Shown here: positions 1 through 64,000 of the stretch, piece by piece
Layout: the number at the start of each line of letters is the position of its first letter
Position numbering within the stretch: the first letter of the stretch is position 1
From: Malachius bipustulatus
Taxonomy: Eukaryota; Arthropoda; Insecta; Coleoptera; Melyridae
Direction: 5' to 3'
DNA: 64,000 nucleotides
NCBI GenBank assembly: GCA_910589415.1
Contig: OU342633.1
Coordinates: 14,856,858-14,920,857, forward strand
Position numbers and translations under genes: made by a program
Notes under the pieces: model-generated
Told to the model about the DNA's origin: nothing
Seen by the model: only the letters and a program-made list of their open reading frames with translations
The model's database searches: none

Positions 1-329
1 GGTCCAAATTAGACTTGAATCCCTCTAAATCAAGAGGTCTTATGTGCCCTTGACCTTCTAAAAAGGCCTATAACTTTTTTCGTAATATTTTTTCTGAGTT
101 TTGAAGACGCACAATTGAAGAACATGAAGAAATATTCGGAAAAGGTCCTCTTTGTCTATCACGATAAAATGACCTGTTATTTTATGCGAATGTTATTTTA
201 TATGAAGGCTCATAACTTTCCTATTTCTGAGTTTTAGAAAAAAATTTGTAGATACTTGTGGCAATATTTTATCAAGTTGAATCACCCCCTTAATTTTTTA
301 TAAGCATAATTTCCGGACACCCTGTATAA
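1..329. repeat. partial interspersed element cut by window start
   Basis: The segment ends in GGACACCCTGTATA near 313-327. This is the reverse complement of the TACAGGGTGT terminus shared by many repeats in the window. The other end lies outside. No coding potential is seen. Confidence 0.5.
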
Positions 330-922
330 TTGTAGTCTTCTCTATTTTCCAATTGAAGTAAGCGAAAAAAAAACTACCCGGAAGAGTCAGGTTTTTATGA
401 TGCTAGTCATATACATAAATACCTAAAACTATTTATTCTAAGTTGATCAGATCATGAGATTTTAATAAGGATTCTTGATTTGTCTCTCAATAATTACGGG
501 ACATTTGCAAGTTAGAGAGATAGCGATAAAAATGCCTTCTGTCTCCCAAATAGAATAAAATGAGCTTTTTATATAGTTCGGGTCACCTTCTCAAAGTCGG
601 TCTTGTCAAGTAAGGGTCTAGCGCGTTGGTGAACGGTTACGCCCTTTTTCCCAGATTTTCCAGAGCGATTTCAAAACCTTTCTACCATTTGGATGAAAAT
701 TACTGGAGGGCATCTAGGCAACCTCTCCAATTGAGGGAAAAACATTTTATTCCCATTAATTTGTTCCTCGACGTAACCTCCAGTACCTACAATTAAGCAT
801 ACACAAACGTCGACAAGAAAATCAGCCGCGTAAACAAAATCGGGCTCAAATGATTCCTTACTATTATGTACCTATTTTATAAAAAAAATTCTTCTAAAAT
901 GCACCTTATTTAAATGAAGGCT
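330..922. other. AT-rich intergenic or intronic sequence, nothing recognised
   Basis: No open frame of interest, RNA gene or clear repeat structure was found. If the Zasp-like exon at 2466-2590 belongs to a gene continuing leftwards, this could be intron. Confidence 0.4.
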
Positions 923-1320
923 GTCCCTTATTTCAGAGCTCACTATGGGTATCTCTCGTAAACGCTAGAGATACAGGGTCGGTTAAAGTAGAGACAATAT
1001 GCCCAATTTTGTAGCCATCTCGAATCCGGCAAGACATGCAAGATATATCTGTGACCCTTCCTGAAATATCCTGGAAAAACTGAAAAAACGAGATTCCTTA
1101 TTTCTTCATAATCTTTTTCATATTATTAGAAATTAATAAATAATTTTTTGTAGGCTTGCCAAAAAGTCGTCAAGAGCCATATCCATATGACATTTCACAA
1201 ATTTCACTAGATTCCTGAGTTTTCATTGTCAATTTTTGTTTTTCTTATGACCGCCATATTATTTTTTTTATTCGTTCGGTGGAAAAAATCATGGAAACCA
1301 AAAATTAATTAAGACTTTTA
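923..1320 (+). repeat. interspersed repeat family A, copy 1
   Basis: The stretch from the GGGTCGGTTAAA segment through the 'atctcgaatcc' and 'gaaatatcctgga' segments matches, with divergence, sequences at about 30005-30545, 56050-56572 (reverse), 58071-58505 and 63050-63660. A related core ('gccgccatatta', 'cgttcgg') is present. The copies carry no coding sequence, and several fold back on themselves. Confidence 0.65.
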
Positions 1321-1621
1321 AGATTCAAAGATATTTTTCCATTGTAGCAGTCTGACTGTAGAGATTTTCTTGAAAATCACTTATAACAGCCTATAAGTAG
1401 ATATTTTTGATATAATAATGTCCTTCGGTGCATGAATATTCCAGCAGTACGCCATATTCTATTTTAAGTAATGCGAATGTTTATATTTAGAGGAAGATAG
1501 TCGTACACCTAGAAACACTTGTGTATCATTTTTCTATTGTTGTGACTCTTTTTGTAAAGTTTTGATTTGACAATTCTTTAAATTTGATGAGAATCGGGTT
1601 ATTATTTCCAAAAATATTGGA

Positions 1622-1730
1622 TTAAAATTTGGTTCGATTCGATGAATACAGCTTTGAGATAAGAGATTCAGGTCGCGCATACTTTCCAGCGATCGAATAT
1701 TGATGTGACGAGCGTTCGGCGTGTTTTCTC
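1622..1730 (-). CDS. candidate downstream exon of the Zasp-like gene (weak)
   Basis: On the minus strand a possible acceptor (...acttgtgcag) precedes a CpG-dense stretch in an otherwise AT-rich area. If the phase-2 end of the exon at 2466-2590 is spliced to 1730, the frame stays open for about 35 codons and then reaches TAA at 1622-1624. It would therefore be a short alternative C-terminal exon. A second frame (72 codons, 1534-1752) is also open across it, so the frame choice is not forced. I do not recognise the peptide. Composition and splice logic are visible; the link to the Zasp-like gene is inference. Confidence 0.22.
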
Positions 1731-1752
1731 CTGCACAAGTCAAAGTTTGCAC

Positions 1753-2459
1753 TTGATAGTCATCAAATTAAAGAAAACCTTTGTCAATGTTAAAAAACAA
1801 CAATTTTCAGTTTGATATTCTCGGTCACGAACTCTACTTCCCTGTTAATTTTAAAGTTCAGATTTTTTTTGCAAAAGAAGAGATCTTTGCAAGTAGCAAA
1901 TTGGAAGAAAATATTTTTCGCTCAATTGGGAGGGGGGGAGGGGTTGCCTAAATGTCCTCTAGTAATATTTATCAATATGGTAGAATTTTTTTTAAATCTA
2001 TATTTATAATTATTTTTATTGAACCACTTATTTGATTATATAATATTTGATGACTTTTTTAATTGGGATTTAGGTTTTAATTTAAACTTGCCACTAAAGA
2101 TTGTTTACAGAACAAATTAGAAAACTTTCGTACAGCATGTGAGGAGTTTTTTAAATCACTGGGGCAAATGTGGGAAAAAAAGGCCGTAGCTGCTAACCAC
2201 AACGCGCTAGACCCCTACTCGACAAGTCGGATTTTGAGAAGGGAACTCGAACTATTGTTTGAAATTTTTTTTTAACACAAGGAATTTTTGTCGCCATCTC
2301 TCTAGCTATATGAGTTCAGTACAAAAATTGGAATATAATAATTGGCTACAACTAAGAAAAACCTTTTTAAAATTTTTAATGTTCCAATTACCTGACTTTC
2401 AAAATACTTAACATCATTCAAAGCTACCCATATACCTATTTAATAATTTTTCATATAGT
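1753..2459. other. AT-rich, probable intron of the Zasp-like gene
   Basis: No coding island or repeat structure is evident apart from T- and G-runs (for example near 1930). It lies immediately 3' of the GTGAGT donor of the minus-strand exon. Confidence 0.35.
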
Positions 2460-2465
2460 ACTCAC

Positions 2466-2590
2466 CCCACTGATCCATTTGACATCGCCTTAGTATCTCG
2501 TTCTAATGCTTCCTGCACATTTTGGGCTGAGTAAAGATTGATAGGAGAATTGTACTGCTTATTAACTAGTCGCATATGTTGAGTGGCCAT
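2466..2590 (-). CDS. coding exon with ZM (Zasp-like) motif, ALP/Enigma-family Z-disc protein
   Basis: Reading the minus strand from ATG at 2590 gives 41 codons plus two bases, then the donor GTGAGT (2465-2460). The peptide contains NKQYNSPINLYSAQNV, followed by QEALERDTKAMSNGSVG. QYNSPxxLYS is the hallmark of the ZM motif of Zasp/ALP/Enigma proteins, which bind alpha-actinin and the Z-disc in muscle. The ATG has a favourable context (AAAAATGGCC) and an in-frame TGA lies 15 nt upstream, so this is the true start if the 5' region is exonic. A possible acceptor (tcattgttacag, ending at 2642) would place a 51-nt 5'UTR on the same exon. No PDZ or LIM exon is visible here; the rest should lie to the left, or an N-terminal PDZ exon further right. 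An isoform starting directly at ZM is suggested. The assignment is firm for the motif and moderate for the exact family member. Confidence 0.75.
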
Positions 2591-2641
2591 TTTTCTTTCG
2601 GTTGTTCAGTCGATAGATCGGAATTTCGTTTCACTATAACT

Positions 2642-3211
2642 CTGTAACAATGATTGGAAAGTATTAAAAACATAAATAAAAATGTCAAATTATAACAACT
2701 AAAAGCTATATCAGACAATAACACATAGATAATATGTGGTATAATTTAAAACTTTTATGCAAAATTAAGAAATCCTCAAAGAAATCGTCAAACAATAACA
2801 GAATCTCATAGGAGGTCTTATAAAAATTTTAACATGGCCTTTAACCGAAAATTAACACGTATTGACATTTTAGAAGGTATTTTTGTCATTTTAATCATTT
2901 TAATCTATAATTTATAATTTTCGTCGGCGTTAAATTTACAAACTTGTTAAAAATTAATTTCCATAAAAGTGATTCCGGGTTATTATATGAACAGAAGTTA
3001 TTATAAATATTTGTCTATAGCAGCTTAAACTTTTTGCTACAGGGTGTTGAGTTTTTGTTTTTTTAAGTAAATTTTTCATTAAATCGCATGGTAGTGTTCA
3101 TATTTTGATGACCATTTCAGTTTCGAAAAGACATTATTTTACGCCTAAGTTCTTATGTATGTTCTTTTTATGTATGTATCTTGTACGTGTGTATTATTTA
3201 AGTATGTTCTT
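2642..3211. other. AT-rich non-coding stretch
   Basis: Upstream of the Zasp-like exon on the minus strand. No TATA/initiator pair, RNA gene or open frame is convincing. Confidence 0.35.
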
Positions 3212-3251
3212 TTACGCAATTGTATGTAATTGTACGCAATTGTACGCAATT
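3212..3251 (+). repeat. short tandem repeat, 10-bp unit TGTACGCAAT
   Basis: About four imperfect copies of TGTACGCAAT occur back to back. They are preceded by related ATGTATGTTCTTTT-like runs from about 3150. Confidence 0.7.
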
Positions 3252-3274
3252 CTGATTAGTCTGACCAGTTCTAT

Positions 3275-3560
3275 ATGAACATGATCTCCTGCGTTTTTAT
3301 CTTACTCTCACAAAAATTTTAGCCCCCTAGATTGAAACTCGCGACCAGAAGCCGTGCCTCAAGGACTGGATTTTTGGAATTTTGAAAAGACATCCTGTAG
3401 AAGTAACGTGATTTTTGGACATTTTTCCAACGAAAATCTAACGCCATTCCAAAGTTTTACAAGAATACAAAATTTCGTTCACTAATCTTGAAAGATAAAG
3501 CTACAGGAGCGTTTCTAAAATCGAAATTTGGCGTTTTTTGAGAAATATACAGGGTAAGTC
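3275..3560 (+). repeat. interspersed repeat family B, copy 1
   Basis: About 285 bp matches 43685-43975 in the same orientation, including the 'caaaatttcgttcactaatc' and 'agctacaggagcg' segments. It contains the 'catcctgtag' and terminal 'tacagggt' motifs typical of repeats here. Non-coding. Confidence 0.75.
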
Positions 3561-3710
3561 ATTTTAGATACAAAAAAATTGTGCAGATAAAAGCTTTTCA
3601 GGACAATGGGGGTCATCTGACTGTACTAATGACTTTGACCTTGTAGACCAATTTAAAGACCATTTGAAATTCAAGATAATTTTTTAAATAGGACATTTAA
3701 ATAATTTTTT

Positions 3711-3785
3711 TTTAATAAATTCGAAAAGTGATGTCGTCCTCAAAAGTGTATTTATTTATAAAAAATTCACTAAAAGTCAAGAAAA
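3711..3785 (+). repeat. interspersed repeat family C, fragment 1
   Basis: The string AGTGATGTCGTCCTCAA followed by AGTGTATTT and a run of A/T also occurs at 24100-24170 and 62105-62165. This is the shortest copy. Confidence 0.65.
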
Positions 3786-3789
3786 CACA

Positions 3790-4250
3790 GAGAAGCAAGA
3801 GTACAGGATTATTGGGGTAAGTGTAAGGGTTCCTTAACATCTCATCCCTTTCGAATGAAACTGTACTCCTGTCATATTCTGGGTTATGATACTGGCAGAA
3901 CTTGATAGTGAAAGAAGAGTGAACACTTTTGACGTCATTCCATTTACATATAACTATGCCAACAATCCATAACTGAAACCTTTTCCGAACTGAACTGACG
4001 TTACTTAGAAGGTTAACCTTCTGGAATTCCAGAAGCAGCGAGAACAGGTGATCGCAAACAATGTTAGATTCGCGATACTTGACGTTCATGAATGTCAGCT
4101 GTCTGTGTAAAAGTAACGTGTTTATCAGTTAGAGACGAACGACGGTAATAAGAGAGAAGACTAGGAAGTGAACATTGGAGTCTAGAGTGCTATAGAGGAG
4201 ATGACAGGAATTCGGTGGAATTAGAGATATTGTGAAGAAAATTAATTGAG
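3790..4250. other. no recognised feature
   Basis: A 125-codon minus-strand frame covers 3712-4089, but it runs into repeat C and has no recognisable domain. I do not call it a gene. Confidence 0.35.
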
Positions 4251-4254
4251 AGTT

Positions 4255-5100
4255 CTAGAAGAGAGTGGACGTACACGAATGTCCTTGGACGTCCAAAGGG
4301 TACAAAAGGCGAACATAGATTTGGCACTGATTTGGACGTGGACGTCCGTCCTGGACATCCAAAGGACCTCCGTTCTGAACATCCAAAGGAAGTCTATTCT
4401 GGACGTCCAATAGACGTTTGTTCTGGACAACAATAATACATGTACCGTGGATGTACAAGAATAACCGTCCAATGGACGTTGATCTTAGTGTCATAGACGT
4501 TCGGTGGACTTTTGTGGGATGTCCATTGGGCGTCGAATTTTGTATTTTCCGTGGACGTTCAGTGCATGATGGACGTCTGGCTGACGATTCATCTTGGATG
4601 TACAATGGATGTACATCAATTGGACGTTCAGTTAAAGCCCATAGAAGTCTGAACGTTCCCTGGACTTTTCTTAGATGTCCACTGCACGTCATATTTTGGG
4701 AGTCCGTTGGACTTTTTTTGTAGGACCTCCAGTGGACGTACATTAGTAGACGTCCTCTAGACATTGATATTCCGCCTATAGACCTCTTCACGTCCGATGG
4801 AGATTAGTTGGAATAAGCCCATTGGACTTTACATTTTGGATGTCAAATGTACTTTCAAAGCTGGACATTCAGTGGACGAAGCATCCTGGATGTACAATAG
4901 CAAGACATTCTGTGGACGTTCATCTCAGGTCCGCAAACGTCTGGACTTCGCAAACTATGGGCTTTCGTGTTATGTATGTCCAATATGGATGTGGCATGTT
5001 GGTCATCCGCTGAACGTACATAACAGGATGTCCATCGGACGCCCGTGGAAGGTAAGTGGACGTTTTTTGGATTTTTGTTGGACGTCAAGTGGACGTCCAT
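4255..5100. repeat. degenerate GGACGTCC-type array
   Basis: Dozens of variants of GGACGT, ACGTCC, GGATGTAC and GGACATCC recur every roughly 15-40 bp in both orientations. The core TGGACGTCCA is itself palindromic. Open frames on both strands (for example 4255-4791 minus, 4418-4723 plus, 4797-5177 plus) translate to repetitive W/T/S/D/V/H-rich peptides. They are by-products of the array, not genes. GC and CpG are visibly higher than in flanking DNA. No fixed period was established by eye. Confidence 0.8.
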
Positions 5101-5784
5101 GGTTCTGGGACAAAAAAGGGGAAGCCGTAATTTTCTTGACATTTTGTGGGATATACCTCGAAAACTGCAAAACCTAAACTGTGGTAAAGACACTCGGCTT
5201 TTGTACACAAAAAAATCTAAAACCATAAAATAAAGCGAGCTGCTCACGACGCGGTACTTGGCAAAGTTATTTAGCAAGTATTTGGCGAGTATTTGTGAAA
5301 GGAAAAGTCAAACCATAAAACCGTATACGTTACTTCCTCGTAACAGAGCGGGTATAGTATGGTGCGTTCTTGAAAACACTTTGCATGTAACAACTTTTGA
5401 CTTGGGACAGTTCACCGACAACGAACGGGAAGTACAAGAAGTGGCATGGCAAGTAAATCCGAGCTGTTCCGAGTTGCACGCCGTGTCGTAATAATTCTCA
5501 CTACTCGGCACTTGCCGCGAAATAACAAGTACTTGCCAAGTAACGCGTCTTTAGTAGCAGGTTTAGTGCTTATTTGCACCACAAAACATGTTGCTACTTT
5601 AATGTTTTTCATCATAAATTGCTGTTTTTCTTTAAAACAGTCAATATTAGCCCTAAGTTGCAAAAATCTGCTGGAAAGGGAAAAAGTTATATCATTTTAA
5701 GAGCGGACAGTTGATTTGTTGAATTCACCCTGTAAAATCAGGCTTTGAACCATAAATATCAGGGTTTTTTTAGGTTTCAAAAAT
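5101..5784. other. non-coding, short internal repeats around GGCAAGTACTTG-like motifs
   Basis: Between about 5250 and 5560 there are repeated variants of 'ggcaagtacttg' and 'cttggcaaag' in both orientations, suggesting a decayed foldback. CACCCTGTAAAA occurs near 5727. The overlapping short frames have no recognisable domain. Confidence 0.35.
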
Positions 5785-6834
5785 TTTGGTGTTCAGGTAC
5801 TAATCCAAAGATGTTGCGATATTAACCATGATGTCTACCTTTGTTCGATCAACTTTGAGAAAGCTTTCGACAAAGTACGCCATGACAAAATGCTACAAAT
5901 TCTAAAAACGACAGGGATAGATAGCAAAGATATTCGAGTGGTTGCCAATTTATACTGGCACCAGACAGCTGCAGTACGAATGGAGCACCAGCTATTGGAT
6001 GAAATTAGTATCAAACGAGGAGTACCACAAGGATGCATTTTGTCGCCACTGCTTTTCAACCTCTACTCAGAGGAAATATTCAATGAGGCTCTTACTGATT
6101 CCACTGAAGGAATCAATATTAATGGGATCAATATAAATAATAGCAGATATGCCGATGATACACTAATTGTCACTAATAATGAAGAAGATCTACAGAACCT
6201 AGCAACATTAACGATCAATGGAATCTAACTGTAGAGATCAAAACACGAATAGAGAAACCCCGAGCCGTGTTTATGAAAATGAAAAAAGTGTTAACCAGTC
6301 ACGACCTAAGATTGAAATTAAGAATGAAAATGGTACGCTGTTATGTCTTTCCAGTTCGTTTGTACGGCATGGAAGCATGGACACTCACCGAAACAATGCT
6401 TAACCGACATGGAATCATTCGAGATGTGGGATGTGGGTGTATCGACGATTACTAAAGATCTGTTAGGTGGACAGAATTAGTAACAAGATAGTTCTAGCTC
6501 GCATGGCAAAAGATCTAGAAATAGTTAAAGCAATCAAACAATGCAAACTAGAGTATTTTGGTCATGTTATGAGACACCCGGAGAAATATGAGATCTTACA
6601 TATTATTATATATAGAAGGAAAAATCATCGGCAAACGTGGTCCAGGGAGAAGGAGAACGTCGTGGTTGAAGAATTTGAGACAGTGGTACGGGAAGTCTAC
6701 AGTTCAACTATTCCGAGCAGCTGTCAACAAAACAATAATTGTCAAAATGGTAGCCAACATGATAACCATGCAACGATCGTTGAACGTGAACGGTCAAGGT
6801 ACCAGAAGAAGAATAAAAACTTCCAAGTAAAATT
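5785..6834 (+). pseudogene. decayed non-LTR retrotransposon reverse transcriptase (RTE-like)
   Basis: The frame covering about 5790-6225 encodes RT core motifs. INFEKAFDKV corresponds to block 3/A, RGVPQGCILSPLLFNLY to the fingers/palm loop, and SRYADDTLIV holds the YADD catalytic aspartates. It then breaks into at least three other frames: 6267-6455 (FPVRLYGMEAWTL), 6467-6600 (RMAKDLEIVKAIKQCKLEYF, FGHVMRHPEKYE) and 6588-6830 (GKRGPGRRRTSWLKNLRQWY). These are the usual thumb and C-terminal motifs of insect endonuclease/RT LINEs. Several frameshifts and internal losses leave no intact ORF. The endonuclease domain is absent. It is a dead, 5'-truncated copy; assignment to LINE is secure, to the RTE-like clade moderate. 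Confidence 0.9.
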
Positions 6835-6835
6835 T

Positions 6836-7125
6836 ATTTGAAAAACGGTGGTATTAAAATGAAAAGTGATTTAGAGTGCTTCAAATATAATCCTGTAGAA
6901 AATTTGTTTGCAGATTTTTGAGGTTAGATCCAATAAAGCAGATAAATAACGGACAGCGCTGCTGACATGCGAAAAAATATCTTATCGCTTGGGACTATCG
7001 AAAGTTATCCCCAATCAAAATCTTGCAGACTTTCTGAAAAGCAGCAGCGCGTACAAAATCATTTTTTGAAATTCAATTAAAATGTTTATTGTGCCTAGGT
7101 AGGCTACTAAATTATTATATGTGAG
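6836..7125. other. no recognised feature
   Basis: AT-rich spacer between the LINE relic and the MITE; nothing supportable. Confidence 0.35.
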
Positions 7126-7128
7126 TAA

Positions 7129-7332
7129 GGGCCGGTTGTTCGTACGTCAGTTAAAAATTTTGAGATAATTACTGATTTTAAATTGCAAATTTTGAAAATA
7201 CGGCGAATATAATTATTAATGATCTTGTATTTTTAATCAGTAATTATATCAGACCAATGGTTTGATAATACAGGGCATTTTAAAATCAGTAATTATCTCA
7301 AAATTTTTAACTGACGTACGAACAACCGGCCC
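7129..7332. mobile_element. MITE with TAA target duplication
   Basis: The ends form long inverted repeats beginning GGGCCGGTTGTTCGTACG, with nearly all of the roughly 204 bp able to fold back. It is flanked by TAA at 7126-7128 and 7333-7335. TNA three-base duplications are typical of PIF/Harbinger-type elements. Non-coding. Confidence 0.85.
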
Positions 7333-7700
7333 TAAATGAACTGAAGCTACATTTTAAATTCATGATTTTATCAATGTGAACTTCAAAATTTTTGTGTATA
7401 CCTACAAAAATATACAGGGTGGTCCATCACTTATATCTACCCTAGAAAAAAGAGGCTAATTTTAAAGATAAAAAAAATGGAAACTTTGAGAATTCATGTA
7501 ATTAATATAGGTCTACAGAATGGCATGTTTATTTTGGCATTTTTAGTTGTGTCATTAGCGATAAAAATCTGTAATTTGGTGTTATTATGACCAAAATAAA
7601 TTCGATTTTTCTTCAATACATCGATATAAATTGATTAGTAAAATCAAAATCGCTTTAAAAAAATATCAAACACTAATTACAAGCCTTTAATAAAATAAAA

Positions 7701-8395
7701 TATACAGAGTGTCCCGTATCGTTATATTCAAATCTTGTGAGCATATAGTAGGCTTATTCCTAAGCCTAAAAAACCCAAAAGTGGCAGGTCTATCTGCATT
7801 CGTTACGAAGTTAGAGGCCTAAGAAAATAATGTCTAGTAAATAACAAGATTTAACTTTGAAAACCACATAAAGCTTATTTTATTGACCACATCTTTAGTT
7901 TATCATGTGTTAAAAATGTCCTATTCCTTGCTGAATACAAACTTGTGCTCGGAGGCCTATTGCAGAAGTAACAGTTCTAATTTCTCGTCTTTTTTCGCGA
8001 CCGATCTTTTGACCAGCATGCTGAATACGATCCAATAATAATAATTGCTTTTTGGAATTTAGTTACAAACGCCAATTCCGAAATATGCTCGTGTCCCATT
8101 TATTTGAATCCAAATGCCATTTTGTATGAGCAGGAGAACCTCTTCTAATGTTTAATTTGGTGACATTTACTCATGTCGCCACCATAACAATAAATTATTA
8201 GCCTAAACCACAACACATGTGGTTGTGTGGTTTTCAAAGTTGAATCTTTGTTATTTACTAGTCATAATTTTCTTAGGCCTGTAACTTCGTAACGAGTAAA
8301 GATAGACCTGCAACTTTTGGGTTTTTTAGGCTTAGAAATAAGGCTACTATATGCTCACAAAATTTGAACATAATGATACGGGACACCCTGTATAA
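7701..8395. mobile_element. foldback element, about 170-bp arms
   Basis: The left arm (from 7701, TATACAGAGTGTCCCGTATC) and right arm (ending 8395, GATACGGGACACCCTGTATA) are inverted copies of about 170 bp with modest divergence. The roughly 350-bp centre is non-coding. A second TACAGGGTGG terminus at 7411 suggests another element abutting on the left. Confidence 0.9.
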
Positions 8396-9436
8396 AATAT
8401 GGAAATGACAGGTAGGATGATTGATATATGGTAGAGTAGTAAAACTGACCAATAAAGTACCTACCTACCATAAATAACTTCAAGCAGTCTGAAGAATGCC
8501 CAATGCAGTGGGCCATTGAACTCGAATGGAATTTCTTTTATGAGTGTTTACTTAAAATGTTTACTTAAGATTTGTGCTATACTTAACCTCTTCAGAATAT
8601 TGGTCAGTTTTATTGCTTCCATACCTAAATCAATCATTCTACCTGTCAATTCCATATTTTATGTATTTTATTTAATTAAAAACTTGTTATTAGTATTTTG
8701 ATATTTCTTTTAAGTGATTGTGATTTTATTAATCAATTTCTACCGATTAGTTGAAGAAAAATAGATTTTTTGCCACTTTATCGCCAAATTTCACACACGA
8801 CTCTGGATACGACATCTAAGAAACTCTGGCAAACTCATTGGTAAACAAATGTAAAGTGATTAAATTCATCCTGAACTCCCGAGAATTGAGTAACGAACAA
8901 AACAAATAGGTACCGGCAACTATTATAATGAAAAATCCATCTGTTCGTCTCGTAAAAGTGCATTACATCTTTTCCCGGTTACTTACGAACAATCGATCAT
9001 GTTTGCCTGTAAAATGCAAAGTGGTTGGCTCGCTCCCATATTTGAATCGAGAAAAATGTTGAGTAATTTAGAATTTAGGATAAGCACCTTAAGACCGCCG
9101 CAGTTTCACGGGGCACCCCTTCTCCGAACTTTTTTCCTAATAATTCAACTTTACGGACGTTTCTTAGAATCAATTGCGGTAGTGTATATTACTAATTAAT
9201 GGCTATTATACAATAGGGTCCAGAAAAAATTACGAATCTCATATAAACATTACTTACATTTAACCGACTTATGAAACAAGGCTAGGATTATTAATTTGTT
9301 AAGTACAATAGTGTTTTTTTTTTCTGAAAAGTACTTTTCTGGTTTAAATTAAACAAGAAATTTAGTAAAATATCAAGAGTTCTTTAACAAGTATAATTAT
9401 TATGATAAAAACAAATTGTAGGTAATCGCGAGTAAT
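8396..9436. other. AT-rich stretch without recognised genes
   Basis: Short frames at 8516-8701 and 8999-9199 show no domain. The CpG-containing segment at 9090-9180 is not clearly coding in either direction. Confidence 0.35.
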
Positions 9437-9816
9437 GCCCAAAGACAGGAGAAAACACTGCTGAAAACATGTATGGCCATTATTTCCCTCATATTGGAGC
9501 TCATCGGCATGCCCTCTACCAGCAAATAACGCAATTCCTCGTCTTTAGCAAAATAAGATCAACCAGCTACTTAAACCTTGAATTCACATGGAAATCCGGG
9601 GTTATAGCTTCTGTGTTGTTGGTAGTTACAGTCAACAAGAGAGATGCCGCTACTTATTATAGATCCCGAAATTCCATGCGAATTCAAGGTTTAAGTAGGT
9701 GGCTGAACTTTTGCTAAAAACTGGGAATTGCATCTTCTGGTAAAATGCAATGGTGAGCTCCAATTAGAGCGAAATGGCCATCCATGTCTTCAGCAGTGTT
9801 TTTCTCCTGTCTTGGG
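9437..9816. mobile_element. foldback/MITE, about 170-bp arms
   Basis: CCCAAAGACAGGAGAAAACA at the left end is mirrored by 'gtttttctcctgtcttggg' at 9798-9816. The arms include matching 'acttaaaccttgaattc' and 'gaattcaaggtttaagt' segments. The 82-codon frame at 9469-9717 lies inside the palindrome and is not a gene. Confidence 0.85.
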
Positions 9817-10858
9817 AATTAGGTCAGCAATGAACATGAGACTAAAACCCATTTGTTTTCACTTCTAATTTCCACTTCTAGTTATGATTATAATAGATAA
9901 ACGTATTACTAACCATTCATATTACAATCCAGTGTCAGTGCGTTTGGAAATATTTTATAGGTGTGACCCACAAAGTTCAGATACATTTTTTCTTTTGTAG
10001 CTGATTCGAAAGGGTCTTCGATGGAGACCTTATCCCTGAATTTGCACTTTGCCCCGTTCGCGACCGTCTTGGATTCTGTTCTTTTTTTTCAACCGCTCAT
10101 ATCTCGCGTGCAAATCATAGAACAGCAATCTTCCAGGGTCGTTGGACTCGTGACGATTTATCATACTCTTCAATCGAGTCTATATCAAGTAAAACTCCCC
10201 AATGTATTGGTAAAAAGTTATTAGCATACAAATATTCTTTTCCAGTGCATCTGAGATCGTCATCGACAGTTTACTATTTAAACAAGACTCAATTTATAGG
10301 TCAAACATAATCTTCCTTGGTGGTTGATGGTTGATTCATAGCTCGCCAATCCACGCTCGAAATTGCCGCTGTTTCTTGCTGTGCTACTTTGATAAAGCCT
10401 CTAATATACGCGCTTTGGCGCGTTCGCGGATTGCGCTGAATTTCTCGCTTTTGTAACGAATATAACGCAGATTAATTAAGATCAATGACAAATTCGTTAA
10501 AACTATGATAAGAACATGCGTTTTACAAATATACTTTAATTTTAAGGTATTCAGATAGGTATACGGGATAATTCATGTGCGAGTATGTATCTAAATATAA
10601 AAGTAAATTACAATTAAAAATATGGATGTTATTAAATTATAATTTTAGTAATACGAACCCCCTTACGAATCTCCCGAGACTGCAATGATCGCTTTTCCGG
10701 AGCGATCGTCGGAAAATCCAAAATCTAGCAATAACATTGAGGTAAATTCTAACAAACGAACATTTTTGTGCATTTGACGACACATGTTTATTAAAAAAAT
10801 AATAGATATGTTTAAAATTAAGTGACCTGTCATCTGTCAAAGTTTGTCATAGAGCTCA
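9817..10858. other. no recognised gene; possible old repeat at 9960-10240
   Basis: The segment from 'gtgtgacccacaaag' onward has mixed composition (CpG-containing near 10060-10150 and 10340-10450). Frames at 10021-10224 and 10637-10840 have no recognisable domain, and no repeat partner was found in the window. Confidence 0.3.
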
Positions 10859-11460
10859 TACAGGGTGTCTGCTTAAGTTGGAACCATATGAAAAAAAATT
10901 TTATTATTGGTTTTATGATAAAAAGTTGTGCATGGTCCAAAACTTAAAATGCAGCCATCAGATATCGATTTTTTCAAACCGTATACGAGGTATGTCAAAA
11001 AATTAAAATTTAACGCAAGAGTAAAGTACCTTTATTTTTGACAATATCAAAAATTGTTACTTAAAAGTTGATCAGCACTGCAAATGACATTCAAATACGC
11101 AATTCATCAAAAATTTGTTTTATCTAAGAGATGGGGTTTATCAGCAGCGGTTTAGCTTTTATGGTGTTTTTTTTTTGTTCCGCAACTGCATGTTATTGCA
11201 TATTTGAATGTTATTTGCAATTCTGATCAACTTTTTTCAATAACGATTTTTGATATTGTCGAAAATACAGGTACTTTACTCTTGCGTTAAATTGATATTT
11301 TTTGACAAACCTCGTATAACGCTTAAAAAAATAGATATCTGATAGTTGCATTGTAAGTTTTGGATCATGCACAACTTTTTATAAACAATACATTTTTTCA
11401 GAAAACCAACAATAAAAAAGTTTTCCATATGGTTCCAACTTAAGCAGATGACACACTGTA
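10859..11460. mobile_element. foldback element with TACAGGGTGTC ends
   Basis: The left arm (TACAGGGTGTCTGCTTAAGT...) is mirrored by the right arm (...ACTTAAGCAGATGACACACTGTA) over more than 200 bp. This includes the 'aagttgtgcat'/'atgcacaactt' and 'gatatcgatttt'/'aaatagatatc' segments. Non-coding; 602 bp long. Confidence 0.9.
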
Positions 11461-12087
11461 GAACATCCTGAATAACATGCAGTACACATTTTGTTCAAAG
11501 ACGAGAAAGTTCTTATTGCGCAGAAATGCTGATTACCACCTTCCGAGTGCATAAAAATGTGTCGCCCAATATCAATAATGTAAGTTGGTGTCGGCGTTAA
11601 AAAACCAACCAATCAGATATAATAAGATCGGTAAGAGAATATCAGATGTGCATCCATAATGTGAATGTTTTGTGACGTGCCGGTGTAGTAGGGAAGAATT
11701 TTTTTTTGTTTCGATCAACTTATAGTGGACCACTTTTGTTATACAGAGTGTTAGTAAATAAGTGCGGCAAACTTCAGGGGGTGATTCTACATGAAAAAAT
11801 AATGACAGTTTGCTGTATAAACGTATGTGCGCAAATGCTTTGTTTTCCAGATACAGGGTGTTATAAGTTTACTTAAAAACTGACGATTTATTTATTTGCT
11901 CTAAAAAATATTTCAATAACCTTTCTTCTAAAGATACTCTTGTAGATATTTGCATAAAAACTGAATTTGCATGTTAAATTCTTATGACATGACCCACTTA
12001 CAAAATTCCACCCTATAGCGTAGGTATTTATTCTGATTTCAAAAATGTATGGGTTGCCTTATCAATTTTTTATCTTTCCTACAAAAC
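11461..12087. repeat. interspersed repeat(s) with TACAGAGTGTTAG and TACAGGGTGTTAT termini
   Basis: Near 11739 the sequence TATACAGAGTGTTAG starts a segment containing 'cttcagggggtgattctaca', and near 11852 'gatacagggtgttataag' starts another. This looks like nested or truncated repeat ends. No matching right ends were identified. Confidence 0.45.
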
Positions 12088-13500
12088 TAAGGGCGTGTTC
12101 CATTTTGTTACCGAAGTTACAGAAGACAGTTGATAGCTATAATCAATATGTAATCAAAAGTAACTTGGCATAAAGGAACGCAAAATTATTAGATTTCTGT
12201 CATTTTTATAATTTATAAATCTTAACTCAAAGCAAATTAGGTTTATTACAGTATTGATATCATGTTTTATGTTATAAAGCTGTGAAAATGAATAGTAATA
12301 ACGATGCGAATTTTTTTTATTTATTGATGCTGGATTCGTCATCTTCAGGTGATTCTTCTGATGATGAACAGGTTGTAGGACCAAGGAGTAAGTTAAGTTT
12401 GAATAGTTTTTTAGAATTCGTTATCTTTTTAGAACGATATCTAGTCTCAGAAATAAATACAAAAATCGTCAATGTTTATGTCGTAGGAATGCGTCACATA
12501 ATAAATTATGTACAAGAAGTGGTTGATAACTTTTTGTAAAAAAAAACCTTTGGAGGGTGATTCTTGGCCAAGGGGTGAGCGTAGGGTGACGAGCAGTGTT
12601 GTCATTAAATACAAAGCCAGTTGGACGCGTTTTTTCCGACCCGGGGGCATTAGAACGGAGATTCTAAAAAAGGGGGTGGTTTTTGACCAATAGGGGGTGA
12701 ACGCAACCCGAAAAAGAAATTTGCCCTACGCCATCGTGTTCAGCATCCTCGAAAACAGGGGGGAAAGTGATTTCGTTGCGTCTGAAAAAATTCGGGTGTT
12801 TTCCGACTCATATGCCACAAGAATGCAGAGCAGTCAGCACATTTTTCCGTTTGTCTTTTGCCATATTTTTTTATTATCAATTTTTTCCTCACTATAGGCA
12901 CACTTTATGGAGCGTACGTTATTTTTACATAAAAAAAGTTATAGTTATTTCATGTCGAGAAAATTTATCGTTTTCAAGGAAAACGCGCTTCTTATGCGGT
13001 TTTTAAGACATCGTAAACTATGATATTTCAATTTTTATAATAAATAATTTTTCTAAAATGTTCTTATGAAACTTTCGTAAAAATTGAAAGGGACATTTTG
13101 AGAATCTTTTGTTGTTAAAATGTGGTTTTTATTGAACATTGCTCTTTTATCGCTGTAATAGAAGGACTGGACAAAAATATTATAATTATTCATGATATTT
13201 TGAAAAAACTTCAGGTGTGTTTTTCTTGAAAATTATACATTCGTCTCGAGATGCAAAAAGTATAACCTAATTATGTATAAACAAATTACTCTCCATAAAG
13301 TTGACCCGTAAAGACGAAAAGATTAACAAAATAAATTCATACCCCCACCACAAGTTGCAGAACTTATCGCGGTGAAAGCACGATCACTTTTGTAATATCT
13401 TGTAACTTCGTGCGGCGTTCCGTAATGTTATAATTTAATTACCGAAACGCATTTCGGAACGGATTTCTGTGGCTTTGGTAACAAAACGGAACACGCCTTA
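12088..13500. mobile_element. PIF/Harbinger-like element with about 38-bp TIRs, internally deleted
   Basis: The left end TAAGGGCGTGTTCCATTTTG and right end 'caaaacggaacacgcctta' are inverted repeats. The match extends inward ('ttaccgaagttacagaag' against 'ctgtggctttggtaa'). The interior holds a short transposase-like ORF start at 12282 and otherwise AT-rich DNA, so the element is non-autonomous. Flanking bases do not show an unambiguous target duplication. Confidence 0.7.
12282..12539 (+). pseudogene. N-terminal remnant resembling Harbinger-type transposase
   Basis: The 85-codon frame begins MNSNNDANFFYLLMLDSSSS, followed by GDSSDDE. This hydrophobic-then-acidic serine/aspartate head is typical of insect HARBI1-like transposases. 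It is followed by KLSLNSFLEFVIFLERY and then loses similarity. No DDE catalytic residues remain. Its position just inside the left TIR supports transposon origin. Identification rests on the short N-terminal pattern only. Confidence 0.45.
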
Positions 13501-14387
13501 TACAGGGTGTCCGGTAAGTACCTCCTAATCTCTCGGGAGCATACATGGGAGGTCAAAAAAACCTAGTCTGTCATAAAAAAATTTCCTAAAGTGTCCCCAA
13601 ACGGAGATATGGAGCCCTAGAAGGGTGCCCCGCAATTTACTTTTTTGGCTCTAACTTTTGAACTAACCTGTGTATTTCGATGAAATTTTTATTTTTTATA
13701 GAGGCCATAAAGACTCATTAAGCCATATCAGAGTAGATGTTTGACGTTCTCAAGGAAGTCAGGAACGGTTTTACCACCACACTCATTGTGTCAAAGTTTT
13801 GACAGGTGTCATTTCACAGAGCTGAAAACTTATTTTTTAAATACGCTGGTCATTCATCTTCACAAAAGGTACTCTTAATTTATTTCGATAAAACTAGCGG
13901 TTCTCAAGATAAATCGACTTTTATGCGAATTTTGTAACTTTTTAGTGTTTCGCATTCCTAAAAACCGATTTATCTCTAAAACCGTCAGTTTTACCGAAAT
14001 AAATTAAGAGCACCTTTTTTAAAGATGAAGTATTAGACTATTCAAAAAAATAGTTTTTAGCTCTGTAAAGAGACACCTGTCAAAATTTTTGACTCAACGA
14101 GTATGATGGTAAGTCCGTTCCTGACTTTCCTGACGACGGCAAACATCGACTTTAATATGGCCTGGTGGCTCTTTGTGGCCTCTATAAAGTATTTAAATTT
14201 CATCCAATTACACAGGTCGGTTCAAAAGTTAGAGCCAAAAAAGTAAATTGCGGGGCACCCTTGTAGGGCTCCATATCTCCGTTTGGGGACACTTTAGGAT
14301 TTTTTTTTAATGACAGACTAGGTTTTTTTTGACCTCCCCTGTATGCTCCCGAGAGATTAGGAGGTACTTACCGGACAACCTGTATAA
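13499..14387. mobile_element. foldback element with long arms (about 400 bp)
   Basis: The left end (TATACAGGGTGTCCGGTAAG) is mirrored at the right end (CTTACCGGACAACCTGTATA). Matching arm segments include 'ggagatatggagccctag' against 'agggctccatatctcc', and 'ttgcggggcaccc' against its complement. About 889 bp, non-coding. Confidence 0.92.
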
Positions 14388-15169
14388 AAAAGTAAGTTTT
14401 TATAAACAGGTTTTATTATAGTTTTGTAATACACCTAAACAAAAAATCAAGCAGTACCATAATGTACCTACTTCTGACCACAAACTCTACTTTCAGAACG
14501 AGCAAGCTTTACAACTATATTTATAATACTATGACAATAAATGCTTGTACCTACTACTGACAGTAAAGTGTATAGCGAAACTTGAAACAAAATTTTTATT
14601 CCTCATCCTTATACATCCTCAACTCATAATTTTGCTACTGTTTTTTAATTGTCACGCTTTATTTTTCAAAAATATGTTGTCACATTTTTTAGAAGTATAC
14701 TATCATAGCCACGCATGCATTCCAATTAACATACTGATGCAGCAACTTATTTGTGTTGGATTCGGCTATTTTTATTCGAATACATGTGCGTCTAGAAATA
14801 GTCTGTGCCAAGTAATGTTTCATCTCGCGGTGACTCACTTCACTTGGTAGAGGTAAACAGATATTCAACCAGTTTAGGAAATTATCTATATTTTTTACTG
14901 CAGAGATAGTTTTTAAGATTACGAAAAAAATATAAAACAAGAAGGGATTTTTTAATATTCCAAGAACAAAAACTGAAAGCCAGGAATTTACCTGTGATAG
15001 AAATTTAACAATTTTTTCTTGACCCGTTGTACAAGTAGATGCTTAATGTTCAGACCTTAGCAATACGGCCTTACACTTCTTGTTCTTATAGATAATAACT
15101 ATGTCATCGTAGAACACCTTAAAATAATGATAATTGTTCTATATGACGAGTAATGTTAATGTGTATGTT
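14388..15169. other. no recognised gene
   Basis: The 101-codon plus frame at 14545-14850 and the minus frame at 14689-14940 overlap, are hydrophobic by base composition and show no domain. Not called. Confidence 0.35.
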
Positions 15170-15297
15170 GAACCAGAGATATAACGAAACGACTTCTGTC
15201 ATTTTATCAATTTTTTGGATTATTGAAATATTGTTGAAGTCATAAAATATGACATTTTAACAATTTAGATCATTTCGTTATATCTCTTGGTCGACAC
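15170..15297. repeat. short inverted repeat/MITE-like
   Basis: 'ccagagatataacgaaacga' on the left is mirrored by 'tcatttcgttatatctcttgg' on the right, with further pairing inward ('tctgtcattttat'/'ataaaatatgaca'). About 128 bp. Confidence 0.75.
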
Positions 15298-15537
15298 AAC
15301 CATATATTGAGGAAACTTTCAGTAGGTTTGATACAAATAAGTTACATTCTAAAGCTCTGAAGGTGAACTAATGTCAACGAAATATACTACCACTCCAAAA
15401 ATTGCAACAGTCGTATGGGAAAGCACCGCGTTCGGTGGCGAATATGGCTGAAGATAAACTCTAGTAGTTCGACCAAAGGGTAACAAGAAGTGTATTGGAA
15501 ACAGGATTTGCGAAAATGTTATAGATATATGTACAAG

Positions 15538-15606
15538 ACCAGCCTCGCTTACCTACGCCTTTCACCCCCAAGATGGGGGTGAAAGGCGTAGGTAAGCGAG
15601 GCTGGT
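15538..15606. repeat. perfect 33-bp inverted repeat with 3-nt spacer
   Basis: Arm 15538-15570 begins ACCAGCCTCGCTTACC. It is exactly complementary to 15574-15606, which ends GGTAAGCGAGGCTGGT, with AGA between them. The arms are GC-rich compared with surroundings. It could be a cruciform or hairpin, or a small palindromic insertion. Arms identical to this degree imply recent origin or an assembly artefact. Confidence 0.95.
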
Positions 15607-16975
15607 TCGAAACATGGACAAGGGCTTGGTTGTCCATGCTGTCCATTTTCAACGAACCTTTAAAATTCAATATAAACATTGATCTAATAAGAAAATGGTT
15701 TAAAAACTGAAATTGTAGTCAGTCATCTTTACTATTATTGGTACTTACTACCAAACCATATATACAGGGTGTTTAATTTTTAACCAGTGTCATTTTAGGA
15801 GGTGATAGAGAATAGCAAAATAAGTTGACTTTCCTTATAAAATATTTTCCAGAAATACATAACAACGGCGGTAGAAGTCTTCAAAGTTATTAAGTTGATA
15901 AATACACAATGCATTTATAGTTTACATTCTAATTTGTGGGTCCATGAGTCTAGCAGAATAATGTCATTATACTTAAAAATAATAATAAAAGGAAACAATA
16001 ATCAAACTTGTATTAAAAAATTGCACAATATTGTTTTCATACTCTTATTATATAATTTTCCAGTTATTGGAGCTTTTTGTATGAATTATGAAGGTTATTA
16101 TTCGTAGATATTGAATTATAGTTCATAATACCCGCTCGTGGACCAACTGTATATTTGATAAACAGAGCAAAGCTGTGAATAAGGACGATAACTGACATTT
16201 CTCAGAATCCACGCGTGCGCAGTCAGTACTCGCTACTAAAACTTGTTCCACGCAATAAAACAAATAAAAAAATATTTTCATTAAATTTTTTTTTCATATA
16301 AAAGTAGTAAAAAGCATAAATAGTATTACATTCGCGATTATGGACATTATTCTTGATGATGACAATGCCACTCGCTAAATTCACTTTCTTACAATCTTAG
16401 AAAAAAGAGCCGTAGCGGTTCCTTCATTCACTGTTGTCATAACCTCGAAAATGTATCGATTGATTTGAATAGTCCAATCACGAAATCGCATTCAAAAACA
16501 ATTGAACGTGACGGCTCAAGAGACTTATTAGTGAGAAATTAGTTTACTAAATTACCTACTTTATTCGCAGATCGGCAGATGTACAATTATTATTATCTTA
16601 TGTAGTTTAGTTACCTAAAATGTATATGTACTATTAAAGGATATCCGCTATCAAAAATCAGCAAGCATTTTCCTTTAGAAATTGAATAGAAAATGAAAAT
16701 GTTTATTCAAACATTAACTTGAGCACCGAAAGTAATGTTCAAGAAACGTTACCAAAAGTGAAATGTTGGGTTGGGATCAAAATTTATTATTAATAACCCC
16801 AACAAAAAGACATGCAATTGTCACAACTGCTAAATAATATAAAATAAAATTTGTTGATTTCTTCCATGAGGCTTTGACTTATTATACATAGAATACATTA
16901 GAAATGTTTTTTTTTTTAATTTTGATAATAACTTTTTGTTCTAATTTAAGTCACTCGTAGATTAATTATATTTTG
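15607..16975. other. AT-rich, one TACAGGGTGTT terminus at 15762
   Basis: TATACAGGGTGTTTAATTTT at about 15762 marks one end of a repeat whose partner is not visible. Otherwise no open frame or RNA gene is supported. Runs such as 'ggtaggta' are general background here. Confidence 0.35.
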
Positions 16976-17097
16976 TATGCAAGATATGCATAAAGTGTCT
17001 TTTTTCATTTCTGGTATTGACGCACTCGTCTGCCGCTCGTGCAGTCAAATTTCCCAGTCGTGAAAAAAGTACCACTTTATATGCACTTGTTGCATAA
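16976..17097. repeat. small inverted-repeat element
   Basis: 'tatgcaagatatgcataaag' at the left pairs with 'ctttatatgcacttgttgcata' at the right. The loop contains 'ctcgtctgccgctcgtgcag'. About 122 bp, non-coding, directly upstream of the LINE fragment. Confidence 0.6.
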
Positions 17098-17172
17098 ATA
17101 TCGTTTCAGTCAATAAAACAGCATGTATCCAATTTCCCGACAAAAAATACACACGGGATAAAATATGCGATC

Positions 17173-17550
17173 TTGGTAATATTTCAAAATAAATATCTAA
17201 AGCTCACAATCCACTGTTCCTCCAATACACGCAAAATAAATAATAATTTTACACGACCTGGGTCTGCGGCAAATACTGCAGAATCAAAAAAAAAAAGAAA
17301 CAACTATCGGAATCTTGAATATCGTTTCATTTTTGTGCCTGTCGGGCAAGAAACTTCAGGAGTTTGGGGTAATGAAGCCTTGAGATTTCTGACATCGGTT
17401 GGTCAGAAAATTACGAATCTCACTGAGGAATCCCGTGCGACGTATTTTCTTTTCCAACGTATGAGCATTGCTCTACAAAGAAGCAATGCAGCTTCAATTT
17501 TGGGAGCACTTCCACCTGGGAGGGAGTTTTTTGAAATTTTTTATTTGTGA
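17173..17550 (+). pseudogene. C-terminal fragment of a TE-encoded reverse-transcriptase polyprotein
   Basis: From about residue 36 the frame reads ESKKKRNNYRNLEYRFIFVP, then VGQETSGVWGNEALRFLTSV, then RSNAASILGALPP. The combination of E-x-Y-RF-FVPV-ETSGVWG and LQRSNAASILG is the familiar C-terminal domain downstream of RT in a widespread metazoan non-LTR family. It ends at TGA and is followed by T-rich sequence. The upstream 35 codons are probably not part of the original protein. No RT core remains, so this is a 5'-truncated copy. Confidence 0.7.
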
Positions 17551-18943
17551 TTCTTTTTTTTATTTTTATTTTTTAATATTTATATTGTTTGATGTTTCAT
17601 GTTTCATGTAAGAATTTAAAAAAATCATTATAATAAATAATTTATTTTACACGACCTGAATTGCAATAGTATAACAGGACATTATATTTCTTAACACCTT
17701 ACTCGTCAGTTACTGCACGTTATTTCAGCACTGGGATATAATAATTGTGCAAAATATCTACTAGAATGAAATCATAAACCAACTTAATGTCGTACAATGG
17801 AACTGAAACACTCCACATTATTTTTCCAAAAACATAAAAGATTTAAATCTCTTGATATTAATGGCAACGTCAACGCCAACGCCAACAATAATTTAAGTCA
17901 ACGCCATTACATATTAGATTGTTTCAAGTGACCAAACCACAACGGTATCGAAAACCTGCCAAAGTTTTCTTTAGATATTGAAAAAAAAAGGTTTTTCAAA
18001 TAAGTACTAAACAATATAAAGTAAGTGATAAACAATACACAGAAACTTTAGTTAGTAATAATTATTATTCTAATTTATATAATTTGTAACATCTTTTTAA
18101 ATAAACTTTGTATTTTCTCTTTTATAAGTTATATTATATTCCATTATGCCCAAAATTGATCGCATTATTATTCTTTAATCTGTCCAACGTTATTATCAAG
18201 AATTTGATACACAATCCACTAAAATTGCAAGCAAAATTATTTAGAAAATTGGCTACGGCTGGTTCTTAATTCATTTCGTAAAATTGATCGCTTCTGAGTA
18301 AAACTTTATTTATAATCATCATTGTCTGGTTAATTTCCCAACACTATTTATTCATACAGACAACGACAACTTTTATCTCTCAAAATGATGAGAACAGAGA
18401 ACATTACTTCAAATTATCTGTTTGATTTCTTGAATCTCAGATTTTTATTTTTATCATTATTTACTAGCAAATTTTAGCTTGAAAAAATAAGAAGACATTT
18501 TTTTTCAAATAACGCATTGTTCATTTTTGAAATTCTAATTTCAAATAAATGGTAACTAAAAATATTTTTAAAAAGAATCTTTATCTACATGCAAATCTAG
18601 GATTCGATTGTTGAATGAATATTATCCGTTAAAAATCAATAATATTGAATTCTTAGTTATTTTAGCAAATTAAATACCTACGTGTTTATATTTGTAATAA
18701 AAATAATTTTTAGAACGATATACATACTAATAATACGTCGGTAAACATTGATACAAAGTATGCTGAAGTGCCAAAACATCAAAATTAATTAGTTTTCTTT
18801 GCCTATTTCGAATCCACAACTAACGTATTATGAGGTCATAGCTACTGTGTTTTATTGAGATATTTATTTTATATATGTATGTAGTAGAAAAAAAGTTTAT
18901 CGACTTAAGCCACGATCTACTGCATTACGGAACAAAGCTTTAG
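17551..18943. other. AT-rich, no recognised gene
   Basis: Contains a short CAACGC-type repeat at 17868-17905 ('caacgtcaacgccaacgcc'). Otherwise nothing supportable on either strand. Confidence 0.4.
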
Positions 18944-19805
18944 GTACCGGGTGGGCATTTAAGAATGAACAGCGGCCATATCTTGGGAAATATTGATCCT
19001 ACAGTTTCAAAATGAAAATTTTCCTGACATAAGTGACTATGCAAAATGCAATGAAAATATTTTCAAGATGGTCGCACTTCCGGAAATACCGGAAGTTGAC
19101 ACCTACTTCGTTATTTTAACGGGGACACCCTGTAAAATATTATATTTTTTAAATGTCTGAAGAAATCGCATAGAGGTGGTTTTCACCATTGGAATTTAGA
19201 TTGAGCGGTTTATGAGTTATAAACAAGTGAAAATCGCAATTTTCCAACTTCAAAGCAGTGTAGAACTAGAACGGCTCAATATATCTAAAAACGGCTTACA
19301 TGTCCCTATCTTAACTTTTTACAAGGTATCATACCATGTGGTTTGAATTTTTATACAGGGTGATGAAAATTACCAGATTTTTCATCACCCTGTAGAAAAA
19401 TCTAAACTACATAATATAATACCTTGTAAAAAGTTAAGATAGGGACATGTAAGCCGTTTTTAGATATATTAAGCCGTTCTAGTTCTACACTGCTTTGAAG
19501 TTGGAAAATTGCGATTTTCACTTGTTTATTAACTCATAAACCGCTCAATCTAAATCCCTGTGGTGAAAACCACCTGTATTCGATTTCTTCAGAAATTTAA
19601 AAAATATAATATTTTACTGGGTGTCCCCGTTAAAATACCGAAGTAGGTGTCAACTTCCGGTATTTCCGGAAGTGCGACCATCTTGAAAATATTTTCATTG
19701 CATTTCGCATAGTCACTTATGTCAGGAAAATTTTCATTTTGAAACTGTAGGATCAATATTTCCCAAGATATGGCCGCTGTTCATTCTTAAATGCCCACCC
19801 GGTAC
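18944..19805. mobile_element. 862-bp near-perfect palindromic foldback element
   Basis: Left end GTACCGGGTGGGCATTTAAG and right end CTTAAATGCCCACCCGGTAC are exact mirrors, and the arms stay complementary for about 420 bp to a short centre near 19375. The arms include internal TACAGGGTGATGAAAA and CACCCTGTAAAATATT motifs. A diverged relative of the inner half lies at 24251-24690. No coding sequence. Confidence 0.95.
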
Positions 19806-20270
19806 AGTTTAACTATCGACGGCTCATGCAAAATATTAGGATGTTGTGTAATTTTTTCACACCTATAATTATAAATTACCCTGTATAGAGCATTGATCCC
19901 AGAACTTAATCAAGTTCAAAAGTCTAAAATATGAACATAAATTATTGTGAATTCATTTTATTCTCGATTTTATCTACTGATTTTCACAAAATCATTACAA
20001 GTTAAAGCACTCTTTTGTCAAGTAAGTAATGTTGAACAATAAAATTCACCTCAAAAATTATTTATGAGATCGTAATAGAAGATTATACCACTAGTCAACA
20101 GTGATCATAGCTATATTATTCCCGAGGAATATTTTACGAACCGCGCCGACTAAGTAGTTAGAGAGTAACATTTCGAGGTAATAATAGCCATTATTGCGAG
20201 TAGTATACTCTACTTTATCTAAGACTTTATCTAATGCATAATGTTGGTATTGGATCTGTAATTTTTGTAA
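19806..20270. other. no recognised feature
   Basis: AT-rich; one ACCCTGTATAG motif near 19880 suggests a truncated repeat end. Confidence 0.35.
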
Positions 20271-20788
20271 TATACAGGGTGTTAAGAAAATGACGGATAA
20301 ACTCTTCAGTACATTGTAGGGAACACTTAGTAGAGTACGGGAAAAATAATTTAAAACATTCTGGCCTTCAATTTGGTGAGATAAAACATGCCAAAGTTAA
20401 CATTTTACTATCTTTGTTTTTCGGTATTTGCAAAAACTAAATGAGTTTACAGATATAAAAAGGGTACGTTATCAATTAAAAAAATTGCTTAAGATGTATT
20501 ACTGGTTTGGAAAATTTAATAAGATTTTTTTTCTTTTCTAATATGCTAAAAAAAACATTTGGCAACAACGGTTTTGATATTGACTACCTACATTGTTAGA
20601 AATTAGACGAAATTACCAAATACCTACTGTTATCCTGTTAAACGTTGCCAAATTTATTGTTCAATATTTTGCTTATATCTTTTAAAACGTAGCTCTGGAT
20701 TTTTTAAAATTATTTTTCCCGTACTTTACTGAGTGTCCCCTACAATGTACTGAAGAGTTTATCCGTTATTTTCTTAACACCCTGTATA
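20271..20788. mobile_element. foldback element with TATACAGGGTGTTAAG ends
   Basis: The left arm (from TATACAGGGTGTTAAGAAAA) and right arm (to TTTTCTTAACACCCTGTATA) mirror each other. The 'actcttcagtacattgta' segment and its complement lie inside. About 518 bp, non-coding. Confidence 0.93.
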
Positions 20789-20945
20789 ATGCCCTATGTA
20801 TCTATCTATCTATTTATATTATAGTATTAGTCGTAGATAAAAATTTTTTGAGAAAACTTCTATTATAAATACTGGTATTGTTCCTATTCCAAAAATATTT
20901 TCTGTAGTTATTTAGGTACCTGTGCGTTTCTTTTTTGCAAGAAGG

Positions 20946-21835
20946 TATACAGTGTGACCCATTTGCTCTTGAAACACCCTGTAGAATCTTAATTTATGGT
21001 GCGATTTTAAAGAAATTTCTTTTAAATCATAGAGCTTGATAAACTATATTTTGGGAGCAAAAAGCGTCTCATTCCTACAAAATCCAAGGCCTACTAGATC
21101 ACTGTTTACTTGTAAAATCTCAAAAATTCATATTAGCGATTTAAAAAAAAAAAACTGGGCACGCTACTGGATTCACCAGCCCTCAAAACGGTACTGTACT
21201 AAATTTTATTGGAAATGTCAGAGTAATTAGGATCTTGCAGTTATTTTAGAAATTCATAATAGAACTCCGAATTTTCATTAATTTATTCGAAAAGGTCAAG
21301 AGAGACAAAATAGAAATTGTACGTCTAGTTGGTGATAATGTAGGTACTTTAATTTTTTAATTATATTTTTTTATTTATTTATTTTTTTTAATTTTTTTTT
21401 TATTTTTTTTAATTTTTTTTTTACTTTTTTTTACTTTTTTTTACTTTTTTCAATTTTAATTTTTACTTATGATAGCTTTTGACCTTTTTCAAATTAATTT
21501 ATCAAAAATTCGGAGTATTATTATGAATTTCTAAAATAACTACAAGATCCTTTTTACTCTGACATTTTCAATAAAATTTAGTACAGTACCGTTTTGAGGA
21601 CTGGTGAATTTAGTAGCGTGCACAGTTTTTTTCTAAAAAAATCGCTAATATGAATTTTTGAGATTTTACAAGTAAACACTGATCTAGTAGGCCCTGGATT
21701 TTGTAGGAATGAGACGCTTTTTGCTCCCAAAATATAGTTTATCAAGCTCTATGATTTAAAAGAATTTTCTTTAAAATCGCACCATAAATTAAGATTCTAC
21801 AGGGTGTTTCAAGAACAAATGGGTCACACTGTATA
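20946..21835. mobile_element. foldback element with TATACAGTGTGACCC ends
   Basis: Left arm TATACAGTGTGACCCATTTG and right arm CAAATGGGTCACACTGTATA are mirrors. The arms are about 370 bp, with an internal CACCCTGTAGAA motif. The centre (21340-21450) is a T-rich tract of TTTTTTTTA units. The 64-codon frame at 21036-21230 lies within the arm and is not a gene. Confidence 0.93.
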
Positions 21836-23159
21836 TGCAGAATTGTTAACAAAGTAACTAACATTTAAAAATCTAAAAGTCCAACTCCTTTTAGATGTTT
21901 ATTGTTAATTATAAAGAATGTACATTTTATGAATATTGACTGAGTCAATAATAAATTTCAGAACAAGCAAACGAGATAAATAAAAATTAACAAAATAAAC
22001 AAACAATTAAAATGGAAGTTTAATGGAAAAAGTGGAAAATCGGCAATTTATTAGCAGATGCACAGTAACACTCCATATCAATTTGTATCACAAAGTGTGC
22101 CTAAAAAAGCTTATTCAACTTCAAAAAACTGTACCTAATTAATAAAATTGATAAATATTTAATTCCCAGTTCAATCGGCTAAGGTTGGATGCTTGAAAAT
22201 ATAATTATTTAAAAATAATATTTTGGAATTGATTTCCTATGATAACAATAAAGGTTAAACTTGTTTTAAACTTTTAATAATTATCTTAATATGTACTACG
22301 CACCTTCTCTACTGCCGATAGGTACTAGGTAGGTAATTATTTTAATTTCTTACTAAATGGTTCTATACTATTTACTTCAAAAGTGAGGTGACTGCGACAA
22401 AAGTAAGGACCAAAAAGTATTATAAATTTAAATAATATAATAATTATTATTACCAAAGAAAAAAAGAATTAGACACGCCAACAATTATTAAAAAAAAAAA
22501 TTGAGACTATATTTGGCTACATACTTTGATGAAGAATTTTAAGTAGGTATGTACTTAAGTAACTATGAAATTAAGCGAGTAGTAACATGATACCATAGAC
22601 AAATTCACGCGAAGTCTAAAAATACCACAACGGTAGAAGCCTAAGTATAACAAAAATGCTATATTTCCCTGTGCTATCATGTCACGTTTTGTAATTTTAG
22701 AAAAATTATGGGATAAATACCAAATCGGAAATTAACTGCTTAAATGTGAAATATTAAAAGGAATGAACTCCAGGTAGCAAATGAAGCAAAAAATTATGAT
22801 AGGTACATATAGGAAAGCAATAGTTCTAAGCGAAATACCTGAGAATTATTATAGCCACCGTTTTTTTCACAATCGCAAGTTTAAAACTGAGCACCGCTAG
22901 CGCTTCCCTCGAGGATCTAGTAGGCTGGGCCCACGCGACTGCACTCTCATATTTGAACGTAACTGAATGCCAAATAATTTTATACAAATTCTTGACATAA
23001 TTATTTATTCGTCACATAACTAACGCAAAACCAAGCAAAATATTTATTTACTCTAGGTAGGCATATAGGTATTTTATTATGCGTATTATCACTATTTTAC
23101 TACGCATATTAAACAAATTTAGCAAAAGCATTTTAGACTACATAAACGATGACAAACAT
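21836..23159. other. AT-rich, no recognised gene
   Basis: No open frame above background on either strand. A CpG-containing patch at 22880-22960 is unassigned. Confidence 0.4.
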
Positions 23160-23330
23160 GACGTCATAAATTGAAACCTTTTTTCCGATTTTCTTGGAAA
23201 TTACTTAACAGATTCGAAATCCAATTACAACAATTAAAGCAGCTTTTCAATATTAACAAATGATCCCTTTAACATATTTGTCTCTAAATGTTATTAGAAT
23301 GTTAATTTTAAATTAAATATTTTTAAGGGA
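23160..23330 (-). repeat. fragment related to the foldback at 60.06-60.85 kb
   Basis: 'aagcagcttttcaat' followed by 'aacaaatga' and neighbouring sequence resembles 60560-60600, in the right arm of the larger foldback. It is diverged and partial. Confidence 0.45.
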
Positions 23331-24009
23331 GCCAATATTTACAAGTCGATTTTGCATATATTATGGTTTCCCTTTTGGACCTTGCAGATATGGCATCTCA
23401 GTATTTGCATCGCACAAGATTGAATGAGAAAATTGAAAAAAAAATTGAGCCTGAAGTTTTTGTTTTTCTCTAGAAATACAATAACCTTCTTGCTCATCAA
23501 TCGCATAAATTGTGTATTTTATTTTTGATTCAATATTATAAATATTAATATCACTTATTATTTATAGTATTATACTTAATAGTTAAAATTTATCAGCTAG
23601 TATTATTATACTCAAAAAATTTCAGTCCAATTCCAAATTTGCAATTATGACCCTTTTACTATACACGCCACTGGCTGACTAATTTTATAATTTCCCAAAT
23701 AGAGCTTAATCTTATTTTGAAAAGACGTCACGTCACGGTGTTTTCTTTAATAATACTCCTTGGCAACGCTGGTTTGGCAAGCTAAGTATGATTAGATTTT
23801 CAAAAATCGCATGTCATTGTATTCAGAACAAAATCAGTAATCCTGCTGAGTAAACTTAAAAACAAGTAGGGGATGATTACTCGTAGAATGGAAGGCGTAA
23901 CGTTATTGTATTGAGGGTGCTGCCGTAAAGCCTTTCGGGGTATTTTTGAAATTTACCAACATTCAGTTGTTTCTGAATAATTAAAATAACGCAGATACTC
24001 CTTGATAAA
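23331..24009. other. AT-rich; short segment shared with 42796-42865
   Basis: 'accttcttgctcatcaatcg' (about 23490) and the following 'tgtattttat' recur at 42800 with small differences, next to a tRNA-derived SINE head there. This may be a SINE tail fragment. Otherwise non-coding. Confidence 0.4.
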
Positions 24010-24180
24010 GAAAATTTGGATATATCGTGGTAGATAAATTTTGGAAAACCACTTTTTTGCGATCTGGGGGTCAGGATCGATGGACATTATTTGATGAGTT
24101 TGGGTGATTTTCGTAAAGTGATGTCGTCCTCAATAGTGTATTTTTTTATTAAAAAATAGACTAACAAAAAAAATTATATA
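24010..24180 (+). repeat. interspersed repeat family C, copy 2
   Basis: 'attttggaaaaccacttttt' through 'gatctgggggtca' and 'gtgatgtcgtcctcaatag' match 62030-62165 at high identity. Confidence 0.8.
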
Positions 24181-24250
24181 AAAAAATTTAATTATTTACT
24201 TGTTAGTGATGTAATTTATCAATAAGTCTTCAAAAGTTTGCGTGTAAATA

Positions 24251-24690
24251 CATACAGGGTGATTCACAGTCGATGGTACCTTAGACGTTTACGGGAAACG
24301 GGTCATTGGATGGATTTTTCTGAAAATTTAGTCACTTGCAGTCACACACGCTCTGCTCTATCGATCTAAAATATTTTCGGCATTGCGACATTGCCGCTTA
24401 TTTCAAAAATTGCAACAACGTTGATATTTTAAATGATACACCCTGTATATTATTACATTTTTAGATTGTCTGAGAAAATCCAGTAAGAATGGTTTTTACA
24501 ATTTGAGTTTAAACTGAATAGCTTCTGAGTATAAACAAGTGAAAATCACCATTTTCCATTTTCAAAGCAGCTTACCATTACCATGAAAATGGCTCAAGAC
24601 AGCAGAAAACAGTTTACATGTCCCTATATCTTAATTTTTCACGTGGTATATCTTATCGTGGGGATGAAATTGTTATACAGGGTGATGAAA
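24251..24690 (+). repeat. partial relative of the 18.9-kb foldback
   Basis: It opens with TACAGGGTGATTCACAG. It then carries CACCCTGTATATTATTAC and, in order, diverged versions of inner-arm segments of the 18944-19805 element ('aaacaagtgaaaatc', 'catgtccctat', 'tacagggtgatgaaaa'). The second arm is missing. Confidence 0.65.
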
Positions 24691-24714
24691 AATCTAAAAA
24701 TTATTATTATTATT

Positions 24715-24762
24715 TATTTTTGTACAATTTATTTTTATTTATTTATTTATTTATTTATTTTT
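24715..24762 (+). repeat. (TTTA)n simple repeat
   Basis: A run of TTTA/TTTAT units separates the foldback relative from the putative exon to the right. Confidence 0.85.
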
Positions 24763-24780
24763 GATTATTTTCTTTTTATT

Positions 24781-24987
24781 CTATTTTGAGAAATTTAAAT
24801 TCACCGCCCTCGTTCCCGTAGGTACCGTATTGTTTATATTTTCTAAATCGATGTCGTTCTCCGCGATCGAAGCAAAAATGCTATCGGAAAGAGGAACGTT
24901 ATCTCGTCCAACGTCGCCACCGTTGAATCTGTACCTACCATCGAGGAGCCTGCCGGTCGACTTATTCTTGGTTTCCCTTAATTTTGT
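24781..24987 (-). CDS. candidate minus-strand terminal coding exon, unknown protein
   Basis: On the minus strand an uninterrupted 68-codon frame ends in TAG at 24781-24783, directly followed by an AATAAA-type signal. It has no ATG. The peptide is balanced and non-repetitive: it includes STGRLLDGRYRFNGGDVG and then DNVPLSDSIFASIAEND, ending NLNFSK. CpG-rich codon use differs sharply from the surrounding AT-rich repeats. In-frame TGA at 24988-24990 means a splice acceptor must lie just inside (for example ...aaaattaag|G), but none is strong. I do not recognise the family. It could be a host 3' exon or an old transposon remnant. Confidence 0.38.
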   Translation of the reverse strand, partial: TKLRETKNKSTGRLLDGRYRFNGGDVGRDNVPLSDSIFASIAENDIDLENINNTVPTGTRAVNLNFSK

Positions 24988-25085
24988 TCATTCTTAGCTC
25001 TTTCAATATGTTTGGTTTAACTGGTAAGTTTCTGTAAATCATTGATAGTTAATTTATATTGTTAGTTCGCATTATTATTCATAAT

Positions 25086-25834
25086 AAAGGGTGTTTCAAT
25101 AAGAGCGCAAGATTTGAATTGCGCGCCATGTTTGACAGTCATAATGGTTGCGTTCAAAACCGACAGCTGCTGGCAGAAAACCGGAAGTCAACATCGCTGA
25201 ACGTCACGCTGTTTTGAAAATCGTTGCCAGCTGCTGCCAAGGTCATCCAGCTACTGAAATCTACGCTTTTTTTAGAACAACCCTAATGCCTTTTTCTGCC
25301 TATTCCTTTTTTGACTGTTTATTAATATAAGGATTATTATAGTAGGACCACACACACACGATACCTACCTAAGAAGATAAGTTCAATAAACACACATCGG
25401 TTGTCAAAACAGCGATTTTGCTGTCAACTCAGCAGCCGACGGCTTTGAACGCAACCATTGTCACATGACTATATGACGTGACAGATCGAAAGTTGACAGA
25501 TGGGAGTTAGTAAACATGGAGCATTATACGGTTGCATCTTACGAATTTTTTATTTTATTACAACCGCAACCTCTAGAGGGCGTTATCTGAAATGTAAGCA
25601 AATATCGCGATTAAAAAAAAAAACTTTAAAGGCCACTCCTCGTAGTGGCAATTAAACTTTCATAATTTTGATAACAATTTTTGACAATCAGGATGCGTTG
25701 TTCTACCGTGTAATGCTCCATGTTTACTAACTTCCATCTGTCAACTTTTGATCTGTCACGTCATAATCATGTGACATTATGACTGTCAAACATGGAGCGC
25801 AATTCAAATCTTGCGCTCGTATTGAAACACCCTT
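25086..25834. mobile_element. nested foldback element with AAAGGGTGTTTCAAT ends
   Basis: The outer arms (AAAGGGTGTTTCAATAAGAG and the mirror ending 'attgaaacacccttaaa') enclose a second inverted repeat. In it 'gttgacagatgggagttagt' near 25490 pairs with 'actaacttccatctgtcaac' near 25725. The 60-codon frame at 25148-25330 lies inside and is not a gene. Confidence 0.88.
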
Positions 25835-27654
25835 AAACATTTTGCCTCAAGTATTTCAGTTTATGAGTGACGTTGTTAATGTAGGGTAACGATATCTGCA
25901 CAGCATGGCGCTAATTCACCTGAATTTTCACAGCGGGTTCCTAGGGATTTTAAATTCGAGAAACTTCATTTTTATCTCTACGTTTCACCGCGAAGTTCTT
26001 TTCAACATTTGAAGCACCCTCCAGAAACCGAAGACATGGACTTCTGATCTTCCCTGTCAGACCAGATCTCCGCTGCCGAACATAATCGGATACTCAAGAT
26101 TGACTAAGTTGACGAAGTTGACACCTCCTTAAATTACAACAAAAAATATTCTCGATCGTTATTTTAAATATTTTCCTTTCATTTTGATTTTTTGAATTTC
26201 AATCAAAGTCTCTTGCTTTGATGTAATTATGACAACAATTTAAGTATTGTAAACCAAGAGCAACAACTTAATATAATTATTGGCAACGTTCAGTATTACT
26301 ATTTTTCATTATTTTCATCAGAAAATTTTCTTTGTAAATTTTGTTTCTAAATGTTTGTATTCAACTTTTTTTTTTAATCTCAAGTTTGCTTGATATCTTT
26401 CCACACTGTAACTTGCCCACGACCCTGCATGCTGAAAAACTCATTATTTAATTTTTTTTTCTAAATAGTATCGGTAGCAATTAAATCCCTTAAGTAAGTA
26501 AACTTTACAGGACTTTTAGCGCCCTCTGTATTCGTACCAAGCGTGCTAACATTAGTTTGAAAACGTTCATATTGCAGAGCAATAACTGAAAAGTTACAAC
26601 TTTTCTCCAGTGAATTTTTCACCACCCGGTTGACCAGCGTGTTGTTGTAAAATCGAAACAAAAAACCGTTTTCACCCCCAAAAGTGTCATTTTTGCAAAT
26701 TAATAACTACTGAACAACAAGAAATTTACAAAAAAAAGTTTTTGTAAATTAAAAAAACATCCTCTTTAACAATTTTTGCAATAATATTTTTTCACGCACA
26801 AGCGAAATTTACCAATCGAGATGATTTCATCCCGTAAATTGAAGATGGGGTGGCAACCACAAGCGCAATTCGAAGGGAGGGGGGTGGACTAGGCTGGAAT
26901 GTTCCAGTCCAGTGCCACCCGGCACCCCCTACCGTTGAAATTTCATCAAACTTCTTATTATCAACGCAAATTCATATTTTTTTCGACTATTTGACTGGAC
27001 GACAGGAATTCCAGCGATGTTTACTTGGTACTACTTATACAAAAAATGGGTTCGGTAGATATGAATATGATGTGTGCCTACAATAATTCAATCGTATCGA
27101 TACGATAACAAATAGATCGATAATGTCATCCGAGAATTGGTCAATAAAACACTTATGTGCAGTAGCGGATGTTCGTATTATGTATAAGTAAGTATGAAGG
27201 GCACATTTCTCAGATAAGATGATTCCGATTAATCATTTAGTCATTCCTGCCTGTATAAAGTCGCAATTCAGAACCGATTTTACTGCTTGATCTTGATAAA
27301 CGTGCCAAGTTTTGTCATGTTACTTAATCCTGATGTGTGTCATTATCCATTTGAATAAATTCCAGCAAAGAGGGCGATTTCTTCGGACGATCTTATAATA
27401 AATAAATTAAAGGGAAGGGATCTGTTGTTCTACTCTCATTATTCATCTACATACAGGTAAGTAAATTACCTATTTGCTTTTCTCTTAATTAATTATCTCT
27501 GGAAAGAGTGAAAAAAATGCATAAATTAATTCTTAAAACAAGAATCATACAGTGACTCTAATCGTATAATGTGACGAAATGATTTGAGCGTTAAAACGAG
27601 TGTCATAATAGATGCGAGTGTCTTAAAATGTGTATTTCACGCGCATTTATATTC
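25835..27654. other. intergenic, no confident gene
   Basis: Mixed AT-rich DNA. A TATAAAG near 27254 and a strong donor-like CAG|GTAAGTA near 27457 were seen, but the segment between has no open frame or initiator. If expressed, it would be a non-coding exon only. Frames at 26461-26661 and 26850-27086 have no domain. Confidence 0.3.
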
Positions 27655-29925
27655 TACACATAGGCCAGTAGAATCGTCCTCAAAAATGTCCTCAGTTTGC
27701 GTTACCATGCACAAATTCTATAGTATACAAAATTCGATAGAGGACCTTAAAGAGATGTTAAATCCAAATTTGCAGCACCGTGTGATTTTTTTTTACCATG
27801 TTATGCAAAAAAAAACGTTTTTTATATTTTTACGTAGATCTCGGTTCTTATCTATCGCACATAAGCAAATGACATATCATTCTCTTCGTTATGGAATTAT
27901 CTACATTTTTTATACAAATATTATTTTTGTTACACTGATAATAAAAACAATATTGAGGTTAAAGTTAGAAAATTGTCTTTCGAATAAGGTTTTTTGCAAA
28001 TTACTTATTTTTTTTTCATTTTAACGCTGGAAAGCCCTAGTAGTTTTTTGAAGAACAGTCAATTACCGTTACGTTGATTGGTCAATCATGAAAATCCAAT
28101 AAACGAGTCTCTGGTAATCCACCTGCGAAATTGTGCATGTCGAAAAATTGTATTTTATGAGTTTTTTTTTTTCGTTGATTTTTTTATCTCTTGTGAGTGG
28201 AATTGTAGTGCGTATCTATTTTATTCATGAAAGTGAGTTTTGTGTGAGATATTGAGATCTGTCAGTGTGTTTTCCCGGTGCTATCACGTGCGTTCTTATA
28301 GCTGCGTGAAAACTTCTATAGTCACCGTGACTAATTAAACGGTCAATTTATATTAACTCGGAAAACACGTCACCAATGTTTTTCTCATAAAACTTGGAAA
28401 AGGGTCAGAAAAAACTGAGTTCTACTCGTCAACCAGAAAAAAATCATCTGCAACAAATGTTGTAATATTTTAAATCAAAAAAGCAAAACCACGAACTGAT
28501 TGAGTCAACAGGAAAATAAGTCTTTATCGCTCTCTATGGCGGAAACAACGAAAAATCCTACGACGAATTTCATTTCAACTTTTTCTACCGCATGGGACAA
28601 AAGACAAAATCGGATCTTACTTCTTTACCACCATCAGAGTGAGCTGCTCAGCAGCATTCATTTCGAACATGTTACCAAATCCAAACATAGCTTGGCAATA
28701 TCTTGGAAGCGGAAACCTGGGGCTGGAAGAGACATAAATATGGATTAGTGTGGATTAGAACCCTTAATGAGCACTAAAGATCCAATTCCATCTTCACATC
28801 TCAAGGTTTATTTCGTGGGCATGCACAAAAGATTGCGGGGCAGCTTGTGGCTGCAGAAAAACAGGACTGAAATGCTCTGCAGTTTGCAAGAACTGCTCAG
28901 GTCAAAGTTGTTTAAACGTCGCGGAATCTGACGACAGCAGCGATGATGAAGACATATATTTGCTAACCACGATTCCCCTGCCTCGCTATTATAGCCGAGC
29001 TAAGAATTCAGACAAAATTTATTGTGGAATAGTAAACAAAAAAAAATGAGGAAGAACCTGGCCTATCTAAAAGTGCTAGAAAAAAAAATTAAATTATAAT
29101 CTTGACTCTTGTAAAAGCACAGTATTGCCTTGATTTAACAAAAACATACTAATAATAAATGTACTTTGTTTAACTTATTATTATTTGATTTTTCTTAAAA
29201 AAAATACACTCATATGTTTTTTACTTCAAATTTAGCAACTAAGCATGCAATAAAGAAAGTATTCAAAATAAAGGTTATTAACTTGTGTGTTTTGTAATTT
29301 AAAATATTAAATATCTATGAACAATAAACGTAGAAATGTTGCACATTGAATGTAAATTAAAACAAATGCTCAATTTTTCATGCGAGTTTTCGAGTCGTTG
29401 ACGAATGTATTCGTCAAAATTCAAAATTGTACATCGCCGACATGCACATGTTTGCGCGTAGATTGCCGGAGACTGGATTATTGGATTTTCAAAATTGACC
29501 TACCACTACACAGGTAATTGACTGTTCTTCAAAAAACTACTTGGGCTTTTCAGCGGTAAAATGCAGAAAAAATAAGTAATTTGCAAAAAACCTTATTCCA
29601 AAGACAAATTTTAAACTTTAAACCTCAATATTATTTTTATTATCAGTGTAACAAAAATAATATTTGAATAAGAAATGTAGATAATTCCATAACGAAGAGA
29701 ATGATATATCATTTACTTATGTGCGATGGATAGAAGCCGAGATATTCGTGGAAATGAAATAAAAAACGTTTTTCTGCATAACTCGGTAAAAAAAAATCAC
29801 ACGGTGCTGCAAATTTGGATTTAACATTTCTTAATGATCCTCTATCGAATTTTGTATAGTACAAAATTTGTGCATGATAACGCAAACTCAAAATACCATT
29901 CTACTGGCCTAACACTATTCTACTC
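27655..29925. mobile_element. large foldback element (about 500-bp arms) carrying a relic gene
   Basis: Left arm about 27661-28155 and right arm about 29418-29911 are inverted copies. Paired segments include 'taggccagtagaat'/'attctactggccta', 'ttgcagcaccgtgtgattt'/'aaatcacacggtgctgcaa' and 'tgaagaacagtcaatta'/'taattgactgttcttca'. They flank a roughly 1.26-kb non-palindromic core with remains of a protein-coding gene. Arm divergence is several percent by eye. The 146-codon frame at 27584-28024 and the minus frame at 29709-29891 are shadows within the arms. Confidence 0.9.
28500..29049 (+). pseudogene. relic gene with C-terminal CXC (Tesmin/TSO1-like) cysteine-rich segment
   Basis: The first part (28500-28748) reads with SELLSSIHFEHVTKSKHSL and then WKRKPGAGRD. 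After frame changes, the frame from 28801 encodes ACTKDCGAACGCRKTGLKCS then AVCKNCSGQSCLN, followed by acidic DDSSDDED and stop at 29047. The spacing CxxxxCxxxCxCxxxxxxCxxxCxxCxxxxC is that of CXC/Tesmin-type zinc-binding segments. These are common at the C-terminus of uncharacterised invertebrate TE-borne proteins. At least one frameshift and a stop at about 28747 make it non-functional. It sits in the core of the foldback, so it is probably captured or ancestral element coding sequence. Confidence 0.65.
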
Positions 29926-30004
29926 AATTAAATCACACTTACTGTAACAAATGAATTGACCAACCCAAATTATTTACAAAGCATAAAACATAATTGGCTA
30001 GAAC

Positions 30005-30545
30005 TATATGTATAATAGGGGCACTACAGGGATATGCTAAGCCAGGGATAAACTCTTACGGGGTGGTTTAAATTAGAGAACAGTTGCGCAATTTTATGCT
30101 TAAGTAATAAGAATCTGGAAGAAAATTCAGGATATTTTCAGTCGTTACTGAAATACGAGTATCCTTAAAAAAACGAAAAATCAAAATTTCTTATTTTAGC
30201 CATATCTTTTTTATTGTCGGAAGTTAATAAATGATTTTTTGCAGGTAAACATAAGCCATCAAAAGCTTATGAAAATGAAAATTAATAACATTCAAAAATA
30301 AATTTCAAAAATTTTATTCTTCTTTTTTCGAAAAAAAATACAAAAATTTTTTCATCCAATTACGTCAATATGAAGTCATATTACTTATTGCCTTATGGTT
30401 TTTAAATTTCTCAATGATATTCGGTTTCAAAAGTAGCCTATTTTTTCGAAAAAAGAAGACTAACTTTTTTTACAATTTTTGTTTCTTTTAGATTGTTATT
30501 AATTATTGGTTTCGATGATTTTTTTTATAGCGAGACATAAAAAAC
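30005..30545 (+). repeat. interspersed repeat family A, copy 2 (folded-back)
   Basis: 'cactacagggatatgctaa' followed by 'ttaaattagaga' and 'gttgcgcaattttatg' matches the 58.1-kb copy. The second half ('tcaatatgaagtcatatta', 'ttgccttatggtttttaaat') matches the copy at 56.1-56.25 kb in reverse. No coding sequence. Confidence 0.65.
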
Positions 30546-30944
30546 ATATTGTTAAAAAAAATTTACAATAAAATTAAATTAAATAAAAAAAAATTAAAAA
30601 AAATAAATAAATTATTAAAAAACAAAAAATTGTAATATTAAATTTCGTTATATGCGAGTGAGCTTCGAAAACTTCGTCACGGCCGAAATTTCGCATTATA
30701 GAAAATAAATTCGCAGCAGCGCTTACAGGTTGTTTGAAAATTCCATGTTGGACAACTTATTTTTATTGCCAAATTTTCATTTCATTTCTTTGTTTCTTGA
30801 AATTTTCATCGTTTTGTTTCTTGTTTTCCCTTTTAATTTTTGGACTCGAGGTGAACCGAAATCGTGAGGAACAAAGTGCGATATCAGAAAATAAAAAAAT
30901 CTCCTTCGAGGGGAAAAAACAATAATTTTTTATATATAAAAAAA
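30545..30944. other. A-rich tract and unassigned sequence
   Basis: 30560-30640 is a (AAAT/AAAAAT)n-like run. 30700-30925 has a 63-codon frame with no domain. Confidence 0.35.
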
Positions 30945-31157
30945 GCGAAGTTGGCTATGTAGAGGAGACACAGTCGCTCCACTCTGGTAATTTTGGCTCC
31001 GAGAACTAGCTCATATAGACACAGACTAGTTTTAATCATATAAATAGTTATACATATAGACGAACACAATTAACACCCAATAAGGAATTGAACTCAAGCG
31101 GTGGGAGTCAACGGATTAGTAGTCTGTACTTCTAACTCGCTGAGCTACCTTCCGCTC
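30945..31157 (-). repeat. tRNA-derived SINE
   Basis: On the minus strand the head at 31157-31085 contains an A-box-like TAGCTCAGCGAGTTAG and a B-box-like GAGTTCAATTCC with tRNA-like spacing. About 130 bp of unrelated body follows, ending near an A/T-rich tail at 30945. Cloverleaf pairing is imperfect and a long body follows, so it is a SINE and not a tRNA gene. Pol III internal promoter boxes appear retained. Confidence 0.7.
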
Positions 31158-31755
31158 CAAAATTGGTAAATAAATGAATAAATAAACCGGATATCGTTTA
31201 TATATCTGAATAATTTATTATGAAAACTTCGTTATATCCAAAAATAGTAAATTTAACCTTAAAAATCTGGAATGAATACAGTGATGACGTTGATATTCAT
31301 CCCTCTAACATCCCCTCCTTCCCCTAACAGAACCTTCAATGCAAAACAACTAAATCCAATGACAATAATTTTAGTATTTTTTGATCTAAAGCTCATGTGT
31401 CAAACAGTCAGTGTCATCTGAAAGTTTTAAATTGCATGGAAGTCATGGCATTATGTGAGACCTCATTTTAAAAGCATTTTGATACATCCACACAAAAATA
31501 TTGTTGTTTTTCAATTTTGACAGTCTTTGTGTCAGTGAGGACATCCAAGTCTCCCACCCCCCCTTTCAATTCTGTTCCAACTCTTTGGGATGATCCAACA
31601 AACTAAATTCATTTTGACACGAATCCTAATACTTTGTGACATAAAATTGATCTCGTCAAACTGAATTATTCATTCAGCAATTCGTTTACATTGTAACGTA
31701 CCTTACTGGGGTCTTGTACAAACCCGGTGGAAATCTCCGTTGTCCTTCCTGAAAA
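31158..31755. other. no recognised gene
   Basis: AT-rich with C-rich runs near 31310 and 31555. Nothing supportable apart from the exon candidate immediately to the right. Confidence 0.35.
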
Positions 31756-31761
31756 GCTTAC

Positions 31762-31876
31762 CAAAAATTGACCTGGTTCTTTTCTGTTCCGTTGATGATG
31801 TTGCTTGGATCCTTGATTCGCCTCCTGCGTCATTGGGCACATGGAGGAGCCCCCCATTCTCCTGGTCCCCCTGCAT
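31762..31876 (-). CDS. candidate first coding exon, unknown protein
   Basis: On the minus strand, ATG at 31876 opens a frame of 38 codons plus one base. It ends exactly at a good donor, TTTTTG|GTAAGC (GT at 31761-31760). The peptide starts MQGDQENGGLLHVPNDAGGE and ends SSTEQKRTRSIF. It is hydrophilic and non-repetitive, and the exon is clearly more GC-rich than its surroundings. An overlapping frame (63 codons, 31666-31857) is also open, and with an acceptor-like tttcatgcag at 31872 and a second donor (AAG|GTACGT, near 31704) an alternative exon in that frame is possible. I do not recognise the protein. The next exon should lie leftwards on the minus strand but was not found. Confidence 0.42.
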
Positions 31877-32145
31877 GAAAGAGAAGTCTCCGCCGAGAAG
31901 TTTTCGGTGGTATTTTATTAGTTCGTAGAGATGAAGTCATATGCTGGCCTAACTGACGATGTCTTAAAAAAAAACGAATGACTTGAGTTCGATTAATAAC
32001 AGTTGGGATTGAAAATAGAATAGTAACAAAAGGACATGAAGAATAAGTCTTGCCTCCTAATGGATGTGGAGTTTACTCGTTCGAAATTCAAAAGAAATTA
32101 AATTGAAGAAGTTGTGTAAAAAAAAAGAAAAATTTCAGAAGAAAA

Positions 32146-32192
32146 GAAACAAGTTGAAGTGTTTTTTTTTAGTTTTTTTTTTTTTTTGATGC
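32146..32192 (-). other. poly(A) tract at 3' end of the Gag-like sequence
   Basis: On the minus strand, about 40 nt after the Gag stop codon the sequence becomes a long A-run with a few interruptions. This is the signature of a polyadenylated, reverse-transcribed copy. No LTR, primer-binding site or polypurine tract was found next to it. Confidence 0.65.
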
Positions 32193-32229
32193 GTGGCGTG
32201 GTCTGCAACCTAAGCTGTATTTGTTGTGC

Positions 32230-33432
32230 TTATTCGAGCTGACCTGGCTGGTAATATTGCGGCCGCTGTAAAGCTGGTGCAGGGAGGGCTCGTCGTGTTG
32301 TCTGGAGCATCATCATAGGTCGCCCCAGGCGGTCTCTTGAATTCGGAGTTCTGCTTAGATGTTGCCTGTTCGGCTGACTGTATCTGGGGAAACTTTGTTG
32401 GTGCGAGGATGTGCCTGGGTGGTGCTTATCCGTCCATGGCAAAGCCCTCCAGCGTTGATTAGCGTTCTGGCTGCTTCGTGCACGTCTCATATGTAGCAAA
32501 TTTGGTGCAATTGCCCCCGTGTTGACTGATTGTCTTTGGTCCGATTTACTTTCGCGCTCAGCGTGTATAAAATCTTGTGCGCGTAAAAACATCATGACCG
32601 CCTCCAAGGTGTGCTGCTCCTTTGTGGCCCATAACGAGCGTATGGTTGGGGTAAAATGGTCCATGATTTCCTCTATTAGTTGGCCTATTGGGATGGGGGT
32701 TGTAAGTAACTTAGCTTGCCCATAGATTTTCAAAAAATAGTCGGTCATTGGAATACCAGGAATCCACTTTCCGGTACTGATTTGTATTCGCAGAGATCTC
32801 TGGTGTCGGGTTGTCCAATATTCCTGCAAGAAACGTTGACGAAACTGGTCGTAGCCTACGGAGTTTTCTTCAACTAGCCTCCACCAATCACGGGCCGAGC
32901 CTTCCATACAGTCTCCGACGAAGTCCATTAATTCTGCTTCATTAATTTTCATACGCCTCTGAAACGCCTCCAGCTCCTGCAGGAATATGACTGGATTAGT
33001 TTCGGATGGTTGAAACGTAGGAGGTGTCGGCGCATTTCGTAGGAACATGATTGTCTGGTTTGACTGTGCTCTTGCAAGCATCGTGTTCGCGTCCCATTGC
33101 TGCGTATTCTCAGTCGCCACTTCCGGGTTTCGGGCAATCTCCTGGACAGCTGCCGATGGAACCACTTATGCAGACGAAACGGCCTCAGCGCGTCTACCGC
33201 TTTCACAACACTCGCGCACTCCTCGCGTGGGTGTTCTAGTTTGTCGCGTTTCCGACCGAACCGCACTGGTTTCGCATGTTGACCCCGCAACCGTTGTTGG
33301 GATTGGGGCGCGGTTTGAATTTTCTTTGTCCTCCACCAACTCAGCTATCTGGCGCCTGAGGTCCGCAATAGTGCGGAGGGCTTCCTGTAGAGGGACGTCG
33401 TCGTGACCTATCCTAATGTAACAACCAGACAC
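32230..33432 (-). pseudogene. retrotransposon Gag-like ORF with one internal stop
   Basis: Two minus-strand frames in the same phase (33432-33166 and 33165-32230) are separated by a single TAA at about 33166-33168. The upstream part has a coiled-coil-like EALRTIADLRRQIAELVEDK. The downstream part has a capsid-like domain: FLQELEAFQRRMKINEAE, then DCMEGSARDWWRLVEE, then FLQEYWTTRHQRSLRI. This is typical of Ty3/Gypsy-type (retrotrans_gag) proteins. A basic, Q/P-rich tail follows, with no CCHC zinc knuckle. No protease, RT or integrase follows, and a poly(A) tract lies just downstream. No in-frame ATG was found at the 5' end. It is either a decayed gag-only copy or a Gag-derived host gene with a recent lesion; the stop favours pseudogene. 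Confidence 0.8.
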
Positions 33433-33735
33433 CTACCCCGAACACGAATTTAATTTTTTAATTTTTTTCGAGCTGTTTTTTTCCATTTCATCTACAGCAA
33501 TTTTTCTTTCCCTAATAATAATTTCTACAAATTCATGGAAATATTTTTTTCGATCAAAGTAAAATTATTTTTACTTGAAGTCGGCGTTTCAAAGCATCCG
33601 TATTTCTAAAGGCCCGCAATAAAGTGTCTTTTGTTAAAAGATTCTAAATTCGAGAACGATATTTACTTGGTCAACATCGTAAAACGAAGGGGAGTTCGAA
33701 TAAAAGACCTAGGTGGGAAACGTCACAACATTTAC
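33433..33735. other. no recognised feature
   Basis: AT-rich spacer between the Gag-like sequence and the TIR element; no LTR-like terminal structure seen. Confidence 0.4.
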
Positions 33736-34727
33736 CAAATACGTTAAAATATTAATACCGGACACTCCTATACCTATAGCATTGCAACAGGTTGCGTCCA
33801 CTTTAGCAGCGCCGCCAAGCATGAACTGGGGCCACTAAAAATTAAATTTGGTGAAACAAAGCGGGAGTTTTAAATATCAACGGATGAATAGAAAAGCTCT
33901 TAAAATTAATTAGACGCGATAGACGGAGGAAATTGGGACGAAGAATTAATACAACAACAAACAACAAAGTTTTCAATATGTTTATTATATTAACAATAAT
34001 TAATTACACACAATATTATTAATATCTTTAGGTAGGTATATTTCAAAAAGATTGAATCGCTATATACCTAAGTGGAAGCCTATTATTTGCCGCAATTCCA
34101 ATAATGTGCTTCCTTACAGTTTTAAAGGTCTATTACTTGCTGGATTAACAAAATTTTCCTCTTTGAAATGATCAGTACAAAATAATGTGGTGAGAAATCG
34201 GCTTCGATACTCCACACTTTTTCAAAATTTCGTCACTCATCGATATTATTATAACCTATTCTAAATATTAATAAGTTTATTTACGCGGCTTCTAAAGTTA
34301 ACTTTATACATAATTCTTTATTCTTGCTTGGAACACCGTGGAAAGATCTGCTGGACATGCTTAACAATCCATAGTCGGAGCAACCGCACACAGCACACAG
34401 CACATATTTTCCAGACATATTATGTTCACTTTAATACAGCGGTACATTATAAATGCCTATTTAAACTGGTACCCAACAAAATTATCCGCTGATATAATGC
34501 TTTGAGAGTAACTTTAAATTGAAATTATACTTGAAACTAAAACGTTCAATTACTAATGACAAATTATTAATAATTATTATTGACTGCAGCTGTCAAAAAC
34601 CGTGAAAAGTTACCTAACTTTGAATTTAAAAATAGCTTTAGTGTCCCCAGTTCCTGCATGAGGGCGCTGTAAAAATGGACGGAGGTTTTGAGAGGAAGTG
34701 TCCGGTATTAATATTTTAAGGTATTTG
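33736..34727. mobile_element. 992-bp TIR element, non-coding
   Basis: The ends CAAATACGTTAAAATATTAA and the mirror 'ttaatattttaaggtatttg' extend inward through 'taccggacact' and 'agtgtccggta' (about 33-bp TIRs). The interior has no ORF. It ends only about 170 bp upstream of the TATA box of the NACHT gene, so it could contribute upstream regulatory sequence. Confidence 0.8.
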
Positions 34728-34896
34728 CATTCACGTTCTCTGATTAATATCCAATCCAATCTGCTGATTCGCGAAGTCTCGCTGACATGACAGGAATGGC
34801 ATGTTCTAATTCAGAATGTCAAAATATTTGAACATATTCTGCGTCTGGAGGCACCAGTGAAACGACCAGAGCTATCGAGAATCCACGTCCGGTATG
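34728..34896 (+). promoter_or_regulatory. proximal upstream region of the lipase-NACHT-ankyrin gene
   Basis: About 170 bp between the TIR element and the TATA box. It includes 'ctggaggcacc' at 34844, which recurs inside exon 1 at about 35063. No classical NF-kB-like (GGGRNNYYCC) site was seen by eye. Role inferred from position only. Confidence 0.35.
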
Positions 34897-34932
34897 TATA
34901 TAAAAGAGCCGTAACAGTAGCTACAGTCAGTT
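34897..34932 (+). promoter_or_regulatory. TATA box plus arthropod initiator (core promoter)
   Basis: TATATAAAAG occupies 34897-34906 and the initiator TCAGTT occupies 34927-34932. Taking the A of TCAGTT (34929) as +1 puts the TATAAAAG at -30, the canonical arthropod RNA polymerase II arrangement. There is no convincing downstream promoter element. Orientation and distance fit the downstream exon/intron model. Confidence 0.75.
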
Positions 34933-35084
34933 TACATTGGAAGTTAGTTGAGGCTGGAGCACTACACAGAGTTGTGACAAGTGAAATGAAATCAGAGATT
35001 ACAACATAATTGTTTAAAAATTGACAAATATTTATAATCATTGATTTTGGCGCGTTTTCGACTGGAGGCACCGGTTGACCTGAA
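34929..35084 (+). other. non-coding exon 1 (5'UTR) of the lipase-NACHT-ankyrin gene
   Basis: It starts at the predicted +1 and ends at GAA|GTAAGT (35085-35090), a perfect donor. It would splice to the acceptor tttatgtcttttag (AG at 36484-36485), placing the ATG nine bases into exon 2. A short uORF lies inside. The minus-strand 86-codon frame across this region is a shadow. Inferred from signals only; no transcript evidence. Confidence 0.6.
34986..35009 (+). promoter_or_regulatory. upstream ORF (7 codons) in the 5'UTR
   Basis: ATG at 34986 in context GAAATGA is followed by six codons and TAA. If exon 1 is real, this uORF could reduce translation of the main ORF, a common device for tightly controlled immune receptors. 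Confidence 0.4.
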
Positions 35085-36485
35085 GTAAGTGATGCTGTGA
35101 CCGCGCGCTCTCCGCCTTCTATCTCGAAAACGGTTCACAGTATGAAAATTTTTTTCAAGCAAAATTTGTAGAGAATTTCGTATTCTACAATATTGATAAT
35201 AAATACAAATAGCAAAAAAACCTATAGGAAATGAGATATTTACAAAAAAAGCGCAAAAAACCGATTTTTGTGACCTTTGACTTTGAAATTTAATAGTTGC
35301 GTACTTCCGAGATTCCTACCTAATTTAAGCTTAAATGACTGGACTATAATTCTCACCGAAGAGAAAACAACGACGCACGTAAACAAACGGAAAGTAACAT
35401 AATCTTAAGGGGTGGGGTATTCACAAGTCTCTTAAAATGCGTGTAGTTTTACGAAACCATGACAGTGCGTAGTTTTATACAAAATTTAACGATTCTAATT
35501 GGTTATCTGAAGTATTCTGAGTTGCGAAGTGATGATTTTCTAAAACTGCACCCACTCTAAAGAGACTCGCGTGAATACCCCTATGTTTATTAATAACATT
35601 GGACATATTTGTGTATGCGCCCCCAGAGAAAAAGACGGACCGCTGTCAAAGTCAGCTGTTCTGAAATGATCAATTAATATACTTATGCCCGTATTCACAA
35701 ACGATAATTTCCAAAATAATTACGTAATCAATTATCCCCATCTCATTCTATTGCGAAAAAACTGCATATCTCCATCTCACTCATTTAAATAATTACGTAA
35801 TTATTTAGGAAATTATCGTTTGTGAATACGGGCATTAGTGTTACCTCGTGTTACCTCATTTTAAAACAAAGAACAATATTAAAAGTGACGTTGCAGACGT
35901 TACTGTTACCTATAAACGTGACATGCACACTCTCAAAATTGACAATTAACATAATTTTTGTTTAGATGTTTAAAACACCTTTGAAAGAGGTTTGACATGC
36001 TTCTCACGCTTTTGAAGTTGACAGGAACAGACACGTCATTTTTTCTGATCAGTTTATCTCACACGATTCGAAAATATTCAAATCGACTACTAATTTTTTT
36101 AAAGTAAGTAATTTTTGAGCCGAAAACAAACAAACAAAAATTCGAAATGCAGCTTAACCAAATGAAGTCTCTGCAACACATGTGAAACACCTCAGATTGA
36201 GCGTCTGTAACTTTAAAGTCTTCCTGGTCTTTTCTATGCTCTGTCAAGTAGATTTCGTAGTGATTGTAACAGACTGACGAGTCCGTGAATAAGATGAAAC
36301 GTTAACGTCTATTCCTACGGGCAAAATACTTTTGAATGTTTCATAAGCTCAAACCAGAGATAGTTCTTCTTTTTCAATGTAAAACTTTTGGTTTTTTATC
36401 TGATCGATCTCAAACCTCACACCGAACTCTTCAAACGAAATCTCCCATCAAGCTTTGCTTTTTCATGTTTATTTATGTCTTTTAG
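35085..36485 (+). other. 5'UTR intron of the lipase-NACHT-ankyrin gene
   Basis: 1,401 nt from GTAAGT to tcttttag. It contains a Harbinger-type MITE (35686-35834), a 62-codon minus-strand frame of no apparent meaning (36059-36247), and otherwise AT-rich DNA. The proposal depends on the promoter and exon 1 above. Confidence 0.55.
35686..35834. mobile_element. 149-bp MITE with TTA target duplication
   Basis: Perfect or near-perfect terminal inverted repeats begin TGCCCGTATTCACAAACGAT. TTA flanks both sides (35683-35685, 35835-35837). The inner arms pair as 'aataattacgtaat'/'attacgtaattattt'. Type of target site suggests PIF/Harbinger mobilisation. Confidence 0.9.
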
Positions 36486-36494
36486 TGTCTCACG

Positions 36495-39400
36495 ATGAGC
36501 TCACCACCACCATCACCACCACCGGCACCCTTCTCCAGTGTACTCGGAGTCGACAAATGCATCCTCAAAAATCTCAACAAATGTAAAAATCAATTAATGG
36601 AAAAACTAAAAAAGAGAACCATCACCGATAAAGACGTACTCAACCTTGAACCACACCCAAGCGACTACCGCCTAGTATATTTCGCCGTCGAAGTCTACGA
36701 AGACAACTGCACCATCCCTGACGACTGGGATTGGAAATTACTAGTAAGAGTCGCCAACACCGAACTTGGAAACGGGTACGTAGGAGCGGCGTTCTTCAAC
36801 CCCATCCAGCAGCAAATAATCATCGCGCATCGCGGGACGAACGGCATTAACGACTACAATTCCTGGTGGAACAATTTGAATGGCGTCGTGAAGTGCTCCA
36901 CCTCCGCCCAAATCAACTCCGCTCTAACTTTCGCTGACTTCATTCGAGACGTAATTGTTAAGCTTCGTTCGGAGGTGAAATGGCGTTACCAGCTGTCCTT
37001 CACCGGTCACTCGTTGGGAGGTTTTCTGGCGCAGATAACCACCTTTGGGGTGAAATACTTGCAACGATGCCATGACTACATGTTCCGGAAATCAACGGAT
37101 GCGGGAATACACGGTCACTGCGTCACCTTCGATAATCCGGGCTGTGCGGAAATGTTGGACCTAATAACCGATCATTGCGATCTGAGATATCTCAAAACGA
37201 TTTTCCCATGCACCCTCGACATGACCGCTTACCTCTCGGCCCCTAACAAAGTGAACATGTGCAACCGTCACGTCGGAGTTGTGCTGAGACTGAAGTTGTC
37301 CTTCGAGGAGATCGATATCCGGTCCGTGCACTTTATACATTACCTTGTAACGACCCACGATAAGAACACGATCAAATCCGTCTTCGACCCTGATGGAGTA
37401 ACAATGTCAGTTGACGTCGATCAAATTTTTGACTGGCCCGTTACGTACGGCTATTCCGAAGAGGAATCCAAATTTTTCAAGTGCAGTCTTCAGAAAAATA
37501 ATTTCTACCCAGATCTTAACGAAACTGTCGTTCCCATCGGAAAAGGTCGTTTCAATAAGGTTCGTTACTACTCTAGGAAACACTCGGTTAATTCTTGTAA
37601 CGTCTCGTTGTTCTCAGAGGACGAACTGTTCTTTTTGGAGCATTGGCTGAAGATTGTTCAGTTACCCGTTACGATTAACGAGACGTTCTCGCCATTAGAT
37701 CGACCGTTTAATGTCTTGTTGTCTAAGTTCGAACGAACCGGAAGTTCTTTAAAATTTAACTGCGAGGCGTCAATGAAGGAAACGATTACAAGATGTAAAC
37801 AGATCGTCCGGTGGTATCCTGAAGAGATCATAACATGTTTACACTCGTTTCAATCGAAATTGCACGATGCTATTATGAAGGTCGCCATTGATTCTTATAA
37901 CGAATCGTTTGATAATTGTAACGTTAATTTTAACGATTCGATTAAACTGGAGAATTTCCTTGAAGCAAAAAAGAATGTTTTATTAATAAAACCGAGTGTT
38001 AAAAACTATAAAATCGAGATGTTACGATTATTTAACATTTTCAAACAAATCCGTTCTAAGCAGAGCAATAATATTGATAAATACACCGGGAATGATAATT
38101 TTATCTTCGTTAATCAACCATATCTGCTCTCGTTATTTAAATATACTGAGGTCGATTTATTTATAAATTCACAATTAAATTTATTATTCGTTGATTTACT
38201 TAACGAAACCGTTAAAGGCGACGTCTTGAATCTGATAAAGAGATTCGCGGAAGGCGTTCGTAAAGTTGTAATAGTAAACGGCTCAAATATTAATTTATCT
38301 CAAACGAGCAGTAGAGAAATCGCGTCACCCGAATTCAAATTTATCGACCTAACGGTGGCTAGTCAAGATTGGGTGTTAAATAAAAAAATAATAAAATTCC
38401 GGAACGAGACTTACTCCTTAGCTACTTTCTTCAACACGGCCAATGATGACCGTACAAAAAACTCATCAATCGTCAACGATTATCAATTCTTAGATCTGTT
38501 ACTAAACGATCGTTACATCGAGCTGAAAAACAACTCGCTCAATCTCTCGAAATTGGACAATTTCTACATTCAAGCAGACAATGACCAAAGTTACTCGTAT
38601 GAGGATTTCGTTAAGTTAATCGAGAACTGTGAATGTGATCTAAACGAATCAAAAATTCTAATAACGCACGTTTGCGATCGTCTAAATTTCGAAATCCGCT
38701 GCGATCAGTTACAAACGGCCGACCTTAACGAAGCGTCGCAATATTTTAAGGAACGCTGCAATGAAAACAGTTCCAGGAAGTTTTACTGGTTCCACTACGA
38801 TCAAAAGGTCTCGTTACAACAAATCTATAATCCCGAATTATACATCCCCCGATCATTCAACGAAATGGTTCTCGACGAAACGAAAGTAACGGATTCGATT
38901 AAAGAACAGTTATTGCGACAAGAAAATGAAAGAGCTGATAACCGCGTCACTGTTGAATTAACTAAAACTGGCAAACGACCCGTGAAATGCAAATTCAGGG
39001 TAAATCGAAAAAGCGATAACGTTACCTACGTCTGGGATAGAAAGGATAACAATAACGAGATTGACGACATCGAGATTGACGATATTCGTGATTTCTTAAC
39101 GATGTCCCATGACGGTTTGTTAGCGGAACAAGAATTAGTTGATCGGAGGGTTTTGTTAATAACGGGAGATCCTGGAATCGGCAAATCGACCACCGTAAGG
39201 AACCTGATCTCGAAGATCGAACGCAGTTGGGTTTTCAAACTGACTTATAACGACTGCGCGACGATCGTTACAAGACTGAACAGTAAGTTTGAGATCGATA
39301 GGATCTCCGAGCAGCTGCTCAAGATTAAAACGAACAATGAATTCGATTTCCTTAAATATCATCTCGCCGGAAAAACGCCGATCAAAGTTGTGTTCTTGTT

Positions 39401-41351
39401 TGACGAGATATTCGACTCGTCCTACGATCAAAAATACGAGACACCGATAATCGAATTCTTGCAGTATCTGCGCGACGAAACTGAATCGTTGGTTATAGTA
39501 ACATCTCGCAAGACTAAACGAACGATGCTCGAGAACGCTCTGGAAACCTTCTCGATACAATTTGAACAGTTGAATCGGGAAGATGTCGAAGGGTACTTAA
39601 CAAATTACTGGAGCGACTTGTTTCATCTTGACTTAAAACTGAAACCGTTAACGTTAAACGGTCTTAACGACTACATCAAGACGCTTCTCGATAAAGCGAC
39701 GAAGGTCTTCCATCAGAACATTCTCAGCTTCGTCGGAATTCCGCTTCAAATGAAACTGTTGGCAGAAGTGGCGGCGCCGGGTAACCCGTCTACGTCCACG
39801 AAAAGTCTCGATCGGATCTCGCTGGAGTTTCCCAACAGTTTAACGGGGATCTACGAAGCTTTCATTGCAAAAAAGCTCTCGATTGTTTGCAACAAAGAGG
39901 GTCTCAGGGAGTCGTCCTCGTCCAAGAAAGTCTACCTCAAATCGATCGATAAACAACTACGAGCTTTCTCCGCTGCGAAGTACGGTTTCGATAATGACAA
40001 TTTTGAAGAACTGGAAACCCTGCAAGTCTTGCAAGAGACGGGATTAATCCAGGGCTCCGAATTCATCCATCAGACGATCCAGGAGTTTTATTTCGCCAGT
40101 CAAATTTTTGCTTGGTTGAAGGAATGTAACGGGAGACACGGGGATAGGAGACCTGGACTAATAGACTTTCTCCTGGAGAAAATCTTCAACTCTTGGAAGT
40201 TTAGTATCGTCCAGATGTTTCTGGAGACGTACGTTTCGCAAATAACTCCCGAAGATGCTCCATTTTATTCTCGCAAAATTGTGGAGGAGTTGATGAACGA
40301 CTCATCGTCTTCATTTATTGATAGAATATCAAGCACAGTTTTAATCTGCAGTTTAATCCTAAGGAACTGTCAAGGTATCGCGATATTTATCCTGGAATCA
40401 TTCAAGAAATATCATGAGCACGAGACCGAGGCTTTTTTACAGTTATTAACTGGAGAAAATTTTAATGGAAAAACTGCTCTCTTTGTCGCTTGTGAGTGTA
40501 ATCAAACACGTGTCATCGATTGGTTCGTCCGATTTCTTAAAACGCAATTAACGGAAACGCAGAATCGAATTATAATCGCCAGTTTCTGTCGACTGCCTGG
40601 CACGAAGTCCTTGGACGCTCTTGATAACTTCATCGCTCGGATCCCAGCTGCGTGGGTAAGAAATGTTAAGGAAATCGTCGATTTAGTAAAAAAAGGTAAT
40701 GTTGTGCTTGGTAATTTTATTTTCGCGGCGAAAAATGGTTCTTTGGAAATTGTTCGAAACTGCTTAACGAACGTAAGCGACACACTTAAGTCCCATTTAC
40801 TTGGCACCTATTCATTTTCTCTTGAATCGTCCAACGCTCTTCACTTAGCCGTTATACACGATCACCCAGAAATCGTTCGTCTCCTAATCAAACACGGATC
40901 GAACGTCAATGAAGTGAACTCCGACCAGGTGACCCCGATCGCTCTTGCTTGTGAATCTGGAAACGTCGAGATTCTGCGTTTCTTAATCGATCACGGGGGT
41001 GATTATAAAACAAAGGACAATCGAGGAGTCACCCCGTTTCATCGATCAGCAACGGAAGGTCACGGGGATGTCGTGAAATATTTCCTGGATGAATTAAAAT
41101 ACGAAGAAGTTAACCAGAAGGATTCGGATAGCCACACCGCGCTACACAGTGCTACTATGAACAATCATTTGGCGGTCGTGGAAATTTTATTAAAGCACGA
41201 CGGGATTGATGTGAACGTAGAAAATAATTACGGCTGGAGACCTCTGGATTTTGCCGTTAAAACGCAAAATTTTGAATTAATCAAGAGGATCGTGAAAGCG
41301 GGACAAATATCGATTACGAGGACTATTATGATTACGATGACGATTCCTTAA
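36495..41351 (+). CDS. lipase-like / NACHT NTPase / ankyrin protein (NLR-like)
   Basis: 1618 codons, no intron. A proline-rich start (residues 2-13) precedes a class-3-lipase-like domain (about 50-310) with oxyanion-type HRGT (112-115), nucleophile elbow GHSLGG (171-176, Ser173), candidate acid D213 and His279 or His282. Residues 330-880 form a long region I do not recognise. A STAND/NACHT NTPase follows: Walker A GDPGIGKST (891-899), Walker B VVFLFDE (965-971), sensor-like VTSR (to 1005) and the NACHT C-terminal motif FIHQTIQEFYFA (from 1190). Ankyrin repeats run from about 1444 to 1603. In the family logic the repeats sense, the NACHT oligomerises on NTP, and the lipase-like domain would hydrolyse lipid as effector; this function is inferred. 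There is no signal peptide or membrane segment, so it is probably cytosolic. The start is supported by the splice acceptor nine bases upstream. Codons are more GC- and CpG-rich than flanks. The last 15 residues are out of frame with the true C-terminus. Confidence 0.92.
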   Translation: MSSPPPSPPPAPFSSVLGVDKCILKNLNKCKNQLMEKLKKRTITDKDVLNLEPHPSDYRLVYFAVEVYEDNCTIPDDWDWKLLVRVANTELGNGYVGAAFFNPIQQQIIIAHRGTNGINDYNSWWNNLNGVVKCSTSAQINSALTFADFIRDVIVKLRSEVKWRYQLSFTGHSLGGFLAQITTFGVKYLQRCHDYMFRKSTDAGIHGHCVTFDNPGCAEMLDLITDHCDLRYLKTIFPCTLDMTAYLSAPNKVNMCNRHVGVVLRLKLSFEEIDIRSVHFIHYLVTTHDKNTIKSVFDPDGVTMSVDVDQIFDWPVTYGYSEEESKFFKCSLQKNNFYPDLNETVVPIGKGRFNKVRYYSRKHSVNSCNVSLFSEDELFFLEHWLKIVQLPVTINETFSPLDRPFNVLLSKFERTGSSLKFNCEASMKETITRCKQIVRWYPEEIITCLHSFQSKLHDAIMKVAIDSYNESFDNCNVNFNDSIKLENFLEAKKNVLLIKPSVKNYKIEMLRLFNIFKQIRSKQSNNIDKYTGNDNFIFVNQPYLLSLFKYTEVDLFINSQLNLLFVDLLNETVKGDVLNLIKRFAEGVRKVVIVNGSNINLSQTSSREIASPEFKFIDLTVASQDWVLNKKIIKFRNETYSLATFFNTANDDRTKNSSIVNDYQFLDLLLNDRYIELKNNSLNLSKLDNFYIQADNDQSYSYEDFVKLIENCECDLNESKILITHVCDRLNFEIRCDQLQTADLNEASQYFKERCNENSSRKFYWFHYDQKVSLQQIYNPELYIPRSFNEMVLDETKVTDSIKEQLLRQENERADNRVTVELTKTGKRPVKCKFRVNRKSDNVTYVWDRKDNNNEIDDIEIDDIRDFLTMSHDGLLAEQELVDRRVLLITGDPGIGKSTTVRNLISKIERSWVFKLTYNDCATIVTRLNSKFEIDRISEQLLKIKTNNEFDFLKYHLAGKTPIKVVFLFDEIFDSSYDQKYETPIIEFLQYLRDETESLVIVTSRKTKRTMLENALETFSIQFEQLNREDVEGYLTNYWSDLFHLDLKLKPLTLNGLNDYIKTLLDKATKVFHQNILSFVGIPLQMKLLAEVAAPGNPSTSTKSLDRISLEFPNSLTGIYEAFIAKKLSIVCNKEGLRESSSSKKVYLKSIDKQLRAFSAAKYGFDNDNFEELETLQVLQETGLIQGSEFIHQTIQEFYFASQIFAWLKECNGRHGDRRPGLIDFLLEKIFNSWKFSIVQMFLETYVSQITPEDAPFYSRKIVEELMNDSSSSFIDRISSTVLICSLILRNCQGIAIFILESFKKYHEHETEAFLQLLTGENFNGKTALFVACECNQTRVIDWFVRFLKTQLTETQNRIIIASFCRLPGTKSLDALDNFIARIPAAWVRNVKEIVDLVKKGNVVLGNFIFAAKNGSLEIVRNCLTNVSDTLKSHLLGTYSFSLESSNALHLAVIHDHPEIVRLLIKHGSNVNEVNSDQVTPIALACESGNVEILRFLIDHGGDYKTKDNRGVTPFHRSATEGHGDVVKYFLDELKYEEVNQKDSDSHTALHSATMNNHLAVVEILLKHDGIDVNVENNYGWRPLDFAVKTQNFELIKRIVKAGQISITRTIMITMTIP

Positions 41352-41689
41352 TCGAGCCAGGATCGAGCCAGAATGTCAGTAATGAGAGCTCGAACTCTAT
41401 GAACGAGATTACTCACGCTTGTGATACCGGAAACCTTGAGCTGCTCCGTCGCATAATCGATCAGGGGGGTGATTATAAAAAAGGGGACAATCGAGGAGTC
41501 ACCCCGTTTCATCGAGCAGCAACCAGAGGTCACGTAGATATCGTGAAATATTTCCTGTACGAATTAAAATACGAAGAAGTAAACTGTAAGGATTCGCACG
41601 GCGACACCGCGCTACACCGTGCGGCCGGGAACAATCATATGGTGGTCGTGGACCTCTTGTTGAAACACGACGGGATTGACGCGAACGCG
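40941..41689 (+). repeat. internal duplication of the ankyrin-coding block, offset 470 nt
   Basis: Copy 1 (about 40941-41219) and copy 2 (about 41415-41689) share long identical strings such as 'gacaatcgaggagtcacccc' (41017 and 41487) and GATTATAAAA (41001 and 41471). All aligned points are 470 nt apart. 470 is one short of a multiple of three, matching the frame change between the copies. Confidence 0.92.
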
Positions 41690-41953
41690 ACAAATTGTCT
41701 CGGGATCAAACCTTTCCAAATCGTTATCCATTGGGAAGGTTTCGGTATATACGTTGTTAAGTTTCAGGAAGCGGGCGCAATGATTCAAACGAACGATTAC
41801 GAAATGTTACCGATTAAAATGGCCAGAAAGTACACACCGAAGCACATTGTCAAATTGTTGAAGAAGCTAAAAGGGAAGCCACCCGAATCGGTACGAAATA
41901 ATTCTAATAACAATACTGTTCTTGCTGCTGTATACTCTAATCACAAAAAATAA
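41303..41953 (+). CDS. displaced C-terminal ankyrin segment of the lipase-NACHT gene
   Basis: From ACA at 41303, in the frame one base back from the main ORF, the reading stays open for 216 codons to TAA at 41951-41953. It encodes an acidic linker (DYEDYYDYDDDSLIEPGSS), a second copy of the ankyrin block (NRGVTPFHRAATRGH, then LLLKHDGIDAN) and a basic tail (KLLKKLKGKPPE). The ankyrin pattern around the junction resumes after the codon pair for A-G, so the main frame appears to have lost one base near 41301-41303. An internal ATG at 41399 is not needed. Without the lesion the protein would be about 1.8 thousand residues. Sequencing error, a null allele, or a tolerated truncation are all possible. 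Confidence 0.85.
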   Translation, partial: TNIDYEDYYDYDDDSLIEPGSSQNVSNESSNSMNEITHACDTGNLELLRRIIDQGGDYKKGDNRGVTPFHRAATRGHVDIVKYFLYELKYEEVNCKDSHGDTALHRAAGNNHMVVVDLLLKHDGIDANATNCLGIKPFQIVIHWEGFGIYVVKFQEAGAMIQTNDYEMLPIKMARKYTPKHIVKLLKKLKGKPPESVRNNSNNNTVLAAVYSNHKK

Positions 41954-42259
41954 TACTCGCAAACTTGATTTAAGATTTATTGCAGATGGAAATTAACGAC
42001 ATTTGTAATTCTTGTAATTACGGAGAAGAAACAAGATAAAAACTAGTTCTCGGAAAAAAAATCACAAATTTTTATGTGTTATAACTTTTGAAATTGTTAA
42101 AAATGAATTTTCTATTCAATACAAAGGAAAAATAATAGAAAGCATATCATAGGAAAATTAATATTTTATTATATTGTTGGGATTTTGCTGTTTGCGACAA
42201 GGTGTTCTACGGGTGTTACATTTTTTTTTTAAGTTTCAAATTAAGGAAAATATAATAAA
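41954..42259 (+). terminator. 3'UTR with polyadenylation signal
   Basis: AT-rich sequence follows the displaced stop. AATAAA lies at 42254-42259, about 300 nt downstream, with T-rich sequence after it. An earlier ATAATA-type variant is also present. This is the most likely polyadenylation region of the gene. Confidence 0.5.
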
Positions 42260-42539
42260 CATAAATTTTGTATGTGTAAAGGAAATAATTTTTTTTTTTA
42301 ATTGGAAAAAACAAAATTATAAAAATATTTCCTAAATGTCTGTTTTATTTGAAAAACCGACTTCCAAAACTAGATGTTCGGATTCCACGCCACCCAAGAG
42401 GTTCCGATTTTCAGCGCACTGTGTTTTTTTTTAAGTGAACCTTCAGCAATAACCCTACACGCCACTGAATTCAAAACTTACAAAAATATAATTAAAAAAT
42501 CTAATTATCATTTTCAGGAACAGTATCATCGGTATAAAA
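42260..42539. other. no recognised feature
   Basis: AT-rich. 'gattccacgccac' near 42381 resembles a phrase in repeat family F, and may be a fragment of it. Confidence 0.3.
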
Positions 42540-42794
42540 CTAAACTACTTCTTTATTAAAGGGTACTGTAAATTTGCTAGGATTTGTTTTAAAGATAATG
42601 AAATTATAATCAAATAAAGAAGTCGATATAAAACTTAATTTCTTAAAACTCTCCGTCCTTTTAATTGTCCTCTCCACATGAATTCTCGCCCAGGCCATAC
42701 ATTCTGTTCGGTGGATTTGTTCTGGCGTAAATTGTGGCGAAGCTCCAAATCTCACGGTTCCATCTGTTGTAGCACCCCAACTGGCAAACAACAT
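42540..42794 (-). pseudogene. C-terminal scrap of a DDE-superfamily transposase
   Basis: The minus-strand frame encodes FGASPQFTPEQIHRTECMAW, then ARIHVERTIKRTESFKKLSF. QFT/QL-x-EQ-x-x-RT-x-x-IA-x-ARIHVER-x-I-x-R is the conserved helix containing the last catalytic glutamate of DDE_4-type endonucleases. Only this C-terminal portion is present; the aspartates are absent. The following residues (ISTSLFDYNFIIF) are compatible with the family. It lies 0.6 kb 3' of the NACHT gene. Confidence 0.65.
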
Positions 42795-42795
42795 C

Positions 42796-43049
42796 TAAAA
42801 AAACCTTCTTGCGCATCAATCGCAGAAATAGTGTATTTTTATGCGATTCAATAATAAATATTTTCTTCCTATTGTTTTTTTATAATGAATATAATGAAAA
42901 AATAATCCGATTTTTTTGGGGGGAAAAGCGGAAAACCACCTACCTACCAAAAAAAAAAAGAATAACCCTCTCGTGGTTTCGAACCCGCATCAACAGTTTA
43001 CTATTTAGGCAAGGGTACACCCTTGCCTAACTAACTGAGCCAAGAAGCC
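42796..43049 (-). repeat. tRNA-derived SINE, second family
   Basis: On the minus strand the head at 43049 reads GGCTTCTTGGCTCAGTTAG with an A-box. A B-box GGGTTCGAAACC lies near 42985 and is followed by an unrelated body. The distal segment near 42800-42865 recurs at about 23485. The tRNA-like part also contains a strong internal hairpin (GGCAAGGGTGTACCCTTGCC). It is not a tRNA gene, since a body follows and the acceptor stem does not pair. Confidence 0.6.
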
Positions 43050-43684
43050 TTTCAAATTTGTAGCGATGACCGAGTAGGTATATGTAGTACGTCAAATACA
43101 CCTACACATTTTATTTTTTAAACTGGTCGTATCTTTGTTATTAAAAAACCAATTTGAATACTTTTTCCACCTGCATGTAGGTGATTTAATTGTTGTTGCG
43201 TTTGCTCTTCTAATTTTCAGAACCATTCATAATTGAATGTGGAAAAAAATAAAAAATAAATTGCGAACCCTTTCATTGATTTAATAATTTTATATAAGTG
43301 TAAGCTAATTTTGCACAAGCGAAAAACTTTTTTGTTTTTCGTTTAAAGTGCTACATTAATCGAGGCGAATTGAAGCTAAGACATCAAATTATATGTTAAA
43401 GCAAAAAAAAATGGAAAATTTCGGTTCAACTTCTTCAAAAATGGACTCATAAACGGTTATAGAATTGACACATTTTCACCCTTTTTCCTACCCACGACAC
43501 TGGCTTATTAATGGAAAATATGCTAATTTTATTGCATTAACTCAAATTTCCAATAATTTTCTTCAAATCCTGTTAATTTGATTTCAAAGTTTTTTTTGCC
43601 ATCTTGCTCACACGGGGGCTCAAAAAATTGGAAATTTTCCGAAAATTCAAATGGCTGCCATTTTGAAACGGCTCGGCCGATTTT

Positions 43685-43980
43685 GCTCAAGTGCAATACC
43701 AGACCACTCCTTGTGCATATCTTACTCCCACAAAAATTTCAGCCTCCTAGATTCAAAACTGCGACCTGAAATGAGGTGACAAAAACCGGATATGTGGAAC
43801 TTTGAAGGGACACCCTGTAGAAGTGATGGGACTTTTTTAAATTTGTTCAACGAAAATCTAACGTCATTCCAAAGATTTACAAGAATCCAAAATTTCGTTC
43901 ACTAATCTTGAAAGATAAAGCTACAGGAGCGTTTTGAAAATCGAAATTTCGCGATTTTGGAGAAATATATATGTATATAA
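43685..43980 (+). repeat. interspersed repeat family B, copy 2
   Basis: Same order of segments as 3275-3560, including CACCCTGTAGAAGTGATGGG and 'agctacaggagcg'. It ends at an (ATAT)-like run at about 43975. Confidence 0.75.
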
Positions 43981-44656
43981 ATATATTTTTACTGCGACGT
44001 AACGTCAACTCACAGGAAGAATTACAGATGTCAACAATGTCAATTAATAACAATCCATCGTTCAAATAATTTAAATTCAAAAAAAGCCATTATTGATAAG
44101 AAGAGTGCACGACATGCTTTTCGTCGTATAAACCCATTTTTAATTTTTAATTTGTAACCATGTAGATAAATAACTTCTATTCCTCACTAGTGTAGTGTAA
44201 TAGTTTGTAATTTTTAAATAAGTGTAATGACGTGTTTTATAAGTCCAGTTTAACTCTCCAGCTCCAAAAAATAGCAACAAAATCAGCTAGAAATGTAATA
44301 TCAAGAAATGGTCTAGATAAGGAGCGCCATCTTATGTTCCCATGTCCCTAAAAATATCAAATTGTTGAGAAATTCATGTAATAGATGTCTGAAACTTCTG
44401 AAAGTGATGCAACTTTACAATTAATCTCAACTGTTCCTGTAAGTAGGTGTGATTGATATTTTTGCACTATTCTGATTGTAAATATTGTTTTCTATTATTG
44501 TAGACCTTGATAATGAAGCACAATAGCTTCGAAACGTCGGTAATGGAATAAAAGAGTTTACTTTTCGCCGCAGTGTTAATAGTGTTATTGAACCGTAAAT
44601 ACCCTTAAACCAGAAATTTGTATTTCAACGTAGTACGGTGGTACTTCTTTTCAACT
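43981..44656. other. unassigned, with a degenerate hammerhead-like string at 44503-44540
   Basis: 'gaagcacaatagcttcgaaa' can form a hairpin followed by GAAACGTC, as in hammerhead-bearing repeats. The preceding core (TTGATAATGA) departs from CUGANGA at needed positions, so it is not called as a ribozyme. No gene. Confidence 0.3.

Positions 44657-44701
<45 letters not shown>
44657..44701 (+). repeat. (AT)n microsatellite
   Basis: About 22 uninterrupted AT units directly precede repeat family D. Confidence 0.95.
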
Positions 44702-44702
<1 letters not shown>

Positions 44703-45010
44703 TCTTTCTATCCTTCCTGAGCCAGTCGAAATTTCATACCATCCTGAACCATGGCTTAAATAAGCAGTTGGAGCCCGTCTCTCGGCGTATATTTATTTGT
44801 CATTATTCGAATATCATATTTTTGAACATATACATCACGAAAAAAGAGATTTATTTTTTATCATTTTATACAAAAAAAACCGTACCATCCTGAACCATCA
44901 TACTTGTGCTGACCTGAACCACTGTATATATTTTAGATGGTTCATACAATTCTGAACCACGTCTTTTCTCACAACTGCCTATTCACTTTTTTTGTAAAAC
45001 GCAGGTTCAT
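44702..45010. repeat. repeat family D: array of CCTGAACCA / TGGTTCAGG motifs, copy 1
   Basis: ACCATCCTGAACCAT occurs twice, with CCTGAGCCAG, CCTGAACCACT, TTCTGAACCAC and the reverse form GATGGTTCAT nearby, spaced irregularly over about 300 bp. The same motif array lies at 61620-61980 beside another (AT)n tract. Confidence 0.75.
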
Positions 45011-45029
45011 GTCGCTCGAAAAACTACTT

Positions 45030-45545
45030 ATCCCATTTTAAAAATTAAAAAAAATAAATATTTGCATCCACGTATCCTAAGCTTCATCAATTTTTTTGGG
45101 ATCGAGGAGCGAAATAGGGGTGCTGGGTGGGTAAGAAGCTAAAAACCACTATTGCAAACTAATATATTAAGGTCACAACTAAGGCCTCTTTGACTATATT
45201 TCTATTTTTTTTCTTCATGTTCAGGGCAAGGAATATCTTCGAGATTAACAGTAGCATGATTATTAATTTGAATTTTGCATTTATTTTTCATTTGAATTCC
45301 AAAAAGCGTGACATTAATCCCTGTATTCTGGATACGATATGAGAAAGCGGATATAATGCAGGTCCTGCTCCGTACGCTTCGAAGCGGTTTGCATTGTCGT
45401 CAAGTTGTTACTTCCGAAACTCGGCGTAGTTATTCGCAATTCTCGCCATGACCGTACTCTGAAAACCTATTTTTAGTGCCGTTTTTTTTTTTTTTGGCTA
45501 ACCATGCATTTGCAAAGCAAATGAATACCTTCCTGGTGTTACTAT
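45030..45545 (+). repeat. interspersed repeat family E, copy 1
   Basis: 'gggatcgaggagcgaaat' through 'gtcacaactaaggcctcttt', 'gcaaggaatatcttcgaaat'-like and 'tttgcaaagcaaatgaatac' to CTTCCTGGTGTTACTATA match copy 2 at 47735-48250. About 500 bp, non-coding. Confidence 0.85.
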
Positions 45546-47734
45546 AGATATATTCTCCGCCCCTAAAATAGATATAAATAAAGGAGCACAAACCATCGAG
45601 TTTGGCACTTAATTAGCACATAATTAGCAGATAATTCTGGTGCAGTTCATTTTTAATATTCCCGGAGTGGGGAGGCGGGAGTGCAGCTCAACGCAGCTAA
45701 CAAACTGAACTATCTGAACTCAAAAAGTGTTTCCCAACACGGCTCATTTGAAATTGTTTTTTCAAAGAAAGTGTTCTAACCTGACCAGAACCTGACCGGT
45801 CAGATCATTGACGGGTTAAATATCTTTCCTTTGAAAAAATATTATCTAAGTAGACCATATATGCAGTTACCTACTCGTATAAAATAATACGCCAAAATTA
45901 ATGCGGCGGTTTTTTGATTTAAATAATTTTATTGCTCTGAGCGTTTGTAACTGACATTAGAAGTAAGAGGAAATTTAAGATATTCTGGTCACTGGGTTTT
46001 TAAATGGCTTCTAATAAAATTTGGTCACCATTGTTCAAGTAAGTAAAATATGTTATGAATACAATGAGAATTCTTATTTTGATGTTTTGTTTAATAAATT
46101 TAATGGAAATTTAGGGCGCATTTTTAAAATATAATTCAACAATCTGATAGGGTGACTAAATAGAGCAAAGTAAATAACAGATTCATAGTTTTAAATCTTC
46201 AGAAATACCAATATGTAATACCTAATAGCATCAAGAGGGTAGGTATGAGGATGCCGCTATTGCCACTAGCCAACTAAAAGGAAAGCAATAAATTAATCCC
46301 AGGAGCTGACAGCTATTGATCATAATCATAAAATACCACCCGTTATTCATTCATTCTTTTTTTCATTCATAATATTTATGTTGTATTGTACGTTAATGAG
46401 TAAATTAAGAAACAGGACTTGAGAAACTTCATTTGAAAAAATTGTTTTTGCTGGTTGATAATAATAATAATGAATGGAATTTTTTTGTTAATTCCTGTAG
46501 CTGATTGACTACAAAAATTGGTTTTAATTTTTTTATTTTAAGATTGAATAAATTTTCAACTACTGGAAAATGTTTGAAAACCTTGAACTTTCAACCATTT
46601 TCGGATGCGGCGCTACCCCTCCCCCCTCTCCTACGAGGCTATTTTCAAAATTCTGGTGATTTTTTAGTGGGAATACCAGGACGATTTAGTGGTGAACATA
46701 AATTTGTGTTGGTAACGCGGATTAGAAGTCAATTTTTTATGGCTCACACTTTATTATGTTATACATACCTACATTCATTTAATTAATAAATAAATGTTTA
46801 ATTAGTATATTATGCAACGAGCTTATAATGAAGGCTATTAATAAGCGAGTATGATGGTTAAGATACGAGCCGTAGGCGAGTGTACCCCAATATAGTGTAT
46901 CCCGTACCCCAATAAGAGGAATAAACAATTTTACTTTCATTATTCGGAAGCTCTTCAAATTCTTTAAGCAAATTTTTTCAAATGGCTTAATTAATAAATT
47001 GATTTGCCGATGGAAATTAGTCGGTCAAAGTTAACGACAATGAAAGATAAAACATTTATATAGAATTCTTCAAGGGATATTATTATTAAAAGATATCATT
47101 ATAGGGTTTTTTGAAATACATAATTCCCTCCTTTGTATATTAAATTTTATTTTGGTTTTGCTAATACCCAACAAAAAATGTGAAAATAAATAAATGTAGG
47201 TATTATAAAGTAAGTAAGTACAATCATTTATTTGCAATTGAATGTTTTTTAAGCTATAAGAACTCTAATAGAAATTATGCAAGAACATAACTACAAGAAT
47301 TAGAGGGCCTCGTCAGGCATTTTTATCCTGATTTTTTAAGTAACTTCATAACTCGACCATTCAATTATTGCCTTATAATTAATTAATAATATTCCTGGTT
47401 GTGGTTTAGTATCCTGGCGTAACCATTGCAGATTTCAGACAGTTGTTGATTAGAGTCCCTCGATTCAGAGGGACTTTATATATTGTTTACCTGACACTTC
47501 ACATTTTCTTCTTTCTTCTTCTTTTTTGTTTCATTTTATACAAAAAAACAAAAATCTTACAATGCAACAACTGATTCAAATTTACGTGTTACCTATAATA
47601 GACATGCAACTTACCTATAATGTTCATTGCAAATATCTGTTCATTGCAGTATTGCAGGTTTTGGTATTCGACAAGCAAGATATTTCATTTCATTAGAGGG
47701 AACAAACGATGATGGGGAAGTATTAAAACTCTTG
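45546..47734. other. 2.2-kb AT-rich stretch without recognised gene
   Basis: The 93-codon frame at 46505-46786 has no recognisable domain. No repeat pair or RNA gene was identified. Confidence 0.35.
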
Positions 47735-48250
47735 GTAAATATATACATCCGCGTCTCCTAAGTTATTCCATAATTTTTTTCGGGATCGAGGAGCGAAATT
47801 AGGTGTACTGGGTGGGTAAGAAGCTAAAAACAGATATTGCAAACAAATATTAAGGTCACAACTAAGGCCTCTTTGACACTACGGTCGCATTGTTATTTTT
47901 TATTCAATATCAGGGCAAGGAATATCTTCGAAATTAACAGTAGCACGATTATTATTTTGATCTTTACATTTATTTTGCATTTACATTCCAAAAAGCGTGA
48001 CATCAATCCCTATAGTCTGGGTCATATCGTACCCAGGATATAGAAAGCTATATTCGTTCGGATCCGTCTCTGTATCGTCGGCAACGTTACGACGCGATAG
48101 GCCACTTCAGCACTTCTTCTAGTGCTTGTTTACCATGTTATACGCGGTACTAACGAGGACCGGACTCCCTATATCGATTTATAGTGCCTTTATTTTTGCT
48201 AATCATGTATTTGCAAAGCAAATGAATACCTTCCTGGTGTTACTATAGGT
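47735..48250 (+). repeat. interspersed repeat family E, copy 2
   Basis: Matches copy 1 along its whole length with scattered differences. The CpG-containing segment near 48060-48150 corresponds to the divergent centre of copy 1. Confidence 0.85.
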
Positions 48251-48884
48251 ACGTCCTCCATTCCTATATGGTAGATGCCATAGTGAAACTGTAGGATAGC
48301 CAAATATAAATACTGACCGAACTCTTAGACAAAACAGAATAGTTATCAATTTTTTTAGGTGAATGTCTAATTAAGCAAATAAGACACAGTGTATTCCGCG
48401 GGAGGATATTTTTACTAACTCTATACTGTGTGTACTGCATGTATAGTTTTTTATTATTATTATTGCTTTTTGGAAATGCCATTTTAAATTGATACAAAAA
48501 GCCATCATAGGTACTTATTAAATTTCGATAGGACTCAATAAAATTGTCTTCGATAAAAACTCAAATGTAGCGCTCTTAACTTTTTATTTACATTTTTTAT
48601 CTTTATTATTTTTAGTTAATAGTTAAACATAAATACCATATAAATTGAAGAGCTGCAGGCTGCAGATGAAGCTAAAGTGTTAAGAATTTTTTTTTTCCGA
48701 AAATGTTTTTTAACCGAGATAGACGTTGTGTAAGTGTCATTTACAAAACAGGTTTTTCAACATCCTGTCTCTCAATTAAGAAACATTTTCGAAAAATAAT
48801 TCCTTTGCGTTTACTTCAGCTTTTTTAGCATTTTAATATGACATTTCAAAAACGCAATAAAAATAATGGTTCAGAATTTTTTTA

Positions 48885-49192
48885 TGAGAAAAAAATAAGG
48901 TGTCATGGGACCCCAGATTCTACGCCACTGGGTTCTTCGATTTCACCCAGAATTTTTTTAGGTTATTTTTTATTTACAGGTTATTAAATAGAAAGACTGT
49001 ATACAAAAATTCAGAGTTATTGGTCCACTCTGTAGAAAGATATATATATAATAAAAACCAGTTTATTAAATCGAAACTTAAACACCCCGTATTTTGTTTA
49101 AAAAACGTTTTCGGAAAAGAAAACTATTGGAATTTTCTTAATATTCAAGCTTCATGTACATGCCCTCCAACTTATGGAACTGCATTTAGAAG
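48885..49192 (+). repeat. interspersed repeat family F, copy 1
   Basis: 'gattctacgccactgggttc', 'attggtccactctgtag', 'aataaaaaccagttta' and 'acgttttcggaaaaga' appear in the same order at 52015-52262. It contains a CACCCCGTAT variant of the repeat terminus. The 99-codon frame at 48900-49199 is a by-product. Confidence 0.75.
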
Positions 49193-50820
49193 TACCTAGT
49201 ATAATAAGAATGCTATATCAATATAAAGAAATATGCGAAATGTTTATGTCAAATATCTATAGGAACCCAGAGATTAAAAAAAGTTGCTTCAATTTAATTC
49301 ATAAAACTGCATTACTTCCCCATTAAGTAGGGGAAGTAATCATTTAACCGTTCCTCTAACAGAAGTAGTTTACAAGATCACTGTAGTACTAGACATTGAA
49401 AACACTTACCCCGTAGGTATATGTTTTTTAATTTTTTGCATGTGAAGTGTGGCTTGACGTCGAGCTACACCCCCCCACCAACCAAATTTCACCGAAATGA
49501 GTTTTAGCATAATAATGTGCTCCAAGATTTTTTCAAAATAATTTTGCTCTAACGTAAAAACTAATAAAGATACTAGACTTTCAAATTCATCCAATGCACG
49601 GTGCCGCAATATTAGTATTCTCTACTAATATTCTCTATCAGTGGGTCTGCTTTAGAACCACTGTGTTAAGTACCATTGTTGTAACATCGACAGTAGGTAA
49701 GTTATGTGAGTCGGCCTTTTGAAAATCTTCTTCCATATTCGTGTAATTTTATATTTTGTATTAAACTTTTAAATTTCTTAGCAATAATGTGCGCATATAA
49801 CATTTAACGTAAACCCCCTCACACGACACCGAAGCGGAATGCCTGGTTTACGGCGTTATGCATGAGAACTGTGGGGCGCGGGTCCACCAGATTCAGACAG
49901 AGGTAGTGACGTCAGGCCAATAATAGTAGAGCGTTCCGCCGATTCAAATTATGTACTCCGATACTTACTTTTAAAGGACTGTATCTCGCAAACGGGTAAA
50001 GATAAAATTAAAATTCTTGCCCACATATAATGCTATTATTATTCTTAAGTGTTTAAAAGTGGTTATTAAATAACCATTTGTCCACAAAATTTCCACAAAC
50101 ATTGTGGATTTTTTTTGTGGATTTTCGAATTATGACTCTAGCAGGTATGTTTGTATTTTTCGAGGTTTTGTTTTTAATGTAGTCATCATCAAGTATTATC
50201 ACAGAAAACTTTCGAATAATTTTTCCAATTATTCTAGGGTCATTTGATACAAAACTTTGAAACATAGTTTATCTCATTTAAATTGACGTATAAAAATAAA
50301 CCAGAATCAAATCGCATAAATCTAATAATCACAATTTCCATATTTTAATTAACATTTAGGACTGAATTCCTTAAATTATATAATGTAGATAGAGAATTAT
50401 TGTATTTTTGTAATTTTGTATTATGTAGAATGAACCGGTTGTCGTTTATGACCAAGACCAATATCTGTCAGCTCCAGGGGGATGTTCCGGATATTTATTT
50501 ATTGCTCTTCTAGTCAATGAACATAGAAAAAAAATTTAGTGAAATACCTATACACGCTCATTGTGTCTTCTAATATTATACTCCTATATCACATTATTGT
50601 CGCGCTCTAAAATTCCATTCATTTCAGGAATAATATTTACCTAGGCAAATAAACTAGCAAAAAAAAAACAACTTATAAATAGTACAGACCTACCTAATTT
50701 TGATTGAAATAAAAACATATTATTCGGATTCGCTTATGAATAATTTTAAAGGAATTCTCATTCCTAGATACCTATACAAAGTAATTTTTGCGACAAAAAT
50801 CGGGAAAAGCCCTAATAACG
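49193..50820. other. AT-rich, no recognised gene
   Basis: A CpG- and GC-richer patch at 49800-49960 has no open frame. 50070-50110 carries short repeats of 'ttgtggatttt'/'aaatttccacaa'. Nothing else is supportable. Confidence 0.35.
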
Positions 50821-50821
50821 G

Positions 50822-50995
50822 AACACATATAGTCCAGTCGGTAAAGTAAAAAATATAGCAAAGTTTATAAAAAATCTTATCTAAGATATTCTTTCAATAA
50901 TTGTTAATGAACCGGTTATAGAACATAAACAGACAAAAATTATAGTTCTGGGGGTGTAGCGCATCCCCCCCCCTCGCCCAAAAAAGAACCATCCC
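50822..50995 (+). repeat. interspersed repeat family G, copy 1
   Basis: 'cagtcggtaaagtaaaaaat' through 'ggttatagaacata' to a C-rich run (CCCCCCCCCTCGCCC) matches 57828-58000. Confidence 0.75.
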
Positions 50996-51399
50996 TTTGG
51001 TGAAAAAAGTATTTTTTTTTTGCTAGTATAACTCGTTAATCGTTGGAAAACTTAAAAAAATACGTATTACCTTAGAGAAAAGAAGCAGAAAAGCTATTAT
51101 AGAGTGATTTTGCAATTTTTTCGTATATGTCATAGTTTTAGAGTTATTTAGCATTTAAGAAATTGTAAATTTTCTATTTTTGATGCTCACGAATTTTTTG
51201 TTACTTTAAATTTTGGCAAAAAATGAAATTACTCGAAAACCAAACAACTTATAAATAAAAATAAAAATGGGTTTTGAAGGGGACATGAATACTTACAACT
51301 CTTTTTTGCCTTCCCTCTGATTATGAATATTTTTTGGTAGGTACATATTACAATATGGTAAATTGTCTGTCTATTGTGGGTCTTATAATAGTATATTCT

Positions 51400-51501
51400 T
51401 CAACGAGCGAAGAATGATAGCTATTATTCACGAGAACGAAAATTTCACAGGCGAGTGTTGGAACGTTTGAGTGGATAATAGCTATTCTTCGCGAGATGAA
51501 G
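51400..51501. repeat. small inverted-repeat element
   Basis: 'cttcaacgagcgaagaatga' plus 'tagctatta' on the left pairs with 'taatagctattcttcgcga' on the right. About 100 bp. Confidence 0.65.
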
Positions 51502-52014
51502 ACGCTATTTTCTTTTCGACCTTTTGAGAAAATTTATTAAAATTAGTTCAAAAAATAAATAAAACTTTTCAATAGATTTATTTTCTTGATATTTGCGTTG
51601 TCGTTTTTTACTAAATCCCCAGTTATTTCAATTATCAATAAAAGGATATTCTGGAATGGAGAGCAACTCCGAGGTCATTTTTTATCACACCACCACCCAG
51701 CCATTTTATATATTGTTAAGGGGACATATATCTCTATAAATATTTTCATTAATAGATATTACCTAACCCGGTTATTATGACCTGTCTGTCAGGTCAGGTT
51801 AGGTTCGCTGGCCAGACTAGCTAGACTGGCTAGACTAATAAAGAAATAAAAAATGTTGAAAACGCTACATTTGAATTTTTATTGAAAACAGTTATTAAAA
51901 ATTTTGATAGTATTGCTTTTTTATAGCAATTAAATCTGGCATTCTGAAAAACGAAAAAAAAAAAATTAAAAACCGACTCAGAAATTTTCAACGAGAAAAA
52001 TGCTGCCCTGTGCT

Positions 52015-52262
52015 GTGACGTCGGATTCTACTCCACTGGGTGCTTCGGTGATACCACTGATACCTATAGAATTTTTCCCTTTATTGGTCCACTCTGTAAA
52101 AAGATAAAATAAAAACCAGTTTCGTAATAACGAAACTTATATTAAACACCCTGTATCTCGGTTACTCGGTTAAAAAGCATTTTCGGAAAAAAAAAGAATT
52201 TAAACTTTCTAAATATTTTAGCTTTATCTACACGTCCTCCAGTTTATTTTACTCTATTTAGA
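52015..52262 (+). repeat. interspersed repeat family F, copy 2
   Basis: Same order of segments as copy 1, with CACCCTGTATCTCGGTTACT in place of the CACCCCGTAT variant. Confidence 0.75.
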
Positions 52263-52699
52263 AACACATTTTTGTAGATTCAAAAATTCGCTTTGGAAAA
52301 GGCACAAAAATGGTAAATGTTGAAAAAATAATATTATTTTTGTTTTGTTAATTCAATATAAACAATACAAACATATTCTTCTCATCCTTGAAAACAATAA
52401 TACACAACCTCAACTTGTTTATTATCCTATAAGTCCTATTTTCCCGCTGTCATAATAATTCTTCCCGCACTTTGTCCTGATTACTAACCGCCAATGTATT
52501 ATTGCCATACCAGTTTATTATCGGGACTGACAAGAAGTGCCAGAGGAATTAAATAAATACTAGTCGGTAAAATTTAAAAAGAAATAATCCCTGCCAGGGT
52601 GAGAAATGGTATCTTATAAAGACACTCCACCAACTGTCAATTAAATATCACTGTCATTATTTAAATCTTGGTGTCATGGTGTCCTACAGTTTCACTATG

Positions 52700-52832
52700 G
52701 CACTTATTATAAGGGTGAAGGACGTAGTAACACCAGGAAGGTATTCATTTGCTTTGCAAATGCATGGTTAGCAAAAAAAGGCACTAAAAATCGGTCTAGG
52801 GAGTCCGGTCCTGGTTAGCACCGGTCCTGGTT
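52700..52832 (-). repeat. interspersed repeat family E, copy 3 (fragment)
   Basis: In reverse orientation: AGTAACACCAGGAAGGTATT through 'tttgctttgcaaatgcat' to 'gggagtccggtcctgg'. Truncated where it meets the next foldback. Confidence 0.8.
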
Positions 52833-52834
52833 TT

Positions 52835-53605
52835 GGAATGTCAATATTTAAGGAGGTGATTTTTGAGTCCATTTTAACAAGAAAACTTCATAAGAACCTA
52901 TGTCCTAAAAGTCTTAACTTTTGAGATACAGGGTGGTAATAGTTTTTAAAAATAAATAATTTTTTCATAATATCTGTAACACCGCTCTGGATATTTTAAT
53001 AAAATTGAATAGACAGGTATTACTCATCAAGAGGAATTTTTTCATGTACCACATTTCGTTTTATCTCCACTAGTGACATCTTGCAGAATTTTACCTATGA
53101 ATATTTTTATATTTTTTATTGTCATTTAACGACAATCTTGTGATATTGTAGAGAAACAGATTTTTTTTTTTTAACGAAAACCGTGCATGGGACTGAAAAA
53201 AAATAAGGAATCAAATTTGCTTGGAAATGAATGGGGATCTCAAAAAAGATTTCTATTTGAACAGAAATCAGTGGCGTACCATCAATGTCTGCTAAAATGT
53301 GCCGGTAAAATTCTACACGATCGTGCACCATCGTCACTAAGTGGAAATAAAATCAAACGCGGTACATGAAAAAATGCCCCTTGATGCGGAGTACCTGTAT
53401 ACGAAATTTCATTAAAATATCCAGAGCGGTACGTGTATTACAGATATTACGAAAAAATGATTTATTTTAATAAAACTTTACCGCCCTGTATCTCAAAAGT
53501 TAAGACTCTTAGGACATACATTATTATGAAGTTTTCTTCTTAAAATTGACCCAAAAATCATCCTCAAAATATTGACATTCAATTACATAACACCCTGTAT
53601 ACTGT
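52835..53605. mobile_element. foldback element, left tip truncated
   Basis: The left arm (from about 52840, 'aatgtcaatatttaagga') and right arm (to 53602, ending 'aacaccctgtata') are inverted copies. They share 'aaagtcttaacttttgagat' and its complement plus internal TACAGGGTGG/CCGCCCTGTA. The left CCCTGTATA tip is missing where the family E fragment abuts, suggesting insertion or rearrangement there. Confidence 0.88.
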
Positions 53606-53867
53606 AATGAAAAATTGGGTTCAGCTGTAAGAAACCGGTGATTTCAAGTTTCTTCTAGGAAGAGGATTCAAGGATCTAATTTGAATATTATGACAATTAA
53701 ATTTATGACTTGTAACAAATAAAAATTATTAAAGGAAAAACTTTATTAAATAAAGTGGACTGCCCATTTAACTTGGGTTGCATTAATACACAGCATATCG
53801 ATCAATCAAAAAAAATGACATAAATATTAAAAATTGTAACATAAATAATAATTAAAGAACATTAATT

Positions 53868-54264
53868 TTAGGAATAAATGTGTTTGTTTATGATTCTGAT
53901 GGAATCTATTAAAATTTGTTCAGAAATTTCGTTAATTATTTCTGAGTTCAGGTTAAAGCGATTGAAGAATTCAATTACACTTTTACCGCATTGTACCACG
54001 ACTACCAAACCAAAGGCCGATGACTTTCCATTTGCGCATGCCAAAACTTGGTGAATATTTGCTCTGGTAAAAATTAAAACATTTTTCATAAATATTCTTT
54101 TTTTCTAATTGAATTTTATCATCTTGATGACAGTCATTACTTTCAAAACGAATTGTAGGGTCGATAATAAAGGCAGAGTCTGTTTTTGGATCAAATGCAA
54201 TAATATCACTGAAGCGATTACTGAACCGCACTGAAACTACACTGAACCGCAAAATAAATAACAC
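53868..54264 (-). pseudogene. TE-encoded nuclease-like C-terminal fragment
   Basis: The minus-strand frame from 54264 includes RFSDIIAFDPKTDSAFIIDP, TIRFES, then EKKNIYEKC and KVIGLWFGSRGTM. After a frameshift near 53990, a second frame continues with QCGKSVIEFFNRFNLNSEII and ends at 53868. The order R-x-D-I(I/V), IDPTIRFE, EKxxIYE, VIGLxxGxRGT and FFxRFNLN is a pattern I associate with the C-terminal domain of a widespread invertebrate transposon-encoded protein. Assignment to that group is by pattern memory only. One frameshift makes it non-functional. Confidence 0.5.
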
Positions 54265-54463
54265 AATTTAACACATTACCACATAGACAAATAAGTCAAG
54301 GAAATGTGTTGAGTTTGATGGGTGGTCTCCTTGACCATTACCTGCACTGAATTGTAGTTTTTCTTCCCAAATTTTTTGTTGATATTTTTCTTCCTGTTTC
54401 GTTTATGTGGATACTTGTTTGTCTATGTGGTAATGTGTTAAATTGTGTTATTTATTTTGCGGT
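54246..54463. repeat. inverted repeat flanking the nuclease-like fragment
   Basis: 'accgcaaaataaataacaca' at 54246 and its mirror 'tgtgttatttattttgcggt' at 54444-54463 extend through 'tttaacacattaccacatag', giving arms of about 45-50 bp around a roughly 115-bp loop. Both flanking frames therefore begin with the same MLFILR. Confidence 0.85.
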
Positions 54464-54943
54464 TGAAACTTATTTTTAGCTCGAAACAATCTGATGTAGA
54501 AGGGTCCCCAATCTTGGCTAAATCTGTAGATAAAGTAAATTTATTTGAAATAACTACAAAATACGCAAGTTTTAAAAAACCACATTTGATTTTTCTTAAA
54601 TTATCAACAACACATGAATTGAAATCCCGAATAAAAAACTAAAAAACTTAAATTTCTTCTCGATTCAGTTTAATGATGCCAAGTAGTTTTTTACCACAAT
54701 TGTAGCATTTTTCACGTAGTTTTAGAGAATGGCACCAAACTTTGAATAAAATGCATACAGGCTGAACTTTTCGACAAAACCGAAAGATATCAAAATAATA
54801 AGTACGGCCCTGCAGTTTTCGAATCGGCGAAAAATGCGAGGTATTAAGTGTCATTAGTAGAGCATATCTACCAAATTTCGTTAAATTCGATCAATTCGTT
54901 CAAAAGATATCGCTCATCAAAGATTTCGGCAAATTGCACAAAT
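54464..54943. other. unassigned, two short open frames
   Basis: A plus frame at 54445-54642 and a minus frame at 54648-54854 (with CYNCGKK) have no recognisable domain. The minus one might be another decayed part of the neighbouring transposon. Confidence 0.3.
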
Positions 54944-55066
54944 CACCCTGTATAATCGAAACGGAAGGGCCTCAGGAAAATTTCAAAACCAGATCCTGAA
55001 TCGCCTTGAAAAACTACACCTACCCTTAAGCTATGGCAGTCATGTCGTGGGACACCCTGTATAAAC
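54944..55066. repeat. short repeat bounded by two CACCCTGTATAA motifs
   Basis: AATCACCCTGTATAATCGAA at 54942 and GGGACACCCTGTATAAAC at 55050 bracket about 100 bp. A related string ('tatggctgtcgagtcaaggg', ACACCCTGCATA) occurs at 59870-59900. Confidence 0.6.
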
Positions 55067-55147
55067 ATGCAAGGACGCGGCAGATTCATCATCTGAACGC
55101 TCCAGTACCGGCATAAGTTCCCAAGCTCACTCATAACGTATCCAGAC

Positions 55148-55776
55148 TATAATAATAGTAAAAATAAATAAAAATAAAATAGCACGGTGGGTTCGGCTTT
55201 CGCCATAGGATGCAACCCCAGGCAGCTAAAACGCATGCCAACAACTGAGTGCAGTGCCTCCCGATGTGCGTAAAGGTAGGATAGGCCTACTTCCAAAGTT
55301 TAACAAAAAGATGAATGACATATCGTAAAACGATACGTCATTCATTGATTTCATGCTGTGAGTCAGGGGTGGAAAAATGAAACAATTTCCACATAAGCAT
55401 GAAATCAATGAATGACGTATCGTTTTACGATATGTCGTTCATCTTTTTGTTAAACTTTGGAAGTAGGCCTATCCTACCTTTACGCACATCGGGAGGCACT
55501 GCACTCAGTTGTTGGCATGCGTTTTAGCTGCCTGGGGTTGCATCCTATGGCGAAAGCCGAACCCACCGTGCTATTTTATTTTTATTTATTTTTATCATTT
55601 TGCTCACTATTAAGTGACTAAGATTGTGCTGTGTGTTAGCAAGATACATTATACTGAAGAGTCCCAATTAGGACGAAACACGTGTCTACAATTTCCACCC
55701 CTGACTCACAGCATGAAATCAATGAATGACGTATCGTTTTACGATATGTCGTTCATCTTTTTGTTATAATAATAGT
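55148..55776 (+). mobile_element. Penelope-like terminal structure (inverted pseudo-LTR) with hammerhead ribozyme
   Basis: Inverted arms of about 205 bp (55160-55365 and 55388-55595) are nearly identical and share 'cctggggttgcatcctatgg' and its complement. Beyond the right arm a further unit carries a hammerhead ribozyme and then repeats the arm-inner sequence directly ('gactcacagcatgaaatcaa' to 'cgttcatctttttgtt'). The whole is bounded by a 12-bp direct repeat TATAATAATAGT (55148-55159 and 55765-55776), a likely target duplication. Mixed inverted and direct terminal units plus a hammerhead are the known signature of Penelope-like elements. No RT or GIY-YIG sequence is present, so this is a truncated or non-autonomous insertion. 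Confidence 0.65.
55645..55695 (+). ncRNA. hammerhead ribozyme (type I-like, short stem III)
   Basis: Core CUGAAGA at 55654-55660 fits CUGANGA. Stem II GUCC/GGAC (55661-55664, 55671-55674) has loop CAAUUA. GAAA follows at 55675-55678. Stem III is the minimal palindrome ACAC/GUGU (55678-55685) and C at 55686 is the expected cleavage base. Stem I pairs UACAAU (55687-55692) with AUUAUA (55648-55653) with one C-A mismatch. Such self-complementary stem III is typical of animal PLE-associated hammerheads that may act as dimers. Activity is inferred. Confidence 0.72.
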
Positions 55777-56040
55777 GATCAAATGTCACGCTTTTTGGAA
55801 TGCAAATGCAAAATAAATGCAAATGAAAAATAATAATCGTGCTACTGCTAATCTCGAAGATTTTCCTTGCCCTGAATGTGAAGAAAAAAATAGCAATTCG
55901 ACCGTAGTGTCAAAGAGGCCTTAGTTCTGACCTTAATATTGTTTGCAATGGCTATTATTTTAGATTATTACCCACCCAGCACCCCTATTTCGCTCCTCGG
56001 TCCCGAAAAAATTGATGGAACCTAGGACACGCGGATGTAA
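55777..56040 (-). repeat. interspersed repeat family E, copy 4
   Basis: Reverse orientation: from 'gtcacgctttttggaatgca' through 'caaagaggccttagtt' to 'cgctcctcggtcccg'. Matches the 5' half of copies 1 and 2. It abuts the right target duplication of the Penelope-like structure, so the latter apparently inserted into this family E copy or at its edge. Confidence 0.85.
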
Positions 56041-56049
56041 ATAATTACC

Positions 56050-56572
56050 TACCTTGTTTTTTATGTCGTTCGGTATGAAAAAATAATGGAAAACAATAAC
56101 AAATAAACTTCAAAAAATAAATTTAAAAAATTTTTATTCTTCTAAAAGCAAAGACAACTTTTTAAATTGAATATCATAGAGAAATTAAAAAAAACTATAA
56201 GGCAAGCAGTATGACTTCATATTGACCTATTTCAGCGAAAAATTGTCTGTTTTTCTTTGAAAAAGATTAGAGTAAAAATTTCGGAATTTTTTTTCTGAAG
56301 TTTATTAATTTTTGGTTTAAATTTCATATCGAACGACATAAAAAAATAATATGGCTGAATATAAGAAATTAAGATATGTCAAAAACTAGATTTCTAGAGT
56401 TTTCAGTTTTTTCAGGATATTTCCGAAAATACTGGGGATAGTATTTCAAAATTTTTTTCGTAAAATACTCATCTAAAAATAGCGCAACTTTTCTGTAATT
56501 TAACCGAACTCGTATCTTTAATGGTTTATGATATCCCTGTAGTGGCCCTTTAAATAGTTCTAACCCTGATGT
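56050..56572 (-). repeat. interspersed repeat family A, copy 3
   Basis: The right end (CCCTTTAAATAGTTCTAACC, then 'ctgatgta') is the reverse of the left end of the 58.1-kb copy. 'atgtcgttcggtatgaaaaa' and 'gaaatattt'-type internal phrases are shared, and 56090-56240 mirrors 30290-30440. Confidence 0.7.
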
Positions 56573-57281
56573 ATACCAATATCACTAACTGTAACTGGAT
56601 TGCATATTTTTAAGCAAAAACATGTAGGGTGATTTATAATAATTAAAATTAGGTAGGTATGTAATAAATTTATACAAGTGTTCAGAATGCCATTTGAGAT
56701 AAAGAATTTAGTTTTTGGTTTTCTGTATCCAATTAAAATACTACATAAGAAGTGAAAATTTTTTTGTAAATAACTTTGTAAGGAAGCTAATTAAATAAAA
56801 AAATGTAGGTATACCAGTTTTTCGTTTCAAGTGTCATACTGAATACTGATACTGAATAGGTACTTGTGTAATTTTTTCCTTGATTATAAATCACCTTGAT
56901 GTATAGCACCTAGACCTGTCCTGATTGAAATCAAAATCCGAACTAAATAAAATACAAAGTTTAAACTGTCATCGATAAACGCAAAACTCAGTAGGTAGGT
57001 AAGTATAAAATGAACAAAAAGTAAAAACTATACAGTCTTAAAAAAAATTGGTTATTTAGGAAGAATGAGCGGGAAGAAGGACTTAAAAGGTTGAGTTGGA
57101 GAACTATTACAATATAATAATGATGCTCTTTCAAATGTGAAACCCTTAAAATATGGAATTATTATGTTGTAAACAGAAGTGCTGGGTTATTCTGAAGTGC
57201 TAGACCGGTTCGTCCGCCGTGGCTGCAACACTTCTCTAGTTTGATTATTATTATAATGTTTACAATGTTTGTGTCTTTCAG
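56573..57281. other. AT-rich, no recognised gene
   Basis: A repeat-type motif TAGGGTGATTTATAATAA near 56625 and partner-like 'aatcaccttgatg' near 56890 suggest a decayed foldback. No coding frame. Confidence 0.35.
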
Positions 57282-57342
57282 AAAAAATCCGACCGCCAGT
57301 GCGCCAGTATTCGACATCAAATCACACCCTGGATCCCAATAA
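57282..57342 (+). CDS. candidate terminal coding exon, unknown protein
   Basis: A strong acceptor (ttgtgtctttcag, AG at 57280-57281) is followed by one base and 19 codons encoding KNPTASAPVFDIKSHPGSQ, then TAA at 57340-57342. Another frame reads on to a TAA a little further (57355 region). The segment is clearly CpG- and GC-richer than its flanks. AATAAT- and ATAAAT-type signals follow. The upstream exon is not identified and the peptide is too short to name. Confidence 0.3.
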
Positions 57343-57827
57343 TAATTTACGATACATAAATAGACTGGCGCTCCATACTTTATTACCTTTATTTAGTATA
57401 TGTATTTAGTATAAAATGCGATATAATGCGATAAAATTTCAAATTAAAAAGAATAATAATAAATACCTACCTAATACCTTTACTAATAAGAGAAAATTAT
57501 AATTATTTAAAAACATTTTTCCGATTTAAAAATACATTATTTATAATTAAAAATAGGTAAAGAGGAAAGAGGTAGATATAGTTACTTCATATCACTTCAT
57601 AGCCGCCACTGCGGCAGGGATTGTTTTTTTTTTATTTAAATTGTTATGGAATATTCATTTGATTTATCAGACACTTCTGTGGCAATGAGCAATAAACGCG
57701 GGAAAATAGGAATAAGAAAAACAAGATTCAATAGTGTATTGGTTTTTCAACCCCAACCTCAGTTCGGTTAGAGCTGATGGATGAGCCGACGAGTTAATTT
57801 TCTATTATAGTATTATTAGCCCCAGTC

Positions 57828-58000
57828 GGTAAAGTAAAAAATGTACCAAAAGTTCATAAAAAATATTATCTAAGATTTTCCCTCAATAACTGTTAGTGAA
57901 GAGGTTATAGAACATATACCTAAGTCCACAAAAATCAGTTCTGAGAGTGCAGCCCGTCCCTCCCCCCCCCCCCCCCCCCCTTAAAAAAAGCTTTAGTAAA
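57828..58000 (+). repeat. interspersed repeat family G, copy 2
   Basis: Same segments as 50822-50995; the C-run (57961-57980) is longer here, about 19 C. Confidence 0.75.
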
Positions 58001-58070
58001 AAAATATTTTTTGCTAATAACTGTTTATCCGTAGAGTCCCTCGAGTTATCCGTAGGTATATCATAAAATA

Positions 58071-58468
58071 TACAGGGTTAGAACTATTTAAAGGGCCACC
58101 ACAGGGATATCCTAAACCATTGAAGATACGAGGTCGGTTAAATTAGAGAAAAGTTGCGCTATTTTGTGGCCATCTCGAATCCGTCAAAACATGCAAGATA
58201 TTTGTGACCGTTCCTGAAATATCCTGAAAAAACTGAAAAATCGATAAATCTTATTTTTGCCATAATTATCTTTTTTACAATTGGAAATTAATAAATAATT
58301 TTTCGTGGGCTTACATAAGCGGTTATGAGCTATTCATCTGACGTTTCAAAAAATTTCAAAGTCCACTAGATCCCAGAGTTTTCATAGTCAACTTTCGTTT
58401 TTCTTATGGCCGCCATATTATTTTTTATGTCGTTCGATAAGAAAAAAATAATAGAAACTAAAAATTAA
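58071..58468 (+). repeat. interspersed repeat family A, copy 4
   Basis: Begins TACAGGGTTAGAACTATTTA and continues through 'gtggccatctcgaatccgtc' and 'atggccgccatattattttt', matching 923-1320 and the reverse of 56050-56572. Confidence 0.75.
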
Positions 58469-58512
58469 TAAATAAATAAATAAATAAATAATAAATAAAT
58501 AAATAAATAAAT
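58469..58512 (+). repeat. (AAAT)n simple repeat
   Basis: About eleven AAAT/ATAA units, directly at the junction between family A and the next foldback. Confidence 0.92.
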
Positions 58513-59404
58513 TTAGAATTTAGACACTCAACTTCAAATTGCATTTTAAAATATTACAGATAAGTACAAGTGTACCTACTATGCATAGCAACCGTTGCCG
58601 ACGCTATGGTTACTTACAAATGCGTGCATACAAATAAAAGAAATGTCATAATAATTATTATTGATTGCAATTTCTGAACAATTATTATTGTCTTGAATTC
58701 TTGATTGGGTACTTATTTTTTATTAATATGTTTGCCAGTAATAAAAAGAATATGAAAAAATCTTACTACCAATAATTTTGTCTGATTTCATCATGAGGAA
58801 ATGTAGTTCAATGAGAGAATGTAAGTACAGAGAAAGTAGATAGAATTACTTTTGACACGTTTCCATGTAAACAATCACTTTTAACACTGTCACCTGTCGT
58901 CGAAAGTGCGACTTTTAATGGCAGTTGCACAAAATTTTTTTTTTTGTACAACTGCCATTATAAGTCACACTTTTAACGACAGCTGACAGTGTTAAAAGTG
59001 ATTGTTTACATGGAAGCGTGTTAAAAATATTTTTAAAACGATTGTTAAAAATATATTACAACACTCGTGTTGTCGTGTTAAAAATATTTCTATCTACTTT
59101 TTCTGTACATTCTCTTTTTAAACTACATTTTCTCATGATGAAATTAGACAAAATTATAGGTAATAAGATTGTTTCATATTCTTTTTATTACTGGCAAACA
59201 TATTAATAAAAACCTAGTCAAGAATTCAAGACAAAAATAATTGTTCAGAAATTGCAATCAATAATAATTATTATGACATCTCTTTTATTTGTATGCACGC
59301 ATTTGTTAGTAACCATAGCGTCGGCAACGGTTGCTATGCATAGTACACTTGTACTTATCTGTAATATTTTAAAATGCTGTTTGAAGTTGAGTGTCATTCT
59401 AAAT
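58513..59404. mobile_element. 892-bp foldback element, arms about 420 bp
   Basis: Left 'tagaatttagacactcaact' mirrors 'agttgagtgtcattctaaatt' at the right end. Inner pairs include 'ctatgcatagcaaccgttgc'/'gcaacggttgctatgcatag' and 'acatggaagcgtgtt'/'aacgtttccatgt'-like. The centre is a T-run at about 58935-58950. The frames at 59018-59206 and 59245-59448 are within the arms. Confidence 0.93.
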
Positions 59405-60054
59405 TCATCAATTTTATTATCATAATAGAGCAGTTTTACAAAAACCATTGTATGATATTCGTCTTAAAAGTGATTTTATTTTGTTCGTGAATTTGTTGAA
59501 TTCGCTCCGCTACGCTTCGCTCATTTCACAAACCTTTTCACTCACAAAATAAAACTTCACTTTTAACAATAATATCATAAATAGCTATTAGCAAAGTTCT
59601 ATCTCGTCCGGCTCGGAAGTTAAAGGGTAGGGGGGAACTATAAACGTCCTCACTGGAACGTCCTCACACATATAAGAATGTGTGTAATAATCAAAATACC
59701 TTCAATGATATTATTTAATAATCTAACGGATAACAGCATTAAACCTCAATAATTAAGAAATCAGATTTATTTTTAAAGCAAACGAGTTTTGGACAAATAT
59801 GTACCTATAAGGTATTTTCAAAACAGTTCAAGGATTTGGAGGATCTTAAAAAAAGGACCTTATTAAGACTATGGCTGTCGAGTCAAGGGACACCCTGCAT
59901 ATTTAACTTTTTTGATGTAATAAAACTTCCGGTAAGTCAAAAATATTGTCTCTAAATTATGAACCATAAAGGAGATAATATCGTAATTTTTGTAGCCAAG
60001 TAAAAAGTTAAAAAAAGTAAAAAAAAAAGTAAAATAGATGAAAAGAAAGGCTCT
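59405..60054. other. unassigned; one CACCCTGCATA motif at 59888
   Basis: 59460-59580 has a weak inverted repeat around 'cgctccgctacgcttcgc' (paired 'aaaagtgattttatt'/'aataaaacttcactttt'). No gene. Confidence 0.35.
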
Positions 60055-60850
60055 TACAAAAGGACTCCGCAGATTCCTTATGTGAACTGGCTCCCGGTTA
60101 AATTTGTTGCAACTTTGGTGATCGGTAGTATTCAATGAGTTGATCAGAAGTCTCCATGGGCTTAGCCCCCAAAAAGTTCTGTTTTCGAGATATTCACCCC
60201 TGAAGATGGATTTTTTCCTATCATGACAGTCACGCATATATTTTAAAGTGTTGGCCGTCCTACTTGTTTTTGAGAGAAAATTATAGAGATCATTTGTTAC
60301 GATTAAAAAGCTGTCTATGTTTCAGTAGTTACATTTTCGGTATGTTGAGTCATTTTCGAGAAAAACAGGAAAGTTTTCATTTTGTCTTATCATTTTCGTA
60401 ATTTTAACAATAAAAACTTCAACAAACAAAAGCGCAAAAAATCCAGTTTGAAAGTCACAGCCAAGGCTATTGGTAAGGCTATGATAACATAAAATTAAAA
60501 CTCTTTCCCGTTGTTCTCGAAAATTACTCATCAGACCTCAAATGTAACCACTGATACAGAAGCAGCTTTTCAATCTTAACAAATGAACTAGGTATCTAAG
60601 ATTTCTCGCGTCCAAACGTTTAAAATACCGCCGTTTACAAGTTTATTTCATTAAACGCAATTTTTTATCCCTAGTCATAGAAAAAATTTATCTTTAGACT
60701 TTTATCTCGAGAACAAGACTTTTTGGGAAGCTACGCTCATGGAGACATCTGAGCTACTCATTGAATACCTACTATCGATCATCATAGTTACATCAAATTT
60801 AACCGGGAGCCAATTCCCATAAGGATTATGAGGGGTCCTTTGGGCTGTAT
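60055..60850. mobile_element. diverged foldback element, arms about 350 bp
   Basis: The left arm and right arm pair with many differences: 'ctggctcccggttaaatttg'/'caaatttaaccgggagccaa', 'tactattgaatg'-type segments, and 'agtcattttcgagaaaaaca'/'tgttctcgaaaattact'. Older than the other foldbacks. The minus-strand frames inside (59869-60237, 60322-60531, 60702-60911) have no domain. Confidence 0.75.
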
Positions 60851-61619
60851 GTAGCAAAAATCTCAAAAAACGCAAATAATATTTTACCATGCCATTTAAA
60901 AATAAGCGCAAGTTGATGTCTGCAAAAGATCAACGAAACGAAACACAATAAAAAGACTCAGCCTTACAACAACACTACTTTACAAAAGTTGTTTTGTATC
61001 CTTTTAAATCATCGCTTTAAAAAAGTTGTATTCAAAGTCCTAAACAATTTGTGACTTTTTTTGCGAAATTTGGAAATGACTAATATCATAAATCTTTTTA
61101 AGTCTTCATTTTTCGTGTTTTATTTTTAATATCCGTATAACGGAAAGTTTCCTGTTTCTCAAAATGTTTAAAATTATAAAAAGAATTATTAGACTGATTC
61201 ATTGGTGGGGATGTTCTACTGTATTGTAATCAAAAACATTAACGCTTTACCAAGAAATTTCATGTCGGCAATGTTTCAATTTGATAAAAAAATATATAGC
61301 ACACGTCATATTTTACTTTTATCTTATCATTATATTATGCTAAAATTTTGCAATTTTTTTTTAAGTGGTTAAAAAGTGAGAAAAAGTGAAATATTCCGAA
61401 AAATACCTCAAATCGTCTTGCTAATACCTAAGGAGATAACAATAGGTAGGTAGGTATAAGTACATTATTTTGATTAAAAATTGAACAACAATCTTAGATG
61501 AACAGGACAACAAATGTAACCATAATCTTGAGTATCATGGCCTCTCGCTGAAATCTGACACAATTCCATTCAATTCGTGAACAAAAGAGTTTTATTATAC
61601 AGGGAACGCTTAGACTATT
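60851..61619. other. AT-rich, no recognised gene
   Basis: No frame or repeat partner found. TACAGGGAACG at about 61598 may be a truncated repeat tip. Confidence 0.35.
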
Positions 61620-61980
61620 AAATAAATATTAATAGTCTAAGAGGGAACGGGTTTGGCCATCCTGAGCCATGCGGCGAAGACTCGAGCCGAGCTGTCGCAT
61701 GGTTCAGGATTGTCCCCCATACGCAAACATATACATGTATATAATGAGCGACGCGATTGCAGCGCCATCATCACAAAATGCGGAAATAGGCTGAACTAAA
61801 GTTTGGAGTTTCATACCATCCTGAACCATTTTCATATTCATACCACGCTATCTAGAGGTCACTCTAAGTCGTTTAACAAGAGTCTGCAATCCTGAACCAC
61901 ATATATGGTTCAGGTTTGTTCGACTGGTTCAGGATTAACCGTACGGAAACATACATTTGGTTCAGGATGGTACTATAGCG

Positions 61981-61982
<2 letters not shown>
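61620..61982. repeat. repeat family D: array of CCTGAACCA / TGGTTCAGG motifs, copy 2
   Basis: At least seven motifs in both orientations: CATCCTGAGCCATG, ATGGTTCAGGATT, ACCATCCTGAACCAT, AATCCTGAACCAC, TGGTTCAGGTTT, TGGTTCAGGATTA and TGGTTCAGGATGGT. They lie within about 330 bp, directly before an (AT)n tract. Confidence 0.8.

Positions 61983-62028
<46 letters not shown>
61983..62028 (+). repeat. (AT)n microsatellite
   Basis: About 22 AT units between family D and family C. A 120-codon frame across it (61957-62319) is an artefact of the run. Confidence 0.95.
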
Positions 62029-62030
<2 letters not shown>

Positions 62031-62165
62031 TGGGCAGGTGAATTTTGGAAAACCACTTTTTCGTAATCTGGGGGTCATGATCGGTGGACATTTGATGAGT
62101 TTGGGTGATTTTCGAAAAGTGATGTCGTCCTCAATAGTGTATTTTTTGTTAAAAAATACACTAAA
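62029..62165 (+). repeat. interspersed repeat family C, copy 3
   Basis: 'attttggaaaaccacttttt' to 'gtgatgtcgtcctcaatag' match 24010-24180. Ends in an A/T palindrome 'gtgtattttttgttaaaaaa' followed by 'tacac'. Confidence 0.82.
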
Positions 62166-63049
62166 AACACCAACACAATTAAATAGGTGCTCAAGTATAT
62201 TTGCAAACCTACCTTATGAGACGAAACTGGGATTGGTGAAATGGTGGGCGAATAAGAATAATCCAGTAAGTTGCCGAGCTTTCAAAAATATTTCATTTAT
62301 TCTTCAGAGCCTACGATAACAATTATTATTTTGAAATCTCTTAAAAAGAAGATTACAAAATTTAAAAAATATAGTCTTAGGCGTTATTAATTCCAAATTG
62401 AAAATTAAAAAAAAAAATTCATTCGATAACACAACTATGATGGTAGGATTAAGTTTAAAAAGTCAGATGTGACGTCACACTTACCGTCCGAATTAATATT
62501 TTTAATTTCACCAGAAAACGTCAAACAGTTAAATGTCAAGTTGTGAACGAGCGTAAATTATTGAAGGAATCATTCAAACAATGAATTGAACCGCTTACCT
62601 CAGTTTGAGAGCCACTGACAACTACATAAAATTTATTCACGTAATGACATTCTATCCTCTGTGTTGTGCATTTAATTCTCATTCAAAACCAATGTTGACG
62701 TATACTTATTTATGCGGGATGGAGTGTTTAGACAAATTGGACGGTTACTATATGAAAACCACGTATAGGAAACAAAATAAATCGAACAATCAAAAGGATG
62801 TGTATTCTTAATCGATACGTATGACTTTTTAAACTTTGCCGGACTATTATAACCTGTGACAATAATCTCCAAATCTTAATAATCACCTGTTCTCTTATTT
62901 ACACACACACACACACGCACACTACTAACACAACAACTATACTCTTTCACTTCACTTGTAACAATCACTTCACTCTGTTTTCTACTTTATTGTGACTTAT
63001 ATGAAACTATAAAAAATAAGTTAATTAATTTTCAATAATAAAAAAGTTA
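62166..63049. other. no recognised gene
   Basis: 62885-62920 is a short (AC)n-like run. Frames at 62605-62811 and 62672-62872 overlap on opposite strands and have no domain. Confidence 0.35.
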
Positions 63050-63660
63050 TGACTAACAAGACATACAAGATATCATGGACCGTTTCTGAAATATCCTGAA
63101 AAAAACGGAAAAATTTAAATTTCTTATTTTTGACATATCTTTTTTATTACTGGAGATTATTAAATAATTATTGTTTGTAGGCTTACATAAGCCGTTAAGA
63201 TCTATCCACCTGATATTTCACAAATTTTCAAAGCAAACGAGATCCCATATAGTACCTATATTCATAGTATTCAGTATTGGATTTTTATGTCATTCTGTAT
63301 TAAAATAAAGGAAACCAAAAATCTATCATACTAAAAAAATCTCAAAATTGTCTTCTTCTTTTTTCGAAAACAAAAAGAAAGTTTTATCACCGAACGACGT
63401 CGTGTGACGTTGCAATATCACGTGACATTGCTTGACTTATGGCTGTTTATGACATTCTGTTAAGGAAAGGTTATTTTTTGCGAAAAAATAATAATAAAAT
63501 TTTGACAATTTTTTTTTGAATGTGATAGATTTTTGGTTTCCTTAATTTTTTTAATACAGAATGACATGAAAATCCAATATGGCGGCCATAAGAAAAACAA
63601 AAGTTGACTATGAATACTCTGGGATCTAGTCGGCTTTGAAAAAAAAAATTCACAATTGTA
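63050..63660. repeat. interspersed repeat family A, copy 5 (folded-back)
   Basis: The left half ('gaaatatcctgaaaa', 'cttacataagccgtt') matches copy 4. From about 63500 the sequence returns in reverse ('gcggccataagaaaaacaaa', 'gttgactatgaatactctgg', 'gatctagt'), making a partial palindrome. The centre contains CpG-rich 'cgaacgacgtcgtgtgacg'. Confidence 0.7.
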
Positions 63661-63899
63661 GCCAGGCAGGCACAGAGTTCTCAGAAGTAATTAAGGGCTT
63701 AAAATGAGAACATTGTGCCAATCTGTAACTTTTCATATTTTATCATTTTTTATTTTCACTGTTGATTGACGTGCAGCCAAATCGTTATGGAAAACGGAAA
63801 TGTTTTTAATTAAATTAAATATACCTCTGCTACTACAATAAATTCAAAAATATCGGTAATATTTAATGTAATAATTATAAAATAATAACTATTTTTTCT

Positions 63900-64000
63900 G
63901 TTATACAGGGTGTCCCAATATTCCATGGACATGGAGCAACCACAGATTACTGAGGTAAAAAAAAGTCGCTCGGATCAAACTTATCTCTATACCAAAGTAC
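63900..64000 (+). repeat. partial interspersed element cut by window end
   Basis: Begins TTATACAGGGTGTCCCAATA and runs to the end of the window. Left tip only. Confidence 0.6.

Follow-up and report, generated by a model that had tools for sequence, protein, structure and literature searches.

An NLR-like Lipase-NACHT-Ankyrin Protein Family in the Genome of the Beetle Malachius bipustulatus

The open reading frame (ORF) described here probably belongs, as one copy among many, to a family of NLR-like receptors with a built-in phospholipase that has expanded in this insect lineage. The encoded protein resembles an intracellular alarm protein of the sort that insects are usually said to lack. The ORF was found in a stretch of 64,000 nucleotides (hereafter, the window), which a search of the organism's own genome places at positions 14856858-14920857 of contig C4 in a 52-contig assembly of 544,256,285 bases.

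Domain Organization and Surroundings of the Gene

The initial annotation treated positions 36495-41953 as a single ORF. The first 1618 codons do form one frame, ending at 41351; the remainder, 41276-41953, proved to be a second frame, offset by one base, that continues the ankyrin array (Table 1). In 30 order-1 shuffles of the 64-kb window, the longest chance ORF was 206 codons. As had been proposed, a lipase, a NACHT domain, and ankyrin repeats are joined in one protein, with Pfam matches above the respective cut-offs. Ank_2 has an E-value of 2.4e-47 and nSTAND3 scores 37.9 bits (cut-off 27.2), and NACHT (28.2 vs. 26.7 bits) and Lipase_3 (22.2 vs. 22.0 bits) are barely above the cut-off from the single sequence. 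The four motifs read by the same annotation are also in place, starting at aa 171 (the lipase elbow GHSLGG), 891 (the P-loop, GDPGIGKS), 967 (FLFDE), and 1190 (the NACHT-associated motif, FIHQT). The Pfam scan (E 0.1) matched 23 families, with no LRR family and no patatin among them, and Pfam revealed no transposase or reverse transcriptase domains inside the frame. All PADLOC matches fall either within the ankyrin repeats or around the P-loop.

Table 1. Features of the gene and its immediate vicinity (positions in the window)
Feature	Position	Strand	Basis
Main ORF, lipase - middle - NACHT/WHD - ankyrin, 1618 aa, ATG to stop	36495..41351	+	
Class-3 lipase / phospholipase-A1-like domain, aa ~50-320	36642..37454	+	Pfam Lipase_3, residue counts, fold of P0056
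Nucleophile S173 in GHSLGG	37005-37022	+	
Conserved H288 of the lipase	37356-37358	+	
Middle alpha/beta region, aa ~360-680	37572..38534	+	Family conservation, structure model
Linker, aa ~680-870	38535..39104	+	Low model confidence, slow evolution
NACHT / nSTAND3 NTPase, aa 885-1041	39147..39617	+	Pfam, motifs, predicted fold
P-loop within NACHT	39165-39191	+	
Walker B FLFDE	39393-39407	+	
Helical and winged-helix part, aa ~1042-1245 (approximate boundaries)	39618..40229	+	Predicted fold, profile
FIHQTIQEFYFA inside the helical/winged-helix part	40062-40097	+	
Fast-evolving segment joining winged helix to ankyrin array, aa ~1246-1429	40230..40781	+	dN/dS
Ankyrin array, first-frame part, aa ~1430-1605	40782..41309	+	Pfam
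Second frame, 225 codons, ankyrin array continued	41276..41953	+	ORF list, Pfam
Pyrimidine-rich tract with terminal AG just 5' of the ATG	36472..36494	+	By eye

The frame break of this copy counts against the receptor reading. It is flanked by two 300-nt blocks of the ankyrin array, 41371-41670 being a duplicate of 40901-41200 at 78% identity, with a dN/dS of 0.60 between the blocks. In other copies of the genome (e.g., L014, L017, L019, and L021), a single frame extends beyond the position of the break. The pyrimidine-rich tract ending in AG is a possible 3' splice site, and a similar tract can be seen by eye upstream of several other copies.

The flanks of the ORF are non-coding, with transposon fragments. 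A reverse transcriptase fragment (RVT_1, 5749-6228, plus strand) scores 78.7 bits, above the Pfam cut-off; a Ty3/gypsy gag-like fragment (32230-33165, minus strand) and a DDE_Tnp_4-like transposase fragment (42540-42794, minus strand, 20.1 bits) score below it. An inverted repeat at 35681-35839, about 650 bases 5' of the gene, has arms of 54 nt that are 93% complementary and lie 51 nt apart, and resembles a small non-autonomous transposon. No tRNA genes were detected in the 64-kb window, where the sole Rfam match is a type I hammerhead ribozyme at 55648-55692 (plus strand; 49.2 bits vs. a gathering score of 34).

Predicted Folds and Conserved Residues

Structure prediction gives the switch the nucleotide-binding, helical, and winged-helix fold expected of a NACHT-clade STAND protein and seen in NLRs. 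The alpha/beta-hydrolase fold of class-3 lipases appears in the better model of the homologue P0056. Both folds had been named by the initial annotation as checks on its reading. The model of the window protein itself is weak overall, with a mean pLDDT of 63.8 and a pTM of 0.42, and several lipase stretches past aa 201 fall below 50; this also counts against the receptor reading.

The region of roughly 550 residues between lipase and NACHT had been regarded as unrecognised and perhaps new. It is conserved across the lipase-NACHT family, which rules out that it is unique to the window protein, and it splits into two parts. The first is predicted to be ordered alpha/beta structure at aa ~360-630 (block means of 60-87), fading to aa 680; the second is a linker of low model confidence (aa 678-877) with the motif YIPRSF, for which the Cardinium protein described below has YIQRSF. 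A homologue search with aa 300-880 alone returned no match. In Foldseek, several tandem AAA proteins aligned with the model over about 700-950 columns, and one VIA row, ClpA, covers window aa 461-1112, hinting that the middle region may be AAA-like. In profile-profile comparison with NACHT, a decayed second P-loop domain received no significant support (probability 3.5%, E 0.012); other runs gave E-values of 0.022 and 0.038, and five gave 0.12-0.54. The listing of a second fold search was filled by lipase and ankyrin rows. A 13-row profile gave weak matches throughout when compared with solved structures, the best being to NLRP3 (E 0.0082) and to class-3 lipases (E 0.054).

The GXSXG nucleophile and the catalytic His of class-3 lipases are both present. 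S173 is found in 68/68 family rows and H288 in 64/68, each also in 12/12 other lipases, and all 14 aligned insect copies that hold the lipase have both (the main frame of L027 is without it). A triad of S173, an Asp, and H279 or H282 had initially been put forward for checking. The serine is borne out, while the histidine is H288: residue 279 is His in 36/68 family rows, and residue 282 is Leu in 53/68. The usual position of the catalytic Asp in class-3 lipases appears, from an alignment by eye, to be N251, an invariant Asn. This apparent Asn counts against the receptor reading; candidate acids are D213 (D or E in 66/68) and D242 (68/68). S173, D213, D242, N251, H259, and H288 are identical in all 14 insect rows holding the lipase.

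In the switch, the Walker A lysine of the P-loop GDPGIGKST, K897, occurs in 68/68 family rows and in 15/15 aligned copies, and G894, G896, K897, S898, and D970 are identical in all 15. The Walker B residue D970 is retained in 65/68 family rows. The second acidic pair deviates, the sequence being FDEIFD here vs. LDGFDE in most relatives, so that residues 973-974 are F-D and not D-E; D974 is the same in 15/15 copies. The unusual Walker B is a further point against the receptor reading.

Copies of the Gene on Insect Chromosomes

The window lies on an insect chromosome. The insect odorant-receptor family PF02949 (7tm_6) has 129 matches in the source assembly and none in 14 control genomes; one of the matches, C4:15218702, shares the 56-Mb contig of the window and is about 0.3 Mb away from it. 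The relatives in symbionts described below might raise the suspicion that the assembly is contaminated by bacteria or other organisms. Given this assembly, contamination is rejected as extremely improbable, in agreement with the initial assignment to an insect: the fetched copies sit inside contigs of 40-60 Mb, the odorant-receptor match is close by, and the flanks are non-coding with transposon fragments.

At least 30 matches to the window protein were found in its own genome. Besides the window copy, at least 15 of these span at least 1,200 of the 1618 residues at 61-80% identity, on contigs C3, C4, C6, C7, C14, and C16. Internal stops are absent from 12 of the 15, including L023, which was read in part. 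Some copies are clustered, e.g., three within 50 kb at C16:39.565-39.615 Mb. Among the 18 loci analysed (L013-L030), at least 10 (L014, L016, L017, L019-L022, L024, L025, and L028) have an uninterrupted single frame of 1620-2007 codons. The window copy has its frame break, L015 and L018 have one stop within the match, L026, L027, and L030 are cut or broken, and L029, like L023, was read in part. L023, L029, and L030 were omitted from all alignments. Uncut copies have one to three ankyrin blocks, and L026, which is cut, has none.

The Pfam NACHT model scores above its cut-off at no fewer than 17 places of the genome, 15 within matches of the lipase family and two outside it (C16:38238422 and C2:36158600), and it misses some copies of the family, such as L014. 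These copy and NACHT counts are lower bounds because only the best candidates were scored. NACHT is not specific to insects, with matches in 11 of 14 control genomes, three of them above the cut-off. The C16 place (G000:C16:38238422-38238850, in L032) lies in an open frame of 215 codons. The C2 place belongs to a second NACHT-ankyrin gene (L031, G000:C2:36154500-36164400, minus strand 531-6491), with an open frame of 1986 codons, the motif FLDGFDE seen by eye, and a long ankyrin array. Its NACHT scored 27.5 bits in one scan and 22.9 bits, below the cut-off, in another. The N-terminus of L031 differs from the lipase and is weakly similar to Mrr_cat_2 restriction endonucleases (E 0.04, below the cut-off), which suggests exchangeable effectors.

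Dispersed copies with long uninterrupted frames on six contigs could also be the product of a mobile element that spreads the gene without any cellular role, and the adjoining DDE_Tnp_4-like fragment and inverted repeat would fit such an origin. We consider it very unlikely. The main block common to the copies extends from at most ~430 bases before the frame (612 in L026) to about the end of coding, and the frame holds no transposase or reverse transcriptase. In addition, the local clusters fit tandem duplication, and constraint differs between the domains, as described in the next section.

Selection between the Copies

Nei-Gojobori dN/dS was estimated for 14 copies with usable frames, giving 91 pairs (78 for the C-terminal part); L027, in which the lipase is in another frame, was left out. 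The median dN/dS is 0.32 for the lipase, 0.33 for the middle region, 0.27 for the linker, 0.28 for NACHT, and 0.31 for the helical-winged-helix part, rising to 0.62 at aa 1245-1430 and 0.60 in the ankyrin repeats. The highest value of any single pair is 0.89 for the core and 1.46 for the C-terminal part. Effector and switch are thus under purifying selection, and the C-terminal part changes faster.

Within the ankyrin repeats, offsets -4, -3, -1, +7, and +8 from the T of TPLH are positions randomised in designed ankyrin proteins; +20 and +27, further randomised or free positions, were outside the tested set. The test used five repeats and 13 rows (L026 and L027 omitted), and the five offsets were picked after viewing a per-offset table from which L025-L028 were omitted. 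At these offsets pN is 0.41 vs. 0.16 elsewhere, a value equalled by 7 of 201,376 five-offset sets; offsets outside the set, e.g., +4 and +6, are also high. Synonymous change is raised as well (0.44 vs. 0.31, reached by 3,326 sets), so that relaxed constraint, gene conversion, or misalignment may partly explain the C-terminal variation. The ratio of 0.93 vs. 0.53 (reached by 9,074 sets) stays below 1. On these figures, variation peaks at the contact surface, and positive selection is not demonstrated, which counts against the receptor reading.

Symbiont Relatives and Origin of the Family

A search with aa 20-320 yielded 76 proteins of 956-2,814 aa, of which 58 have NACHT and 51 both NACHT and ankyrin according to precomputed Pfam annotation. 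Only two carry an organism name, and both come from symbionts. P0022 (NMK33_05020) of Candidatus Cardinium sp. has the lipase-middle-NACHT order and aligns to window aa 11-1203 with 298 bits; P0004, encoded on a plasmid of Candidatus Symbiodolus clandestinus, is an ankyrin-lipase-middle protein without NACHT. P0016, the sister of P0022 in the trees, aligns to aa 12-1605, and P0068 to aa 38-1603. In P0077, a related lipase is joined to an OTU protease domain (43.8 bits), and P0068 has an OTU-like stretch by eye with no Pfam match there. Cardinium is described as living inside the cells of arthropods and nematodes and passing from mother to offspring (PMC12342168). Symbiodolus is reported to be vertically transmitted, to be widespread in insects, and to possess several secretion systems (PMC11322605).

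Among 84,980 bacterial and archaeal species genomes, nine loci matched, all in the lipase part only; since the scan requires an exact TGHSLGGW or IAHRG stretch, relatives lacking the motif are missed. The best two (L001 and L002) are lipase-switch-TPR proteins of an Amoebophilaceae MAG. In 50,697 phage records (E 0.01), there was no match to the NACHT part of the window protein, and phages likewise gave none to the lipase or P0022. Plasmids had no match to the NACHT part or P0022. Viral contigs contained no relative by single-protein search and three weak lipase matches by profile.

Three trees were built from 31, 30, and 26 chosen rows, with L026 and L027 left out of the insect-copy tree. The window protein belongs to a lipase-NACHT clade (98/97) that excludes 12 other lipases (P0001-P0003 and P0071-P0079). 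The 13 insect copies group together (100/100), and a long branch sets them off from the symbiont and metagenome rows. The placement of this clade is unsure, as long branches meet: those of the window protein and P0068 in one tree, those of the insect clade and P0068 in another. The family may have moved between symbionts and insects, and these trees would allow either direction.

The main rival to the receptor reading is that a symbiont effector family was taken up into the insect genome and retained there in a different role, such as reproductive conflict, a toxin-antidote system, control of symbiont number, or lipid metabolism. That the only named relatives are those of Cardinium and Symbiodolus speaks for it, and the Amoebophilaceae proteins L001 and L002 indicate that lipase-switch-repeat layouts exist in such bacteria. 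We regard it as somewhat unlikely, since many copies that differ in the sensor while the catalytic core is constrained resemble a receptor set more than a single co-opted effector. Concerning origin alone, and compatibly with a receptor role, the genes might descend vertically from animal NACHT-ankyrin genes and have passed to the symbionts. A 2016 study of prophage WO preferred arthropod-to-phage transfer of a TPR gene by parsimony, the reverse being plausible; in it, the NACHT of WO lay within an arthropod set of greater diversity (PMC5062602). Long branches separating insect from symbiont rows are consistent with this origin, which nevertheless seems unlikely to us, because the nameable distant lipase relatives are bacterial, although the databases used cover animal proteins poorly.

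Possible Mode of Action

Taken as a receptor with a built-in phospholipase, the protein may sense pathogens in the cytosol and act as a lipase in defence, as was proposed initially. By analogy with fungal and animal systems, the ankyrin array and the stretch preceding it would bind a foreign or modified cytosolic ligand, which would open the winged-helix/NACHT switch. The opened switch would exchange its nucleotide and oligomerise, and clustering would gather and release the N-terminal class-3 (phospholipase-A1-like) enzymes. These would cut membrane lipids and thereby either signal or kill the cell. A broader reading is tentative: the lineage may have a genuine NLR system of modular build, in which the enzymatic effectors are exchangeable (one expanded phospholipase type and at least one gene with a different, possibly nuclease-like N-terminus, L031), the ankyrin contact surfaces diversify between copies, and genes are exchanged with intracellular symbionts that direct these proteins at their hosts.

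Comparison with Known Systems

According to PMC4986451, "arthropods apparently lack NLRs", and the initial annotation said much the same of insects. This needs qualifying, as arthropod homologues of the NACHT of a prophage WO NACHT-ankyrin protein were reported in 2016 (PMC5062602). With at least 10 uninterrupted effector-NACHT-ankyrin copies, a constrained core, and a faster sensor, the statement becomes directly testable. The WO protein is described as a NACHT followed by ankyrin, the order seen in the window protein, with homologues of its NACHT in arthropods; the word lipase is absent from the accessible portion of that text. No lipase-NACHT-ankyrin insect family is described in the titles and abstract beginnings covered, a set with most subscription papers and all preprints outside its scope. 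Transfer of ankyrin genes from symbionts to ants has been reported (PMC13320244).

Animal NLRs (NOD2, NLRC4, and NLRPs) share the predicted NACHT-helical-winged-helix fold with the window protein. They carry LRR and CARD or PYD, whereas the window protein has ankyrin repeats, an enzyme, and a variant Walker B. In the strict sense, animal NLRs have C-terminal leucine-rich repeats, in whose place ankyrin repeats are found here. In fungi, NLRs bearing lipase domains and NLRs bearing ankyrin repeats have been described (PMC4986451). Those of the sesB-like and patatin kinds follow partly the same logic of lipase effector, NACHT switch, and repeat sensor; sesB and patatin are lipase families other than that of the window protein.

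The Amoebophilaceae proteins L001 and L002 combine a related lipase (best-segment identity 31% and 25%) with a switch and repeats, but the repeats are TPR, not ankyrin, and the switch is NB-ARC-like by eye; neither protein was among the rows of the trees. The Candidatus Cardinium protein P0022 and P0016 have the same lipase-middle-NACHT order across the core, and P0016 has ankyrin repeats too. Identity is about 25%; P0022 is bacterial, and its record ends shortly past FIHQTIEEYFATQ. The Pfam NACHT scores of P0022 (22.1) and P0016 (18.7) are below the cut-off of 26.7; the P-loop GMGKST is nonetheless present. Taken together, the Cardinium and Symbiodolus relatives suggest that insects and the bacteria inside their cells have exchanged immune-type machinery.
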